A stretch of 64,000 nt of DNA from Zobellia uliginosa. GTDB lineage: Bacteria; Bacteroidota; Bacteroidia; Flavobacteriales; Flavobacteriaceae. Shown piece after piece: positions 1 to 64,000 of this stretch. The translations under genes were made by a program, and so were the position numbers. The stretch spans positions 310,001 through 374,000 of the forward strand of contig NZ_JAHKPY010000002.1 of NCBI RefSeq assembly GCF_018860745.1, in the 5' to 3' direction. Position 1 is the stretch's first letter. Every line of letters begins with the position of its first letter. The notes under the pieces are model-generated. The model made no database searches. It saw nothing but the letters and a program-made list of their open reading frames with translations, and was not told the origin of the DNA.

Positions 1-1229
1 ATAAGGCAGTTTCCGTAAAAGAAGCGCTCTATGTTCTTAAAGATACGTTTATAGATTTGCTTATAACTGATATTCAGATGCCTGAAGTAGACGGTTTGCA
101 ATTATTGAAATTTACTGATGAGCATTATCCTGAGATTCCAAAGTTGGTGATTACCGGCTATCCTTCGGTAGATGGGGCTTTGGAGGTGATTAAATCAGGA
201 GCAACGGACTACTTGACAAAACCTTTTACAAAAGAAGAACTTAAGCAGTCGGTTTTAAAGGCTTTTGAGCATGGCGAAGGTCGAAAAAAAGTGAAACCGA
301 ATAAAACAAATGATAATAAGTCGGTACACAATGAAATGATAGGCGAGTCTGAAGCCTTTCAAAAAATAACCGATGTTATCGAAAGGGTAAAAAATAACAA
401 AGCTACCGTTCTGGTAAAAGGAGAAAGTGGAACGGGAAAAGAACTTGTAGCCCGTGCCATTCATTACTCGGGTAAGTTTTCCCGATCACCTTTTATAGCT
501 GTTAATTGTGGTGCAATTCCCGAAAATTTATTGGAGGCAGAGCTTTTTGGTTATTTAAAGGGCGCTTTTACGGGAGCTAACGAAAACCGGACTGGTTTCT
601 TTCAAGCTGCAGAAGGCGGTACGTTGTTTTTAGATGAAATAGGAACTGCGCCACTAACCGTACAGACCAAATTATTGAGGGCCTTACAGGAAAAGGAAAT
701 CACAAAAGTAGGCGCCCGAAAAAGTGAAAAGGTAGATATACGTATAATAGCGGCTACCAATGCTAATTTACTGAAGGATATAAAAGAGAACAGGTTTAGA
801 GAAGATCTCTATTACAGACTTACGGTGGTAGAGATAGACGTACCTCCATTACGGGAACGTAAAACGGATATTCCTCTTTTAGTAGATAAGTTTTTGTTCA
901 AATATGGAGTAGAATATAAAGACCGACTATTAAAAATAGCACCCGATGCGTTAGCCGTTTTAAAACGATATAACTGGCCCGGTAACATTAGAGAACTGGA
1001 AAATATAGTACAGCGTGCTGTGATTATGTGCGACGGTACCATAACTCTAAAGGACTTGCCGGAAGCGTTGAAATTTAGAATAGAATTTCCCGAAGGAGAT
1101 TTTAAACCATTACGGGAAATGGAAAAAGAATACGTACAACGGGTGCTAATTTATACTAAAGGCAACAAAACAAAAGCGGCAGAAATTCTTCAGATAGACC
1201 GCAAAACTTTACGTGAAAAGTTAAAATAA
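1..1229 (+). CDS. Sigma-54-dependent response regulator, NtrC family (5' partial)
   Basis: Response regulator that activates sigma-54 promoters. The gene enters from outside the window: the frame is open from base 3, and the TTG at 57 is not a real start. Visible parts, numbered from that TTG: receiver domain with phospho-acceptor Asp5 in LLITDIQMP, Thr33 and Lys55 in LTKPF; AAA+ domain with Walker A GESGTGKE (122-129), the sigma-54 contact loop GAFTGA (169-174) and Walker B GGTLFLDEIG (187-196); and a C-terminal Fis-type helix-turn-helix ending in IDRKTLREKLK. The N-terminal acidic pair of the receiver is missing only because of the window edge. The partner kinase is not visible. It is separated from the next gene by about 190 bp and there is no sign that it belongs to the polysaccharide locus. 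Confidence 0.95.
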   Translation, partial: KAVSVKEALYVLKDTFIDLLITDIQMPEVDGLQLLKFTDEHYPEIPKLVITGYPSVDGALEVIKSGATDYLTKPFTKEELKQSVLKAFEHGEGRKKVKPNKTNDNKSVHNEMIGESEAFQKITDVIERVKNNKATVLVKGESGTGKELVARAIHYSGKFSRSPFIAVNCGAIPENLLEAELFGYLKGAFTGANENRTGFFQAAEGGTLFLDEIGTAPLTVQTKLLRALQEKEITKVGARKSEKVDIRIIAATNANLLKDIKENRFREDLYYRLTVVEIDVPPLRERKTDIPLLVDKFLFKYGVEYKDRLLKIAPDALAVLKRYNWPGNIRELENIVQRAVIMCDGTITLKDLPEALKFRIEFPEGDFKPLREMEKEYVQRVLIYTKGNKTKAAEILQIDRKTLREKLK

Positions 1230-1421
1230 TGAGCTGAGGAAAAAACACTCGACTGGGTAAATTTTCCCCACTTTTATTTTCTTCAATAAAAAAATACAAT
1301 CTTTTTTAGATACTGAAAATCAGTAGATTATAATTATCTGCAAACTTTTTTTTTCATAAGGCATACATTTTGTCTTTAGATGAGACATCCATAATAGATG
1401 GATAATTGAAAAGTAAAGCAG

Positions 1422-1832
1422 ATGAAGTACGGTAGTCTAGTATTGGAGAAAAAGGATTTTAGGTTAATTAAAAAATACCTGAAACAAAATCTCTTTATAG
1501 AAGATTATTCGCATAAAGATGCGCTAGATACGCTTGAGGACAATTTAAGGACGGCTTTAGTCTTCCCGCAGGAAGATATGCCCTATGATATTGTTGGTTT
1601 TAACTCAGTGGTTACTGTTTCTAGCATTTCAAATTTTGAATATACTTTTCAATTGGTTTCGCCTCTTAACAATGACCCCAAGAACGGGAAGATATCCGTT
1701 ACCAGTACAATGGGTTCTTTGGTAATTGGAAGGTCCGAAGATGATATTATAATCTACGGCCCCCCGGCGGACAGTGTTTCCTTAAAAATAAGAAAGGTAA
1801 CAAATCATGTAACGGAAAAAGTTCAGGTTTAA
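1422..1832 (+). CDS. Rnk / GreA-GreB C-terminal-domain family protein
   Basis: A 136-residue protein with a charged, probably helical N-terminus (about 1-45) and a C-terminal FKBP-like fold of the GreA/GreB C-terminal type (about 50-130). Recognisable family landmarks are MPYDIVGFNSVV and KISVTSTMGSLVIGRSEDDII, which match the pattern MPxDVIxxNS...ISxLxPxGxAxxGxxxGD of Rnk-like proteins. It has no signal peptide, so it should be cytoplasmic. Family members bind RNA polymerase or regulate nucleoside diphosphate kinase; the role here is not known. It is a clear paralogue of the protein at 3854-4270. The ATG at 1422 follows about 190 bp of AT-rich intergenic DNA. Confidence 0.75.
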   Translation: MKYGSLVLEKKDFRLIKKYLKQNLFIEDYSHKDALDTLEDNLRTALVFPQEDMPYDIVGFNSVVTVSSISNFEYTFQLVSPLNNDPKNGKISVTSTMGSLVIGRSEDDIIIYGPPADSVSLKIRKVTNHVTEKVQV

Positions 1833-1860
1833 AATAATGTTCAATTTAAATATAGACTAG

Positions 1861-2226
1861 ATGATAAAGAAATTTGCATTCGCCTTATTGTTTTCGGCAA
1901 GCTTATTACACGCACAGGATGGAGTAAAGACTAGTGTTTCCAATGTTCAAATTGGTGATGTACTTGAAATAGGAGCACCAAAAAGTGTCAATTACAAACA
2001 TATAAATTTTCCAAGAGCCAATTTCATTATAAAAAGAGGTGGCTTGGCAAATTATAAAGCGCTAAAAGGAAATAGAGTAGTTGTAACCTCCATAGAGAGT
2101 AAAAAAGACGGTTCAACAGAAATAAACATAAAACCAAAGAACGGAGGTCGCTTTTTTGGAAGTCACGCCATCGTTTCTGCGGATGTAAGCAATGCACTGG
2201 CATCTGGTGAATTGCTAATGAATTAG
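1861..2226 (+). CDS. Small exported protein of unknown function
   Basis: A 121-residue protein with a classical signal peptide, MIKKFAFALLFSASLLHAQ, cleaved around residue 19. The mature part of about 100 residues is rich in lysine, glycine and beta-branched residues, has no cysteine, and looks like a small beta-rich domain. I recognise no catalytic motif. It starts 28 bp after the Rnk-like gene and is followed by a strong stem-loop, so the two genes may be cotranscribed. Function unknown. Confidence 0.7.
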   Translation: MIKKFAFALLFSASLLHAQDGVKTSVSNVQIGDVLEIGAPKSVNYKHINFPRANFIIKRGGLANYKALKGNRVVVTSIESKKDGSTEINIKPKNGGRFFGSHAIVSADVSNALASGELLMN

Positions 2227-2244
2227 TTTGATAGTGGTTATTAG

Positions 2245-2301
2245 ATCTACCCGATTGTCCGCACCTGAGTTTTGTTGAATTCTCAGGAATATCGGGTAGA
2301 T
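2245..2301 (+). terminator. Compound stem-loop, probable terminator
   Basis: Perfect 11-bp outer stem ATCTACCCGAT (2245-2255) / ATCGGGTAGAT (2291-2301) enclosing a second perfect 6-bp stem CCTGAG (2264-2269) / CTCAGG (2282-2287). It lies 19 bp after the stop of the small exported protein and is followed by TTCATACTT, a weak T-tract. It probably ends the 1422-2226 transcript, but it could also act as a leader structure for the small gene that follows. Confidence 0.5.
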
Positions 2302-2332
2302 TTCATACTTGAAATTTCTAACGAATCATAAA

Positions 2333-2539
2333 ATGAATGGGTATAACAGAAGTATTTGCAGTACATGTAGATACGTTGCGCATTGTGTGATTTCTACAAA
2401 TAAATATGCTATTAGTTCCTGTAGTGAATATATACATCTGTTTGATGAAGGACCAATAGCCAACGCGTATTCGGTAAAAGTTAAAAAGTTACCAAAGCGC
2501 CTAACAAAAAAACGCAAGGCCGCAAAGGCTCTATTTTAA
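2333..2539 (+). CDS. Small four-cysteine protein, probably metal-binding
   Basis: A 68-residue protein, MNGYNRSICSTCRYVAHC... The cysteine pattern C-x2-C-x5-C-x12-C, followed by SEY, resembles short Bacteroidota proteins that probably bind Zn or an Fe-S cluster. The C-terminus is strongly basic (LPKRLTKKRKAAKALF). I chose the ATG at 2333 over an in-frame TTG at 2309 because ATG is the better start and puts the Cys cluster near the N-terminus. The stop is 10 bp before glutamate dehydrogenase, so the two may be cotranscribed. No function can be assigned. Confidence 0.6.
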   Translation: MNGYNRSICSTCRYVAHCVISTNKYAISSCSEYIHLFDEGPIANAYSVKVKKLPKRLTKKRKAAKALF

Positions 2540-2549
2540 GTATAATTCT

Positions 2550-3842
2550 ATGATTGTAAAAACTCCTGAGCATAAAAAGGCTTTAAAGCAAGGTATGCTC
2601 TCAAACGTCATGCGACAATTTGATAATGCCGCGGACATCATTGGTTTAAACTCTAATATCAGAAAGATATTAGAAGTCACCAATAATGAATTGGTCGTTC
2701 ATTTTCCTGTGAGAATGGATGATGGTAAGGTTGAAATATTTACGGGCTATAGAGTACAGCATAATAATTCTCTTGGGCCATACAAAGGCGGTTTGCGCTA
2801 TCACCCAACAGTAGATATAGATGCTGCAAGGGCTTTGGCCATGTGGATGACCTGGAAAACTTCATTGGCAGGTTTGCCTTATGGGGGTGCTAAAGGCGGA
2901 ATACAGTTAGATACAACCAAGTATTCAGATGAGGAACTGCAACGTATTACCAGAAGGTTTACGTACGCTTTAGGTGATAATATTGGACCTGAATTGGATA
3001 TTCCCGCTCCGGATGTTAACACCAATCCGCAGACCATGGCCTGGATTTTAGATACTTATATGTCTACCAAATCTCCTGCAGAGAGGTCTACCAATTTACA
3101 TGTGGTAACCGGTAAGCCTATTGGCGCTGGAGGTTCGCAAGGTCGGGACAGGGCAACCGGCTATGGTGTTTTTCTAAACATAAAGTTTTGGGCAGAAAGT
3201 AAGACCATAAATTTAAAAGATAAGCGTTTCATTGTCCAAGGTTTTGGAAATGTGGGGTATTGGGCGGCTCATTTCCTTGAGAAAGAAGGGGCTTCAATGG
3301 TTGCAGTTCAAGATGCTTATGGTAGTATTATAAATGAAGACGGTATCTCAGTAGATGATTTATTGGCGTATACCAGAGCGAATAAAGGCAGTATTACGGG
3401 CTTTTCTGGAGCGGAGACTTTAAATAGTTCTGATTTCTTTGGTTTGGATTGCGATATATGCATTCCAGCAGCTTTGGGTAACGTGATTACCGCAGCAAAT
3501 GCTTCTAAAGTAAAGGCTTATTTAATTGCGGAAGGTGCAAATGGACCTACAGACGTTGAGGCAGAAGAAGTTTTACTGAAAAGAGGAGTTACTATTTTGC
3601 CGGATATTCTATGTAATTCCGGAGGGGTAATAGGAAGTTATTTTGAATGGCTTCAGAATCGTAACGGAGAAATTTGGCAGTTAGAGGAGGTTCTGGAAAA
3701 GCTGGAGAAAAAGCTTAAGGAATCCTTTACAAAGGTAATGGAGACTTCAATTAATAGAGAGATTGATATGAGAACGGCTGCTTTTATCATTGCAATTCAG
3801 AGACTAGAAGAAACGTATGTACAAAGGGGAATTTTCCCATAA
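2550..3842 (+). CDS. gdhA: Glutamate dehydrogenase (Glu/Leu/Phe/Val dehydrogenase family)
   Basis: Cytoplasmic NAD(P)-dependent glutamate dehydrogenase, reversible oxidative deamination of glutamate to 2-oxoglutarate and ammonium. The 430-residue length is typical of the hexameric class. Substrate-binding lysines are visible in GPYKGGLRYHP (Lys79) and GGAKGGI (Lys115), and the catalytic Asp in IPAPDVNT (Asp155). The Rossmann dinucleotide motif is GFGNVG (231-236). It sits between two Rnk-like paralogues, with 11 bp to the downstream one, so that pair is likely cotranscribed. Cofactor preference (NAD or NADP) cannot be read safely. The symbol is by family only. Confidence 0.93.
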   Translation: MIVKTPEHKKALKQGMLSNVMRQFDNAADIIGLNSNIRKILEVTNNELVVHFPVRMDDGKVEIFTGYRVQHNNSLGPYKGGLRYHPTVDIDAARALAMWMTWKTSLAGLPYGGAKGGIQLDTTKYSDEELQRITRRFTYALGDNIGPELDIPAPDVNTNPQTMAWILDTYMSTKSPAERSTNLHVVTGKPIGAGGSQGRDRATGYGVFLNIKFWAESKTINLKDKRFIVQGFGNVGYWAAHFLEKEGASMVAVQDAYGSIINEDGISVDDLLAYTRANKGSITGFSGAETLNSSDFFGLDCDICIPAALGNVITAANASKVKAYLIAEGANGPTDVEAEEVLLKRGVTILPDILCNSGGVIGSYFEWLQNRNGEIWQLEEVLEKLEKKLKESFTKVMETSINREIDMRTAAFIIAIQRLEETYVQRGIFP

Positions 3843-3853
3843 ATACAAGTAAA

Positions 3854-4270
3854 ATGAAATACGGTGGCTTGGTTATAGAAAAGAAAGAATATGTTTTGTT
3901 GAAGAGGTTTATGAACATTTCGGGCTATTATAAGGATAAAACTTTGCGTAAATCAGTAGAGAAGTTGGTGGGTGAATTAGAATCGGCTCAAATATATGAT
4001 GAGGCAGATATGCCCGAAGATGTAATCCGGTTTAATACTACTATTAACATTACTTCTGAGAATGGGTGGACAAAGAAGTTTAAACTGGTACTTCCCACAG
4101 AGAGTGATGTAAACAGCAGTAAAATATCCATCTTAACCCCAATGGGAGCAGCGGTGATTGGTTATGCGCAAGGAGATACTTTAATTTGGGATTTTCCTGC
4201 CGGTGAGCAACGTCTGCGCATAGAACTTGTAGAACAAGAACATAAGTATATAGATATAGATAGTATCTAA
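3854..4270 (+). CDS. Rnk / GreA-GreB C-terminal-domain family protein, second copy
   Basis: A 138-residue cytoplasmic protein and paralogue of 1422-1832. Both begin MKYG-LV-EKK and share the middle landmark MPEDVIRFNTTINI and the C-terminal KISILTPMGAAVIGYAQGDTLIW, the hallmark of the Rnk/GreAB C-terminal fold. The N-terminal ~45 residues are charged and probably helical. It follows glutamate dehydrogenase by 11 bp and is the last + strand gene before the convergent polysaccharide locus. Its role in transcription or nucleotide metabolism is inferred from the family only. Confidence 0.78.
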   Translation: MKYGGLVIEKKEYVLLKRFMNISGYYKDKTLRKSVEKLVGELESAQIYDEADMPEDVIRFNTTINITSENGWTKKFKLVLPTESDVNSSKISILTPMGAAVIGYAQGDTLIWDFPAGEQRLRIELVEQEHKYIDIDSI

Positions 4271-4273
4271 TTA

Positions 4274-4369
4274 TTTAAGATAGCAAATTAGAGCTCTCTT
4301 ATTGGCACTGTAAATTCATGGCAATTTTTTTACACTTTTGAAGTCCAATAGGGGAGCAAGCTATCTAAA
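4274..4369. terminator. Nested imperfect palindrome between convergent genes
   Basis: Outer arms TTTAAGATAGC (4274-4284) / GCTATCTAAA (4360-4369) pair except for one bulged A. Inner arms GCTCTCTTATTGGCACT (4293-4309) / AGTCCAATAGGGGAGC (4342-4357) pair with G-U pairs and one bulge. It lies exactly between the convergent stops at 4270 and 4361, and the outer right arm overlaps the end of the lactonase gene. A bidirectional terminator is the simplest reading; a small palindromic repeat element is possible. Confidence 0.4.
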
Positions 4370-5512
4370 TTTTAAACACACAGGCTGAGGCAATTTTGCT
4401 TCATGACCCGTAAAGGACAAAAGTCCAGAGGTCGCATCCCTTTTAAATACAGTTATATTTCCCGTTTTTCTGTTCGCTACGAGCAGAAAATTATTATCCG
4501 GTGATAGTGAGAAGTTTCTAGGCCAATCACCCTGAACGGACTCGGTACCCAACAAATTCAATTTGCCTTCATCCGAGACGGAAAAGGTTGCAATACTATT
4601 GTGCCCTCTATTACTCGCGTACAGAAATTTACCATCATTGCTCAAGTGAATATCGGCACAGGCGTTATTACCATCGTAATCTTCCGGTAAAGTACTTTTC
4701 TTATCAATTCTGGTAAAAGTTCCCGTTTCGGTATCCACATCGGCAGAAACTACGGAACTTCCTAATTCATTTATAATATACACCCTGTTTTTTGTTAGAT
4801 GAAAAATAAGATGACGAGGGCCGTCCCCAGGATCCAATTGTAAGGCTATACGCTCCTTTCCTAGCTTACCATCACTATCAATAGGGTAGGCGAGTATTTT
4901 ATCGATTCCTAAATCTACCGCATATAAAAAATCACCTGCTTTACTGAATTTTACACAGTGCGCATGGGCCGATTTTTGATTTTTATGAGGTCCTGTTCCC
5001 ACATGTTGTTTGGCTTCCGGTTGATCTATAATATTTCCTTTTTCATCCACAGGGTACATAACAATACCTCCGGAACCATAATTGGCAGCGGCAAGAAGGT
5101 CTTCCTTAGGACTTAACTCAATGTAGCAAGCACCATCGCCTTCACTGGAAAAATTTGAGGTTTTGATTAATTGGGTTCCGTCTTCGTTCCACTCAAATGC
5201 CGATACACTTCCCGGTTTTGTTCCGTTGGAAGAATAAACACGCTTGCCATCTTTGGAGAGGTACAAATACCCAGAATTGTCTTCTTTTACCAAATGTTCT
5301 GAACTTGATAATTCTCCGGTCTTAGGATTAAAATCTAATTGATAGATACCTTGCTCGTCACCGCTTGCATGCGTCCCGACGAGTAGTTTTAAACTTGTAT
5401 TTTCAATCTCTTGTTCAGCATTGTCCATAACCGTTTTTTTAGGCTCGTTTTTACATGAAAGTAACGTTGTTACGAGAATAAAAAATACTAGATAATTTGA
5501 GAAATGTTTCAT
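4361..5512 (-). CDS. Lactonase family (6-phosphogluconolactonase-like) beta-propeller lipoprotein
   Basis: A 383-residue seven-bladed propeller of the lactonase (Pgl/muconate-cyclase-like) family. A lipoprotein signal peptide ends in TLLSC (Cys20), so it should be anchored in an outer or periplasmic membrane, unlike cytosolic Pgl. Family repeats are visible: LVGTHASGDEQGIYQLDFN, GDGPRHLIFH, YASNRGHNSIATFSV, GDWPRNFSLSPDNNFLLVANRKTGNITVF. It is the last gene of the leftward locus, 18 bp after the GH9-like gene. In a sugar-degrading locus it could open an aldonolactone made by an oxidoreductase, but that is inference; many exported members have no proven activity. Confidence 0.82.
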   Translation of the reverse strand: MKHFSNYLVFFILVTTLLSCKNEPKKTVMDNAEQEIENTSLKLLVGTHASGDEQGIYQLDFNPKTGELSSSEHLVKEDNSGYLYLSKDGKRVYSSNGTKPGSVSAFEWNEDGTQLIKTSNFSSEGDGACYIELSPKEDLLAAANYGSGGIVMYPVDEKGNIIDQPEAKQHVGTGPHKNQKSAHAHCVKFSKAGDFLYAVDLGIDKILAYPIDSDGKLGKERIALQLDPGDGPRHLIFHLTKNRVYIINELGSSVVSADVDTETGTFTRIDKKSTLPEDYDGNNACADIHLSNDGKFLYASNRGHNSIATFSVSDEGKLNLLGTESVQGDWPRNFSLSPDNNFLLVANRKTGNITVFKRDATSGLLSFTGHEAKLPQPVCLKFR

Positions 5513-5530
5513 GTTAAAAATGACGTTAAA

Positions 5531-7471
5531 TTAGTGCTGAACGTTCAGGGTCAAAGATTGTTCAAATCCTAAGAACCCGTAAGATAGTTCTAAAATATTT
5601 ACATCTGTATTTTTGGGAATTTTAAACTTGGCAGTAAAAATTCCAGTGTTTATACCTGTTTCGGTAAGCGCTATATTTTCAGTTTGTTCCCCTGTTTTTA
5701 ATAGAACCCAGCCTTTATCTTTAGTGTTTCTATCCACATTAAGAGCTGCTTTCAACAGGATATTCACCGTCTGACCGGGTTTTACCTCGCTAATTTCTGT
5801 TGTACTTTCAGAATCAAGAACTTTTAGACTATGACTGCCCAAAGTAGAAAAGGTTAGCGTAGCTTGCCATCCACGGTTGGAGATTCCCCAACCTTCTGTT
5901 GCGTAGGCATTTTTACCAAAAACCCGACCTTCATTTTTACCTTCAATCGTTTCTACGGTTTCGGCTATAGGAAATTGACTATCCAATGGAGAACCATCTA
6001 AAGTTCCTCTTACTTTGCCCAATTCCCCAAACCCATTCGGATGTGATTGTGGCCACCCTTTTTCAACGCCTGGCCAATAACCACCAATTTTTACTCGATC
6101 ATCACTTTTATTGCTGAGATGCGTACCCACAGGGTTTACACCAAAAACAAAGTCGGTTTGTGCCCAGCCTAGCGCTCTAAGTTCCGGGTCATTTAATAGA
6201 TGTGCAACGGCAAACATAGAACCACCAAGAGCAGGAGCCCCACCCAATTCCTTGGTTTTTGGGTGCGCCCATTCGGATTCGCTATGCGTACGGTATTTCC
6301 AGAAATTGTTGGTTTTTTGTTTCATGTGAAGCGCCCAGGCTTCTAGTTTTTCTTTGGTCTCTTTTGGTGCTTTTTCAGGAGCCAATAATAAAAAGAAAGA
6401 TAATGCTTGTGGGGTAATATGTTCCGCATTTCTAATCCACCACATATGTCTGGGATTTTCAAAATCCCAATTCTTTATTATATCCGAAGCACCGGCTTGT
6501 GCCCATTTTAGAAATTTTTCCGGTGAACCGTCTTTTTCATGTCTTTCACATTCATACATTAAAAGATTACGAAAAACCGATTGCCCGTAGGCATTGCCCA
6601 TTTCATTGAATTCCTGAAAACCTTGGTCTACCCATTTAGTACTATACGTCCAAAACCGGACCACCTTATGCCGGTCATAGGCTTCCCAATTGTCCAAGCA
6701 GGCTTTTCGGTATTTCTGATAGGTTTCTTCGTCTAGATACGGTTTTAGAAAAGAATGGTACGCAGCGCAAACTGCTGCCAGTTGATCTAAAGTATTCCAA
6801 TAATCATAGGTCATTCTGGGTTGTCCTTGGTAGCCTAAAGTACCATGGCGTTTTTTTACGGGACCGTTATAATCTACATACTTGTACGCAAATTCGGCAT
6901 GCCAAAGAATCAGTTCAATGAGGTCGGCTACTTTTTTATCGCCCAATTCAGATTTCCAGTTGTCAAAAAGCGCTGGGTTACTGGCATATTGTAGAATTTC
7001 AAAAATAGTCTCTAATCCGTAGGCACCACCATCCCGCGTAGGCCCTCCACCGTAGACCGCAGCCATATCATAGGTGCTTAAATCTGAAAATCCTCTGGCA
7101 TCTACAAAAAAGTCATAGGCTAATTTTGAGGATGTTGTTTCTAGAAGATGATCGGCTATTAGAAAAGGAACGGAGCTTCCGTGTCCATCCGCTGTAATTA
7201 TAAATTCATCGGCAATTCCGTCCGGATTAAAATCTGAAAACCAACCTTCGTTGTTCAGAATTTCTCCTTCAAAAACAATTTTTGAAGTGGCGGTGTTTGT
7301 AATTTTAAAAGAAGTACCATCTTCGGCCCCATAGCAAACAAAGCGTTTGGATTCGTTTAGGTTATAGCCTAATTGATTGACATAGGGTTCAAACTTTCTG
7401 GTTTCATTTGTTTCCTGGGCATTGCAAAACATAGAAGCCAATATTAAGGCTGCTAATACTATTTTTTTCAT
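5531..7471 (-). CDS. Secreted GH9-like glycosidase with N-terminal cellulase-type Ig domain
   Basis: A 646-residue protein with a signal peptide (MKKIVLAALILASMFCNAQ). Residues about 28-115 match the CelD_N Ig-like domain typical of GH9 (VNQLGYNLNESKRFV). Residues about 120-530 look like an (alpha/alpha)6 barrel, with GGPTRDGGAYGLE and a late FGVNPVGTHLSNKS that resembles the GH9 C-terminal motif. The last ~110 residues form a beta-sandwich (KPGQTVNILLKAALNVDRNT). The standard GH9 catalytic signatures are not all recognisable, so I call it GH9-like rather than cellulase. It sits between a sulfatase and the lactonase with short gaps, suggesting action on an oligosaccharide of this locus. Confidence 0.6.
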   Translation of the reverse strand: MKKIVLAALILASMFCNAQETNETRKFEPYVNQLGYNLNESKRFVCYGAEDGTSFKITNTATSKIVFEGEILNNEGWFSDFNPDGIADEFIITADGHGSSVPFLIADHLLETTSSKLAYDFFVDARGFSDLSTYDMAAVYGGGPTRDGGAYGLETIFEILQYASNPALFDNWKSELGDKKVADLIELILWHAEFAYKYVDYNGPVKKRHGTLGYQGQPRMTYDYWNTLDQLAAVCAAYHSFLKPYLDEETYQKYRKACLDNWEAYDRHKVVRFWTYSTKWVDQGFQEFNEMGNAYGQSVFRNLLMYECERHEKDGSPEKFLKWAQAGASDIIKNWDFENPRHMWWIRNAEHITPQALSFFLLLAPEKAPKETKEKLEAWALHMKQKTNNFWKYRTHSESEWAHPKTKELGGAPALGGSMFAVAHLLNDPELRALGWAQTDFVFGVNPVGTHLSNKSDDRVKIGGYWPGVEKGWPQSHPNGFGELGKVRGTLDGSPLDSQFPIAETVETIEGKNEGRVFGKNAYATEGWGISNRGWQATLTFSTLGSHSLKVLDSESTTEISEVKPGQTVNILLKAALNVDRNTKDKGWVLLKTGEQTENIALTETGINTGIFTAKFKIPKNTDVNILELSYGFLGFEQSLTLNVQH

Positions 7472-7501
7472 TCTATCTTCAGTTTGTATAACGGAGTTAT
7501 T

Positions 7502-8989
7502 TTACTGGGTGACCGCATACTGAGTACGCAGCTCGCTAAGTTCTTTTTTCATTTCAGAAATCTTTTTTTCGGTGGCCGAAGTACCATAAATATTGTTCAT
7601 TTCCGAAGGGTCGTTTTTTAAGTCATAAAACTCCCACTCTTCCCCGTTGGGAACATCCTCGCCATAAAACCGAATGAGTTTGTAGCGTTTATTTGCAACC
7701 CCTTCGTGACGACGTACCGCGTGTGCGCCAGGGTATTCATAATAGTGGTAATACATAGATTTTCGCCAATCTTCTGGCGCTTTTCCTTTTAGTAGTGGCA
7801 CAACACTTTTACCTTGCATATCGTCAGGTATAGGAGCATCGGCAAGGTCAAGAAAGGTTTCTGCAAAATCTATATTCTGAACCAAATCGGTATTAACGCT
7901 TCCCGGTTTAATGTTCCCGGGCCATTTTACGATAAGCGGTGTACGGAAAGATTCTTCATACATAAAACGCTTATCGAACCAGCCGTGTTCACCCATATAA
8001 AAACCCTGATCAGAAGAATAGATTACGATGGTGTTTTCATCAAGCCCTTGTTCTTTAAGTGAAGCCATTATTTCACCAACGCTTTCATCAACGGACCAAA
8101 TGCAACGTAGATAGTCTTTCATGTAAGTTTGGTATTTCCATTTTACAAGGTCTTTGCCTTCAAGATTATCGGCTTTAAACTTGGCAAAACGTTCTTTATA
8201 CCGTGGGTCGTTGGCATAGCGCTCACCTTCTGCCTTTAAATCTGAATCAATTTTCATACTAGTGGCAATATCCATTTCTTGTTTGTGTGCAGCTGTAGTA
8301 CGTGTGCTGTAATCATCAAAGAAATTGTCCGGTTCGGGAATCTCTACATCTTCGTATTTGTTCATATAACGCTCCGCAGGATCCCAATTACGGTGCGGCG
8401 CTTTGTGGTGAACCATCATCATAAAAGGCTTATCTTGATCGCGTTCGTTTTCTAGCCAATTCAGGGCTCGGTCCGTAATAACATCGGTTACATATTCACC
8501 TTTGTAATTGGTGTCGCCTTCTTCGGTGATGAAGTCTGGATTGTAGTATTTTCCTTGTCCCGGTAAAACTTCCCAATAATCAAAACCTTGCATTTTTCCG
8601 GGCAAATGAATTTTTCCGATCATAGCGGTTTGATATCCGTTCTGACGGAGTATTTTTTGAAACTGCTGTTGGTCATGGTCAAAAATGGTTTTCTTGGTAT
8701 TGTCCAACTTTTTATGGAGATGGCTCATTTTTCCGGTCAATAAAGTAGCTCTACTAGGGGCACATATAGAATTTTCAACATAAGCTTTATCAAATCGCAT
8801 TCCTTGGGCAGCCAATTTATCAATGTTTGGGGTAGGGTTTAAAGTTTGAAGTCTACCGCCATACGCACCAATGGTTTGATAGGAATGGTCATCGGAAAAA
8901 ATCCAAACAATATTAGGTTTCTTTTCTTGTGCGATTGAGAGTAGTGGAAGCAGTGAAGCCACTAAAAAGAAGAATTTGTTGAGTTTCAT
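7502..8989 (-). CDS. Secreted sulfatase (S1/arylsulfatase family)
   Basis: Type I sulfatase of 495 residues with a signal peptide (cleavage near LLSIA-Q). Metal-binding DD at 33-34 (IFSDDHS). The formylglycine motif is C76-A-P-S-R80 followed by ATLLTGK, so Cys76 should be oxidised by a maturase. Further family motifs are GKIHLPG, HHKAPHRNWDP, SSDQGFYMGEHGWFDKR and a late YDLKNDPSEMNN. The HHKAPHRNW and GEHGWFDKRFMYEE stretches resemble exo-acting 6-O-sulfatases (S1_11-like), but subfamily is a guess. It is probably periplasmic and cotranscribed with the sulfatase pseudogene upstream (29-bp gap). It likely removes sulfate from galactose-type sugars released by the GHs of this locus. Confidence 0.9.
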   Translation of the reverse strand: MKLNKFFFLVASLLPLLSIAQEKKPNIVWIFSDDHSYQTIGAYGGRLQTLNPTPNIDKLAAQGMRFDKAYVENSICAPSRATLLTGKMSHLHKKLDNTKKTIFDHDQQQFQKILRQNGYQTAMIGKIHLPGKMQGFDYWEVLPGQGKYYNPDFITEEGDTNYKGEYVTDVITDRALNWLENERDQDKPFMMMVHHKAPHRNWDPAERYMNKYEDVEIPEPDNFFDDYSTRTTAAHKQEMDIATSMKIDSDLKAEGERYANDPRYKERFAKFKADNLEGKDLVKWKYQTYMKDYLRCIWSVDESVGEIMASLKEQGLDENTIVIYSSDQGFYMGEHGWFDKRFMYEESFRTPLIVKWPGNIKPGSVNTDLVQNIDFAETFLDLADAPIPDDMQGKSVVPLLKGKAPEDWRKSMYYHYYEYPGAHAVRRHEGVANKRYKLIRFYGEDVPNGEEWEFYDLKNDPSEMNNIYGTSATEKKISEMKKELSELRTQYAVTQ

Positions 8990-9018
8990 ATGGAGTTGTT
9001 TTGAGTTTAAGTGATTTG

Positions 9019-10470
9019 TTATAGTTTCCCGATTTCTCGGTTCTCAGTACCTTTTTCGATACCAACGTTAAGGTCGCCTAGTTCTTTTCTAGCTTTATTG
9101 ACCTCAAGCATCAGTTCTTTTACTTTTTCTGGGTAATAAGCAATTACGTTGAACCTTTCGCCTGGGTCACGCATCATATCGTAAAGTTCAGGTTCTTCAA
9201 CAACAGTTTTAATGCGTTTACCTCCATTACCGTTATTACCGGGTTCTGTGTTATAGCTGGCGTAAGTATGGGGTAATACAAGTTTCCAATTGCCTTTTCG
9301 TACTCCGTTTAGGTTGTTCTTCCCGTGATAATATAATATGGTGTTACGGGGCGTTTCGGAAAATTTTCCTTTCCAGAGAGATGAAATATCTACGCCATCT
9401 ATCTTATGGTTGGATAATTTTCCGTTTGTAATGGCCGCGAACGTAGGAAGTAAATCTACGGCACAGGCCAATTTGTGCGTAACCGTTCCTTCTGGAGTAT
9501 TGCCTGGCCACCGAATGATAAAAGGCACACGTTGTCCGCCTTCCCAACTGGTGGTTTTCCCCTCGCGTAATCCACCGGAAGACCCAGCATGATTTCCGAA
9601 ATTTAGCCAAGGCCCATTATCCGTGGTAAAAATAAAGATGGTATTATCGGCAATTCCGTTTGTTTTAAGGGCCTTATCGATTTCACCAACGGACCAATCA
9701 ATTTCCATCATCACATCGCCGTAAAGTCCTTGCTCGCTTTTTCCCCTAAACTTATCTGAAACGCCCAGCGGTATATGGGCCATGGTGTGCGGTACATATA
9801 GAAAAAAGGGCTCGTCTGCATTTCGATTTATAAAATCGACAGCTTTTTCAGTGTAAATCGTAGTTAGTTGGTCTTAATCCTGTAAATTCTTGATGTAGGA
9901 TGTAGCTTTGTTTCCTTCAATTAAAGGTAAGTCCGGAAAGTTAGCTCTGTTCATCTTATCGGAAAGATTTTCACCGGTAACATTATCTTGTGGCCACATG
10001 TCATTAGAGTAGGGCAGGCCAACAAATTCGTCAAACCCATGTTGTAGAGGTAAGAATTCTTTTTGCCAGCCCAAATGCCATTTGCCAAAACATGCCGTTT
10101 TATAGTCTTGCTTTTTGAACATTTCTGCAATGGTAAGTTCGTCTTTGTTCAGTCCAATGTCATGTTTTGGAAAAAGTGCTCCTGAAAACCCTATTCTATT
10201 GGGGTAACAACCGGTTAAAAGACCTGCTCGCGATGCACTGCAAACGGGTTGCGCGGCATAATAATTGGTAAATCGTGTGCCTTTAGCGGACAGATGGTCA
10301 ATATTTGGGGTTTCAAAACCCGTGGCACCATACGCACCAACATCCCCATAGCCTTCGTCATCAATAAAAACGAGAACTACGTTAGGTGGACGATTATTTT
10401 GATTTTGTCCAAAGCAGAGATTGCTAGGGAGTAGGGCGATTAAAACGAGTAAAATAGACGAGTATTTCAT
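9019..10470 (-). pseudogene. Sulfatase gene interrupted by one in-frame stop codon
   Basis: The N-terminal part (10470 to 9877, 198 residues) carries a signal peptide, the metal pair in FIDDEGYGD and the active-site motif C77-S-A-S-R81. A TAA at 9874-9876 ends it between two Asp codons. The same frame stays open without any shift through DQLTTIYTEKAVDF and on to the C-terminal part containing TTDNGPW, EGGQRVPFIIRWPG and ELYDMMRDPGE, ending at 9019. The total would be about 483 residues, the usual sulfatase length. One substitution (for example CAA to TAA) explains everything. It may be a recent nonsense mutation, an assembly error, or a stop that is read through. An internal ATG at 9783 could only yield a fragment without the active site. 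C-x-A-x-R is an accepted variant of the formylglycine motif. Confidence 0.85.
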
Positions 10471-10471
10471 G

Positions 10472-10604
10472 TAAACAGTGGTTTGGTTGTCATTGAACTA
10501 TAAAAAGGACTTTTTTGAACGAGCAAGAGGATAGATAGCTCCTTGATCCTCAAAAAAGTCCTTTGCTAAATGTAAGGTATTTATTAAGCTTTTACCACTG
10601 TTTA
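10472..10604 (-). repeat. 133-nt nested inverted repeat abutting the sulfatase start
   Basis: Outer perfect 11-bp arms TAAACAGTGGT (10472-10482) / ACCACTGTTTA (10594-10604). Inside lies a perfect 15-bp stem AAAGGACTTTTTTGA (10504-10518) / TCAAAAAAGTCCTTT (10550-10564), and inside that GAGC (10521-10524) / GCTC (10538-10541). In the - strand transcript the outer arm ends one base before the AUG at 10470, and the 15-bp stem is followed by TTTTTATAG, a T-tract. It could be a terminator after GH117, a leader structure controlling the sulfatase, or a small mobile palindromic element. Confidence 0.7.
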
Positions 10605-10647
10605 ACAACCTACTCATGGACTGTTATAATTTCAAAGGGAAACTATA

Positions 10648-11949
10648 TTATCGTCCTTCGGGATTTCTATTTTCATTAGGTTTTTGTGCAAAATAAACTT
10701 CAGGGTCATGATACACTCCTGTTTTTTTATACGATGGAATATCAACGTCAAGACTCAGGTCGCAATCAAAACGTGCCATGATGGAATATGCTTTTTTAGA
10801 ACTTTTTCCAGCATTGGTAAAATGAGAAAGTCCCCAAGTAACTCCTCTTCCGTCACCGGAATCTGTAAACGCATCAGCGGCAAAAGGTGCTGCTGCCGTT
10901 GGAGCTAGGGACACAACCGAAGCAATTTCAAAATTGACACCATCTTTGGCATATTGCATGGTGTACCTTTCATTACCATCTTTTATGGCCAATGTGGCTA
11001 CACCTTCCTTAAACGGGAAATAAGTGGTCTCGTGTCCGGAAGTCATAACTGGGTTTAAAGGGTGTTTTTCAAAAGGACCTAAAGGGTCTTCTGCAATTAC
11101 AAGACCATGGCCCACCGCATATTTATCGCGGATATCTGGCCATTTGTTATAAGCCGCTTTATAGTACAAGTGAATTTTTCCTTTGTAGACAATAGGTTGC
11201 GGGTCATGCGTAGCATCTTGGTCCCACTCTCCTTTTTTACCAAAAGGAATTACGGCATCCTTGCCATGTGTCCAAGGACCAGCGGGAGAATCTGCATATG
11301 AAACCGAAACGGGACACCAGTCTCCTCGTAAACCACTTGGTTCATTAAAAGCTTGATAGTATAAATAGTATTTTCCTTTCCAAATTAAAATATCGGGAGT
11401 AGCTACCGAACGCCAGCCGGGATTAGGTTTTTCAGGTCTTTTAATAGCGATACCTTCTTCTTTCCATGTAGTTCCGTCTTTACTCGTAGCATACCAAATA
11501 TCGCAAAGGTCCCAATCCGTAGAGGGAATTTCATCTGTAGCCTCTTTAGCACGGTTCCAACCAATAGGTGGCACTTTAGTGTCTCTTTTGGTATAGTACA
11601 TGTAGTATTTGCCATCTACCAAAATGGGTCTTGAAGGGTCACGACGCGATACGGTTCCATCACCACCATTGTAGTCAAAACCTTTTAAACGTGTGTATTT
11701 AAATTGAGAAAAAAGTTCGTTGTCCTGTACTCGTGGAGCTGGATAATCAAACATACGTTCGGCCGAAGCACTCAGTGGCATATCGGGTTTTTCCGCAGGT
11801 AGTTTATGTGGAAATACTTGATGTTCCGTTGAAGCGGTTTCTTCGGAAGCGGCAGGAGTTTTTTCTGATTTAGAATCTGAACAGGCAATGAAAGACCCCG
11901 CCAGTAAAAAACTCAAAAAATAGTGTTTGTACAGAGGTTTGAGCTGCAT
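10648..11949 (-). CDS. GH117 family alpha-1,3-(3,6-anhydro)-L-galactosidase-like lipoprotein
   Basis: A 433-residue lipoprotein (lipobox FIAC, Cys23) with a five-bladed beta-propeller. Family GH117 members release 3,6-anhydro-L-galactose from the non-reducing end of neoagaro-oligosaccharides. Matching stretches are KYTRLKGFDYNGGDGTVSRRD, VATPDILIWKGKYYLYYQAF, ATHDPQPIVYKGKIHLYYKA and PVMTSGHETTYFPFKEG. Acidic residues of the propeller core (Asp in SRRDPS and THDPQ) and the His/Glu in GHETTYFPFKEG are where I would expect the catalytic residues. The position next to sulfatases, GH2 and another propeller enzyme supports work on agar- or porphyran-type galactan. Family assignment is strong; exact linkage is inferred. 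Confidence 0.82.
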   Translation of the reverse strand: MQLKPLYKHYFLSFLLAGSFIACSDSKSEKTPAASEETASTEHQVFPHKLPAEKPDMPLSASAERMFDYPAPRVQDNELFSQFKYTRLKGFDYNGGDGTVSRRDPSRPILVDGKYYMYYTKRDTKVPPIGWNRAKEATDEIPSTDWDLCDIWYATSKDGTTWKEEGIAIKRPEKPNPGWRSVATPDILIWKGKYYLYYQAFNEPSGLRGDWCPVSVSYADSPAGPWTHGKDAVIPFGKKGEWDQDATHDPQPIVYKGKIHLYYKAAYNKWPDIRDKYAVGHGLVIAEDPLGPFEKHPLNPVMTSGHETTYFPFKEGVATLAIKDGNERYTMQYAKDGVNFEIASVVSLAPTAAAPFAADAFTDSGDGRGVTWGLSHFTNAGKSSKKAYSIMARFDCDLSLDVDIPSYKKTGVYHDPEVYFAQKPNENRNPEGR

Positions 11950-11994
11950 AATATGTGGTTTAGAGTTTGAAATGAGCTTGTAGTTTGTAAGTGT

Positions 11995-13149
11995 TTAGTT
12001 ATTTGTTTTTTCGATTTTTAAAGGGATCTGAATATTGAACGATTCGCGAACCCCATTGGCATCAAGAGTATCGGCAGCACATAGCAGTGCAACCGGTTCT
12101 CCATTTTCTCTAAAAACTTGTGGCCGTTCTAGATGTGTAAATTGTTGTTCACGGCCATTTTTCCATTCTACAATGCGCTTAGAGATTTCAAAATTTTTGG
12201 CTTTATTCCATTGAATACCATCTTCAGAATCATAATGTACCAAAGAGAATTCACGTTTTTTGCCTTCATGTTTTATACGTTTTACAATGGCTCTGAATTT
12301 ACCATCTTGGTACCAGATATAAGGGTCTTCCGCAGGGAAACGTTCACCTTCGAATGTAAAGACAGGGTCAGGATATTTTTTGAAGGGACCTGTGGGCGAA
12401 TCCGCAATAGCTACCATATGTACTACAGGACCACCGCCTGGTAATGGGTCCTTTTTACCAACAGCCTTATAGACCATTAATATTTTTCCATCTGGCATTT
12501 GACAAACGGATGGGTTTGAAGTCATCAGAGCGTCATAAGCATCGTCATTAGGGGAAACATCTAAAACGGGTTTGTCAAAACGTTTCCATGGTCCGTTGGG
12601 CGAATCGGCAACAGCTACGCCTATACGTTGGTTGTTACGGTGTACCCAGTTAATTTTAGGTTTGCCGGGAACACTTACAATTTTCTTATCTCCTGTATTA
12701 CCCATATAATACAGATAATATTTTCCGTTGAACTTATGCACAGTTGGGTTATGGGTCGTAGAACCATCCCAAAATTCTGCACCACGGTCCGGTAAGGCAA
12801 AGTCTTTATGCTCAAATGGACCAAAGGGCGATTCTGATACCGCATGGGCGATTACGGAATAGTTTACCCATTCCCAACCAATATTTTTAGGCCATTGGGA
12901 GTAAAACATGTGGTAAAGTCCGTCTTCGCCTTTTACCATAGAACCGCCCCAAATACTTAGACTGTCATTCCTGAATATGGACTCTGGTGAAACTTTTCCG
13001 AATTCTATTTTGTAGTCGGGAACTGCTTCGTTCACAGTAATATTTGAGTTTGCCAAGTTCTCAGCTTCCGAGTTTGATTTCTTTTCCGATTTGCACGAAA
13101 AGAGAAATGAAACTGTGGCAAAGGCAAGAATTACATTTAATTTTTTCAT
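11995..13149 (-). CDS. Five-bladed propeller glycosidase-like lipoprotein (GH43/GH117-like, unclassified)
   Basis: About 384 residues. I start at the ATG at 13149 (MKKLNVILAFATVSFLFSC), which gives a lipoprotein signal with Cys19; an in-frame TTG at 13164 would overlap the upstream GH2. The repeats are five-bladed-propeller type: GGSMVKGEDGLYHMFYSQWP, NPTVHKFNGKYYLYYMG, NPSVCQMPDGKILMVYKAV, AEDPYIWYQDGKFRAIVKR and LERPQVFRENGEPVALLCA, with SPFGPFE, SPNGPWK and SPTGPFK turns. The fold and lengths are like GH43, GH117 and related families, but I cannot place it in a numbered family. It lies 4 bp downstream of a GH2, so tight coupling is likely. It resembles the C-terminal half of the protein at 55762-58242. 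Confidence 0.7.
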   Translation of the reverse strand: MKKLNVILAFATVSFLFSCKSEKKSNSEAENLANSNITVNEAVPDYKIEFGKVSPESIFRNDSLSIWGGSMVKGEDGLYHMFYSQWPKNIGWEWVNYSVIAHAVSESPFGPFEHKDFALPDRGAEFWDGSTTHNPTVHKFNGKYYLYYMGNTGDKKIVSVPGKPKINWVHRNNQRIGVAVADSPNGPWKRFDKPVLDVSPNDDAYDALMTSNPSVCQMPDGKILMVYKAVGKKDPLPGGGPVVHMVAIADSPTGPFKKYPDPVFTFEGERFPAEDPYIWYQDGKFRAIVKRIKHEGKKREFSLVHYDSEDGIQWNKAKNFEISKRIVEWKNGREQQFTHLERPQVFRENGEPVALLCAADTLDANGVRESFNIQIPLKIEKTNN

Positions 13150-13153
13150 ATTT

Positions 13154-16100
13154 CTATTTGTCAAAATTTATCAATGAATAAACGTGTGTTGGTTTAGACC
13201 AATCGCTCTGTCCATTTTTTGTCTTTTTCATAATGCTGATAAAATGCGGAGCGTCCCCTTCATAGGCAATAACCGTCATACCTCTGGTTATAGTGGTGCT
13301 TTTATACTGAAAATAAGTTTCTCTTAACCCATATTTTACGGTATATTCCACATCATTAGATGCTCCGGAATAGCCCACAATAAGTTTGTCACCAACAACA
13401 AATGCATCCCAGATAACTGGCGGTAATACTTTACCATTAGGTTTGGCTATCCGCATTTCGGAAGGCTTGCTTTCACCTTTTTCATTCGTGGCGATAACTT
13501 TAAAGGAGTATTCTTTTCCGTTTTCTAAATTGTTCAGTTCTATGAAATTGGTTGTCGTCTCTTTTGATTTTACAATTTCCCCTTTATTATTTTGATGGGT
13601 AACATGGTAGGTATCTACATTAAAAACAGGATTAAAATGAATTCTAACGGAAGCATCACCATTTTCTATTGTTGAAATTGAGGGGCTTCCAGGAACGGAC
13701 AGGGCAATACGTTTTTTCTTTCGGGTATAACCGTTAGGGGAAAGAACGCTAACATGTACACTTGTTACGTCGGTGAGATATGGTTTCCAATTCATACTGA
13801 TTTTACTTTCAGTATCTCCTGGTTGTAAGGTGGGAAGTTTTACGGTATTCTTAGCTAAGGTGTCTCCTTTGGTATTGTGAAGCGACCAGACTAAACTGTG
13901 GTTTCTTAGGGTATAACTAGGGTAATTTTCCGAGTTCTTGGTCGTAATCGTAATTTGTGCGTAGCCTTTTTTAATATCCAAGTCCAATACTTCTAATTGC
14001 TCAACAGGACTATGCTCATTTTCTATTCTGTTGTATAACTTCCGCTTTTGACGCCAAGCATTTACAAGTCCCCATACTCGATTTTCCTCGGGTGATGTTG
14101 CTGCGTAACCACTTCGGTAGTCATTGAATGTCCACAGCGAAGCTCCAATTACAAAAGGGTTTTTGTTTTGTAAACTTGAGTTCCATTCTGATATTTCAGG
14201 AATATCACCGTCCAAGGAGGTGGTAGCCATTGGTTTTATACCATATTCAGAAATAAAAATAGGTTTATCGGGCCATTTGGAACGTAGGGTTTTAAACACT
14301 TCTTCCGGTTTACCTTGAAACGGATACAGGTTGTGCATAATCATATCTACCAGCGAATTCGGGTCGTTCTCGGGAGTTGCCGTATCACGCCATCCGCTGT
14401 TACTTACACAGGTTACCAGACGGTAGGGGTCAAGCTCGTTCTTGACGTAATCAATGGTCAGTTTAGCATAATCGTAGTGATCTTTTAATTCGTTGCCAAC
14501 ACTCCAGCCAATAATACTAGGGTGGTTCACATCGCGGTCAATCATCTCTTTAAGCCATTGTTTTGCCAACGGATAATCTGGAGCCGTAAACTCAGGGTTG
14601 GTAAGTTCTCTTACATTGACTTCCTCAAAAAGTAGAATCCCTTTTTCATCACAGCGCTCAATCAACTTTTTATTCTGCGTGCCATGCATGATTCGCATAA
14701 AATTGGCACCCGCATTTTTCATTAGGTCTACATCTTTATTGATTAAATATTGCGGTTCTGAAGAACCCCAATATCTATGGTCACTTACACGGTTAAAACC
14801 TCCTAAGCGTACAGGTTCGCCGTTTAAAATTAATTGGGAATCGGTCAATTCTACTTTTCTGATACCAAAACGGTCTTTTTTCATAGCTAAAGTTTGGCCG
14901 TTTTCGGTAACCGTTGTCGTTAAGTGATACAAGTTTGGTGTATCAAAATGCCATAACTTTACTGCACTTGCCGGCAACGTACTTGCTAATTGAATTTCTT
15001 TTGTGCTATTTGCCGGTATGGTAATCGTGTATTGTAAATCAGTAGTTTGGGGTGCTTCGTCAATTTGGGAAGCAAGCATAACCGTACGCTTCTTTGCGGA
15101 TGAATTTTTGACCCGAACTTTTAACTTTAGATTAGCCGAGCCTTTTTTTAGGTCGGGTTCGGCATGTATGTACTGATAACTGATGCGTACATTATTGTTT
15201 TTTACCAAATGCACATCACGAATGATTCCGCCCCAATTCCATGTAGCACCGACTAGTGCACTATTATCGGCTTCTACAGCGATTACGTTTGGACCGTTAA
15301 AATTGAGTTCGTCGGTCACGTCAAATTCAAACGGAGTAAAGCCGCCTTGATGACTACCTATCAACTCTCCGTTCAAGAATATTTTTGCAAGGTGATATAC
15401 GGCATCAAACTTGACCCTAATACGTTCTTCTGAGCTCTTTTTCCAGTTTGGAGGGAGGTTAAAGGTTTTGCGGTACCAACCTATTCCCGTGTAATTGGAA
15501 TATTCGTTTAGCATTCCCCAATGTCCCGGTACACTTAGGTTTTTCCAATTGGAATCGTCAAAATCAGATTTAAATATGGTTGCTTTTTCTTCTTTGGAAG
15601 TTTCCATTTTCTCGGAAGAAACCGGGCGGAACATAACGGCATCTGCAACTACGGTATTGGGTGTTATTGCGGTCACTTCAATATAATTAGTATCGGTTTT
15701 ATCAAAAGTGAATACACCTAAACTTAACCATTGATCACATCGGTTTCGTTGGTTAAAATAAGAAGAGGTGAGACCACCACCATGATTTACGTTTACTTGG
15801 GCAGTAAGATGCGAAGCGAAAGGAAACCGTACAAACGCCTCGTAAAACTCAGATTGGTGTAAAGCTGGAGTGTACCTCACATAATTGTTCTCGGACTCAT
15901 CTTTTCCAAAACTACGCTGTAGGTAGTTTTTGCCATAGAAAGTAGAACCTCGGTCGCCTTCTGTCTTCAATATCCAATCTCCTTTTACCTTTACATGTTC
16001 TTTACTGGAATTGTCAATTATAATATCTTCGGGAGTTTCGGAAACAGTAATGTAATTGGAACCTTCGCCGTAAATGGTATGGAATTTCCAATCACCGCTT

Positions 16101-16204
16101 AATAAAAGGGCTTCTTCTCCAGCGGCAACATGTTCTGACTTTTGAGCATGACAGGACCAGAGACTTAAAATTAAAATACTGGTTAGGAGAGGTTTGAGCT
16201 GCAT
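13154..16204 (-). CDS. GH2 beta-galactosidase-type enzyme with extra N-terminal and fn3 C-terminal domains
   Basis: A 1016-residue exported protein (signal ends LSLWSCHAQ, possible lipobox at Cys18). Residues about 75-195 are an inserted beta-sandwich of the golvesin/xanthan-lyase carbohydrate-binding type (VRYTPALHQSEFYEAFVRFPF ... VVADAVMFRP), splitting the normal GH2 N-terminus. The GH2 sugar-binding domain is about 215-340, the Ig-like domain about 340-450 and the TIM barrel about 455-760. Acid/base Glu572 is in GWSVGNEL and nucleophile Glu653 in FISEYG. A fibronectin type III domain (about 850-930) and another beta domain follow. GH2 enzymes are retaining exo-beta-glycosidases; beta-galactosidase action on galactan oligosaccharides fits the context. 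It begins MQLKP, like the GH117 gene, sharing 15 bases around the start. Confidence 0.88.
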   Translation of the reverse strand: MQLKPLLTSILILSLWSCHAQKSEHVAAGEEALLLSGDWKFHTIYGEGSNYITVSETPEDIIIDNSSKEHVKVKGDWILKTEGDRGSTFYGKNYLQRSFGKDESENNYVRYTPALHQSEFYEAFVRFPFASHLTAQVNVNHGGGLTSSYFNQRNRCDQWLSLGVFTFDKTDTNYIEVTAITPNTVVADAVMFRPVSSEKMETSKEEKATIFKSDFDDSNWKNLSVPGHWGMLNEYSNYTGIGWYRKTFNLPPNWKKSSEERIRVKFDAVYHLAKIFLNGELIGSHQGGFTPFEFDVTDELNFNGPNVIAVEADNSALVGATWNWGGIIRDVHLVKNNNVRISYQYIHAEPDLKKGSANLKLKVRVKNSSAKKRTVMLASQIDEAPQTTDLQYTITIPANSTKEIQLASTLPASAVKLWHFDTPNLYHLTTTVTENGQTLAMKKDRFGIRKVELTDSQLILNGEPVRLGGFNRVSDHRYWGSSEPQYLINKDVDLMKNAGANFMRIMHGTQNKKLIERCDEKGILLFEEVNVRELTNPEFTAPDYPLAKQWLKEMIDRDVNHPSIIGWSVGNELKDHYDYAKLTIDYVKNELDPYRLVTCVSNSGWRDTATPENDPNSLVDMIMHNLYPFQGKPEEVFKTLRSKWPDKPIFISEYGIKPMATTSLDGDIPEISEWNSSLQNKNPFVIGASLWTFNDYRSGYAATSPEENRVWGLVNAWRQKRKLYNRIENEHSPVEQLEVLDLDIKKGYAQITITTKNSENYPSYTLRNHSLVWSLHNTKGDTLAKNTVKLPTLQPGDTESKISMNWKPYLTDVTSVHVSVLSPNGYTRKKKRIALSVPGSPSISTIENGDASVRIHFNPVFNVDTYHVTHQNNKGEIVKSKETTTNFIELNNLENGKEYSFKVIATNEKGESKPSEMRIAKPNGKVLPPVIWDAFVVGDKLIVGYSGASNDVEYTVKYGLRETYFQYKSTTITRGMTVIAYEGDAPHFISIMKKTKNGQSDWSKPTHVYSLINFDK

Positions 16205-16218
16205 TTGGTCAAAATATT

Positions 16219-17658
16219 TTAATAATTTTTCTTAACGAAAGGATGTTTTACTTTTTCTTTTGGTTTTCTGAAAACCCACGGCTTCCATGCTTCGTAGCGT
16301 TCTTTCCATTCCTCCAAAGTACGGGTGGGGTATTTGGATGAAAGTCCACCTTTTCTAAATTCTTGGGAAACGCCTTTGTCATTAATAGACCTCCTCCAAA
16401 CATAAAGTTCTTCCAACATTTTATCCTTAAGGTCTCCATAGTCAGGGTCGGAAGCAATATTGTTCAGTTCATAAGGGTCAGCTACAATATCATAAAGCTC
16501 AAACTCTGTTTTGGTAGGAGCAAAGAATTTGGCCTGATCTTCGTTAAGTTTTCCTTCCAAATTCATAACATTCATTTCTGCCAGCATAGGATACATATCT
16601 TCCTTGTAACCACTGTATTGCAAATAGGCTCGCTCAGGCATTAGGTTATGAATCAATTTATATTTATTTGAACGGATAGCCCGCATAGCATCATGGGTTC
16701 CTCCCATACGACCGCGTGCCGCGAAAATGTACTTCCTGTTTTTGGATTCCTCTTTAAATAGATTCTTTCCTTGTAAAGGATGCTCAGGTTTTGCGCCGGC
16801 TATATCTAAGATGGTAGCAGTAATATCAATGGTTTGAACCATATCTTTGTTCACTTGGTTAGGAGCAACGTGCCCGGGCCATTTTATGATAAGAGGAACC
16901 TGTAAACCTGGGTCGTACAAAAATTGCTTGCCACGAAAATGGCATCTGCCGTTGTCTCCAATTAAGAAAATCAAAGTGTTATCCGTCAAACCTTCTTTAT
17001 CAAGTCGGTGTAGTATATCGCCAATTTCTCTGTCGCAAACTTGCATTTGTTCAAGGCCATTCGCCCAATCGCGTCGAGCAAAAGGTGTATCAACATAATA
17101 GGGGGGAAGCTCTATTTTTGATGGGTCTATGGGGTTTTTAGGATCACGGTTCCAAGCTCTATGTGTTCCTCCCAAGGTAATCTGAGCGAAAAAGGGTTGC
17201 CCTTTTTTACGCTCCTTCCAATCCTTACCCATAAAACCTAAGTCGCCGCTAAAATTGGCATCGGTCTTATCATAGATTGAAAGAGATGTAAAATAACCCG
17301 CTTCTTTGAGAAGCAAAGGCATAGGTTTAATGTCAAAAGGCAATGGTTTCTTTTCTTCTTTTGCCGTTCTGTGTTGTTCTGCCCCAATATAATTTTGATG
17401 ATACCCCGTAAGCATTGCAGAACGGGAGGTTGAACAAACGGGAGAAGTGCAGAAAGCATTGGTATAGCGCACACCTTCTGAAGCTAGTTTGTCGGTTACG
17501 GGTGTTTCTATTCCCTTTGTTCCGAAACAACTTAAATCAGGACTCCAGTCTTCTAGCATTATCCAAATAATATTGGGGCGTTCGGAAGAATCGCTTTGCG
17601 ATATCGCTGTAAAAGGCAGAAGTATAAGCGCCAGATGTAGTATTTTAATCAGTTTCAT
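16219..17658 (-). CDS. Secreted sulfatase with atypical C-S-T-S-R active site
   Basis: A 479-residue S1 sulfatase with a signal peptide (MKLIKILHLALILLPFTAIS). Metal ligands appear as LEDWSPD (Glu36-Asp37), a variant of the usual DD. The formylglycine position is C75-S-T-S-R79 followed by SAMLTG, so Thr replaces the Pro/Ala of the C-x-P/A-x-R consensus. Other family features are LIGDNGRCHFRGK, DPGLQVPLIIKWPG and ELYDIVADPYELNNIASDPDY, and the C-terminal sequence resembles heparan-N-sulfatase-like members. It lies 14 bp after the GH2 gene at 13154-16204 on the map and shares its transcript. Function as an exo-sulfatase is inferred; whether the T variant is matured by the standard enzyme is open. 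Confidence 0.87.
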   Translation of the reverse strand: MKLIKILHLALILLPFTAISQSDSSERPNIIWIMLEDWSPDLSCFGTKGIETPVTDKLASEGVRYTNAFCTSPVCSTSRSAMLTGYHQNYIGAEQHRTAKEEKKPLPFDIKPMPLLLKEAGYFTSLSIYDKTDANFSGDLGFMGKDWKERKKGQPFFAQITLGGTHRAWNRDPKNPIDPSKIELPPYYVDTPFARRDWANGLEQMQVCDREIGDILHRLDKEGLTDNTLIFLIGDNGRCHFRGKQFLYDPGLQVPLIIKWPGHVAPNQVNKDMVQTIDITATILDIAGAKPEHPLQGKNLFKEESKNRKYIFAARGRMGGTHDAMRAIRSNKYKLIHNLMPERAYLQYSGYKEDMYPMLAEMNVMNLEGKLNEDQAKFFAPTKTEFELYDIVADPYELNNIASDPDYGDLKDKMLEELYVWRRSINDKGVSQEFRKGGLSSKYPTRTLEEWKERYEAWKPWVFRKPKEKVKHPFVKKNY

Positions 17659-17681
17659 ATGAGATGATGCTATATTGATAT

Positions 17682-19973
17682 TTACTTTTTAAGTTCTTTT
17701 ATGGGAGACCAATCCGTTGCATCGGATTTTATTTTGGCAAAGAAAGGTTCGTTGTGTGGCCATTCAATTTTAACGGCTCCTTTTAGGTTTGTGGTCTTTT
17801 CTTTATTGAGATTTTCTTTATTGTTTCCATATTTAAAAGTGAAAATAGAGTCTTTTTCAGAAACAGTGTATCCAACACTTATGCTTTCTTTTTTTCTTCT
17901 TAAATATTCTATGATTGGCGATTCGGTAGACCTAATTTTTGATTTTTTTGTTTCTGTTGAGTAAGCCGTTTTTACTTCTATTTCCATTGGGTTCCAAATA
18001 CCAACATCTATTTGGGTAGCATTTTCATCATTTTGAAAACTGAATTTTAAATCTTCATCACCGGGTTTTATAGAAGGAAGGTCAATTTCTTCGGTTTTTA
18101 CGGATTTACCATTGGCATCAAAAAGCTCATATTTTAAGGTGTAGCTATCTAAAGTAAAAGCGGGAATGTCTTGTTTGTTTCTTGGACTTAGCACAATCTC
18201 AAGCTTCTTATTGTCTATAGTGGCTTTTAGACTTTTGACCGGAGCATAAATATCTTGAATCTGCTTGTAGGCGGTCTTTTTACTTCGCCATACATTAACC
18301 ACGCCCCAAGCTCTATTTTCAGAAGGAGGAGTAGCTTTATAATCGCTGCGATAATCATTATACGTCCATAAAGACGAACCCACCACGTAAGGTAATGTTC
18401 TAATTTTGTCCAGTTCGCTTATAAGTCGGTTCGTGAATTCAGCATCGGAAGTGAGTCCGATTTGGTTATCGCCTATTTCGGAAATGAAAATAGGTTTTCC
18501 AGGAAATTTTTCATGAGCTCTACCCACTTTTTCATAGGTTTCCCCATAGGAGTTCATGCATAATAAATCTAGTTTTTCGTAAGGTTCATTCCCTGGTTTA
18601 GCTAAGGGTAAATGCGATGTAAAACTGACCACCGTTTTTAGTCTTGTGGAATCTAAACTGGCCACATGATCAATCATATCGTTTACATATTCATATTGCC
18701 CCTGTGTCATGGTCATATCTTGCCAATCACCATCAGGGTCGCCTATTTCGTTGCCCACACTCCAACCCACAACACTTGCGTGGTTGAAATCGCGAGCAAT
18801 CATTTCATCTAGCCATTTTTTCGTTCTTGGATTATCTGGAATTGCGTTTGGAGCACCACGACCCCAAACCGGAATTTCTTCAATAAGCATGTACCCAATA
18901 CTATCACAGAATTTTAAGAGGTTTTCAGCAGAAGGTGCATGCATAATTCTTGAAAAGTTACCACCCAGTTTTTTGATATCTAAAATGTCGTTTTTTATCA
19001 ACTCATCGGGTTCTGTGTTCCCGTACAGACGATGGTCATGCACTCGGTTAAAACCGTTTAATCGTACAGGCTCGTTGTTAAGATAAAGTTGTTCGCCAAT
19101 GGCTTCCATTTTGCGAATACCGAACTTATCTTTTACTCTGTCAATTTCTTGGTTATCTGCTGTAACATTACTTTTCAGTTCATAAAGGTTTGGACGGTCA
19201 AAATGCCATAGTTCAACCTCTTTCAACTCTTTTGAGGATTTTAATGTCTTTGTAACGGTCTTATTTGCAGGCGCCTGTATTTTAAGTGTTTTATTATGCC
19301 ACTGCTGCCCATTAGGGTTGTTGATTTTGGTATTTATTTCAAGGTTTTGCACCTCATTGGAATTGTTCTCGATTTTATACGAAATGGCAAAGTCAACTTT
19401 GTCAGAAGTAAAATCGGGCACAGCGGTAATGTGTTGCCATACAAAACGTACATTATTGTTTGCGAGTAGCGAAACATCTCTGCTGATACCGCCCCATGCC
19501 CACCAAGCGCCTCTTTTAAACGTATTGTCGGCCATGATCAAAAGAGAGTTGGGTTTATCTGTCCGTACTTGGTCTGTTATATTAAATTCAAAGGGGGTAT
19601 AGCCTCCTTCGTGCTCACCTAATAATTTGCCGTTCAACCATACTTTGGATGTTTCGTAAACAGCATCGAATTTTAATCGGATTTGTTTGTCGGTCCAGTT
19701 CTCGGGAACGGTAAAATCTCTTTGGTAATAGCCTTTACCCTTAAAATGGGCATATTCATTTTCAATATCCCAATTACCAGGAACGGTAAGAGTGTCCCAT
19801 TGTGTATAATCTGCTGTTAGTAGGTCTTGATCACTCTCATCGCTGGAGGCAAAAAAATGCCAGTTCCCATTCAGGGATAGAATTTTGTTTTCAGAAGACG
19901 TTTCCGAATTTTTCTCTGTACAGGCGCTTAGAAAGGCAATGGTAAAAAGTGCAATGGAAGCAAAATTTCTCAT
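17682..19973 (-). CDS. GH2 beta-glycosidase lipoprotein
   Basis: A 763-residue GH2 enzyme with a lipoprotein signal (LSAC, Cys18). The sugar-binding domain is about 30-170 (SLNGNWHFFAS, GWxxGGISRDVSL), the Ig-like domain about 175-285, and the TIM barrel about 290-580. The acid/base is Glu409 in GWSVGNEIGDP and the nucleophile Glu499 in FISEIGD; both catalytic glutamates are present. A short beta domain follows. The upstream motif NGFNRVHDHRLYG matches that of the 1016-residue GH2 (GGFNRVSDHRYWG), so the two are paralogues, but this one lacks the inserted binding domain. It probably removes beta-linked galactose from oligosaccharides in the periplasm. It sits between GH97 and a sulfatase with gaps of 9 and 23 bp. 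Confidence 0.9.
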   Translation of the reverse strand: MRNFASIALFTIAFLSACTEKNSETSSENKILSLNGNWHFFASSDESDQDLLTADYTQWDTLTVPGNWDIENEYAHFKGKGYYQRDFTVPENWTDKQIRLKFDAVYETSKVWLNGKLLGEHEGGYTPFEFNITDQVRTDKPNSLLIMADNTFKRGAWWAWGGISRDVSLLANNNVRFVWQHITAVPDFTSDKVDFAISYKIENNSNEVQNLEINTKINNPNGQQWHNKTLKIQAPANKTVTKTLKSSKELKEVELWHFDRPNLYELKSNVTADNQEIDRVKDKFGIRKMEAIGEQLYLNNEPVRLNGFNRVHDHRLYGNTEPDELIKNDILDIKKLGGNFSRIMHAPSAENLLKFCDSIGYMLIEEIPVWGRGAPNAIPDNPRTKKWLDEMIARDFNHASVVGWSVGNEIGDPDGDWQDMTMTQGQYEYVNDMIDHVASLDSTRLKTVVSFTSHLPLAKPGNEPYEKLDLLCMNSYGETYEKVGRAHEKFPGKPIFISEIGDNQIGLTSDAEFTNRLISELDKIRTLPYVVGSSLWTYNDYRSDYKATPPSENRAWGVVNVWRSKKTAYKQIQDIYAPVKSLKATIDNKKLEIVLSPRNKQDIPAFTLDSYTLKYELFDANGKSVKTEEIDLPSIKPGDEDLKFSFQNDENATQIDVGIWNPMEIEVKTAYSTETKKSKIRSTESPIIEYLRRKKESISVGYTVSEKDSIFTFKYGNNKENLNKEKTTNLKGAVKIEWPHNEPFFAKIKSDATDWSPIKELKK

Positions 19974-19982
19974 GGGTACTTT

Positions 19983-21935
19983 TTATTTTTTGATAAATTT
20001 TATGACGGCACCACCATGTTCCGCTAAGTGAACCGTAAGTGTTTTTTCCTTGGAGACCGTTTCCGATGATTTTTTAAAGGAAACGGCCGTGTTCCATTGG
20101 CGCAGGTTAGCTTCGTTATTGAGTCCTTCTAAATTGATGCGTTTGGCTTTGGTGTCATCCGTAAATATTTCAGCAGTATACTCACCATCGCCTAAAAAGC
20201 TACAGTCAATTTGTAGTTCGTGGGCCAGGCCACTACGTAGAACGCCCAAATACCAATTGTTGTCCGTACGTCTGGCTATGGCCGCTAATTCACCAATTTT
20301 ACTTTGGGGCAAGACAAAGGTCTCATCCCAGACCGAAGGTACGGTCTTAATAAAATCCAACGCGGGTTGAATGCTCTTGGTTTTAAGTAGAAACTGAGTA
20401 TTCTCCGCAATACAGTTAAAAGGGGAGTAGAAAGTAACCAATGTGGCCAATTGATGAGCCCATGTGGTTTCCCCCGGTTCTGTAAACCCTAATGGCGTGT
20501 AATCTCCGTGTCCGGTTACGTATCTTGTAAACGGCAATGCCGCATTGTGGGAAGCCGCCAAAGGACCTTCTTTCATATGGTTGACCTCCAAACCTCGTAT
20601 ACCTTCACGTGTAACTTCGTTCGGGTAGGTTCTGTATTCGCCGGAACTTTGTTGGCAGCCGTGAAAATTGACCATCAATTGTCTTTCTGCCGCTTTTCTT
20701 AATAAGGCTTCATCAAACGATATGATACTTTTACTCTGGCCGTTCATAAAATCCACTTTTACTCCAACGGCACCAGTTTGCTTCACGCTATCTAAAAAAT
20801 GGCCCATTATGGCATAATCGTTTTTTGGGAAGTTAATTTCCTTGGAGTGTTTCCATACAAAAATACCAACACCTTTTTCCTCCGCATAGTCACAAAGTTT
20901 GGTAACCGACTCCCATTTGTTTGCCCATCTTTCCCAGCCTTCATCTACCATGGAATAGGCAAAATTTAATGCTTGGGCATCATCTACCATATCACGCTCT
21001 TCTTTATAGTTCACATATTTCCCGGACCACCAGTGCCAAACGGATTTTCCGGGAATTATCCAGTCTGTATTTTTAAAAATTTCAGGATCAGGAGCAGGGT
21101 TTAACGATGCCACCATGGTGTTGTTCGCTAAATCATTAAGGTTATCTGCCAAAAGAATACAGCGCCATGGGGTGGTAACTTTTCCGTTGATAGCGAAACC
21201 ATTATCGCCTTCCTCAAAATTAGCTTTGAACGTGTTGTTACCAATGGCTTCTAGTCGCATACCGCTGTAGTTATAGAGAGCAGCTTCTGCTAGCAAGGCA
21301 TAACCACCTTGTGGAAGCTCACAAGTTAGTGTTAACCCTTGTATAGGTCCCATTTTAGAAACGGTAGGCATTTCAGAAATATCGGCGGAGAGCCATTCGC
21401 CGGCGTGCGATTTTAATTTCCAGTCGCTATCGCGTTCAAAATACCAGACTTTGGTTTCGCTGGGCAATTTAAAACTACTTTCTTCACCCTTTACATTTTG
21501 AGTACCACTACCAGATACAATATACCGGTAGGCTATACCTTCATTAGAAAGCTGAAATTCTAAATTCCATTGGCTTCCATCTGCTTCTGAAATTATGTAC
21601 GTGTATTGATTTCCTGTATAGGAAGCTTCGCTCTTAATTCCGTTTAACGGATATTCTGTTTTTATTTTTTTTTGTTCTTCAAGTATTATTTCTGCATTTT
21701 TCCCCAGTTGCCTTTCATCAATAAAAATACCTAATAGGGAAGTATCAAGAACAATCTTTTGGTCTTTATGAACCTGAAAAGCAAGTTGTCCGTTGGTTGC
21801 CGTAAATAGGGAAACGGTTGTATTGCCCCTTGTCATTGAGGTAGTCGTTTCTTTCTGAGAATTATTATTTCTACAGGCCGAAATCAACATAACGAGACCA
21901 ATGACAAGGCTAAACTGGAATTTTACTTTTTTCAT
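19983..21935 (-). CDS. GH97 glycoside hydrolase lipoprotein, retaining (alpha-galactosidase-like) subgroup
   Basis: A 650-residue GH97 with a lipoprotein signal (LISAC, Cys21). An N-terminal beta-super-sandwich occupies about 35-285, a TIM barrel about 290-570, and a C-terminal beta domain the rest. GH97 contains inverting alpha-glucosidases that use Glu and retaining alpha-galactosidases with an Asp nucleophile. Here AVGVKVDFM places Asp395 at the nucleophile position, and NEVTREGIRGLE carries the expected glutamates (Glu444, Glu450). This supports the retaining alpha-galactosidase side. An alpha-galactosidase suits a galactan locus. Gaps to neighbours are 9 and 14 bp. Confidence in the family is high; substrate is inferred. 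Confidence 0.88.
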   Translation of the reverse strand: MKKVKFQFSLVIGLVMLISACRNNNSQKETTTSMTRGNTTVSLFTATNGQLAFQVHKDQKIVLDTSLLGIFIDERQLGKNAEIILEEQKKIKTEYPLNGIKSEASYTGNQYTYIISEADGSQWNLEFQLSNEGIAYRYIVSGSGTQNVKGEESSFKLPSETKVWYFERDSDWKLKSHAGEWLSADISEMPTVSKMGPIQGLTLTCELPQGGYALLAEAALYNYSGMRLEAIGNNTFKANFEEGDNGFAINGKVTTPWRCILLADNLNDLANNTMVASLNPAPDPEIFKNTDWIIPGKSVWHWWSGKYVNYKEERDMVDDAQALNFAYSMVDEGWERWANKWESVTKLCDYAEEKGVGIFVWKHSKEINFPKNDYAIMGHFLDSVKQTGAVGVKVDFMNGQSKSIISFDEALLRKAAERQLMVNFHGCQQSSGEYRTYPNEVTREGIRGLEVNHMKEGPLAASHNAALPFTRYVTGHGDYTPLGFTEPGETTWAHQLATLVTFYSPFNCIAENTQFLLKTKSIQPALDFIKTVPSVWDETFVLPQSKIGELAAIARRTDNNWYLGVLRSGLAHELQIDCSFLGDGEYTAEIFTDDTKAKRINLEGLNNEANLRQWNTAVSFKKSSETVSKEKTLTVHLAEHGGAVIKFIKK

Positions 21936-21949
21936 ACTACTGATGTTTT

Positions 21950-24241
21950 TTATGCGAAAATGGAAATTTTAAAAACCGAAACAGGTATATGTTCTTCATT
22001 TTGAATAAATTCGAAAAGAAGTTTTTCTGTGGAAATGGATTCTTCCAATTCAATAGTATTTATGGCTTGGTAATTTCCTGTTACTTCCTTAAGAATAGAA
22101 CCTGAAGCATCTTTTATGCGGTAATCGGATACTACAAAAGGAATGACCTCCTCGGGGTGGCCCATCAATGTAGTTTCTAAGGCATGGTCATAATCGCAGT
22201 CAAAAAAGAGCTTAATGGTTTTAATAGCTACTTTTTCATTCCAGTTCAGCGAAATGCTAGGAGATTTGTCCTCTATATTCGCTACCCAAGCATTGGTGTT
22301 TCCATTTGAAGTAGGACGTACTTCGCTATTTTTTAGATTATCGGTCTTAAAAACTGATAGTGATTTTGATAGTTTAAGAGCTATGTTTTTTCCTTCCGGG
22401 CGACGTTGAGGCGTCCAAAATTCAAAACTATCTACATTAATTTCAGCAGGTGGGTCTTGTCTCCCGTAGTTAGAAACAGCTTTGTTTATTTTGTTCTCTA
22501 CAGTCATTAAACCGGTAACACGATCATTTGAAAGACGAACCTTAATATTTTCATTTTTCATAAGACAGAAAAATGAATAATGGTCTAGGATTTGCGTTTT
22601 AGTAGTTGAAAAAGTGACGGTCTGTTTCCCTTTTTTAAGCTCAACTTCTTGTTTGTCAATAATAATATCAGGAGTGAAATGCTTACATGCCGAACTGCTT
22701 TTAAGTTGTAGTTCCAAAACGGTTTCCTCTACAGCCTCAACTTCAATTTCAAGGGTTATATTTTCGTTGGCTTTTAAAGGTAGCATCTGTGCAAGACCAA
22801 AGGTTAAGGTCTGCCAATCATCCGCGGCAGCGAAACCATTGAATTCCAAAGTGGAACTAGCATGAATAGTTGCGTTAGTTATTAAGTCCGCAGTATCTTC
22901 CAACGAAAGTCTAGGAATACTCTGCCCATCTCTATTCAGTGCCAATTGCAATTTTTCTATCTTATCTTTAGATGCAATATCTCTGGGAAGTAATCCTTCT
23001 TCTTTACATAGAACCGCCGCTTTGCCTACCGCCTGCGCACCATGGGCACACGTAAGCATAACACGAGAGGAACCAAAGGCAACGTGACTGGCACTGATGA
23101 TTCTACCTGCTAAAAAAAGATTATCTATGTTCTTGGAATAATAGCAACGATAGGGGATAGAATATACTCCCTTGCCGTGCCATTGTGTGCAGGAGTTATG
23201 TTCACTGTAGATACCATCTGCAGGGTGAAGGTCCATTGCCCAGCCGCCAAATGAAATCGCATCGTAATAATCGCGTTGTTCTACAATATCTTTTTGGGTC
23301 AGCATAAAATCGCCCTCAAACCGACGACTTTCTCGCTTTCCGGGAATTGTACCTACCCATTCTAGCGTAAGATTATCCGCTTCCGGATATTTTCCGCTGT
23401 TCTTTACGTAATCCCAAATGCCATAAACAACTTTCCAAAGCTCAAATTTAATGTCTTCGGACTGATGAACGGTGTCAAGCCGACCGCCATGCTCAACCCA
23501 CCATAATTTACAACCATGGTCTCCGAGTTGATAATTTTTTATTCGAGGAAGGTTTTCTGCATTTTTTATAGCAAAAGAAGGTGCTGTATATGATATTGGT
23601 TTGCCTACATCTTTGGTGTAAAAATAAAGAGAATGCCCTAAAAGGTTCCCATAATCTTTAATATTAGGAGCAAAACCTTCATCAAACTCTTCCTTAGTTT
23701 CAGCACCCATTCTAAAAGAGGCGCCCGCCATAAAAGCAACAATACCATCTCCGGAGGCATCACAAAATAATGGCGATGAAGCGATATATGTAGTGGAGTT
23801 CTGACTACAAAAAGCGGTCACATTTTTCACTTTTTCATCACTGCCTTTTTCAACCTCATACACTGCTGTATTCAACAGTAAGGTAATATTTTTCTCTTCA
23901 TATACTTTCTCAAGCAAAACCGTATCAAAAATTAACGGGTTTCCTTCTTTATTACGTTTTAGGTTTTCTAATAGGATCTCATTGATTAATCCACCTTCAC
24001 GGCTCCAACGGTTGTTGTTTCCCATGTGGGAAGTGGCACCTAAGCTCCATAAACGAACCTCGGAAGACGCATTGCCGCCAAGTACAGGTCGGTCTTGTAT
24101 AAGAACAACTTTTAGGTTTGAGCGGGCCGCCGTAATTGCAGCACAGACGCCTGATAGACCACCACCTACAACCACCAAGTCTGCTTCTAGGGGTACGGTC
24201 TTTGTTTTTCTGGTTTGGGAACTATATGCTTCTAAAATCAT
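21950..24241 (-). CDS. FAD-dependent oxidoreductase with C-terminal beta-sandwich (no signal peptide)
   Basis: A 763-residue protein. The N-terminus has the FAD-binding dinucleotide motif VVVGGGLSGVCAAITAAR (about 24-41) and RPVLGGNASSEVRLW, typical of the FAD_oxidored group (PF12831-type). The late motif LFLAGRIISASHVAFGSSRVM also belongs to this group. From about residue 470 the protein changes to beta-sandwich domains resembling discoidin/CBM-like folds. There is no signal peptide, unlike its paralogue at 34980-36782, so it may act in the cytoplasm. Substrate is unknown; oxidation of a sugar hydroxyl, or dehydration of a keto or uronic sugar, are both possible. It sits between the symporter and GH97, and so in the core of the operon. 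Confidence 0.82.
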   Translation of the reverse strand: MILEAYSSQTRKTKTVPLEADLVVVGGGLSGVCAAITAARSNLKVVLIQDRPVLGGNASSEVRLWSLGATSHMGNNNRWSREGGLINEILLENLKRNKEGNPLIFDTVLLEKVYEEKNITLLLNTAVYEVEKGSDEKVKNVTAFCSQNSTTYIASSPLFCDASGDGIVAFMAGASFRMGAETKEEFDEGFAPNIKDYGNLLGHSLYFYTKDVGKPISYTAPSFAIKNAENLPRIKNYQLGDHGCKLWWVEHGGRLDTVHQSEDIKFELWKVVYGIWDYVKNSGKYPEADNLTLEWVGTIPGKRESRRFEGDFMLTQKDIVEQRDYYDAISFGGWAMDLHPADGIYSEHNSCTQWHGKGVYSIPYRCYYSKNIDNLFLAGRIISASHVAFGSSRVMLTCAHGAQAVGKAAVLCKEEGLLPRDIASKDKIEKLQLALNRDGQSIPRLSLEDTADLITNATIHASSTLEFNGFAAADDWQTLTFGLAQMLPLKANENITLEIEVEAVEETVLELQLKSSSACKHFTPDIIIDKQEVELKKGKQTVTFSTTKTQILDHYSFFCLMKNENIKVRLSNDRVTGLMTVENKINKAVSNYGRQDPPAEINVDSFEFWTPQRRPEGKNIALKLSKSLSVFKTDNLKNSEVRPTSNGNTNAWVANIEDKSPSISLNWNEKVAIKTIKLFFDCDYDHALETTLMGHPEEVIPFVVSDYRIKDASGSILKEVTGNYQAINTIELEESISTEKLLFEFIQNEEHIPVSVFKISIFA

Positions 24242-24287
24242 AAAATGCGATTTGTACTTTAGTAATTAGATTTGGATTTTATATGCC

Positions 24288-25964
24288 TCAATTGGATTGT
24301 GCCATTTGGTCAGGGTCTTTTTTAGTGGCTTTAAAAATGATATAACTACCTAAAAGCATTACTAAAAATCCCATGCTACCCACTAATATGGCACCAGTTT
24401 CGGCTATGAACGACAGTATTAAAATCATTAGGCCGGTGAGCGCTACGCCTATACCTATGACCCGAGTACCTTTTTTGTTTCCAGAAGCAGCATCATCTTC
24501 CGCTTCCGATGTTTTTTGAGTAACTTTAAGTTGGTAATTGTCATATTCTACCATTGTGGTATTTTGTGTACGGGCATATATTTCAAATGCCGCTAGTAGA
24601 ACGATGGGAATACCCATTCCAAATCCCATTTCCTGAGCCCTGTCAAATGAAAAATTTAGAAGGGCAGGGGCCAAGAATTTGAAAAAAGCATTAATTGTTA
24701 AGGTGATAACCGTAACCATCAGAGCGCTTTTACCTGTTTGATGTCTACTGAATAAAGCCCACATAGGAGGTAGGAACATAGCACCTCCAGTTATGGCCGC
24801 TAGACTCATAACTACTTCTACGATACCGCCCATATAAGGAACCAATAATGCTATTATAATGGTAAGAACGCCAAGAAATATGGTGGCCATTCTACCTACC
24901 TTTACAAGTCTATCTCCGTCTGCATTAGGTCTAAAGTGCTTATAAACGTCATTTGCCAAAACTCCTGCAGAAATGTTCAGGGTAGTATTTACCGAGCTGG
25001 AAGTAGCGAAAATCATTCCGCCCAACATTAGGCCCAACATTCCTACCGGCAACACTTCTTTGCACATTAGGAGGTAGGCGCCTTCATCTGCCAAGCCGCC
25101 CAATTCCGGATTAAGAACTCTATAGATCATTGGCGGCAACATCCAAACTAAAGGACTTACCAAATAGAGTCCGCCAAAAAGCCATCCTACTTTTTTTGCA
25201 TCTTTCGGCGTGCCTACACTAGTATAACGTTGTACATAGGCCCAGTTCCCTGCAATGAAGAAAAGGTTGTACAATCCAAAGGCAATCATAAAGCCCCAAG
25301 TGTATTCCTCGTTCACCAAAGCGAAAAAGTTTTCGGGTGCTTGTGAAATGAAATTATTCATCCCTCCAATTTTATCCAGTGAAAGCGGAACGACGATTAA
25401 AACAGCAGCTGTTAGGACAACGAATTGGAGTACATCCGTAACAATTACTGCCCATAGTCCGCCAACAGCGGTGTATATTAATATTAAAATACCTAAGACG
25501 ATAATGCTCGTGTTAATAGGGAAACCAGTTGATACTTCCACAATTTTAGCCACTGGGTACAAAAAGGCGCCCGTGGTAAAAATGGATATCAGCAGAAATA
25601 AGTAGGTGTATATTTTTTGAGTGCTGTAACCTAAACGATCCGTAATAAATTCTGCTGCAGTCAGAGCTTTTGTTTGTTGCCATTTAGGTGCAATGAAAAA
25701 ACCGATTAGAACACCGGCTATGCACATGGTCGTTTGTATGGTAATGGCAACCCAACCACTTGAATAGGCAATGGAGCCCCAGACTACGAATGTTCCTGCA
25801 GAAAAGAAACTCATAAAGAGGGAGAGACCACTCATCCACCAAGGTAGGGCACCGCCTGCGGCAAAGAATGATTTCATGTTTTTACCCGACTTTGAGAAGC
25901 TTAACCCACATACAAAGACAAGTAAAGTGAAAATTAAAATAACCGCTATATCTATTGTGCCCAT
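24288..25964 (-). CDS. Sodium:solute symporter (SSS family)
   Basis: A 558-residue inner-membrane transporter with about 13-14 hydrophobic segments. SSS-family landmarks are AEFITDRLGYSTQ near residue 105, the YTAVGGLWAVIVTDVLQF block near 165-180, and GGMIFATSSSVNTTLNISAGVLANDVY near 315-340. It should import a sugar or sugar acid with Na+. It lies downstream of SusD and upstream of an FAD oxidoreductase, so a monosaccharide released by the periplasmic enzymes is the likely cargo. The first 60 residues are well conserved (FFAAGGALPWWMSGLSLFMSFFSAGTFV). Substrate is not readable from sequence. Confidence 0.9.
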   Translation of the reverse strand: MGTIDIAVILIFTLLVFVCGLSFSKSGKNMKSFFAAGGALPWWMSGLSLFMSFFSAGTFVVWGSIAYSSGWVAITIQTTMCIAGVLIGFFIAPKWQQTKALTAAEFITDRLGYSTQKIYTYLFLLISIFTTGAFLYPVAKIVEVSTGFPINTSIIVLGILILIYTAVGGLWAVIVTDVLQFVVLTAAVLIVVPLSLDKIGGMNNFISQAPENFFALVNEEYTWGFMIAFGLYNLFFIAGNWAYVQRYTSVGTPKDAKKVGWLFGGLYLVSPLVWMLPPMIYRVLNPELGGLADEGAYLLMCKEVLPVGMLGLMLGGMIFATSSSVNTTLNISAGVLANDVYKHFRPNADGDRLVKVGRMATIFLGVLTIIIALLVPYMGGIVEVVMSLAAITGGAMFLPPMWALFSRHQTGKSALMVTVITLTINAFFKFLAPALLNFSFDRAQEMGFGMGIPIVLLAAFEIYARTQNTTMVEYDNYQLKVTQKTSEAEDDAASGNKKGTRVIGIGVALTGLMILILSFIAETGAILVGSMGFLVMLLGSYIIFKATKKDPDQMAQSN

Positions 25965-26006
25965 TCTTACTGTTAAATTTACTATTAATGAGTCAGCTAA
26001 TTAAGA

Positions 26007-26034
26007 AATAGGAGGCAAACTTGTACCTCCTATT
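26007..26034 (-). terminator. Intercistronic stem-loop after susD
   Basis: Perfect 9-bp stem AATAGGAGG (26007-26015) / CCTCCTATT (26026-26034) with a 10-nt loop, between the SusD stop (26065) and the symporter start (25964). The 3' side in the - direction is TTCTTAATT, a weak T-tract. It is more likely an attenuator or mRNA-stabilising structure that keeps SusC/SusD levels above the downstream enzymes than a full terminator. Confidence 0.45.
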
Positions 26035-26064
26035 ACATAAAACTAACAAAAACTAACTCACTTT

Positions 26065-27873
26065 TTAATAACCCGGGTTTTGGGTAACAACTTTTTCTGT
26101 GGCATCAATTTCCGCCTGTGGTATAGGCCATAAGTAATGCTTGCCTGCATCAAAAGTTCTTTCTTCCAATTCTCTATAATCTAGGTTGCCTAACTCCACC
26201 CTTGGTTGTGTTGGTGCTCCGGTATAATCTATATGACCGTCATCATCAATATTAGGTACAAAACCTAAATCTCCTATTTTGCTGAATCCGTTTGCGGGGC
26301 CGCCCAAAAGAGTGGTGTTCAATACTTTTTCGGCAATTCTCCATCGCTTAATATCAAACAATCTTAAACCTTCATCTGCAAACTCTACTTTACGTTCCCT
26401 TCTAACAATTTTTCTAAGCTCTGCCTGATTGGTAGTGGATACAGCAGGAAAAGGAACGGCACTATTGGCATAAGCTCTTTCACGCACGGAATTAAGAGCG
26501 TTTAAAACGCTGCCGTCTATGGAACCAGCTTCAATTTTAGCTTCTGCATAGTTTAAAAGTACTTCGGCATACCGAATTAAATAAATGGTCTGTTCTGATT
26601 GTAATGGGCTAGGTCCACCGGATAAGGAGCCCAATAACCTTGGTGCATCCGAGAATTTTTTCCAGAAATAACCACTAAAAGCGGTAAAACGGTTAGCTCC
26701 ACCGGTGACATATTCCGTACCGTCATAAGGATCAACTATGGTACGTCCCGCTGGATTGGCCGAATTTGGATTGAATACACGCTCTACTTTAACACCGTCT
26801 TCTATTCGCCATGTAGCAATACTATCACTATGCTGTTGAATAATATGGCCCGTCCAAACTCTGTTGGGCAAGGCAATTGTTGCCGCCAATCTTGGATCGC
26901 GATTCTCGAACGGATTAATAGGGTTGTATTCCGGATCTTCGTCAATAGGTAATCCGTTTATGGTTTCATAACTGTCTACCGTTTGTTGCGCAGGTACCAA
27001 TTGGCACCATCCACCAAACCTACTACCTTGTCTTTGAGACAGGCCGTGGGTTTTTGTTCCGTTAATATAGGAAAGGTCAAATAAGACTTCGGAAGAACCT
27101 ACACCGGCATCTGTAAATAGCCCCTCGTAATCCGGGTACAATGAAGGAGTATCGGGCGAGTTCATTACTTTAAGGGCGGCACTTTCCGCCAATTCGTAGT
27201 CTTCATTATAAAGAGCAATACGCGAGATTAGTGCGTTTGCGGCGTTTGCCGATGCACGACCTCTCTCAGTTGCCGGTTGGGTAGGCGGGAGTATGGCAGC
27301 AGCCTCCTGTAAATCGGATATAATGCTTGCTACAATTTCAGCCTTTGGGGTCCTGGCAACTATTTCCAGTTCTTCTAGCGAGGTTACCTCGGTTCTAAAG
27401 GGAACATCTCCATAAAGTTCCGTTAGATAACTATAGAAAAGAGAACGTAGAAAAAGGGCTTCTGCCTTAATTTGCTCAAAACGATTAGGGTCTGATGCGT
27501 CTGCCGCCTTGTCCATATTGGTCAATAGGTTGTTGGCGCGTTGCACTCCTGTATAGAAATTATTCCAAAAACCATTTACAAGACTTTCAGTAGAGGTAAG
27601 CCCCCCCGTTGTTGCCACAATAGTTCCCCCCACATTACCGCGATTAAATGCGTAGTCTGTAGTGTGATCTAATAATTGAGGGAAAGGAACCGCGTTCACA
27701 TAATTTATTTGTTCGTATATACCTGTCAAGGCTACCTCTAGCTGCGCTTCTGTTCTAAAGAAGGTAGCATCGGTAGGACTTCCGGGATCTTCTAGATTAA
27801 GGACATTGTCTTCGCATGACCCAAAAACAAGTAGGCCGATACTTAAGATGATTATGTATTTTATATTTTTCAT
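26065..27873 (-). CDS. susD: SusD/RagB family glycan-binding lipoprotein
   Basis: A 602-residue surface lipoprotein with lipobox FGSC (Cys20) and the SusD-like N-terminus EDNVLNLEDPGSPTDATFFRTEAQLEVALTGIYEQI. TPR-like segments and the conserved late motif EFADEGLRLFDIKRWRIAE (about 510-530) followed by HYLWPIPQAEID place it in the RagB/SusD family. It binds oligosaccharide and forms a lid on its SusC partner, which is 19 bp upstream. The ligand cannot be read from sequence; a sulfated galactan oligosaccharide is expected from the neighbours. The symbol is used in the family sense only. Confidence 0.95.
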   Translation of the reverse strand: MKNIKYIIILSIGLLVFGSCEDNVLNLEDPGSPTDATFFRTEAQLEVALTGIYEQINYVNAVPFPQLLDHTTDYAFNRGNVGGTIVATTGGLTSTESLVNGFWNNFYTGVQRANNLLTNMDKAADASDPNRFEQIKAEALFLRSLFYSYLTELYGDVPFRTEVTSLEELEIVARTPKAEIVASIISDLQEAAAILPPTQPATERGRASANAANALISRIALYNEDYELAESAALKVMNSPDTPSLYPDYEGLFTDAGVGSSEVLFDLSYINGTKTHGLSQRQGSRFGGWCQLVPAQQTVDSYETINGLPIDEDPEYNPINPFENRDPRLAATIALPNRVWTGHIIQQHSDSIATWRIEDGVKVERVFNPNSANPAGRTIVDPYDGTEYVTGGANRFTAFSGYFWKKFSDAPRLLGSLSGGPSPLQSEQTIYLIRYAEVLLNYAEAKIEAGSIDGSVLNALNSVRERAYANSAVPFPAVSTTNQAELRKIVRRERKVEFADEGLRLFDIKRWRIAEKVLNTTLLGGPANGFSKIGDLGFVPNIDDDGHIDYTGAPTQPRVELGNLDYRELEERTFDAGKHYLWPIPQAEIDATEKVVTQNPGY

Positions 27874-27891
27874 TTTATAGAAATTATACGA

Positions 27892-30800
27892 TTAGAAAGT
27901 TACGTTAAGCCCCATGGTAAATACCTTGGTTACAGGGTAAAATGACCCAGTTGAGAATTGCGGGGTTAATGGGTCTATGCCATCTGGCATATTATCCCAA
28001 GTTGCCAAGTTCTGACCTGATAGGTAGATTCTAGCATTAGCGATATTGAATTTATCTGTAAAATCTCGCGGTAGTTTATAACCTAAAGTCACATTTCTTA
28101 ACCTCACATAAGAGGCATCGTGCATCCAGGTTTCGTTGACTCTCCAGTTTGAGTGAGAACTACCTGGGGTTAAACGAGGATATTCTGCATTTGTATTATC
28201 AGGAGTCCAGTAATCACCTTGCCATTCTTGGATTTTACCGGCATTGTAAAACGCCCAACCTGCATCACCTTCCAACACTACATCACGTCCTCCAGCTCCT
28301 AATAAAGAAATAGAAAGGTCTAGGCCTTTATAGGCTGAAAAAAGTTCGAGACCCCAGTTTTCAGTAGTAATGTTGCTACCTATAATGGTACGGTCATCAT
28401 TGGTGATGGCACCATCAGGAATACCATCCGGCCCAGAAATATCTGCATATTTAATATCACCGGCCTGAATAGCTCCAAAACCTGGACTTGGTAATGCGCT
28501 GTTCAGATTTCCGTCTGTGTCAAAATCACTCTCTTGATACAATCCTTCTACCTTTAGACCATATATAGCACCTATTTCCTCACCAACTTTGTTTATCGTG
28601 TTTCCAGGAGGTAATTGGTCCAAACCACCTAAATCTTTGATTTCATTATCAAAACCGGAATAGTTAAGGTTGATGCCATATCTAAAATCCTCACCGATCA
28701 TATCGTTCCATCCAATTGAAATGTCATAACCTGTATTCCAAACTTCACCGGCATTTTGAACTGGAGCATCAAGGCCTACAGAAGTAGGTATGGTAACACC
28801 TAATAAAATATCTTTGGTCTTACGTACATAGTATTCACCGGTAAACGAAAGTCTACTGTTTAAAAATTTTGCATCGACACCAATATTCTGGGTCTCACCC
28901 GTTTCCCATTGTAATTGTGAATTCGCCAGTACCGTCTGTGCACCACCTACAACGGGCGTACCACCAATTACAGCATTGGCGTTACCCAGACCAAATAGTG
29001 ACGTATAAGGGAAATTAACCTCCTGTGCCACCGCAGAGCCATCAGCTCCTTGTACAGTGTCTCCATTGTTATCAGTTTGATTTGCCGAAAAGATAAATTG
29101 ATTCCCTAATTGACCCCAAGAAGCCCTAAACTTAAGGAAGTTCAACGTTTCGCTATCTTTTAAGAAGTTTTCTTCCGATACTACCCATCCCAAAGAGAAT
29201 GAAGGAAATGTTGCCGAACGATAACCTTTCGCAAAACGAGAGGATGCATCCTTTCTAACATTGGCCTCTAAAAGATACTTGTCTTTGTAAGAATAATTGA
29301 ATCTACCAAAAAGCGACTCTAATCCGTTAAGTGTAGAGCTACCGCTGTTCAATTGTGTATCCGGTAAACCATTATCCAGGCCGCGGAATTCATCCAGAAC
29401 AAACCCTCTTCTGCTAGCCGTCCAGATTTCTGAATTGAATTTTAAAAATTCGTAACCTCCTAAGACAGATACGTTGTGGTCTCCAAATTCTTTTCCCCAA
29501 TTGGCTACGGCATTAAAGTTATCTTGAAAAGTTGTAAAAGTCTCCTTAAATAAAGAACTCTCGCCAACTCCACCTCCAACTGTAGTTATGGCAGGCCCAC
29601 CAGAACCTTCGTAATAGGTATAACCTGCTCTAAAGTCGTCTCTGTCCCTATCAAAAAATTGTGGGGCATAGGTAGCCGAAACGGAAAAATTGTTGAAAGG
29701 GCGGTAAGTTACCTTTGCCAAGGCCCTGAAATAATTGGATATGGTTTCATCCTTAGCACTAGAATTTGCAAGTGCAATTGGGTTACTGCCTCCAAAACCG
29801 GAACCATAGGTTCCATCATCGTTAAATGCGATAAATAGTGGCTGTAATCGGTATGCAGACCGCGTAAGGTTTTGTAGTCTAGCTGGCTGGCTCTTTACTT
29901 CTCTTCTAAAATTCAGGTCAAAGGCAACATCCAATTTTTTGCTAAGCGCATAATCTATGTTGAACCTACCATTGTATCGCTGAAAATCAAAATTTGCTAT
30001 GTTACCTTCTTGGTCCGTAAAAGAGATAGAACTAGCGGTCTTCAGTTTTTCTGAACCACCACGAATGGACAAGCTGTGGTACTGTTGTATTGCAGCAGAA
30101 CTAAAAAGAAGGTCTACCCAATCCGTATCGGGTAGGGCTTCAGTACCCACACCATTACCAGAACGGTATTGGTTTAAGGTTTCTTCCGAGAATGCACCTG
30201 GCTCAGCGCTATTAAAGGCTTCCATATATCCCAAAGCGTCCATGAACTTTAAGTTTTGCGCTACGCTTTGTATACCTACGTAGGTATTATAAGTTGTTGA
30301 TATTTCACCTTCTTTACCTCTTTTGGTTGTAATGAGAATTACACCGTTAGCGGCACGAGACCCGTAAATTGCCGAAGCCGAAGCATCCTTAAGAACAGAT
30401 ATGGATTCAATATCACTAGGGTCCAATCCGTTAATGTCATCTGGAATACCATCTACTAAAATAAGGGGATTATTTTTAGCTCCATTTCCTAGTGTACCTA
30501 CACCACGAATACGGATTGCGGCACCATCTGCACCGGGTTGACCACTAGATTGCGTAGCCGTAAGACCGGGCACAAGTCCGGCTAGGGCCTGTGATGCTTG
30601 GGCAACGGGCTGTTTTGCAATTTCATCTGCCTTTACGGTTTCGACAGAACCTGTTAAGTTTACAGCCTTTTGAGTTCCGTAACCTACCACGACCACTTCG
30701 TCCAGCAGAGATGCTTCTTCAGACATGGTAGCGTTGATTGTAGTTTGATTATTTACTGATTTTTCAATGGTTCCGTAACCAATTGAACTGAATACCAGAG

Positions 30801-30999
30801 TGGCATCTTCAGCTACTTCAATGGAAAAATTGCCATCAAAGTCGGCTACAATTCCATTTGTTGTTCCTTTTTCTACAATGTTGACCCCGGGTATGGGAAC
30901 ACCTTGTTCATCGTTTACGGTACCCGAAACCGTAATTTGGGCCGATATTTGGCTAAATCCAAATACCGTAAAGAGAAAGCATACAATTGCTTGTTTCAT
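27892..30999 (-). CDS. susC: SusC/RagA family TonB-dependent outer-membrane transporter
   Basis: About 1035 residues from the ATG at 30999, which gives the signal peptide MKQAIVCFLFTVFGFSQISA; an in-frame TTG at 31050 is less likely. The carboxypeptidase-like domain follows (ITVSGTVNDEQGVPIPGVNIVEKGTTNGIVADFDG), then the TonB box region with EVVVVGYGTQKAVNLTGSV and the plug (ILVDGIPDDINGLDPSDIESISVLKDASASAIYGSRAANGVILITTK). The rest is the 22-strand barrel, ending in an aromatic TMGLNVTF. It imports oligosaccharides across the outer membrane with SusD. It is the first gene of block A and has an operator-like repeat 53-72 nt upstream. Confidence 0.96.
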   Translation of the reverse strand: MKQAIVCFLFTVFGFSQISAQITVSGTVNDEQGVPIPGVNIVEKGTTNGIVADFDGNFSIEVAEDATLVFSSIGYGTIEKSVNNQTTINATMSEEASLLDEVVVVGYGTQKAVNLTGSVETVKADEIAKQPVAQASQALAGLVPGLTATQSSGQPGADGAAIRIRGVGTLGNGAKNNPLILVDGIPDDINGLDPSDIESISVLKDASASAIYGSRAANGVILITTKRGKEGEISTTYNTYVGIQSVAQNLKFMDALGYMEAFNSAEPGAFSEETLNQYRSGNGVGTEALPDTDWVDLLFSSAAIQQYHSLSIRGGSEKLKTASSISFTDQEGNIANFDFQRYNGRFNIDYALSKKLDVAFDLNFRREVKSQPARLQNLTRSAYRLQPLFIAFNDDGTYGSGFGGSNPIALANSSAKDETISNYFRALAKVTYRPFNNFSVSATYAPQFFDRDRDDFRAGYTYYEGSGGPAITTVGGGVGESSLFKETFTTFQDNFNAVANWGKEFGDHNVSVLGGYEFLKFNSEIWTASRRGFVLDEFRGLDNGLPDTQLNSGSSTLNGLESLFGRFNYSYKDKYLLEANVRKDASSRFAKGYRSATFPSFSLGWVVSEENFLKDSETLNFLKFRASWGQLGNQFIFSANQTDNNGDTVQGADGSAVAQEVNFPYTSLFGLGNANAVIGGTPVVGGAQTVLANSQLQWETGETQNIGVDAKFLNSRLSFTGEYYVRKTKDILLGVTIPTSVGLDAPVQNAGEVWNTGYDISIGWNDMIGEDFRYGINLNYSGFDNEIKDLGGLDQLPPGNTINKVGEEIGAIYGLKVEGLYQESDFDTDGNLNSALPSPGFGAIQAGDIKYADISGPDGIPDGAITNDDRTIIGSNITTENWGLELFSAYKGLDLSISLLGAGGRDVVLEGDAGWAFYNAGKIQEWQGDYWTPDNTNAEYPRLTPGSSHSNWRVNETWMHDASYVRLRNVTLGYKLPRDFTDKFNIANARIYLSGQNLATWDNMPDGIDPLTPQFSTGSFYPVTKVFTMGLNVTF

Positions 31000-31051
31000 A
31001 AGAGTAGTTTTAGTTGAAAATTGAGAGTTATACAACACTAACCAATACAAA

Positions 31052-31071
31052 GTCTAGTCTGGTCTAGTCTG
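31052..31071 (-). promoter_or_regulatory. Putative GntR operator upstream of susC (10-bp tandem repeat)
   Basis: Two exact tandem copies of GTCTAGTCTG (31052-31061, 31062-31071); on the coding strand CAGACTAGACCAGACTAGAC. It lies 53-72 nt before the susC start. A near-copy at 36805-36824 precedes block B, and the divergent GntR-type regulator gene starts about 300 bp away. The 10-bp period is one helical turn, which suits binding of two protomers on one face. Confidence 0.6.
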
Positions 31072-31076
31072 TTTAA

Positions 31077-31108
31077 CAAATAAATAACATTATTCTAAAT
31101 CTGCCAAA
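31077..31108 (-). promoter_or_regulatory. Possible Bacteroidota-type promoter of susC
   Basis: On the - strand a TTTG at 31105-31108 (-33 element) and TTTATTTG at 31077-31084 (close to the -7 consensus TAnnTTTG with one mismatch). The spacing of about 20 bp is as expected. Transcription would start close to 31070, on top of the tandem operator, which fits repression. The remaining 31109-31334 stretch holds no further clear structure. Confidence 0.35.
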
Positions 31109-31334
31109 TATTTAATTGTTAAATGTTTAAAATTGTACACGAATAATTTACATAATCACACATTTAGCGTCATATGTAAGTGCTTTCTTTATAAATACTA
31201 CTGACTATGAGCTAATTATAAATGAGTTTAATGGTTGTCAAATCCTTTTGAGGGGTAGTGGAGAGGTGATTTTTTCACTTTTCTTAACCTGATTTCTAAA
31301 AAGTTGTTGGTAAATCCGGTATTTTTAGTTTTAT

Positions 31335-31342
31335 TAGTTTTG
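31335..31342 (+). promoter_or_regulatory. -7 element (TAGTTTTG) of the GntR regulator gene
   Basis: TAGTTTTG matches the Bacteroidota -7 consensus TAnnTTTG exactly and is 30 bp before the ATG at 31372. No well-spaced -33 TTTG is evident, so the promoter is weak or activated. No copy of the GTCTAGTCTG-type motif lies next to it. Confidence 0.4.
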
Positions 31343-31371
31343 CACGAATACTTTCCCTCTTAGAAAAGAAA

Positions 31372-32388
31372 ATGGTAAAACTTAGTATCGAAAAAAATTC
31401 AAAGAAGCCCAAATACCTTCTGCTGGCAGACAGTATTACGTCTCAAATTGAACAAAAGCAACTGGTTCTAAATCAGCGTCTACCTTCTGTAAACAAACTT
31501 TCGGCACATTTTAATTTTAGTCGAGAAACCGTATTTAAAGCACTCAACCACCTTAGTGAGAAGGGTATTGTTAGAGCTGTGGACAAAATAGGTTACTTTG
31601 TAAACGACCTTTCCGTCGAAACGGAATTCAAGGTGTTTTTTATGTTGGATAAGTTTACCCCTTTTAAAGAGGACTTGTATAACTCGTTAATTGCTCGGTT
31701 AGGTGATAAGGTAAAGGTTCGCCTTTATTTTCATCATCAGAACGAAGAGATATTTGCTCCGCTAATTTTGGACAACCTCAAAAACTACACACATTTTGTT
31801 ATCACTACTTATATAAAGGATTCTAAAACGGTAAAGAAGGTGCTGAACAAGGTTCCACCTGAAAAATTGATAATTTTAGATAAATACGAGCCGAATATTG
31901 ATGGGGACTGTGGCATGGTTTTTCAAGATTTTGAAAATGACATTTTCAATTTGCTGTCAGAGAATCTGGATAGGGTAAAAAAGTATAACAAATTGATGCT
32001 ATTGAATCCATTAAATGCGCCTCACGGAGATTTTGTTCAGAAAGGCTTTGAGCGATTTTGTACTGAATTTTCTTTTGAAAGCGATGTTCAAAATGGCTTT
32101 TCTACGGATTATTTTGAGAAAGGTTGTCTCTACATCACTATTGATGCTTATGATAGAGATATGGTAGAGATTATAAAAATGTGTCGCAAAGTGGGTTGGA
32201 AATTAGGTAATGAAATCGGTCTTATTAGCTATAACGATACGAGTACGAAGGAAATTTTAGATGGAGGAATCTCCGTTATCAGTACCGATTTTAAGAAAAT
32301 GGGAGAAGAAGCCGCTAAAATGATTTTAGAAGGACGAAGAGAGCGGAAAGGAAATGAGAGCCAACTGATTCTTAGAAGCTCTTTCTAG
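31372..32388 (+). CDS. GntR-family transcription factor with LacI-type ligand-binding domain
   Basis: A 338-residue regulator. Residues about 12-75 are a winged helix of the GntR type (ADSITSQIEQKQLVLNQRLPSVNKLSAHFNFSRETVFKALNHLSEKGIV). Residues about 90-338 resemble a periplasmic-binding-protein/LacI sensor (IGLISYNDTSTKEILDGGISVISTDFKKMGEEAAKMIL). Similar GntR/LacI hybrids in Bacteroidota sense free sugars in the cytoplasm rather than cell-surface oligosaccharides. It is the only + strand gene in the locus, divergent from susC and convergent with the CstA gene (9-bp gap between stops). It is the natural candidate to bind the tandem motifs at 31052-31071 and 36805-36824. Confidence 0.88.
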   Translation: MVKLSIEKNSKKPKYLLLADSITSQIEQKQLVLNQRLPSVNKLSAHFNFSRETVFKALNHLSEKGIVRAVDKIGYFVNDLSVETEFKVFFMLDKFTPFKEDLYNSLIARLGDKVKVRLYFHHQNEEIFAPLILDNLKNYTHFVITTYIKDSKTVKKVLNKVPPEKLIILDKYEPNIDGDCGMVFQDFENDIFNLLSENLDRVKKYNKLMLLNPLNAPHGDFVQKGFERFCTEFSFESDVQNGFSTDYFEKGCLYITIDAYDRDMVEIIKMCRKVGWKLGNEIGLISYNDTSTKEILDGGISVISTDFKKMGEEAAKMILEGRRERKGNESQLILRSSF

Positions 32389-32397
32389 AAATAGAAT

Positions 32398-33840
32398 TTA
32401 CCCTAAACTCACATAAACTTTTTTTCGCTGAACGGCATAATACCAGAACAGTAAAGAAAAACCAATGGTAAGGACTGTACCGCCTATGTAGGCAATGTTG
32501 TTCTCTAGTTCAAAGCCTTCTGGTGCAATAAGTATATATGTAGTACATACCATGGTCATAAATATGGCCGGAATTAGGGTTATCCAATACAATTTGTTTT
32601 CATAAATAAGATATGCGGTGATCGTCCATAGAACTACTGTTGCTAGGGTTTGATTACTCCAGGCGAAATACCTCCAAATTATTCCAAAATCAATTTGAGT
32701 GAGAACAAAGGCGATTATAAATAGGGGAATACTGATGTAAAGCCTGTTTTTAATCTGTTTCTGGTCGGTTTTGATAATATCCGATAAAATTAATCGTGCC
32801 GAACGAAATGCGGTATCTCCTGATGTAATTGGGGCAGCAACAATTCCCAATAATGCTAAAACACCTCCTATTTTACCGAGCATGTTCAACGATATTTCAT
32901 TCGCAGCCCATGCTGCGTTATTCCCATTGGCCAACATGGCATCGTTAAGACCTCCCACATTACCAAAAAACGTCATGGCTGCAGCGGCCCATATTAGAGC
33001 TACAACACCTTCGGTAATCATGGTTCCAAAGAAAATTTTTCGCCCTAACTTTTCATTTTGCATACATCGGGCCATTAAAGGAGATTGCGTAGCATGAAAA
33101 CCTGAAATAGCACCACAGGCAATCGTCACGAAAAGAATTGGAAAGAGTGGTGTAGCTTCAGGGTCAGACGTCATATTTACTAAATTAGCCGGCACCAATT
33201 CCGGAATATGATAGTCTCCAAAAAAGAGGGCAATGACCAACCCAAGGGCCATTAAAAGCATGGCAACCCCAAAAATAGGATACAGTTTTCCTATCATTTT
33301 GTCTATTGGGAGTAGGGTGGATAGCATGTAATATGCTAGAATTATACCTACCCAAATCCAAAGATTCCACATATTTCCGGTCATGCCATCTATAATTTTT
33401 GCCGGTCCCATTAGAAAAACGGTCCCCACAAAAATTAGTAATATCACCGTGAAAAAACGCATAATATGTTTCATCTGAGGCCCCAGATAGATACCCACTA
33501 TTTCGCTAATACTCAATCCGTCATGTCTAACGGAGAGCATACCGGAAAAATAATCGTGAACGGCTCCGGCAAAGATACTTCCCAAGACAATCCACAGAAA
33601 AGCGGCAGGTCCGAACATGGCTCCCGCAATGGCACCAAAAATGGGTCCTAGTCCCGCAATATTCAAAAATTGAATAAGAAATATACGCCAAGCCGGTAGG
33701 GGCATAAAATCAATATCATCCCGTAAACGAATTGCAGGGGTTTCCTTTTCCGTGTCGATTCCGAAAATACGTTCTACCACTTTGCCATAGGTATAATAAC
33801 CAAGTATGAGTACAAGAACAGAAATAATGAAGGAAATCAT
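32398..33840 (-). CDS. CstA-family transporter (carbon starvation protein, short form)
   Basis: A 480-residue inner-membrane protein with about 12-14 hydrophobic helices. CstA-family marks are YGKVVERIFGID near the start, RIFLIQFLNIAGLGPIFGAIAGAMFGPAAFLWIVLG (about 52-87) and GAVHDYFSGMLSVRHDGLSISEIVG (about 91-115), plus SGFHATQSPLMARCMQNE. It is shorter than the ~700-residue E. coli CstA, but such short forms exist. Known CstA/BtsT proteins import pyruvate or peptides. It closes block B, 24 bp after the repeat protein, under the same operator-like site as the FAD oxidoreductase. Its presence in a polysaccharide locus is unusual. Confidence 0.88.
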   Translation of the reverse strand: MISFIISVLVLILGYYTYGKVVERIFGIDTEKETPAIRLRDDIDFMPLPAWRIFLIQFLNIAGLGPIFGAIAGAMFGPAAFLWIVLGSIFAGAVHDYFSGMLSVRHDGLSISEIVGIYLGPQMKHIMRFFTVILLIFVGTVFLMGPAKIIDGMTGNMWNLWIWVGIILAYYMLSTLLPIDKMIGKLYPIFGVAMLLMALGLVIALFFGDYHIPELVPANLVNMTSDPEATPLFPILFVTIACGAISGFHATQSPLMARCMQNEKLGRKIFFGTMITEGVVALIWAAAAMTFFGNVGGLNDAMLANGNNAAWAANEISLNMLGKIGGVLALLGIVAAPITSGDTAFRSARLILSDIIKTDQKQIKNRLYISIPLFIIAFVLTQIDFGIIWRYFAWSNQTLATVVLWTITAYLIYENKLYWITLIPAIFMTMVCTTYILIAPEGFELENNIAYIGGTVLTIGFSLLFWYYAVQRKKVYVSLG

Positions 33841-33864
33841 AAGGTGTAGATTTTAAACGGCAGA

Positions 33865-34983
33865 TTAGCTATTATCCTCTAAAAATTGAACTACAAGATA
33901 AGAATTCTTCTCTTTGCTAGAGTCGGCAAAGCCACGTAGATTCTTGAGAATTTCGGAGGAAATTTGCGATTTATTTTCTAAGTGTGATAAAAAATCTCGT
34001 ATCTGATTTTTAGTGAGCATACTTAACTGTCCGGAAATGGAGGTAATCGTAGCTTCCGATGCAGTATTTATGTGTTGCAATAACAAGCTTCGAGTGTTGA
34101 TGTCGATATAGGGTAAAGCATCCCAAAAGGGTTGCATCTTATTCGGTTCTTTTGAAAAGGATTCCGCTAAATTTTTAATGATAAACGAACGTACCAGTGG
34201 AATACCCGACTTAAAAAGCGTTGATATTCTTGAAAAATTGGTGTCATATTGATTTTTGGTCAGGTTTTCAAGAGCGTACATTTGATAGTTAATGTTCTCA
34301 TTGTTCAACATGCGAACCAACATTCCTTCAGTTTGTTGTGCAACGGTAAATGCTTTTATTTGGTCTTTAATATCACCATGCACCAGGTGCCAGGCTACAT
34401 AACAGGAGTAAAGGGCACCGGAAACAACGGATTCTTTTACCTCTTTTATAGTGGCACCGGACAAAGCATCTACACCTTCTATTGTTGAAGGCTTCGGTTT
34501 TGTGACCAGCTCATCTATAGCCCTTCTTTTTAAAATGGAATTGTGGTCTTTCAGCAGTTCATGCAGCTTCCAGTAGTCCGAGAACAAAAAATCGTCATGG
34601 TCATGTTTGGTCAACGGCTCTTCGCTAGATCGGTCAAAACCTGCGTAGTCGCCCAAAAGCGTCCAATACAAAGTAATATGCATCAGTCTACAATCGCCAT
34701 CGGCACAAACTGGCGTAATAATATTTGAGGAATACAGCACCGGTGCATCCGAATTATCTCGGAAAATATTTACTTTTTGAGCACCTACGGAATCCACAAC
34801 AATTTCCATTGGGGTTTCTGATCTATTTAGAATAGTGCCTTGTTTCCAATTCAACACAAAAAACTCAGGACTTTTATCTAATACTGTTTTTTCCGAACTA
34901 TTAGGAAAAGCAACAGCCGACCCAAACTGAGCTTCACAAAGATGGGTTAGAAGTAAAAAGATGCTAAATGCAAGTCTTCTCAT
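33865..34983 (-). CDS. Secreted protein with FMN-binding-like motif and HEAT-like repeats
   Basis: A 372-residue protein with a signal peptide (MRRLAFSIFLLLTHLCEA). The middle stretch EGVDALSGATIKEVKESVVSGALYSCY resembles the D-x-x-SGAT motif of FMN-binding domains of the NqrC/RnfG kind. The C-terminal part (about 215-372) is helical and repetitive, HEAT-like. A CADGDC pair of cysteines lies near residue 95. I do not recognise the family. Its start codon overlaps the stop of the FAD oxidoreductase by 4 nt (ATGA), so the two are translationally coupled and may work together in electron transfer. That role is inference. Confidence 0.55.
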   Translation of the reverse strand: MRRLAFSIFLLLTHLCEAQFGSAVAFPNSSEKTVLDKSPEFFVLNWKQGTILNRSETPMEIVVDSVGAQKVNIFRDNSDAPVLYSSNIITPVCADGDCRLMHITLYWTLLGDYAGFDRSSEEPLTKHDHDDFLFSDYWKLHELLKDHNSILKRRAIDELVTKPKPSTIEGVDALSGATIKEVKESVVSGALYSCYVAWHLVHGDIKDQIKAFTVAQQTEGMLVRMLNNENINYQMYALENLTKNQYDTNFSRISTLFKSGIPLVRSFIIKNLAESFSKEPNKMQPFWDALPYIDINTRSLLLQHINTASEATITSISGQLSMLTKNQIRDFLSHLENKSQISSEILKNLRGFADSSKEKNSYLVVQFLEDNS

Positions 34984-36782
34984 TTTTTTGACGTAGGAAT
35001 CTTTTCGTATTTCTGTTCTTCTATTAAATCTAGATATTCCTGTAAATAACCTGTGTAAATTTCACGTGGCATAACCTCGTATTTTTTACAAAGGGAAGCC
35101 GCATAACCAACGGCAGCACCCATTTGCCCGGTAGTAAGCATAACACGTGGCCCACCGAGCCCTGCGTGGGAGCAGCTGAAATTACGACCGGCCATAAAAA
35201 GGTTGCTAATGTTTTTAGAATACAGGCTTCTGTACGGAATGTAATATTGCGGCCCTCTATAAAATAAGGCTTCCGAAATGAAATCTGGATTTTTCTCGTC
35301 CTCTAAAACCGTTTGATAATGCACATCTACCGCTCTTTTTTCAATAACGACGCCATCAGGAAATTCTTTTCCGACTTTAGCATCGTTGAAAGTGAAAATA
35401 TGGTCTCCTACCAATCTTCTGGATTCGCGTTTTCCTACCAAGTACGAAACCCACTCCAATTTTCGGTTTTTGTTTACCTCGTCTTTTTTGGCATTGGAAA
35501 ATGAACCATAAATAGCACGTAGCATGTGGTCGCGTATTTCTTCGGCATCATCAATTTGGCTCAGGTCGTTTCTACTGAACTCCCATTGCCATTCGCCATT
35601 AACTTCTGCATAATCCTTTGATACCGGCATGGCCCAAGGTACTTCTGGAAAACTCTGCGGACTATCCGTGTCTTTAGATCCCCAAAGAACGGAAGAACCC
35701 ATAACGGCATTATCCGCTTCTTTTGGACTCCATAATTCACCGTGCTCTTCCCAATACTCGCCGTAGGTATCTACACTTTCACGACCATATGAAAATTCGG
35801 CGCCAGCCCAAAAACCTATCCAACCATCACCCGTAGAGTCTACAAAATAGGGTGCTGTAAACCGTTTTCTTTCCCCTGTAAACGTTTGTCTGGCATCTAC
35901 ATATTTTACACTATTTTCTTCCGAAATAGCATCATAAGCACGCCAGTTTAGGAATAAATCTATATTATCATAGCTCTTAACGTTTTCGTCCCTTTTTTGT
36001 TGGTCCAATTTAGATTCTGCCGAACCGTTAGGATAGTGCTTGGTGTCTATTTTTTTAAGGATACGCTCAAAATTGCCATAAATACCTTCGGTATGAACAC
36101 GTATTTCTTCACTGGCGTTACCCCCTAAAACTGGGCGATCATGAATCAATGCCACCTTTAAACCTTGTTCTGCACCGGCTATTGCTGCAGCGCAGCCTGC
36201 CAATCCTCCGCCTACAACCACTAAATCATAGGTTTTTAATTCCTCTGGTGCATTTGGTTCCGCAGCTAGTTCTTGACGCCAAGACGCTAACTTTTTTGGA
36301 GATGATGGAGGTGTTGTTTTTTTGGTAGAAAAATAAATAGCATCACAGCGGCCGTTAAAACCTGTAAGGTCAACTAACTCTATATGTGTTTCGTTTTTCT
36401 TATTGATTTTTGTTTCGCCTGCATATTGCCAGCCCCAACCGGAACGTGTGCCCAATACCGTATCTAGTACGGCCTCGTTCACTTTTAACTGAAATTTTCC
36501 AGGAGCTTCCCATTCACCCGGAACCCAGTTCATAGTGCGCACCCAAATATGGTATGTACCGGATTTATTGAAATTAACTTTTGTTGAAGCATTTTTTACC
36601 GGTTTTCCCATGCCATGTGCATTCAGATAAGAAGAACCCATTTGCTCAACGAATTGTGGGTCTACAAGCCAGCCACCTGGATTATCAAAGCTTTCGGCTT
36701 CAACGAGTACGTCTTGAGCGAACAAAGAAATTGAACTAACGAGGAGCAGGGTAACAATCAGTAACTTTTTCATAAGTGGCAT
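34980..36782 (-). CDS. Secreted FAD-dependent oxidoreductase with N-terminal carbohydrate-binding-type domain
   Basis: A 600-residue protein starting MPLMKKLLIV; the second ATG at 36773 gives a more standard signal peptide. Residues about 23-150 are a golvesin/xanthan-lyase or CBM35-like beta-sandwich (VEAESFDNPGGWLVDPQF, GTYHIWVRTMNW). The FAD domain starts at about 185 with YDLVVVGGGLAGCAAAIAG, then HDRPVLGGNASEEIRVH and the late LFMAGRNFSCSHAGLGGPRVM, as in the paralogue at 21950-24241. Export of a flavoprotein with a sugar-binding domain suggests oxidation of a glycan or sugar in the periplasm. It opens block B behind the second copy of the tandem operator motif. Confidence 0.82.
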   Translation of the reverse strand: MPLMKKLLIVTLLLVSSISLFAQDVLVEAESFDNPGGWLVDPQFVEQMGSSYLNAHGMGKPVKNASTKVNFNKSGTYHIWVRTMNWVPGEWEAPGKFQLKVNEAVLDTVLGTRSGWGWQYAGETKINKKNETHIELVDLTGFNGRCDAIYFSTKKTTPPSSPKKLASWRQELAAEPNAPEELKTYDLVVVGGGLAGCAAAIAGAEQGLKVALIHDRPVLGGNASEEIRVHTEGIYGNFERILKKIDTKHYPNGSAESKLDQQKRDENVKSYDNIDLFLNWRAYDAISEENSVKYVDARQTFTGERKRFTAPYFVDSTGDGWIGFWAGAEFSYGRESVDTYGEYWEEHGELWSPKEADNAVMGSSVLWGSKDTDSPQSFPEVPWAMPVSKDYAEVNGEWQWEFSRNDLSQIDDAEEIRDHMLRAIYGSFSNAKKDEVNKNRKLEWVSYLVGKRESRRLVGDHIFTFNDAKVGKEFPDGVVIEKRAVDVHYQTVLEDEKNPDFISEALFYRGPQYYIPYRSLYSKNISNLFMAGRNFSCSHAGLGGPRVMLTTGQMGAAVGYAASLCKKYEVMPREIYTGYLQEYLDLIEEQKYEKIPTSKK

Positions 36783-36804
36783 AAAATAGAAATAGTGAAA
36801 ATAA

Positions 36805-36824
36805 AACTAGTATGGTCTAGTATG
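36805..36824 (-). promoter_or_regulatory. Second copy of the putative GntR operator
   Basis: AACTAGTATG (36805-36814) followed by GTCTAGTATG (36815-36824); on the coding strand CATACTAGACCATACTAGTT. Sixteen of 20 positions match the susC-upstream motif, in the same orientation and with the same 10-bp period. It lies 23-42 nt before the FAD oxidoreductase start. TATATTTA at 36832-36839 (- strand) is a possible -7 element next to it. Confidence 0.6.
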
Positions 36825-36964
36825 GTTTCGGTAAATATATAAAATTATTTTTAATCTAATAATCTAGCATGAAATAAGTGATGTTAATATTAATTGCAGG
36901 GTAAATATGAAGATTTGATATAAAGGTGATTTTCAATTTATATAATAAAGCTAGAATAAATAGA

Positions 36965-36999
36965 TATAAAAAATCCCCGAAGTCATGCCCCGGGGATTT
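36965..36999 (-). terminator. Rho-independent terminator after GH2
   Basis: Perfect 9-bp GC-rich stem AAATCCCCG (36971-36979) / CGGGGATTT (36991-36999) with an 11-nt loop. In the - direction it is followed at once by TTTATATC, giving a run of six T with the end of the stem. It lies 24 bp after the stop of the GH2 gene at 37023 and separates block C from block B. The 36825-36964 stretch between terminator and operator is AT-rich with nothing else recognised. Confidence 0.8.
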
Positions 37000-37022
37000 C
37001 TTAATGGATGAAATTAGATTAT

Positions 37023-39947
37023 CTAATGCCACTCACTTAGCACAAAACTGTTAAGCCAAACTGCTTTTTGGTCTGTTCCTTTAAAAATGAATTGAACGTT
37101 GTTTTTTCCATCGGATTCAAAATATATCTCGGTGGGTTGAAACGGCGAAGTTTGCATGGTCTCGCCTTCGGTAACGGTAATGTTCGATAGGGTAGAGGTT
37201 CCATTGGCATCTGAAATGGTCACATCCAGCTCTTTGGTATACGGAATTTTGTAAATTCTATAAGTAGCCATTTTTTCTTGGTTGGGGTCCATACTATCTG
37301 TATTGGTTCTTGGTGCATGATGAACCGTATTCAGTTTATATTTTCCTTTTTTCAAACCAGAAAGTTTTAAGGTCAGCCCCTCTTTTGAAACCCCTAAAAC
37401 ACCTTCGCCATGGGCAAAACCATATTTACCTATGACGTTTATTTCGCCCAACCAGCGTGTAGAGCTGGCATCGCCATTACTTTGAACAGTAGCGGAAAAA
37501 CCACCAAGTTCTTCAAATTGTTTGGTAGAGGCAGCATTATCTTTTCCATTCCACGGAATCCAATCAAACTGCACCAATTGTTCTTCTCCGCCTAAATCTA
37601 CCCGAATGCTCTCAAAATCATAAATAGGTTCGGCAGTAGAAGCAATCATGTCAAAATTGGCTTTTTCGGTAGTAACTGTTTCAGTTGCTGATTTAAGTCC
37701 CTTTGCCTTTGCTGTGATGGTTATCTGCCCAGGAGAGTTTCCTGCACGAATCAAAACAGGAGCTACTCCATATTCCGTTTGCATAGGGTTTGAGCCAATA
37801 CCTTCCTTGTCTCCAATTATTTCGGCATCGCCCTTTACCGAGAATTCTACAGCTATATCTGCATCACCAAGCAAGATGCCATTTTTGTCCACTATTTTGG
37901 CATATGCCACCAGAATATCAGAACCATCGGCAACGAACTTACGTCCTTCCATATCTGGCTCTAGGATGATTCTATAAGCTTCTTCCGGAGTTTTTGTAGT
38001 TTTGGAAACCACAATTTTACCATCTAACAATCCGTTGGCGGTCAATGTTCCTTTTTCATATTTTGAAATGGAAAATACAAATGGTGCGTGTTTTAAATAT
38101 TTGTACTTATCCGCTCGCGAAGGATGTTCCTCGGCAATTGTTTTACCGTTTACTTTAAGCTGTACTTTTTCCGAATTACTAAAAATCACCACTTCTTTTG
38201 TGTCTTCATTCCAATCGGATGCAATATGTAAGTAGGGGTAATCCGTTAGTTCGGCAGGATACCAAGCCAAATTTTCCTCAGGTCTTGGATAGCGAAAAGC
38301 CGTCATAAAACCACCTCGACTTCTATCTTTTGGCGTGTCGGTAGGATGAAAAGTATAATAGGCATGTGCGGTCCATGATATTAGACCCAATTTCATGGGA
38401 CTGTTCATATATTCATTAATAGCCTCAGGACCACGACGCCCTTCCATTGCCAACATGGGTTCATCACCACTCCAATAATAAGGACCGTATACCATTTGGC
38501 CATAAATATCTGTTAAACCAGAAGTTTGCCAACCCGTCCAACGGCTACTTTGCGAAGCGGTATATCTAAAAGGGTCTTCTTGTTTGATTACATTATGAGC
38601 CCTTGGAACATAACCCCTGTGATTGATACCAGCTCCCCAGACAAAAACGGAAGTGTGGTTTCTATGGTTTCTGACCATAGTTCTTGCTGCTTTTTCGAAA
38701 TTATCGAACCAAGCCTCATTTCCGATAGACATCCATGTTGGGGCTTCTTCATATACCAGCATTCCTAATTCATCACAGGCTTCCAACAACGAATTGTCAT
38801 GCGGATAATGTGCCGTACGAATGACGTTCATACCCAATTTTTTTAATTGAAGAATATCTTTGTAATGCAGTGAATTGGGCATGGCATCCCCAATAAAACC
38901 ATAGTGCTGGTGTAAATTGGTCCCAATGAGCTTTAGAGGTTTTCCGTTGAGAACAATACCGTCATGATTGTTCATTTCAATCTTACGGAATCCGGTTTTT
39001 ACCTCTATCTGATCTACTACTTTATCGGCTTCTAAAACCAACGTATTTACACGGTATAGGTTAGGTTCATCTATAGACCAAAGCTTCAAGTTGTCTTCAA
39101 TACTTCCTATTGCATTAAATTGGACATCTGCACCGGAAGCAATGGTTTTTGTCTGCTCCAATTTTAAAACCACCAAACCTTTTTCATCAACAACCCTATT
39201 TATAACGGTAGTTATTCTAGGTTGATTATTTTCGTTCCGAACTGTAGTTTTAATATTAATCGTTGCATTCATATTCACCGGATCTACGGTGGGGGTGGTA
39301 ATGTATTGGCCTGCGTTTTCAGCTTCCCAATTAAAGGTGATATGTAACGGATTGGTTTCTACTAAATACACATCGCGATACAGACCGGCGAACTTAATAT
39401 AGTCCATAGGGCCTGGGTCCGGCGGCACGTCTTCGCGCTTGCGGTTATCGGCTAAAACGGTAACTAAATTTTTTGCACCTCGATTTACAAAATCTGTAAT
39501 ATCAAAATGAAAAGGAGTGTACCCACCAACGGCATGCTGACCAATGTGTTTGCCATTTACCCATACATCCGTTACTTGGTGAACGCCTTCAAATTCAAGA
39601 AACACTTTGCTTTGGGAGTTGTCCGAAACCTCAATTTGTTTTCGGTACCACCCAACTTTTCGCATAAAAGTATCTTGGTACTTATCATCTTGAACCCCGT
39701 TGAGGTCCATAGTAGTAAGTTCCAATCCGTGAGGCACGTTAACTGTTTCCCACTTGGAATCATCCGTATCCAATTTAAAAAAATCGGCATCTGAATCACC
39801 CAAATGGAATTTCCATCCTTGGTTGATATTTAGTTTGGAACGATCTGTTTTTTCAAAGCCTTCTGGTAAAGTTTTTTGTTGTGCATGAGCTGCTAGATGA
39901 AATAGCAGTATAAAAAGCATTGTTTTTACTATTTGTAAAGTACGCAT
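37023..39947 (-). CDS. GH2-fold secreted enzyme lacking the usual acid/base glutamate
   Basis: A 974-residue exported GH2 protein (signal MRTLQIVKTMLFILLFHLAAHA). The sugar-binding domain spans about 40-200 (INQGWKFHLGD, VWVNGKHIGQHAVGGYTPFHFDIT), the Ig-like domain about 200-320, and the TIM barrel about 325-600 (GTNLHQHYG, VIRTAHYPHDNSLLEACDELGMLVYEE). At barrel strand 4, where GH2 enzymes have W-S-x-G-N-E, this protein reads VFVWGAGINHRG, with His443 in place of Glu. The nucleophile region still has Glu502 in LAMEGRRG. Large C-terminal beta domains follow (about 650-974), including one with SILVAYAKIVDKNG-type invasin/Ig character. It is either inactive in normal hydrolysis, uses another acid, or has changed chemistry. 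It is the last gene of block C. Confidence 0.82.
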   Translation of the reverse strand: MRTLQIVKTMLFILLFHLAAHAQQKTLPEGFEKTDRSKLNINQGWKFHLGDSDADFFKLDTDDSKWETVNVPHGLELTTMDLNGVQDDKYQDTFMRKVGWYRKQIEVSDNSQSKVFLEFEGVHQVTDVWVNGKHIGQHAVGGYTPFHFDITDFVNRGAKNLVTVLADNRKREDVPPDPGPMDYIKFAGLYRDVYLVETNPLHITFNWEAENAGQYITTPTVDPVNMNATINIKTTVRNENNQPRITTVINRVVDEKGLVVLKLEQTKTIASGADVQFNAIGSIEDNLKLWSIDEPNLYRVNTLVLEADKVVDQIEVKTGFRKIEMNNHDGIVLNGKPLKLIGTNLHQHYGFIGDAMPNSLHYKDILQLKKLGMNVIRTAHYPHDNSLLEACDELGMLVYEEAPTWMSIGNEAWFDNFEKAARTMVRNHRNHTSVFVWGAGINHRGYVPRAHNVIKQEDPFRYTASQSSRWTGWQTSGLTDIYGQMVYGPYYWSGDEPMLAMEGRRGPEAINEYMNSPMKLGLISWTAHAYYTFHPTDTPKDRSRGGFMTAFRYPRPEENLAWYPAELTDYPYLHIASDWNEDTKEVVIFSNSEKVQLKVNGKTIAEEHPSRADKYKYLKHAPFVFSISKYEKGTLTANGLLDGKIVVSKTTKTPEEAYRIILEPDMEGRKFVADGSDILVAYAKIVDKNGILLGDADIAVEFSVKGDAEIIGDKEGIGSNPMQTEYGVAPVLIRAGNSPGQITITAKAKGLKSATETVTTEKANFDMIASTAEPIYDFESIRVDLGGEEQLVQFDWIPWNGKDNAASTKQFEELGGFSATVQSNGDASSTRWLGEINVIGKYGFAHGEGVLGVSKEGLTLKLSGLKKGKYKLNTVHHAPRTNTDSMDPNQEKMATYRIYKIPYTKELDVTISDANGTSTLSNITVTEGETMQTSPFQPTEIYFESDGKNNVQFIFKGTDQKAVWLNSFVLSEWH

Positions 39948-39967
39948 TAACTATAATTTTATTAAAT

Positions 39968-42229
39968 TTATTTTTCGTTTTCCAGTTCTTCAATCGTCCA
40001 ATAATCTTCACGGTCTTTTATACTTCTTCTCACATTACCAACCTTCCAAGCAGGAACGCCACTTTCGTTGTTTAGGTGCATTCGTATGTAGGTGACGACG
40101 CTAGCAATGTATTCATCGTCCTGTTGTTTCATGCCCGCCATAACACCAGAGTACTCTTTGCCGTCAACAGGTCCCGTAAGTCCATTCAGAAGAATTTTTA
40201 CAGGAATATCCCATTTCTTGGCAGTTACCCGCGGAGATCCAACTAGTGATGGCGCCATACCTTCAATACCATCACCGTTTTTACCATGACAGGCTGCACA
40301 TAAATTTTTAAAATTTGTATACCCATCTATAATTCTTTTACGGGTATAGGTATTTTGTAGCACGTGTTTTTTCTTGATTTGCTCAATTTCCAAAGGTGTT
40401 TCTTTTAGACTCTCTTCACCTATAACCGCAATAGCGTCGTTTGATGGGTTTGAAGAAATGATTTTGGAAATGGTTTCGTTTCCGGCTTTGTTTTTTGTAG
40501 ACCTTAGCGATAACACCAGTTGTTGCAACACTTCTGGATTTGTATCGTTTTTCAACGCCTGTACAGCTTCAATAACTTCTGTATCACCTGATTTTAGATA
40601 TGGTTCGGCTACCCGAAGCGCTGCCATACGTACCCGGGCATCATCATCTCGCAGTGCTGACAGAATAAGAGATTTGTCAATGGCATCAAGACCATCTAAA
40701 GCCCAAATAGCATGTAGCCTACCCAAAGCATAATCCGTATCGCCTAACATAGAACCTAGGAAAGGTTCGCCACCAGTTACTATTTTTTTTAAATCTGATA
40801 CAATGGATTTGTCTTGTCTAAGTACCAAGAGCTTTTGAGCGGTAAGACGGTACCAACCGTTAGGGTGATGCAGATAATCCAATAATTGGGCCTTTGATTT
40901 GTTCAAGAGATTTTCCTGCTTGGCGGGAGCAATTTCATTATGCACTATTCTGTAAATTCTACCTTTACCAATATTCTTGTCAAAACCTTTTCGTTCTACC
41001 ACAGGACGTAGAAAACTACCCTTTCTGACCCAGTTGCCCTCTTGAATGATTCCGCGGTACATGTCCACAACATACAGACAGCCGTCAGGTCCGGTTTGAG
41101 TGTCAACTGGTCTAAAGTTGGTATCTGTGGATGCCAGAAACTCTGTTTCACCATACGGATTGGAAAGTACTTTTTTTCCGTTCACTAGGTTCACTTTTGC
41201 TCTACGAATCAAGCGCCCTACAGGTTCAGGGATAAAAAGGTCACCATACATGGGTAATTTATCGCCTAAAAAAATAGACTGTCCACAACTTGCTGTAAAA
41301 TGATTGAGCGTACCGTCTTCACGAAGTCTACGCAGGCCGCCCTGAACATCTGGCGTGCCAATTATAGGCCATACTTTTTCAAAACCTTCTTCCCATTTGC
41401 CTTCCATTTCTAGATTTCCATAATAGGGATGTTGTTGATAGCCCAATGCAGGGGTTTCGCCACCGGCACTGGAATAATACAGTTGACCAACTTCATCTTG
41501 TGTCATTCCCCATTGTCCTGAAGGTGCATCCATTAAGGTATCAACCTCCATTTCACCCTTTGTAAATCTATAGCGCAAAGAGCCATTGGATTGATAAAGG
41601 TAATTATCCAGCCCCCAAATCATTGTGGCGGATTGGTGTTCTAGGTTTGCATTATCACGTTTATTATTTTCTAGGATGAGCTTCTTTTCATCGGCAACAT
41701 TGTCGCCATCCGTATCCCTGTAGGTGTAAAGACTGCGGTTGTATGTCTCGCCAATAATCACCCTGTCGTCTAACGGAAGTAGAATTCTCGGCAGAATTAA
41801 GCTGTCCACAAAAACGGTGCTTTTGTCCATTTTTCCATCACCATCAGTATCTTCAAGAACGGAAACCCTACTCCAAGGTTCATTTTCATCGGTTCCGTCA
41901 ATATCTTGCATGTATGTCAGCATTTCAGCAACGTAAAGTTTGCCGTCAGGACCCCAAGCAATTGTTACGGGTTCATTGATCATGGGTTCACTGGCTACCA
42001 ACTCCATGTGATAACCCTCGGGAAGATGCATGGTTTTCATACTCTCTTCTGGAGACATAAAAACAACTGGTGGGTCCTTTACGAGTGTTGGTTTGGTATA
42101 AATAACATCTGCATAGACCGGTTTTTCTTTTTTACAACTGCCAAGGGTGAATAGTACAAGGGCAGAAGTAAAGAAAAGACTTTTTTGTATAGTAGAACGA
42201 TTTGTTAAATGGTAAAATAATTGGTTCAT
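39968..42229 (-). CDS. PVC-type membrane-bound dehydrogenase-like lipoprotein with haem c motif
   Basis: About 753 residues from the ATG at 42229 (a TTG at 42292 is less likely); lipobox TLGSC. Residues about 55-420 form a propeller (YHMELVASEPMINEPVTIAWGPDGKLYVAEMLTYMQD; DTDGDGKMD; GPDGCLYVVDMYRG). Residues about 430-620 are HEAT-like repeats (DYALGRLHAIWALDGLD). A c-type cytochrome domain closes the protein with the haem motif CAACHG. This architecture is common in marine Bacteroidota and Planctomycetota and is thought to oxidise sugars, although few members are proven. It is preceded by a 90-150 bp gap holding direct repeats, so it may have its own promoter. Confidence 0.85.
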   Translation of the reverse strand: MNQLFYHLTNRSTIQKSLFFTSALVLFTLGSCKKEKPVYADVIYTKPTLVKDPPVVFMSPEESMKTMHLPEGYHMELVASEPMINEPVTIAWGPDGKLYVAEMLTYMQDIDGTDENEPWSRVSVLEDTDGDGKMDKSTVFVDSLILPRILLPLDDRVIIGETYNRSLYTYRDTDGDNVADEKKLILENNKRDNANLEHQSATMIWGLDNYLYQSNGSLRYRFTKGEMEVDTLMDAPSGQWGMTQDEVGQLYYSSAGGETPALGYQQHPYYGNLEMEGKWEEGFEKVWPIIGTPDVQGGLRRLREDGTLNHFTASCGQSIFLGDKLPMYGDLFIPEPVGRLIRRAKVNLVNGKKVLSNPYGETEFLASTDTNFRPVDTQTGPDGCLYVVDMYRGIIQEGNWVRKGSFLRPVVERKGFDKNIGKGRIYRIVHNEIAPAKQENLLNKSKAQLLDYLHHPNGWYRLTAQKLLVLRQDKSIVSDLKKIVTGGEPFLGSMLGDTDYALGRLHAIWALDGLDAIDKSLILSALRDDDARVRMAALRVAEPYLKSGDTEVIEAVQALKNDTNPEVLQQLVLSLRSTKNKAGNETISKIISSNPSNDAIAVIGEESLKETPLEIEQIKKKHVLQNTYTRKRIIDGYTNFKNLCAACHGKNGDGIEGMAPSLVGSPRVTAKKWDIPVKILLNGLTGPVDGKEYSGVMAGMKQQDDEYIASVVTYIRMHLNNESGVPAWKVGNVRRSIKDREDYWTIEELENEK

Positions 42230-42345
42230 ATTCGGTTTTTTGGCGTTTGTTTGTTGTTCGTTTTTGGTTAAAACGGTGATGTTAGTTTGCAAGAGTGATT
42301 GTCCGTAAAAATAATCATAGCACCTTATCGAAATTGTTACAAATG

Positions 42346-42366
42346 ATCATATGCCTATATCATATG
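42346..42366. repeat. Direct repeat ATCATATG, possible operator
   Basis: Two exact copies of ATCATATG (42346-42353 and 42359-42366), separated by CCTAT, 117-137 nt upstream of the haem c lipoprotein start. Each copy contains the palindrome CATATG. It lies in the longest gap in this part of block C, so it may be a regulatory site for 42229 and the GH2 behind it. No promoter is convincing nearby. Confidence 0.35.
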
Positions 42367-42382
42367 TGCTTTTTGATGATTT

Positions 42383-43804
42383 TTAATTCATCTGATGAGT
42401 GGAATTTCCGATTTCTACTTCGGCAATAATGGCATTTATACCGTTCCATTTTAAAATTTCAATTTTGATATATCGGGCTTTGGAGGCCTTAAAATCAATG
42501 CTTCTATATTTTGAATTCGTTGGCCATGAATCCGTAGATACCAGCAGGAATTCTTTATTATCATTGCTGATGTAGGTCTTACACTCTAAAATATTTCCTT
42601 CCGAAAGGGCCGTTTCCGGAGCTGGTTTGCTCTTGTGGTTGGGCACTAAGATGACGATGTCTATATTTTTGGGACGGCCCAAATCAAAAGTAAGGGTCTG
42701 AATTGAAGAAGCATCGGAAACCCAGTGTTCAAAATCGGTTTTGTATTGGGTAGCATCTATTATATGGGAAGCCTTGCCACTGGATGCAGTCGCCGTTACA
42801 ATAGGCGCCGAGAAAATGAGATGTTTTTTTGATGGGAGGTCTATTCTGGATTCATTGGGAGACCATTTTTTACCAATGTCGCTTAAAAGCGAGATAAACG
42901 CAGGATCTAAAAGACCCTCTCTGTTGGGCATGCAATTGAGCATAAAATTACAATACCTGCTTTCTAGCGTTTCCAATTTTGAAACTAGCTTTTCGGCACT
43001 TTCTTCTTTCAACATACCGTTTGGGGTTTCAGGACCCCAGAACCATCCGTTTCCTTTAAAGCTGTAATGCCCTAATGCCGAAGCCATTTGGTTGTCCTCA
43101 TCGGGAAAAGCTCCAAAGGGACCTTCAAAATAAGGAATATCCAATTGATAAGGGGCCTGTAAATGCGTATGGTCCGTCAATAAACAATCGGGCTGTATCT
43201 TTCTAATCAATTCACGAATTTCAGTGAAGGGTACTTCATGATGGCCCATCCGCCAAAACCAGCCGTCTACAACTAAATAATCTATTTTACCATAGTTGGT
43301 CAGCAGTTCGGTAATCTGGGTTTTTATAAAGTCCATTTCTGGAGGTCCGATTTTATCTTTATCGATACCATGTGTGCTGTCCCAAATGGAATAATAGAGG
43401 CCTACTTTCAGTCCTTTTTTCCTGAAAGACTCAACATATTGCTTTACGATGTCCTTTTTGTATGGAGTAGAAGCAACATCATAATCGGTAACCTCACTAT
43501 CCCATAAACAAAAGCCCTCGTGGTGTTTTGTGGTCAGTAGGCCAAATTTCATTTTAGCGGAAACGGCAGCATCTGCCCACTGGTCCGTATTCAGGTTCTT
43601 TGGGTTGAAAGTAGAAATATCATAGTTTTTTTCGCCCCAACTTGCCCCGTAAGACATGATGTTGTAACATATGAACATACCAAAGCGCATATTAACAAAA
43701 TCTTGCAATAGTTCGCCATATTGTTTTGATGTTGTTTCAGGTGTTTGGGCGCTGACTTGCAAACAACAGAGCAGTGCTAATAAAGTGGTGCGAATTATTC
43801 TCAT
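42383..43804 (-). CDS. GH29 alpha-L-fucosidase-family enzyme with C-terminal discoidin domain
   Basis: About 473 residues from the ATG at 43804 (TTG at 43810 is unlikely); signal [19 protein letters not shown]. The GH29 TIM barrel carries the conserved [13 protein letters not shown] (about 91-103) and the nucleophile Asp180 in YLVVDGWFW. Residues about 330-473 are an F5/8 type C (discoidin, CBM32-like) domain ([33 protein letters not shown]). GH29 enzymes release alpha-L-fucose, and some act on alpha-L-galactose, which differs only by the C6 hydroxyl. It lies 8 bp behind another GH29. L-galactose in porphyran or agar is a natural substrate, but fucose cannot be excluded. Confidence 0.88.
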
Positions 43805-43812
43805 GAACAACT

Positions 43813-45186
43813 TTATTTAAGTGTTATTTTGAAAACGTTGGCCGATTCGTCAAGCACCACGCCCTTTAATTTTAAAAGAAGTCCGTTTGCATTATGGTCA
43901 AATTGAACAGGTTTACCCGTACCCAAATGAACGATTTTTTGAATATCACCTTTACGAAGTTTAAAACTTGAGTTCAAGGATTTAATCAAAAGGTCACCAT
44001 CAGGTTTACCCAAGCAAGAGGCATAAAGATTATTTCCGTTTACAGTAAACCGGATGTCTTCTTTTGTGTATTGTACCTGTGCAAAATGATTGTTGTGATG
44101 GTAGGTATAATTGCCTTCGTCAATATCAGTAGGGCCTTCACCATAAATAAACCAAGGAGCGGTATTATAAACAGCTTCGCCGTTCTTTTCCAACCAATTA
44201 CCCATCTGCGTTAGATTCTTGATTACTTCGGCTGGAAAAGTACCATCTGACTTTGGAGGGATATTTAGTAAAAGGACTCCATTTTTACTAATAACATCCA
44301 TTAACATATCTACCAATTCATTGGTAGAACGCAAAGGAATGTCTTCTCTATAAAACCAACCATGGGTTGGAAAATCTGGCGGTACGGTCATATCCATATC
44401 GGTCATCCAAACGTCATAAGCGGTTTCGGTAAGAATACCATTTTCTAAATCTCGCATGCCTACGGAAGGCGGAATATCATTGGATTTATAAACAAATTCA
44501 ACTTCTTTTTTTCGCTCTAAAGACTTATTGAAAAAGTAAGAAATAAACTCCCTTTGGTACTTATTTTCAAATACGGGAGATGGTAAAGTTCCTTCACCAA
44601 TAAACTTGCTTTTGCGAGTCACTTTTTTATTGTGAGAGCCTTTGGTACCGCCAAAACTGGCATCCACCCAAAAAATATCGGGATCATACTTATTTACTCC
44701 CTCTTTAGCAAAATCAATCCATTCATCACCTTCAATAGAATGATAGGAAACCAGGGTTTTCATATTTCGTTTGCGGACGGCTTTAAAAACTTCGCCTACG
44801 ATATCTATTTTAGGTCCAACTTTAGCCGTGTTGTAATCTGATATGTCACTGTCCCAGTGTTTTAAATCACTACCATGCCAACCGATGACCCCACCAAATT
44901 TGGCTCCCGCAGTTTCGAACAGTTTTGCCCATTCATCCGCATTAAAATTTTCGCCTTTGAATTGTTTGAGCAATTGTTCATCCGTCCAATCTTCTTTTCC
45001 TTTTTCATAACTGATGGTCTGAATGCCCCAGTGGCAGTATATTCCAAATTTAGCGTCAACCAGCCATTCTGGGGTGTGGTGGTTTCTTAAGGAGTTCCAA
45101 GCTGGTTCATAATTCTTTTCCTGAGCTTGTAAACAAGAGGGCGGAGATAACAAAATGGCCATTAAAATGAAGACTGTTTTTTTCAT
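43813..45186 (-). CDS. GH29-family enzyme, divergent subgroup
   Basis: A 457-residue secreted protein (signal ends SCLQA). The barrel shows [25 protein letters not shown] near 37-60, typical of GH29, and the nucleophile Asp175 in [13 protein letters not shown]. The usual KHHDGF strand is replaced by [21 protein letters not shown] (about 99-119), so it belongs to a divergent subgroup with the protein at 58288. It also carries a C-terminal beta-sandwich with [14 protein letters not shown]. No acid/base residue is clear. It shares the operon with another GH29 (8 bp) and a sulfatase (79 bp). Substrate is probably an alpha-L-linked deoxy- or galacto-sugar. Confidence 0.83.
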
Positions 45187-45265
45187 AATCGTTGTTTTAT
45201 TTTGGTAAGTGGTTCTGATACGTATAAGATTATTTTAAGCTAGGTAAGAGCTTGTTTATTAGTTT

Positions 45266-46768
45266 TTAAAAAAGAGTCGTCCCTCCATTGTTGAGCAAGT
45301 CCAAGTAAGTTTTTTGCATTTCTTGAATACGTTCTGCTTGCCCGGGCTCATTAATTAAGTTTTTGTTTTTCTTCTCTTGAATGTTATCCTTCAAATTATA
45401 TAATTCAATTGCCTTTAGTCCTTCTAGGTTTTTCTTGCTATTCACAATCATGATCAGTTTAAAATTACCTTCGCGAATGGCATGAAAAGGACCCTGAACA
45501 TCTTGAGACCTGTGCATGAGGTATTTGTGTAATGGTTCTGTGGATTGTTGTTGAAAGATGGGAAGAAGATTAGCGGAATCTAACACTTTACTATCATCAA
45601 TCGGAACGTTTACAATTGCCGATAAGGTGGCAACCATATCTTGACCTATAATGGGCACATGGGATTCTGAATTTTCGGTAATTTTTCCGGGCCAAACCGC
45701 TACGAAAGGAACACGGTGACCTCCTTCATAAATTGATGCTTTTTTACCTGCGAACCCATTACTGGAATCATGCCCTGCGTCTTTTAACGCTTTGTCATGA
45801 TTAAGGCCTCCATTATCAGAAGTAAATACAAAAAGGGTATTTTTATACGCCCCGGTTTTTTTAAGAGCTTTTATCATCATACCCACTTGGGCATCTAGTT
45901 CGGCAATCATATCCCCATGATTTCCAGGAGTAGAACCTTTTATTTTTTTTCCGTCTAAACTTTCAGATGGACTATGGGGCACATGAACAGCCTGGCTGCA
46001 GTAGTACATAAAAAATGGATTTTTAGCACTGTTTTTGCCTTGCTGTTCAATATAGTTTACAGCTTTGTTTGCTAAAATTGGCCCAGCTAAGGAAGGGTTC
46101 CAATTAGAATCGCCTATACCATCTCTTCCGCGATTTCTGTTTCCTTCGTCATATTCGGTTTGTTCAAAAGGAATATGAACTAATTCCGAATCAGTTTTAA
46201 GTTTCATCCACTTCCCATTTTCATAATAGACATAAGGTTTGTTTTGAATGCCTTGCGGAAGCTCTATAGAATAATCAAATCCGAATTTTTGAGCACCTCC
46301 TTCGGTTTTTGAATAATCCTCGGGAGCACCGTTCCAAACGCCTCCTAATCCCCATTTTCCGAAGAACGCGGTGGTGTATCCGCCTGTTTTAGCAATTCGG
46401 GATAGCGTTGTAAAGTCGTCGGTAATACCGTCATTTCTCAACGGAGACCAAACGCCCCAAGGGCTATTTGTGTTTCTATAGGCGTAGTTGCCCGTCATCA
46501 TAGAATATCTGGTAGGTGCGCATAAAGAAGAAGGGGAGTGGGCGTCCGAAAAGCGCATGCCATTGGCTATAAGCGCATCTATATTAGGTGTGGGCACCAA
46601 AGGCTCTTTTCCCGTTCTCTGTTTGTGATAAAAACCAATATCGCCAACACCAATATCATCGGCCATTAGGATTACAATATTAGGCTGGTCTTGAGCGGTT
46701 AGATTGATACTGAAGCCGGTAATTAGAACTAGGAAATAAATGTTTTTTAAAATTGATATTGATTTCAT
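45266..46768 (-). CDS. Secreted sulfatase (S1 family)
   Basis: A 500-residue S1 sulfatase with signal peptide ending LTAQ. Metal-binding ILMADDIGVGDIGF (Asp37-38) and formylglycine motif C83-A-P-T-R87 followed by YSMMTG. Other marks are FFGKWGLGG, FTSDNGGLNHD and a GHRVPFVAVWPG loop. A long insertion (about 110-220) between the active-site motif and the next core strand distinguishes it from the other sulfatases here. A weak C-terminal YNLKDNIQEKKN replaces the usual DP signature. It is predicted periplasmic; the sulfate position removed is unknown. Its genes on both sides are in the same direction. Confidence 0.9.
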   Translation of the reverse strand: MKSISILKNIYFLVLITGFSINLTAQDQPNIVILMADDIGVGDIGFYHKQRTGKEPLVPTPNIDALIANGMRFSDAHSPSSLCAPTRYSMMTGNYAYRNTNSPWGVWSPLRNDGITDDFTTLSRIAKTGGYTTAFFGKWGLGGVWNGAPEDYSKTEGGAQKFGFDYSIELPQGIQNKPYVYYENGKWMKLKTDSELVHIPFEQTEYDEGNRNRGRDGIGDSNWNPSLAGPILANKAVNYIEQQGKNSAKNPFFMYYCSQAVHVPHSPSESLDGKKIKGSTPGNHGDMIAELDAQVGMMIKALKKTGAYKNTLFVFTSDNGGLNHDKALKDAGHDSSNGFAGKKASIYEGGHRVPFVAVWPGKITENSESHVPIIGQDMVATLSAIVNVPIDDSKVLDSANLLPIFQQQSTEPLHKYLMHRSQDVQGPFHAIREGNFKLIMIVNSKKNLEGLKAIELYNLKDNIQEKKNKNLINEPGQAERIQEMQKTYLDLLNNGGTTLF

Positions 46769-46820
46769 TTTTTGTTGTTTTAGCGTTCTATTCTTTGAGT
46801 TATTGGTTGAGACTGTTTTG

Positions 46821-48353
46821 TTATTTATTCGTGCCTAAATAATCTTTGGTAGTTGGCGTCCAAACACGGTTATACGCTTTGGTTTCTCTGTGGTCATAAA
46901 AGTTGGCCTCGCTCTCAATATCTAGAGATTTAGCAAGTGTATTAAGGGTTTCGGGGTCTGTTTTAGGCCAAATACCTGTTTCTACACGTTGTTTTACAGT
47001 TTCAATGGCAGCAAGCCATTCGGACAAGCTAAAACTACAATGTCCCCATCTGTTGACATAAGCGAGACGAAAAAAATCTGAGTATCCTTTAGCCAATACA
47101 AGTTCTTTGTATCCTTGGGCCATTGTTGGATATACTAAGCCGTCTCCGCTTGTGTTTATGCGTAGCAACGGAACTTTTGGCTCTCCCAAATGGGTACGGC
47201 CAGGTGCGCTCCACCATTTTACGGCATTAGGGTCGGCCTTAACACGCTCAAACGAATTGATTTTTTTTAATTCCTTTTTAAGGTCAATTTTCGCTTCTTT
47301 ATATAATTTTTGAACAGCTGCTTTATACAATGCGTCGCCATTTGAGAATGAAACTTGATAGTCTACGCCAGTATTCCATCGTAGTTGACCGGGAGCAGAT
47401 TGCTCTAGCATACTGGTGCCAAAAGTTTGTTTTGAAGGAAGTAGTTTCAAGAGACTTTGATACATACTTTCTTGCAAGTCATTTGCATTGTTGGCATCTG
47501 GTTCTGGAATCGGTGCTTTTCCCGGACCACCCCAAGCGGGCCATTGCCCAATGGTTATGGCAAGAGCAATGCGAGCACGACCTTCAGGTGTTTGCTGTGC
47601 ATTTTTTATAGCCTTCTCCCAATCTGAAGCAATTTTAGATATTTCTGGATCTGTAAGCGGAAGGTTTACAATAGGAAGCTCCGGTGCAATAAGTGCTTTT
47701 AATACGAACAATCCATCTAGATGGGTGTTGGCCATCCATGGACTGGTAGAGGCGCAACCTGCAATGGCGCCATCTATCCGGTCTGGATGCATTTCTGCCA
47801 TGGCTAAAGTGACGGTTCCTCCTCCGGAGCACCCCAATTGTATAGTCTGTTTTGGCTTTCCAAATACCGACTCAAAAATATCCAAAACTGATATGAGGTC
47901 GTGAATTTCATGAGCGGGATCGTAATTGTTTAATCGGCCGGGTCTACGGGCCGTTCCTGATAAGGCATATCCGTTTTTTAATAAGAACAAGTTTCTAGGG
48001 GAGTCGGCAGATTGTCGATAATCTAAGTCATTTAAAAGGGTGCCGTTCCAGTTTTTTGGGACCCTAATTAAGTATTTTGTTCCCCTGATGGGAATACTAT
48101 CTTTTACCTCGGTATAATCGCCTTGAGAATTGGTTTGAATAGGCGCATTGGACAAGTCTGGCATGTGCCAATTTTGAGAAGCTTGAGAAGGCTTTTCTTG
48201 GGCGTGGGTGATTTTTGGCATTAGAAGCATTTCCATCAGAATAATAACTAATGCAACTAGATATTTAATATTTGGAAATATTTTAGCTTGTGTAATAATT
48301 AGCGGTTGAATTTCATCCTCATACCCGAATTGATGTGTTCTTTGTTTTTTCAT
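46821..48353 (-). CDS. Secreted alpha/beta hydrolase (serine esterase-like)
   Basis: A 510-residue protein. The N-terminus has a 30-residue leader before the hydrophobic segment YLVALVIILMEMLLM, with a signal cleavage at about THA-Q; a shorter start is possible. The nucleophile elbow is GCSGGG with Ser176. Asp in TSGDGLVYP and His in RWGHCSFS at the C-terminal side are likely triad members. This is an esterase- or tannase-like alpha/beta-hydrolase. In a galactan locus it might remove acetyl or other ester groups, but the substrate is unknown. It lies between two sulfatases in one transcript. Confidence 0.75.
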   Translation of the reverse strand: MKKQRTHQFGYEDEIQPLIITQAKIFPNIKYLVALVIILMEMLLMPKITHAQEKPSQASQNWHMPDLSNAPIQTNSQGDYTEVKDSIPIRGTKYLIRVPKNWNGTLLNDLDYRQSADSPRNLFLLKNGYALSGTARRPGRLNNYDPAHEIHDLISVLDIFESVFGKPKQTIQLGCSGGGTVTLAMAEMHPDRIDGAIAGCASTSPWMANTHLDGLFVLKALIAPELPIVNLPLTDPEISKIASDWEKAIKNAQQTPEGRARIALAITIGQWPAWGGPGKAPIPEPDANNANDLQESMYQSLLKLLPSKQTFGTSMLEQSAPGQLRWNTGVDYQVSFSNGDALYKAAVQKLYKEAKIDLKKELKKINSFERVKADPNAVKWWSAPGRTHLGEPKVPLLRINTSGDGLVYPTMAQGYKELVLAKGYSDFFRLAYVNRWGHCSFSLSEWLAAIETVKQRVETGIWPKTDPETLNTLAKSLDIESEANFYDHRETKAYNRVWTPTTKDYLGTNK

Positions 48354-48374
48354 ACTATATTTTTTGAGGTTCTT

Positions 48375-49949
48375 TTATTGTCTCTCCTCAATCGGTTTTA
48401 AATATTCTGTTTCTAAACCTTCAAAATAATAAGGGTAGTTGTCCCAAGGGGATTCTCCACGCATTCTGGGGTCGTTTGTTTTCTTTAAATAGGCGAACAA
48501 ATCTGCTTTCAGTTCGCTACAAAGAGTAGCATAAGTCACATCTGAAGCAAGGTTTTGTAATTGATAGGGGTCTTCTTTTACATTGTAGAGTTCTACTTCA
48601 GGTCGTTTTTTGAAAGAGAGGTCTGAATAAAATTTTACTGATTCCTCATCTTTATTAGCAATTAAATACTCCCGGCTAGGCCCCGCATCAAAATCACCAT
48701 AATAGCCTTGATGTACGGATTTATAATCAGGATTTCCGGCGGGCCATCTGTCCGATTCAAAATTTATCATATATAGCCAATCTCCTTTGCGAATGGTACG
48801 TATAGGGTAGGGCATTCCCCCGGGGCGACAATAGGCATGGCGTTCTAAAGCAGTGAATACGCGGTCTCTAGTTGGGTCTACTTGGCCACTTTTGTTTGCT
48901 AGTAAAATATCTAAAAAACTATTCCCGGTTATGTCTTTGGGAATATCAATACCAACGGCATCCAGTAGGGTGGGTGCAAAATCAGTGAAACTTATAAAAT
49001 CATCTACAGTAGCTCCTCCTTTAATTTGATTGCCCCAATAGATGGCCAAAGGCATATGAGTTCCATAATCGTAACAAGTGGCCTTTGCTCTAGGGAAAGG
49101 CATTCCGTTATCCGCAGTTACAATAATAATGGTGTTCTCTAATTCGCCCGCATCTTCCAACGCTTTGATCATGCGCCCCAAATGTGAATCGAACCACTCA
49201 ATTTCTTTATAATAATCAGCAATGTCATTACGCACCAAGTCATTATCTGGTAGAAAACCGGGAACTTCTATTTTTGAAATGTCCTTGCCAGCCCTTGCAC
49301 CACTTCCTGCGTCATAAGCACGGTGAGCTTCGTGCGATCCAAACCAAAAAAAGAAAGGTTTGTTTTCTTCTTTTTGAGAAAGAAAGACATTGAAGTTTTC
49401 TGCATAATCTTTATTAGACATGTTTTTTGGAGCATCCATTTTAATGTCATTAAATTCTGGGGCTAATGGAAGTGTCTGGTAGGGCTCTTTTTTATTGGCG
49501 GGCATATATCCTTTGCCAGAATGCCCTGTACTGTATCCGTTTTGAGATAATAGGGTTGAAAAGGTGGTATATTTTTTAGGCAATCCACCAAACAATAATC
49601 CACCTTCTTCTAGTTCCCAAATATTACGCCCGGTTAATATTGCCGCACGTGATGGAGCACAGGAAGAAACGTTGGTATAGGCGTTGTTGAATACAACGCC
49701 ATTTTTGGCTACACGGTCAATATTAGGGGTGTACAATTCTGCGGTTCCTTGATAAGACGTATGTTTAAAGGATTGGTCATCAGCAATACAAAAAAGAATA
49801 TTTGGCTTTTTATCCGATTGGGTTTGAAAGCCGAAAACAGGATGTAATAGTGTAATGAAAAACAAAAGTAAACTCGCATTTAATATTGGAATTCGCTTTT
49901 TATATGTTGAGTTCATAAGATGTGTTTTAAAATTGGTATTGGCCTTCAT
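48375..49949 (-). CDS. Secreted sulfatase, heparan-N-sulfatase-like branch
   Basis: A 524-residue S1 sulfatase. The first ATG gives a longer N-terminus; the ATG at 49916 (MNSTYKKRIPILN) makes a better signal peptide. Metal motif CIADDQS (Asp57-58), formylglycine motif C97-A-P-S-R101 then AAILTGRN. SGSH-like marks are GKGYMPANK, FFFWFGSHEAHRAYD, VTADNGMPFPRAKATCYDYGTHMPLAIYWG and a C-terminal FDAGPSREYLI / DPYQLQNLASD. Members act on N- or O-sulfated sugars. In this locus a sulfated galactose is more likely than an amino sugar, but that is inference. It lies 15 bp from the next sulfatase. Confidence 0.9.
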   Translation of the reverse strand: MKANTNFKTHLMNSTYKKRIPILNASLLLFFITLLHPVFGFQTQSDKKPNILFCIADDQSFKHTSYQGTAELYTPNIDRVAKNGVVFNNAYTNVSSCAPSRAAILTGRNIWELEEGGLLFGGLPKKYTTFSTLLSQNGYSTGHSGKGYMPANKKEPYQTLPLAPEFNDIKMDAPKNMSNKDYAENFNVFLSQKEENKPFFFWFGSHEAHRAYDAGSGARAGKDISKIEVPGFLPDNDLVRNDIADYYKEIEWFDSHLGRMIKALEDAGELENTIIIVTADNGMPFPRAKATCYDYGTHMPLAIYWGNQIKGGATVDDFISFTDFAPTLLDAVGIDIPKDITGNSFLDILLANKSGQVDPTRDRVFTALERHAYCRPGGMPYPIRTIRKGDWLYMINFESDRWPAGNPDYKSVHQGYYGDFDAGPSREYLIANKDEESVKFYSDLSFKKRPEVELYNVKEDPYQLQNLASDVTYATLCSELKADLFAYLKKTNDPRMRGESPWDNYPYYFEGLETEYLKPIEERQ

Positions 49950-49964
49950 TTTTTCATGTATAGG

Positions 49965-51578
49965 TTATTTCTTTGACCGTGACACTTTTACCCGTTTTGC
50001 CCATTCATGCCATCTATCTATCATAGTGTTGAGTTTTTTAGGATAATTAGTGGCTAAATCATTCAATTCTATAGGGTCTTCTTTTAAATTGTACAGTTCC
50101 CATTTTTTGCCGTCTTTATCCTTGGACCAAGCTATTTTCCAATCCCCTTTTCTATAAGCTTTATTTGTACCATGTTCTACGAACCATTCATCTCTATTTA
50201 AACTCTTATCATGTAGTACAGGCATTAGACTTAGCCCTTCCAAGGGTTTGATTTTATTTCCGTTAAAATTCAAAGGATACTTAGATTGACTAACATCTAT
50301 AAGGGTTGGCATTACATCTATAATACTGGCAACATCCTTTTTTATATTATTCTTCTTTTTTAAACCTGCTGGCCAATGCATAATAAATGGGGTTGCAACG
50401 CCTCCTTCATGACCTGACTTTTTATACTTCCGATAAGGGGTATTACTTAAGTTTGCCCATGAAGGACCATAGCTTTGGTAGGTTGTAGCAGGTCCTGGCA
50501 TATGATTCGGAATATTTCCAGGAGTTACTTTTTTTCCTTCTAATGTTACTGATATTTCTCGTCCAGTCACCCAATTTTCAACCCCTTCCAAGGTCTCGGC
50601 ACAACCGCCATTGTCAGATAAAAATAGAATTAGTGTGTTGTCTAATTTTCCCTCTTGTTCAAGTTTATCAATAATTCTTCCTATGCCTTGGTCCATATTA
50701 TCAATTTGGGCGGCATAGGTTTTCATACGCTGCAATTCCCACTCTTTGTTTTCAACATTTTTCCAAGCAGAAGCGCGTGGGTCACGTGGACTCAACTTTG
50801 TGTTTTTCGGTACAATGCCGGTTTTTTTCATTCGCTCCAATCGTTCTTTTCGTAGCACATCCCATCCTTGGTCAAAAACGCCATCGTATTTTTTAATGTC
50901 TTTTTGTAAAGCATGTAAAGGCCAATGTGGTGCTGTGTAGGCCACATAAAAGAAGAAGGGTGAATGCGGTTTTTCCTTAAGATGTCTATCTATGAAAGTA
51001 ACTGTAGAATCAGAAATAGCATCCGTGTAATAAAAACCGTCTTCTGGTTTGAGTTCTATGGGGTCGTTATTATCACTAAGGGTATATGGGTCAAAATAAC
51101 TACCAACTCCTTTAATGGTTCCAAAAAAGGTATCAAAACCCCTCTGTTTTGGCCAGTTATGTGCATCATCGTTAGTATTGGAGTCCGCAACATGCCATTT
51201 TCCGGTCATATAGGTTGCGTATCCATTGGATTGTAATACTTCTCCAATAGTTACCGCATTCTCACTTAAATCTCCATGTCCGTAACCCACCATGCCACCA
51301 ACTCCTGCTTGATGCGGATAAAGTCCGGTTAATAGTGCAGCCCTTGTTGGACAACACCGGGCATTGTTATAAAACTGGTTAAAACGCACACCGTTTTTGG
51401 CGAGTCGGTCTAAATTGGGTGTTTGTATTTCACCCCCGTAACAGCCAATATCGGAAAAACCCATATCGTCCGCCATAATTACTATGATGTTAGGTTTATC
51501 ATTTTGAGTTTGTTGCGCAGATAAATAGGAGTTGATACTACATATTAGGGCAAAATTGAAGAATAGATTTGTTCTCAT
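49965..51578 (-). CDS. Secreted sulfatase, S1_4-like
   Basis: A 537-residue arylsulfatase-type enzyme, signal ending SYLSA. Motifs: IMADDMGFSDIGCYGG (Asp37-38), NNARC75-C-P-T-R79-AALLTGLYPHQAGVGGM, which is the S1_4-style active site, then TGKWHV and FLSDNGGCAETLEG. The C-terminal YNLKEDPIELNDLA is standard. Two adjacent cysteines at the motif (Cys75-Cys76) mean the first is the formylglycine precursor. The gene ends 15 bp before the next sulfatase and starts flush with the preceding acetylesterase-like gene (0-bp gap), so both are cotranscribed. Substrate is inferred as a sulfated galactan oligosaccharide. Confidence 0.92.
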   Translation of the reverse strand: MRTNLFFNFALICSINSYLSAQQTQNDKPNIIVIMADDMGFSDIGCYGGEIQTPNLDRLAKNGVRFNQFYNNARCCPTRAALLTGLYPHQAGVGGMVGYGHGDLSENAVTIGEVLQSNGYATYMTGKWHVADSNTNDDAHNWPKQRGFDTFFGTIKGVGSYFDPYTLSDNNDPIELKPEDGFYYTDAISDSTVTFIDRHLKEKPHSPFFFYVAYTAPHWPLHALQKDIKKYDGVFDQGWDVLRKERLERMKKTGIVPKNTKLSPRDPRASAWKNVENKEWELQRMKTYAAQIDNMDQGIGRIIDKLEQEGKLDNTLILFLSDNGGCAETLEGVENWVTGREISVTLEGKKVTPGNIPNHMPGPATTYQSYGPSWANLSNTPYRKYKKSGHEGGVATPFIMHWPAGLKKKNNIKKDVASIIDVMPTLIDVSQSKYPLNFNGNKIKPLEGLSLMPVLHDKSLNRDEWFVEHGTNKAYRKGDWKIAWSKDKDGKKWELYNLKEDPIELNDLATNYPKKLNTMIDRWHEWAKRVKVSRSKK

Positions 51579-53141
51579 TTATTTCTTGAATTTATTGTAG
51601 TTATAGCGTTCCTGTGCTAAATATTTACCTTCTGAAGAAATGGGCCAGTGGTCTGTGCGGAAACAAGCCACCGGTAAATCATTCTGGTCATATAGATTGG
51701 CATCAGGCATATCTGCCCAAGCGTAGCGGACGGCCAATGGTTCTGTAATTTTATCCGAACGGACTTCAATTTTATCCTTTCCAATAATCTTAGCTTCTGC
51801 CCAAACAAATTTTTGATCTTCTCCTGCAATTGAAAACCCTTTCACTTTGTTAGTGTTGAAGGTGTACAGGCCTTTATCTATATGGTCAAAGGATATAATT
51901 ATTTTATCACCTTTAATTTCCATTGACTTGTACTGAGGGGTCCGTCCTTCTAAGTCATAATCATAGGTTTGATCCAAGGCTAATCTGGCCAATCGGTTAC
52001 CAATGGTTTGTTTATTGCGGTAATGAATATTATTTCTTTCCCCTAAATCCATGGAAACTACTTCACCAGTATGGGGTAGCAAAAGCGTCTTGGATTGTCC
52101 TTCGCGCAATTGTGCCCAAGAACTGGTTGTGGGTTCTTTATCCTCTTCCTTCATACTGGCTATCTGAATCCAATAAAAAGGAAAATCGCCTTGCTTCCAA
52201 AGATCTCTCCATGAATTGATGAGAATAGGAAATAGCTCGCTATACTGATTTCCGCGTCCCAGATTACTTTCGCCTTGGCACCATATGGCTCCTTTTATTC
52301 CATAACCAATTATTGGGTTTATAACACCATTAAAACCATTTGAAGGTCTGTTCTGTGCCGTGCGGATATCTCTGGGAGGACGCATTCTTTGACCAGGTTT
52401 TCCCGCAGCTTCCCAAGCATTGTATTCTTTGGTATAGTCGATAATCATCTGATCTGTAAAAACGCTAATTCTCCAGTCCCAATCTTTCAAAAATTCGGGG
52501 TGTTCGTAGTTTTCTTCTATGGCTTCTCGCGGAATCCAAGTTGCTAATGATGAAGCGCCCCATGATGCATTGATTAGACCAATAGGTACATCTAATGCCT
52601 TATGCAACTTGCGACCAAAGAAATATCCTGCTGCTGAAAATTTTGGGATGGTTTTTGGGGAGCAGGCTACCCAAGTAGTATCTTTTATTTCCGATTGTTT
52701 CTCAGGTGAACCAACTAAAGGAATACTGAACAGTCTTATTTCTGGATAATCTGCCGCTAGTAATTCTAATTCAGCATCGTTAGAGTTTTCTACGCTCCAT
52801 TGCATATTAGATTGACCGGTGCAAATCCAAACCTCACCAATTAAAATATCTTCAAAAGTAATTTTGTTTTTACCTTGGACTGTCAAAGAATACGGTCCTC
52901 CTGCTTTTAGAGCATCTAGTTTTACACGCCAATCTCCATTTTTATTGGTGACTGTTTGGTATGAATTTCCTGCAATAGATACTGTGATTTTTTCACCAAC
53001 CGCTGCCGTTCCCCAAATTGGGTTTTGTTGGTTGCGTTGCAGGACCATATGGCTACCAAAAATATGAGCAACTTTAACTTGTGCTTGCAGTAGGCAGGTA
53101 CTTAGATGAAAAATACAGATTAAGAGGATACTTCTGCTCAT
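51579..53141 (-). CDS. Sialate O-acetylesterase-like (SASA domain) secreted esterase
   Basis: A 520-residue secreted protein (signal MSRSILLICIFHLSTCLLQA). The first ~95 residues are a beta-rich domain (VAHIFGSHMVLQRNQQNPIWGTA). The SASA/GDSL-like catalytic part has CTGQSNMQWSVENS with catalytic Ser111, GLINASWGASSLATWIPRE and GAIWCQGESN. A His in the IHYRN stretch may complete the triad. Such proteins in marine loci remove O-acetyl groups from sugars other than sialic acid. It shares a 0-bp junction with the S1_4-type sulfatase, and the region upstream (53142-53385) has a 244-bp gap with a gene remnant. Confidence 0.85.
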   Translation of the reverse strand: MSRSILLICIFHLSTCLLQAQVKVAHIFGSHMVLQRNQQNPIWGTAAVGEKITVSIAGNSYQTVTNKNGDWRVKLDALKAGGPYSLTVQGKNKITFEDILIGEVWICTGQSNMQWSVENSNDAELELLAADYPEIRLFSIPLVGSPEKQSEIKDTTWVACSPKTIPKFSAAGYFFGRKLHKALDVPIGLINASWGASSLATWIPREAIEENYEHPEFLKDWDWRISVFTDQMIIDYTKEYNAWEAAGKPGQRMRPPRDIRTAQNRPSNGFNGVINPIIGYGIKGAIWCQGESNLGRGNQYSELFPILINSWRDLWKQGDFPFYWIQIASMKEEDKEPTTSSWAQLREGQSKTLLLPHTGEVVSMDLGERNNIHYRNKQTIGNRLARLALDQTYDYDLEGRTPQYKSMEIKGDKIIISFDHIDKGLYTFNTNKVKGFSIAGEDQKFVWAEAKIIGKDKIEVRSDKITEPLAVRYAWADMPDANLYDQNDLPVACFRTDHWPISSEGKYLAQERYNYNKFKK

Positions 53142-53274
53142 GTTTAGTTTTGTTATTTTTTACCGAGAATAGCTAATTTTAAATGTATTAATATTAGTGA
53201 CGGAAAATGTTCAATATATAGCGCCACTTTATTTTATACATATATGGATCAGTAGAATAGCCCTAGCTTTAGTG

Positions 53275-53379
53275 TTACTTTTTTAGGTTTTCTAATTCCA
53301 TATCGTTGGTCTTTATCATAGCAATAAGCTCCCGTGCTTTTCTTGGATTTGAATTGATTAAATTATTTTCATCTTGCCG
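53275..53379 (-). pseudogene. Sulfatase C-terminal remnant
   Basis: A 34-codon open stretch (stop at 53275-53277) reads RQDENNLINSNPRKARELIA followed by MIKTNDMELENLKK. The D-E-N-N-L-I-x-x-N-P-x-x-A-x-E-L pattern is what the last residues of many sulfatases look like. The frame is closed by a TGA at 53380 and has no start or catalytic part. It sits 7 bp past the stop of the DUF1080 gene in the same frame. It probably is what is left of a sulfatase after deletion. A chance similarity is possible as it is short. Confidence 0.4.
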
Positions 53380-53385
53380 TCATTT

Positions 53386-54198
53386 TTAATCCAACGTCTT
53401 AATTTTAATCGACTTAAATTCTACTCCTTGACCTTCTGCTTGAAGACCAATAAAGCCACTTGATATTGCTGTGCCATCAACTAGCATAGCTGTATCGGAA
53501 CCTATTATAGCAAGACCTCCAATTATAGGATTGGAGTATTGCAAAACAGTATCTCCTTCCACTATATGCGTTATATTAGATTGCTTATCTACAATTAGCT
53601 CGCCCTTCACCCATTGATTCCATTTGTACGTTTTGGAGCTAGACTGTGTTACATGCTGCGTAAGTAATTCACCATCTTTATGAATGTGCGTTCCCGGGCT
53701 GCAAGAATTTCCCGTATGCCTTGTTTCCCCCTCTGTTTCTTCGGCTAAAAATTGAAACTCTACGGCTACAGGCCATTTCTGGTCTTTTAAAATGATTTTT
53801 GGGTCTTGCGAATGAAACATAATACCACTGTTACGGTAGGCATGTATAGGAGCCTCGTCCATCCATTGTTCTGTAAAACGATATTCGAATTTAAGATGGT
53901 ATGCTGAAAATGGTTTATGATAAAACAAATGTCCAAAGCGTTCCCCAAATTCAGTATAGCCATCATAATTTACTTGGATTACACTGTCGACCACTCGAAA
54001 GGTATTTGCATAATTATCTCCTAATTCATGATGGTTAAACTTAACGACCCATCCGTCCAAATTTTCTCCATTGAAAAGAACTTGCCAATTTTCCTTATCC
54101 GTTTTTTGGTTTTTGAGCTGTTGGCATTGGCAAAAAGTAAGCACTATAGCAAAGCAAAAAATCATTTTATTTAATCTCATGAATTTATTTTTTTTCAT
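53386..54198 (-). CDS. DUF1080 / 3-keto-disaccharide-hydrolase-like lipoprotein
   Basis: A 270-residue lipoprotein (hydrophobic segment MIFCFAIVLTFCQC). Residues about 38-268 are the DUF1080 beta-jelly-roll (WQVLFNGENLDGWVVKF; FHLKFEYRF-type core; RNSGIMFHSQDP; PVAVEFQFLAEE; NQWVKGELIVDKQSNITHIVEGD; GFIGLQAEGQGVEFKSIKIK). DUF1080 is now often named 3-keto-disaccharide hydrolase, and it can also act as a lectin-like binding domain. Residues of the concave face, such as Glu in VEFQFLAEE, may be functional. In this locus it would cut a 3-keto glycoside produced by an oxidoreductase, if that route exists. It is flanked by two sulfatase-related genes. Confidence 0.8.
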   Translation of the reverse strand: MKKNKFMRLNKMIFCFAIVLTFCQCQQLKNQKTDKENWQVLFNGENLDGWVVKFNHHELGDNYANTFRVVDSVIQVNYDGYTEFGERFGHLFYHKPFSAYHLKFEYRFTEQWMDEAPIHAYRNSGIMFHSQDPKIILKDQKWPVAVEFQFLAEETEGETRHTGNSCSPGTHIHKDGELLTQHVTQSSSKTYKWNQWVKGELIVDKQSNITHIVEGDTVLQYSNPIIGGLAIIGSDTAMLVDGTAISSGFIGLQAEGQGVEFKSIKIKTLD

Positions 54199-54288
54199 TA
54201 ATTTTTGATTATTTCATATCAACCTACTTAGACTCTTCAGTGCTTTTCCTTTCCAGCAGGTATCACTCGCGCAAACTAAATGAGTGTA

Positions 54289-55713
54289 TTATTTTTTTGA
54301 AATACCCATTTCTAAATCAGTATCAAAATGCTGCATTCGTTTTAAAAGTTTTTTTGCTTTTTTAGTATTCAAATCAATTACATTTTTAGACTCGGATTTA
54401 TCATCTTTTAAATTGAATAATTTAATTTTAAGGTCTGCCTCAGAAAGTTTATGCCAAGAGGTTTTTCTATACCCCTTAATTAAATACTTCCAATCTCCAA
54501 TACGAATACCGTCAATTTTTGTTGAATTAGAACCATAGAAAATCATTTCTTTTCTAGGTGATTTTTTGGTTTTTCCGCTGAAAAAATGTGACATATCGTA
54601 ACCATCAAACACTCTATTTTTAGGTAAAGGAATACCCGCATAATTAGCTATGGTGGGGAAAATATCAAGTGATGAAACTATCTCATCGCTAACCGTACCA
54701 GCTTTTATATTATCTGGAGCCCAGATAATTGCCGGAACACGTTGTCCGCCTTCATACGTATCGAATTTTCTTCCCTTGAGTGGTTTAGCAGAACCGTGAC
54801 GGTTTGGTCCGTTATCAGAAGTGAAAATCACCATTGTATTTTCATCTAAACCATTCTCTTTTAGTGTTTTTAAAATTTCACCCACACTCCAGTCAATTTC
54901 TTGAAGGGCATCATAATATGGGGTAGTTCCACTACTTCCTTTGAACTTGTCACCAACAAAAACTGGCACGTGCGGAAATGAATGAGCGAAGTATAGAAAG
55001 AACGGTTTTTCTTTATTCTGCTCGATAAAAGAAACGGCTTCTTTGGTATACCGTTCGGTAAGTGTTGTTTGATTGGTAGGGTATTCAATAATCTCATTTC
55101 CCCGCATTAATGGAGGTTTGTTTTTAAGGTCTTCTTCGGGCACCTTAGTTAGGTTTTTTTCTACTCTACTGATATCCGAAGCCATATGTTCATACGTGTA
55201 GTTATCGTTTAATACAACATCTTTTGAAATGTCAATACCTGGAGCAATAGACATGTTATTGCTGTACGGAATACCGTAATACGAATCAAAGCCTTGATTT
55301 AAGGGTAAATACTTTTTATCATGCCCCAAATGCCACTTGCCTACCAATGCGGTTTTATAGTTCTTTTCTTTTAAAAGCTCTGCAATGGTTACTTCATCCG
55401 GAGGAAGTCCGCCTTCATTCGGTTTAGGGAACAATACACCCGGCACGCCTGCACGTTTGGGCATTCTTCCCGTTAATAAAGCAGCTCTGGAAGGAGAGCA
55501 GACAGATGAAGCCACATAAAAACTAGTGAGCTTTAGACCCTCTTTGGCCATACGGTCAATATTTGTGGTCTGTAAATTACTCGAACCAAAACAGCTCAAA
55601 TCTTCATACCCTTGGTCATCTGTGAAGATGATAATGACATTTTTAGACTGAGCTTCTATCTGTGCTGAAGAAAATAAGAACAGAAAAAAGAAAACTATTT
55701 TAAATGTATTCAT
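54289..55713 (-). CDS. Secreted sulfatase (S1 family)
   Basis: A 474-residue S1 sulfatase with signal MNTFKIVFFFLFLFSSAQIEA. Metal motif IFTDDQGYEDLSCFG (Asp32-33), formylglycine motif C72-S-P-S-R76 then AALLTGRMPKRAGVPGVLFPK. Core motifs are VGKWHLGHDKKYLPLNQGFD, LYFAHSFPHVPVFVG, FTSDNGPNRHGSAKPLKGRK and YEGGQRVPAIIWAPD. The downstream sequence of GKWHLG to the C-terminus closely resembles the interrupted sulfatase at 9019-10470, so they are the nearest pair in the window. It is likely an exo-sulfatase on galactan oligosaccharides. It lies 90 bp from the DUF1080 gene and 48 bp from the propeller gene. Confidence 0.9.
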   Translation of the reverse strand: MNTFKIVFFFLFLFSSAQIEAQSKNVIIIFTDDQGYEDLSCFGSSNLQTTNIDRMAKEGLKLTSFYVASSVCSPSRAALLTGRMPKRAGVPGVLFPKPNEGGLPPDEVTIAELLKEKNYKTALVGKWHLGHDKKYLPLNQGFDSYYGIPYSNNMSIAPGIDISKDVVLNDNYTYEHMASDISRVEKNLTKVPEEDLKNKPPLMRGNEIIEYPTNQTTLTERYTKEAVSFIEQNKEKPFFLYFAHSFPHVPVFVGDKFKGSSGTTPYYDALQEIDWSVGEILKTLKENGLDENTMVIFTSDNGPNRHGSAKPLKGRKFDTYEGGQRVPAIIWAPDNIKAGTVSDEIVSSLDIFPTIANYAGIPLPKNRVFDGYDMSHFFSGKTKKSPRKEMIFYGSNSTKIDGIRIGDWKYLIKGYRKTSWHKLSEADLKIKLFNLKDDKSESKNVIDLNTKKAKKLLKRMQHFDTDLEMGISKK

Positions 55714-55761
55714 GCTATTTTTTGGTTTAAGGCCATCTCTTTTTTGAAATGTGTGTAATGC

Positions 55762-58242
55762 TTAATCTTTGTTTGATGAAAGTTTTGAAAAGGCTATAAT
55801 CAACTTACCCTCCTTTGTTTTTCCAAGTAGTTTTCCTGCAAAATTGAGAGCTGTAATGCCATTTCCGGCACCATCAAATTCAACAATTAGGTCTTTTCCT
55901 TTTTTCTTGGTTTTAGAAATTTTAGAACCTCTTCCAAAATCAACTTCCTCAGAAGCACCAAATCTCAAAGAAGCAAGGTCAATATCTTTTTGCGCGTCAA
56001 AACCTGCTTCTGAAAGTATTAGAATTTTAATTTTTTTAGTGGTCGAGCCTATCTTCTTTTTATTTAGTAGCTGAATGCGTTTATGAACAGTTAGTGGAAG
56101 GATACTATTTTTTGAGCTGTGCTTATCTCGCGCTAAATCGTCTGCTTTTGGTACATCTATAACAGCCAATGAAAGATGTGTAGCTCTTCCATACTGGTCC
56201 TGTAATACATGGGGCCGCTCTAATTTGTACCAATGGGTTCTAGAACCATCTTCATAGGAAGTATTGTCTGGTGTGTAAGCCGTACCGGGGTTGAATTTCC
56301 AATGGATGCCATCAGGTGAACGTAGGTAAATTGCACGATAGTCCCAGAATGCGTTAATCATCATATGATACTGTACTTCATCCTTCCAAAGAACCGGGTC
56401 TTCGTAATTGGAGTTTCTATATTTTTCTGGAATAATTTGGTTGTATCTAATCTGATCGGTTAGAACGGTATACGGCCCCAGAGGATCGGCTGTTTCACTG
56501 CGCATCATCTCTCCGGCCTTTGTCACAAATAGAAATCGACCATCTTCTAACTGAACTCCTGATAGGTTACGATAATACCGATATGATAGTTTTTCATCTT
56601 CATTTGTGCTTTTCCAATCTACCGTCATAATCCCTAGACGCTTCCATGGGCCGTTCATGGTTTTAGAGGTGAACAAGGTAGCTTCCCAGTCTACGAGGGA
56701 GTAGAGCATATATGTACCGTCGTTCAATAAAATTATATCGGGATTATGGCCCAGCCCATTGTGAAAGTCATATGCTGTTTCTTCTTTCACTTTATAGGGT
56801 CCCGTTGGAGCTTCAGAGACCACATGCGCTACTGTTGAATTGGGCCACTCCCAATGACCTTTGGTTGCGTTTGCTGGCCACCTAGTTACCAACATATGGT
56901 ATTTGTTGTCCATATCTTTAACGGGTCTTCCCCCCCAATAGCTCCATTCTGGGTCTTCAATTCCGTTATCTGCATCACGCGGTAAAACAGCATCCGTACC
57001 CCATAGGTCTGACCTAAGTTTATTATGAATGGGCATCGGCTGAATAAGGTCGCTAAATGAAGTACCCGAGACTGCTTTTACCTTTGCTTTTATCATTTTT
57101 GAGCCCCTACTCTTATTGCCGGAATAATCGTGAGCGAAAACTATATATGAATTAGTTACGTCCTTTTTTGGTGTAAAGTCTATATATTCAGTGTCATTTA
57201 TGTCATGTGCTATTTGTCTTAGATTCTTGCCTTCTGCATCACCTCTATAGATTGAATAGTTGGCCACGTCAATATCAACACTTTTGTTCCACTCCAACTT
57301 AATTTCAGTATGAAGGGCTTCAATTTTTAGGGCGGTTGGAGGAGCAGGTGATGCATTATCAATTTTCTTGAGATGTACTTTGTTAGAGCCTGTAGACTCA
57401 GAAGTATCAAGGCGAGTAACTACGTAATTATAAGCAATACCGTTGATGAGGTTAGTGTCGGTAAAACTAAAATTTTGGGTAGTCGTGAGTTTTTGATACG
57501 CTCCATTTTTTCCCTTACTTCGGTGGACTGAAAATTTAGTGTCTGAATTCGCTTTATCATCTTTCCAATCCAATTGAATACCTTCATCAACGGTTTTTCC
57601 TGACAGCGTAGGACCTCTTTTCTTGGGAGTTTGCAGGTTCAGGTTTACATAATCTAGATAAACCTTAACGTCTTCACTTGAGTAAAATGAAACCCGTACA
57701 CTTGGGGCGCCTGCTAGGGCATCTTCTTTTGTTACGGTATAATTTCCTGAGAAGTGTTCAATCGTTTTGTCTGAGCCAATGAGCTTTACTTTTTCGACTA
57801 AAAGTCGCTCTTGTTCACCAAAGAAGAGATGCAATGAAACCGTACCGTTGCTGATATATTCTAGATCGGCACCCATACTCCAATGTAATACATCACCGTC
57901 CTTTAAGTTGCGGTAATTCGAGTTGGTGTTTAGTGGTTTCGAATGGATATAAGCATAGTCAAAAGAACTAAAGTACTTTCCTTGAACCAAGCCCATGGAA
58001 TGTCCTTCTTTTTGAGGTTGGTTAGAGGGCGTCCAGAAAGGAGACTGTAACCCAAGACGCCAAGAACCGGCATTTATCAAATTAAAATCACCATCATTTA
58101 CATTAGGGTAGGGGGCGTTATCCCCAAGAAGAACGGTTTGGGCCGATACACCCAGATTCCAAAAAATAAAGAAAATAATAGAACATAACTTAAATGTAAT
58201 TGCTAGATTTTCTTTTTTTAGATGGTAATTTAGATGTATCAT
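55762..58242 (-). CDS. Multidomain secreted protein: beta-sandwich, two fn3 and five-bladed propeller glycosidase-like domain
   Basis: An 826-residue exported protein (signal ends NLGVSA-Q). Residues about 35-205 form a beta-sandwich (PYPNVNDGDFNLINAGSWRLGLQSPFWTP) like an extracellular carbohydrate-binding domain. Two fibronectin type III domains follow (about 210-295 and 300-395). Residues about 410-740 form a five-bladed propeller with NKYHMLVTRWPA, SEAPTGPYK, NPDIILLNDGTYMLYS, EDPVLWKDEVQYHMMINAF and LERPHVLQDQYGRATHLSLAVI. The propeller matches that of the lipoprotein at 11995-13149. The C-terminal ~85 residues are basic and repetitive. It could be a glycosidase with substrate-targeting domains, acting on polymer outside the cell. 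No catalytic residue can be assigned. Confidence 0.7.
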   Translation of the reverse strand: MIHLNYHLKKENLAITFKLCSIIFFIFWNLGVSAQTVLLGDNAPYPNVNDGDFNLINAGSWRLGLQSPFWTPSNQPQKEGHSMGLVQGKYFSSFDYAYIHSKPLNTNSNYRNLKDGDVLHWSMGADLEYISNGTVSLHLFFGEQERLLVEKVKLIGSDKTIEHFSGNYTVTKEDALAGAPSVRVSFYSSEDVKVYLDYVNLNLQTPKKRGPTLSGKTVDEGIQLDWKDDKANSDTKFSVHRSKGKNGAYQKLTTTQNFSFTDTNLINGIAYNYVVTRLDTSESTGSNKVHLKKIDNASPAPPTALKIEALHTEIKLEWNKSVDIDVANYSIYRGDAEGKNLRQIAHDINDTEYIDFTPKKDVTNSYIVFAHDYSGNKSRGSKMIKAKVKAVSGTSFSDLIQPMPIHNKLRSDLWGTDAVLPRDADNGIEDPEWSYWGGRPVKDMDNKYHMLVTRWPANATKGHWEWPNSTVAHVVSEAPTGPYKVKEETAYDFHNGLGHNPDIILLNDGTYMLYSLVDWEATLFTSKTMNGPWKRLGIMTVDWKSTNEDEKLSYRYYRNLSGVQLEDGRFLFVTKAGEMMRSETADPLGPYTVLTDQIRYNQIIPEKYRNSNYEDPVLWKDEVQYHMMINAFWDYRAIYLRSPDGIHWKFNPGTAYTPDNTSYEDGSRTHWYKLERPHVLQDQYGRATHLSLAVIDVPKADDLARDKHSSKNSILPLTVHKRIQLLNKKKIGSTTKKIKILILSEAGFDAQKDIDLASLRFGASEEVDFGRGSKISKTKKKGKDLIVEFDGAGNGITALNFAGKLLGKTKEGKLIIAFSKLSSNKD

Positions 58243-58287
58243 TTTCTGAGTGACTACAGTATTGTTATATGACTTAATAGAGAAATT

Positions 58288-59799
58288 TTAAAGGCGCTCG
58301 ATTTTTAAAACATAAGCGAAATCGCATGGTTTTTCTTTTGGAAATTGAACAACGAGACCTTCGGGTTTTTGTTCCCATCTGACACGATCTTTACTTCCCA
58401 ACATTGAAATACTTTGAATGTCTCCAGGATAGAGCTTTCCCTTACTGCCTAATGTTCTAATGGTAATTTGTTCCCCTGGCCATTCCATACAGATGGCGTA
58501 CAAGTTTTTTCCGTTTTGGGTAAACCGAATATCTTCCGAAGTGTATTTTGGTATCAATTCCCCATGGTTTTTTCCCTGTCCGTGATGGCCGGGATTGGTT
58601 ACTTCCGTGGGGCCTTCTCCGTAAAATATCCATGGCATGGTGTTATAAATGGCTTCTCCATTAATTTTTAGCCATTGCCCCATGGCATAAAGTTCCTTTT
58701 TAGTTTCATCGGCAAAGCTACCATCGGCCTTTGGAGGCACATTTAAAAGCATTCTACCATTTTTGCTGGTCATGTCAATGAGCATATCAATCAATGTACC
58801 GGCCTCTTTTACCTTGTTGGCAGGATTATAGAACCAAGGACTGGGCCATACAAAGTGACGTTGCATATTGATATCTGCCATCCATGGGTCATATTGCATT
58901 CCCTGCAGGTTCCCATCTTCTATATCGCGAATTCCTATTCCTGGTGGAATATCATGGGTTTTATAAAAGACTTCTACTTCTTTGCCTAATTCAAGTCCCT
59001 TGTTGAAATAATCACTGATTAATTTTTGTTGATAGCTTTCCGGTACACTGATTAATTCGTTATCCCCGGCCGGTAAAAGTCGGCCTCGATCTGTGTACTT
59101 TTTTAATTCGCCTTTTACGGTTCCCCCAAAGCCGGTATCGAACCAGATCATATCCGGTTCGTACGTATCTATAGCTTCAGAAATGCGGTCAAACCAAGCT
59201 TTGAAAATAACCTCCGCCAATCGGCCTTCATTGGCATTAGCGTACTTTGAATTGTCTTCATAGGGGTTGAGGTAAGTTGAGTCTTCTTTGGATAGTTGGC
59301 CCCACATACGGCTCCAAAAATCACCGGTGTGAAAAGATGAGATTATGGGCATATTTCGCTTGCGAAGTTCTTTGGCAAGGCTGCCATAGATATCTTCTTT
59401 TGGACCTTTGTTTACGGAGTTCCAATCAGTAATATCACTATCCCAATTTACAATTCCGCTTCCGTGCCATGCTACGGGTCCACCAAATTGAGCACCTGAA
59501 GCTTGCATTAAGTCCACCCATTTCTCAGCATCAAAATTTTCGCCTTTCCATTCTTCAATCGCTTCCAGAACGGTCATTTCTTTATTTTTTGAAGCTACTT
59601 GAACGGTTTGAGGTCCCCAATGAAAATAAATACCGAATTTCATTCCGTATACCCAATCTGGAGTATTGTGTTTTTGTAAAGATGTCCAATCTGCCTCGTA
59701 CGGTGTAACTGTGGTTTGAGCAAAACTCAAGGCAGTAATTAAGCACAGTGCAATACTGGTATATAGTTTCATGTAGATGGGTTTGGTTTGATTTTTCAT
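58288..59799 (-). CDS. GH29-family enzyme, divergent subgroup (second)
   Basis: A 503-residue GH29 protein. The first ATG overlaps the stop of the upstream gene (ATGA at 59796-59799), suggesting translational coupling; the ATG at 59772 makes a cleaner signal (MKLYTSIALCLITALSFA). HNTPDWVYGMKFGIYFHWGPQTVQV (about 44-68) and nucleophile Asp221 in PDMIWFDTGFGGT are typical. The strand around residues 106-126 reads FGGPVAWHGSGIVNWDSDITDW instead of KHHDGF, as in 43813-45186, so these two are sister paralogues. The C-terminal region carries FTQNGKNLYAICMEWPG, a shared small domain. Likely substrate alpha-L-fucose- or alpha-L-galactose-containing oligosaccharide. Confidence 0.85.
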   Translation of the reverse strand: MKNQTKPIYMKLYTSIALCLITALSFAQTTVTPYEADWTSLQKHNTPDWVYGMKFGIYFHWGPQTVQVASKNKEMTVLEAIEEWKGENFDAEKWVDLMQASGAQFGGPVAWHGSGIVNWDSDITDWNSVNKGPKEDIYGSLAKELRKRNMPIISSFHTGDFWSRMWGQLSKEDSTYLNPYEDNSKYANANEGRLAEVIFKAWFDRISEAIDTYEPDMIWFDTGFGGTVKGELKKYTDRGRLLPAGDNELISVPESYQQKLISDYFNKGLELGKEVEVFYKTHDIPPGIGIRDIEDGNLQGMQYDPWMADINMQRHFVWPSPWFYNPANKVKEAGTLIDMLIDMTSKNGRMLLNVPPKADGSFADETKKELYAMGQWLKINGEAIYNTMPWIFYGEGPTEVTNPGHHGQGKNHGELIPKYTSEDIRFTQNGKNLYAICMEWPGEQITIRTLGSKGKLYPGDIQSISMLGSKDRVRWEQKPEGLVVQFPKEKPCDFAYVLKIERL

Positions 59800-61454
59800 T
59801 TTTTTGGTGTTAAATTTCGAACAATAAGAATGGCATCGGCCTCATAACGCCATGGGCGGTAATCCCAAAAACCAAGTTCTTTCATTTCGTATTTTACTTC
59901 AGGGGTAAACTCTCCTGTAAGGGTATTGAACCACTGCTGGGTTGCATTTTCGTAATCGAATTCTCTTGAAACCTGGACTTTAGCCGAGGTATAATGATTT
60001 TCTTTTGGAGTGTACATCATAATGATGCCATCTTTTTTATTGGTGAGATTATAACCACTGGCATTATATCTAGGGGTAGCTTCAAAATTCTCGAAAGGAG
60101 CCGTGTCAAAGAGTTTACGCATATGGGTAAAGTACTCAAAATGAGGTTTTTGAAAATCTTCTGGCTGCTCAAACGGATTATGAATAAGGGCGTTCCAAGA
60201 AGCACCTTGCCAGTAATAGGTGGTGTAGCCGCCAGCAAAAAGACACATGTAATTTCTGCGTAAACAAACTTCCGCATTGGCGTAGGCTCCTGGGAAAACT
60301 ACATAAGGAGATTCTTCATAACCGCCATGTTCAATATTAAAAATAGGCTTGTTGGGAAAGTCGTTTCGGGCATTCAGCATGTTTTGATACAAGGTATGTT
60401 GCCAGTTTTGCATTGAAATAAAATCGACTTCATCCGCATGGTTTCTACAGAATCCGTAATCATGAACGGAAACCAATCGGTCATAGGAATCTAGGTTTCT
60501 TGTGCGTTCAATACGTTCGGAAATATAGGCTGCCGTGGCCCGTGTTTTGTGAAGTGCTTCTTTTGAAACATCCCAAACTATATTCGGAAATGCTTGATAT
60601 CGTTTAATTACATAATCGTAATATCTATTATCCGCTTCCGATTCCATTTCTGGCCAAGACACTAGTTTGTTCCAAACGTAAATCATGAGGTGACTGACGA
60701 TTTCTTGATCATGCATTTCTGAAATCACCTTATCAAAATGCTTAAAAAATTCTATGTTTAGGGAACTGTAATCCGGTTTGGAGTTCGAGCCTAAAAACGG
60801 AAAAATATCTTCACGACCGCCATATTCATGTTCAGGATGTTCCGCCAGACGCTTGTCTTTTGGCCAAGAAACGTCATAGGAATAGACATTCATGACAACT
60901 TGGTTGAAACGGTATTCATTTAAGAGCGATAATAGATGTTTTGTTTTTTCAATATCACTTTGTCCATAATCAAGAGCGAATAACCAATCGCATTCAAAAG
61001 CTAAATTGAAATAATGCGAACCGTCTTCATAAAATAAATGCTGTGGATTGTTTTCATTGAGAATAATTCCCCCGTGACGGTCTGTTTTTTGATTTTTAGT
61101 GATCGTAATCTTTCCCCTTTTTCCATCCAGAGCTTTTAACTCTGATGAGATAACAAACGATTGTTCTCCCGTATTAGCGCTAGAATAGCGTAAGACCCAA
61201 GTATCATTTCCATTATAGAAAAGAGGAATTTGTTGCGCTTCTGTACCGTCGGTAACTTCAGCAGTGGCAGCAATTTCAAAAGGAGCCTTTACTTTTTTAT
61301 TTATGGAAAAGATTAAATCAATAACTTCCCATTGCTGACATTCTATGACTGTCCCAGCTTTTGGATTTTCAAATGTTTTGGACTGTGAACTACTTATAAA
61401 TGGAAGCAAAACAGCAAAGCAGAATGTATAAAGCGTTTTTAAGTGTGTTTTCAT
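59796..61454 (-). CDS. DUF5060/DUF4038-type secreted glycosidase
   Basis: A 552-residue secreted protein (signal ends ISSSQ). Residues about 30-125 match the N-terminal DUF5060 Ig-like domain (VIECQQWEVIDLIFS ... WVLRYSSANTGEQSF). Residues about 130-450 form a GH5/GH140-like TIM barrel; Glu299 in VWDVSKEALHK and Glu375 in IFNIEHGGYEE are the likely acid/base and nucleophile. The C-terminus (about 455-552) is a beta-sandwich, possibly collagen-binding-like. The family acts on plant and algal side chains, but this one's specificity is unknown. It overlaps the GH29 downstream and is 19 bp from the BNR protein. Confidence 0.75.
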   Translation of the reverse strand: MKTHLKTLYTFCFAVLLPFISSSQSKTFENPKAGTVIECQQWEVIDLIFSINKKVKAPFEIAATAEVTDGTEAQQIPLFYNGNDTWVLRYSSANTGEQSFVISSELKALDGKRGKITITKNQKTDRHGGIILNENNPQHLFYEDGSHYFNLAFECDWLFALDYGQSDIEKTKHLLSLLNEYRFNQVVMNVYSYDVSWPKDKRLAEHPEHEYGGREDIFPFLGSNSKPDYSSLNIEFFKHFDKVISEMHDQEIVSHLMIYVWNKLVSWPEMESEADNRYYDYVIKRYQAFPNIVWDVSKEALHKTRATAAYISERIERTRNLDSYDRLVSVHDYGFCRNHADEVDFISMQNWQHTLYQNMLNARNDFPNKPIFNIEHGGYEESPYVVFPGAYANAEVCLRRNYMCLFAGGYTTYYWQGASWNALIHNPFEQPEDFQKPHFEYFTHMRKLFDTAPFENFEATPRYNASGYNLTNKKDGIIMMYTPKENHYTSAKVQVSREFDYENATQQWFNTLTGEFTPEVKYEMKELGFWDYRPWRYEADAILIVRNLTPKK

Positions 61455-61473
61455 TATGTTCTCGTTTTAACAA

Positions 61474-64000
61474 TTATTCTGCCCAACCCTCTGTTGCTCC
61501 GTTTAGGTAGGCTACAAACCAACCACTGCCCCAAGCGGCGCACCAGAGTACATCTTTGTTGTAGGGGTCTGGTTTAATGTCTACTATCTTATCTGGTTGG
61601 CCTAAACCTTTATTGATTTTTTTCCAGCTGTCTCCTCCATTTTGACTCAAGTAAATACCTGGATTCATGAAGTCGCTGGACATGCTCACTTGTTGACCTG
61701 CAGCACTGATTACGATTACTTCTGAATCAACGGGAGAAGTTTCTGCTTGCCAGACAAAAGGAGCTTTAAAAATTTGTTGCCAAGTTGTACCCTTGTCTGT
61801 ACTGCGCCAAACTCCGCCTTCTTCATAAGTACCACCACGTTGCCCAGTAGAAATTAGTATATCCTTGGTGTTGCGGTCAATAAATACATTGTTAACCGAT
61901 TTTATAACAGAAGGGATATTGACTTTTTTCCAATTACTACCCTTATCCTTGGATATATAGAGCCCGCCATTTTTGTCGTTCGATGCGGAATAAAGGGTTT
62001 CGGGCTGATCGGGATGCATCGCGATACGACGCACACTCGCATTTTTATGAAAACCGGTATTGCTCAATTTCCAAGAGAGGCCGCTATCAAAAGAGTGATA
62101 GAAACCATAACCCCCTTTGGTAAGTTTTTCCGGTTTCCCTCCACCTATTTCCGAAATTTTTCTTGAGGTTGAACAGAAATACATGTTATTAGGATTTTTA
62201 GGGTCGATTAGAAGGGAGTTCTGAGGTGCCAGACCTTGCCATGAGTTATTGTCCGTTTCAAAAATGGTGGCGATATTCGCCCAAGTTTTTCCGCCATCGG
62301 TAGTTTTGCGCAATTTACCACGGTGTTCTTGTCTCCATGATAATATAAAAATAGTGTTGGGGTCATTTGGGTGAACTGCTACAGTAGAGATTGAATGGGC
62401 GCCGTGATTGCCGCTATGATCATGAACTTGACCTTCTATTTGTTCCACAGCAACAGCTTGCTTGTCTGGCCACTCGTCTAAATCCGTAGTTTGCCATAAT
62501 CCATGTTCGCCACTACAGAGTATGCGTCTATCTTTAATACCCGTTTCTAAAAGCATAAACCTACCAGGAAGATTACTATCACCTCTACCAATCCATTTGT
62601 TACTGCCTTTAGAAGTTTCAAAATCATCTACTTGCTTCCATGTCTTGCCTTTATCAGTTGTTTTTAGGGTTTGCTGATCTATACCGATGTAAACATTTCC
62701 TTTGGAATCAATAGACATCATCCGGTTGCCGGAAGAACCTGAAGTACCATCCATATAGGTCTGTAGGTGGGCAAATTCGATATTGGTTCCTGTAGGATTG
62801 TTCCTTTTTTTCCAATATTCTAAATCATTATTACCTATCCAATAAGGGCCATATCTGGCACATGTAATCCATGTTTTTCCACCATTTAAGCTTCGCCATA
62901 CATCACCTGGACCAAAAGTGAAATCGTGTTTACGGTTGTAGGTTACATAGATTTCGTCCTTGTTCAAAGGGTTAATTACCAATCTATTGAAAACCGGAAG
63001 CGTTTTTGTGGGCAAGGCGGTGAATTTTTTCTTTGACTCTGATTTTGATATGCCGAACCAGTATCCCATGGTTTTATGGAAACGGTCAACTTCGGCATTG
63101 GAGTGGAGGGCGGTCATGTCAAAATAGAGATTACCGGTAATGTTACTCCAGCTTTTACCGCCATCGGTACTTTTAAATACGCCCCCTTTGGATGTTACCG
63201 TATTCTCTTTTTCTTCATAAACCGTTTGGTCTACCAAATACAGGACAAACTCATTGGTTTTTTGATTGTAGTATGAGGTCAGGTCACGGGGAAGGTTATT
63301 AGGGAGATCATTACCTCCTTTTGTCCATGAAAGTCCGCCATCGTAACTAAGCATCAATCCATAATTGGTTACCATTACAATATCCAAGTTGTTATTGGGA
63401 TTTACAATGATTTTACCTACATCTGTTTTTTCGGGAAGGCCTTTGGTGATTTTATTCCAAGTCTTTCCCTTGTCCATAGATTTATAGATAGAACCGTAAG
63501 CTGCATATTTAAAAAAGATGCCGTTGGGATTCGCCGCGGATCTATGGTTGCTCTTTACGTTCCAAAAATCGCCTGCACCTGCATACCAGATACTGTCTTT
63601 GGTTGGGTCTACGGAAAGTTCACTTAAACGTGTACCTTGTTGTTCATAATACCAACCTTTTTCAAATGATTTAGGGTCGTTAGGGTCAATGTTTACGTCT
63701 TTATGGCTTCCGCCTAGTTCTATCGTTTTTTTCCAGCTTCGGCCTCGGTCAACAGTTTCAAAAACCCAACCGTTCCAATCGATTGCCATACCGTAATCGG
63801 GGTTTTGAAGAGAGAATTCAATATCCAAAACTCGTTTCATATCGTGGCCCAATCCATCAGGGTCTTTTAGAGATTGCCATGATTTTCCGTTGTCCCAGGA
63901 GCCATAGCTCACATGCATATCTGGACTCATGAACATTACAGTTTCGTCAGTAGGGTGATTCCAGAATTCTTCGCAATAACCAGACATTCCCGGACCAAAG
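61474..64000 (-). CDS. Sortilin/BNR (Asp-box) beta-propeller protein (5' partial)
   Basis: At least 841 residues are visible; the frame stays open to the window edge (F-G-P-G before the Met at 63987), so the true start and any signal peptide lie beyond. The sequence has about twelve Asp-box-type repeats of the form S-x-D-x-G-x-[ST]-W, such as STDGGKSWSN, SLNGGKTWIT, TTDKGKTWKQ, TTDGGKTWAN, SKDKGSNWKK, STDKGTTWQQ and SQNGGDSWKK. This is the sialidase/Vps10/oligoxyloglucan-hydrolase-like (GH74/BNR) propeller. The ending NGATEGWAE is short. It may bind or cleave glycan; without the N-terminus I cannot say which. It begins block C. Confidence 0.75.
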   Translation of the reverse strand, partial: FGPGMSGYCEEFWNHPTDETVMFMSPDMHVSYGSWDNGKSWQSLKDPDGLGHDMKRVLDIEFSLQNPDYGMAIDWNGWVFETVDRGRSWKKTIELGGSHKDVNIDPNDPKSFEKGWYYEQQGTRLSELSVDPTKDSIWYAGAGDFWNVKSNHRSAANPNGIFFKYAAYGSIYKSMDKGKTWNKITKGLPEKTDVGKIIVNPNNNLDIVMVTNYGLMLSYDGGLSWTKGGNDLPNNLPRDLTSYYNQKTNEFVLYLVDQTVYEEKENTVTSKGGVFKSTDGGKSWSNITGNLYFDMTALHSNAEVDRFHKTMGYWFGISKSESKKKFTALPTKTLPVFNRLVINPLNKDEIYVTYNRKHDFTFGPGDVWRSLNGGKTWITCARYGPYWIGNNDLEYWKKRNNPTGTNIEFAHLQTYMDGTSGSSGNRMMSIDSKGNVYIGIDQQTLKTTDKGKTWKQVDDFETSKGSNKWIGRGDSNLPGRFMLLETGIKDRRILCSGEHGLWQTTDLDEWPDKQAVAVEQIEGQVHDHSGNHGAHSISTVAVHPNDPNTIFILSWRQEHRGKLRKTTDGGKTWANIATIFETDNNSWQGLAPQNSLLIDPKNPNNMYFCSTSRKISEIGGGKPEKLTKGGYGFYHSFDSGLSWKLSNTGFHKNASVRRIAMHPDQPETLYSASNDKNGGLYISKDKGSNWKKVNIPSVIKSVNNVFIDRNTKDILISTGQRGGTYEEGGVWRSTDKGTTWQQIFKAPFVWQAETSPVDSEVIVISAAGQQVSMSSDFMNPGIYLSQNGGDSWKKINKGLGQPDKIVDIKPDPYNKDVLWCAAWGSGWFVAYLNGATEGWAE

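Follow-up and report, generated by a model that had tools for sequence, protein, structure and literature searches.

Stem-loops that stabilise an mRNA from its 5' end are well established (review PMC7509114). Those of the E. coli ompA type share several properties with the Zobellia hairpin described here, which is likewise stable, predicted to sit at the very start of an mRNA, and conserved in structure while variable in sequence. Unlike them, it is situated inside an operon, and its start site and stabilising effect are predicted from sequence. Within operons, stem-loops are known from the clostridial cellulosome operon, where most of them have no U-runs and they are tied to transcript ratios (PMC4423207). 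The cip-cel stem-loops of that system resemble the Zobellia element in being orthologous hairpins that lie between the genes of an operon for polysaccharide degradation. However, most of them are found at 3' ends beside processed sites, whereas the Zobellia hairpin is preceded by a promoter-like block and belongs to a different phylum. Intrinsic terminators also place a stem-loop between genes, but the Zobellia hairpin has no conserved U-tract, its long stem carries a large irregular apical part, and the genes downstream of it belong to the same co-oriented cluster. In the same phylum, RNA features between genes of one operon were already described in Bacteroides thetaiotaomicron (PMC7366714). 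Those are separate sRNAs, while the Zobellia element is known, from sequence alone, as a cis hairpin. We consider it a new instance of a real, selected RNA element that is ordinary in kind. This locus was not found in the main texts of the Zobellia expression or regulon papers searched.

The window, that is, the whole 64-kb stretch of DNA analysed, contains a gene cluster which is a polysaccharide-utilization operon. All genes between the SusC-like receptor (31050) and the lactonase (4361), these two included, lie on the minus strand, tightly packed and with short gaps; a separate regulator upstream is the exception to this co-oriented run. The widest gap among the co-oriented genes from 31050 to 4361, 177 nt, separates a GH117-type gene from a sulfatase gene, and both of these flanking genes are for the digestion of red-seaweed sugars. 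SusC, SusD, the symporter and several enzymes are located upstream of this gap, while the distal segment 3' of it consists of the last four operon genes, which encode two sulfatases, a CelD_N-type hydrolase and a 7-bladed lactonase. In all nine Zobellia genomes the genes are arranged in this order, with a homologous gap. The GH117 protein matches over its full length the solved "conserved hypothetical lipoprotein" 4u6b, which we take to be Zg3597 of Z. galactanivorans. The features of the gap and its surroundings, in gene-sense order, are:

10648 to 11949, minus strand: GH117-type lipoprotein gene, upstream neighbour, orthologue of PDB 4u6b (presumably Zg3597)
10620 to 10630, minus strand: invariant block 1, ATTATAACAGT, identical in 9/9 species, centred at about -63 from the predicted transcription start
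10600 to 10608, minus strand: invariant block 2, TTGTTAAAC, identical in 9/9 species, centred at about -42 from the predicted transcription start
10594 to 10604, minus strand: outer arm on the GH117 side (5' arm in gene sense), overlapping the invariant block TTGTTAAAC
10567 to 10574, minus strand: -7-like box TACATTTA, TAMATTTA in the genus (consensus TAnnTTTG)
10500 to 10566, minus strand: inner RNA hairpin, 15-bp perfect core with a long inner extension and loop, kept in 9/9 Zobellia species
10480 to 10487, minus strand: ACCAAACC, just 5' of the sulfatase start, invariant in 9/9 species
10472 to 10482, minus strand: outer arm on the start-codon side (3' arm in gene sense), perfect pairing in 3/9 species
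9019 to 10470, minus strand: sulfatase gene, downstream neighbour, with one in-frame TAA at 9874-9876
4361 to 8989, minus strand: remaining distal segment with sulfatase, CelD_N-type glycoside hydrolase and 7-bladed lactonase

The preliminary description of this locus had reported perfect 11-bp outer arms and a perfect 15-bp inner stem, and both are present, the latter with arms at 10504-10518 and 10550-10564. It is also correct that the repeat ends one base before a start codon, since the outer arm ends at 10472 and the first base of the sulfatase ATG is 10470 on the minus strand. The gene-sense strand folds with -40.2 kcal/mol (z = -5.6), and none of the shuffled sequences was equally stable. 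The two repeats differ in how easily they arise by chance. Perfect 15-bp inverted repeats with a gap of at most 111 nt were absent from 40 shuffles of the 64-kb window, while 11-bp repeats with such spacing occurred 2.4 times per shuffled window; when the intergenic region alone was shuffled, an inverted repeat of at least 11 bp appeared in 0.85% of cases and one of 15 bp in none. The inner stem thus stands well above chance and needs explaining, while the outer arms fall within the look-elsewhere expectation of a 64-kb read and do not. The inner hairpin and the outer arms are separate things and not one element.

The inner hairpin forms at the same site in all nine Zobellia species, with varying sequence and maintained pairing, and starts in every species 0-3 nt past the same TTTA(G/A)C. 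The preliminary description had named a lack of any stem at orthologous loci as evidence against its proposal; the inner stem is there in all nine. Leader folds have z values from -2.8 to -4.9 across species, and the 5' arms of the inner stem match their own 3' arms best. In genome G008 the hairpin sequence is almost wholly different, GGTGTTATGG pairing with CCATAACACC. In a structure-fitted alignment of the nine species, two-sided changes were found at 11 of the 15 pairs of the inner helix (19 cells), a value as high being reached in 0 of 500 shuffles, although the nine species are related and amount to few independent lineages, and G008 is the sole source of several of these changes. In the same alignment 94.7% of cells are paired, compared with 62-64% when the 3' partners are slid by one column. 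Such an alignment is biased towards structure, but the pattern recurs when each species is folded freely, and a plain MAFFT alignment limited to six species already shows four two-sided pairs in the inner helix. Non-Watson-Crick pairs of the inner helix are nine G-U in gene sense versus one A-C, which indicates that the structure is kept as minus-strand RNA and not as a DNA cruciform or as antisense RNA. Judged by this comparison, the inner helix displays the compensatory changes that mark a conserved structured RNA, and the RNA structure of the hairpin is under selection throughout the genus, unique and fixed in place. A small ORF running through the hairpin in G000 was considered and rejected, as it has no conserved start codon and its ends vary among species.

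No Rfam family came near its gathering score, the best being a chance match to a miRNA hairpin (23 bits versus 80), and when 120 genomes sampled from the bacterial family were searched with the RNA model, no more than two weak matches outside Zobellia appeared (E 0.03 and 0.06). Orthologues of the GH117 gene in Pseudozobellia, Arenibacter and Kriegella (loci L112, L113, L115 and L116) are followed by a short gap and then a different sulfatase, and these loci have no region equivalent to the Zobellia gap. The gap and the hairpin thus go with a different gene arrangement, and as far as was searched the hairpin is restricted to the genus.

In the sequence preceding the hairpin, blocks 1 and 2 are a fixed 22 nt apart from start to start, with an intervening spacer which is variable in sequence and constant in length. 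Block 2 is followed by the -7-like box at exactly 25 nt in all nine species, and the stem base comes next. Fixed block spacing with variable spacers is, as a sequence pattern, typical of DNA sites around a promoter. The primary sigma factor of Bacteroidetes recognizes TTTG at -33 and TAnnTTTG at -7, and in F. johnsoniae transcription starts 4-5 nt past the -7 element (PMC6847099). TAMATTTA is one position off this consensus, missing the nearly invariant final G, and no -33 TTTG was found 19-21 nt upstream of it, so the box falls short of a Bacteroidetes sigmaA promoter; TAnnTTTA boxes are also common in these AT-rich gaps. If TAMATTTA is taken as the -7 element, the predicted start is 10561-10562. 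This falls within the stem, which has its base at 10564, and it would centre the two blocks near -42 and -63, positions at which activators commonly bind. Together, the blocks with their fixed spacing and the -7-like box suggest a candidate internal promoter starting near the stem base. Searched for as a shared regulator motif, the two blocks have no further full copies beyond chance in the 64-kb window.

Some conserved sequences elsewhere in the window deserve mention. The SusC promoter region (31051-31130, minus strand) is strongly conserved in the genus (TTATTTATTTGTTAAACAGACTAGACCAGACTAGACTT) and contains tandem GACTAGACCA-type repeats just downstream of a probable -7 box; the GntR/Peripla_BP-type regulator encoded at 31372-32388 likely has its operator here. 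The gap 36783-37022 contains a similar ACTAGACCATACTAG. The motif TTGTTAAACAG of the hairpin region is found again in the SusC promoter, but since its copy in that promoter overlaps both the operator and the -7-like box, it was rejected as a shared site.

The reading we prefer, with a probability of about 0.5, is that the hairpin is a 5' leader which protects a distal mRNA made from an internal promoter; the promoter, its start site and the stabilising effect are what we infer. The gap would encode a cis-acting RNA hairpin in gene sense, heading the distal four-gene segment of the operon. An internal promoter with activator-type sites near -42 and -63 would start transcription no more than about 3 nt from the base of the stem, and the distal mRNA would thus begin with the hairpin. 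The hairpin would shield the 5' end of this mRNA from nucleases and thereby set how abundant the mRNA is compared with the upstream SusCD-GH117 segment. Where read-through from upstream reaches it, the hairpin could act as a processing or decay barrier. In this way it probably tunes how much downstream messenger is made or survives. The preliminary description had offered a regulatory leader that hides the start as one of three guesses. Its leader part, confined to the inner hairpin, is the best supported of the three, while the hiding of the start depends on the outer arms, perfect in three of nine species and with no compensated pair, and is very doubtful.

The main rival to the leader dispenses with the internal promoter and assumes selective processing of one long transcript: after endonucleolytic cleavage close to the hairpin, the stem would protect either the upstream fragment at its 3' end or the downstream fragment at its 5' end. 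In both models the hairpin confers stability, and what separates them is the origin of the 5' end; stabilisation and processing are indistinguishable from sequence. Processing is in accordance with the co-oriented and tightly packed genes from SusC to the lactonase, with the use of such stem-loops by cellulosome operons (PMC4423207), and with a second conserved hairpin in the same operon, but it leaves the two invariant upstream blocks and their fixed spacing unexplained, and we regard it as rather unlikely. The second hairpin lies directly after the SusD gene (25965-26064, minus strand; AATAGGAGGT...GCCTCCTATT in G000), has matching arms in all nine Zobellia species, is preceded by a conserved TTTGTTTTTGTTAGTTT-like stretch, and fits either the leader or the processing model.

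The strong stem between operon segments, together with a short T-stretch past it in G000 and G006, could also be read as a partial terminator or attenuator that lowers transcription into the distal genes. The count of U in the 8 nt past the stem varies from 1 to 5 across species without a conserved tract, which makes the hairpin a poor intrinsic terminator and weakens the earlier suggestion of a terminator with a long stem. A terminator scan of the region found none, although with loops limited to 8 it would also overlook an irregular apical part. The terminator-like stem in the gap 36783-37022 looks different, being a GC-rich stem with a T-run, and there is no conserved partner for antitermination because the outer helix shows no covariation. 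Termination or attenuation is thus an unlikely explanation.

The outer arms are the subject of a further possibility, a translational switch, in which they would close over the sulfatase start region in read-through transcripts. The arms are paired at 11/11 positions in G000, G004 and G005 and at 10/11 in G002, G003 and G007. In G008 an alternative pairing of 8-9 bp is possible between the same two regions, and among six representatives cognate arms pair better than swapped ones (permutation p 0.008, driven mainly by G008); for these two reasons the switch is retained as a minor rival. Against it, none of the 11 outer pairs shows a two-sided change and seven depart solely by unpaired cells. 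The closest relative, G001, has 9/11 pairs with two uncompensated A-C mismatches, and only 5-6 of 11 are paired in G006 and G008, the former being without such a helix. The block TTGTTAAAC within the outer arm does not vary even in G006 and G008, which have lost its partner, and is therefore conserved for a reason other than outer pairing. From these comparisons the outer arms are not maintained, a functional outer helix is unlikely, and the switch is very doubtful.

Read in antisense, 10602-10630 (plus strand), which includes sequence of both blocks, is a near-perfect sigma70-type site, TTAACA-17-TATAAT with an extended -10, a kind of site that the primary sigma factor of Bacteroidetes does not use. 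An intra-operonic or antisense sRNA could possibly arise from the region through this site, and intra-operonic sRNAs do exist in B. thetaiotaomicron (PMC7366714). However, the primary sigma factor uses TTTG/TAnnTTTG (PMC6847099), no terminator was found in the region and the wobble bias points to the gene sense, which leaves such an sRNA highly improbable. The palindromic mobile element proposed earlier, which would account only for the nested inverted repeats, is refuted: the suggested search for other copies in related genomes, done as sequence searches of whole genomes, found one copy in the hairpin's own genome and one per genome in the nine species, always at the same site and diverging in sequence with the species.

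The downstream sulfatase, called interrupted in the preliminary description, indeed carries a single in-frame stop, the TAA at 9874-9876 (minus strand), and is otherwise intact, with the CSASR motif present and the frame open in eight relatives. The stop is a sign of either a recent pseudogene or a sequencing error. It lies about 600 nt into the gene, downstream of the hairpin, and the eight relatives with an open frame carry the same hairpin, so the hairpin did not break the sulfatase and the suggestion that it had helped to inactivate it falls.

More tentatively, the leader reading may be extended to an undescribed, genus-specific leader of marine Bacteroidetes, in which an activator-driven internal promoter would produce a hairpin-headed transcript by which the sulfatase and lactonase genes in the distal segment of a red-algal galactan operon are uncoupled from its SusCD-proximal part, possibly with the second hairpin after SusD taking part. 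The case shows how a maintained RNA helix can be told from an adjacent chance inverted repeat. Marine Bacteroidetes have long polysaccharide-utilization operons, and few studies address how transporter and enzyme genes within one operon come to be expressed at different levels; a structurally selected hairpin at a fixed position, together with a possible internal promoter, offers a concrete and testable control point.
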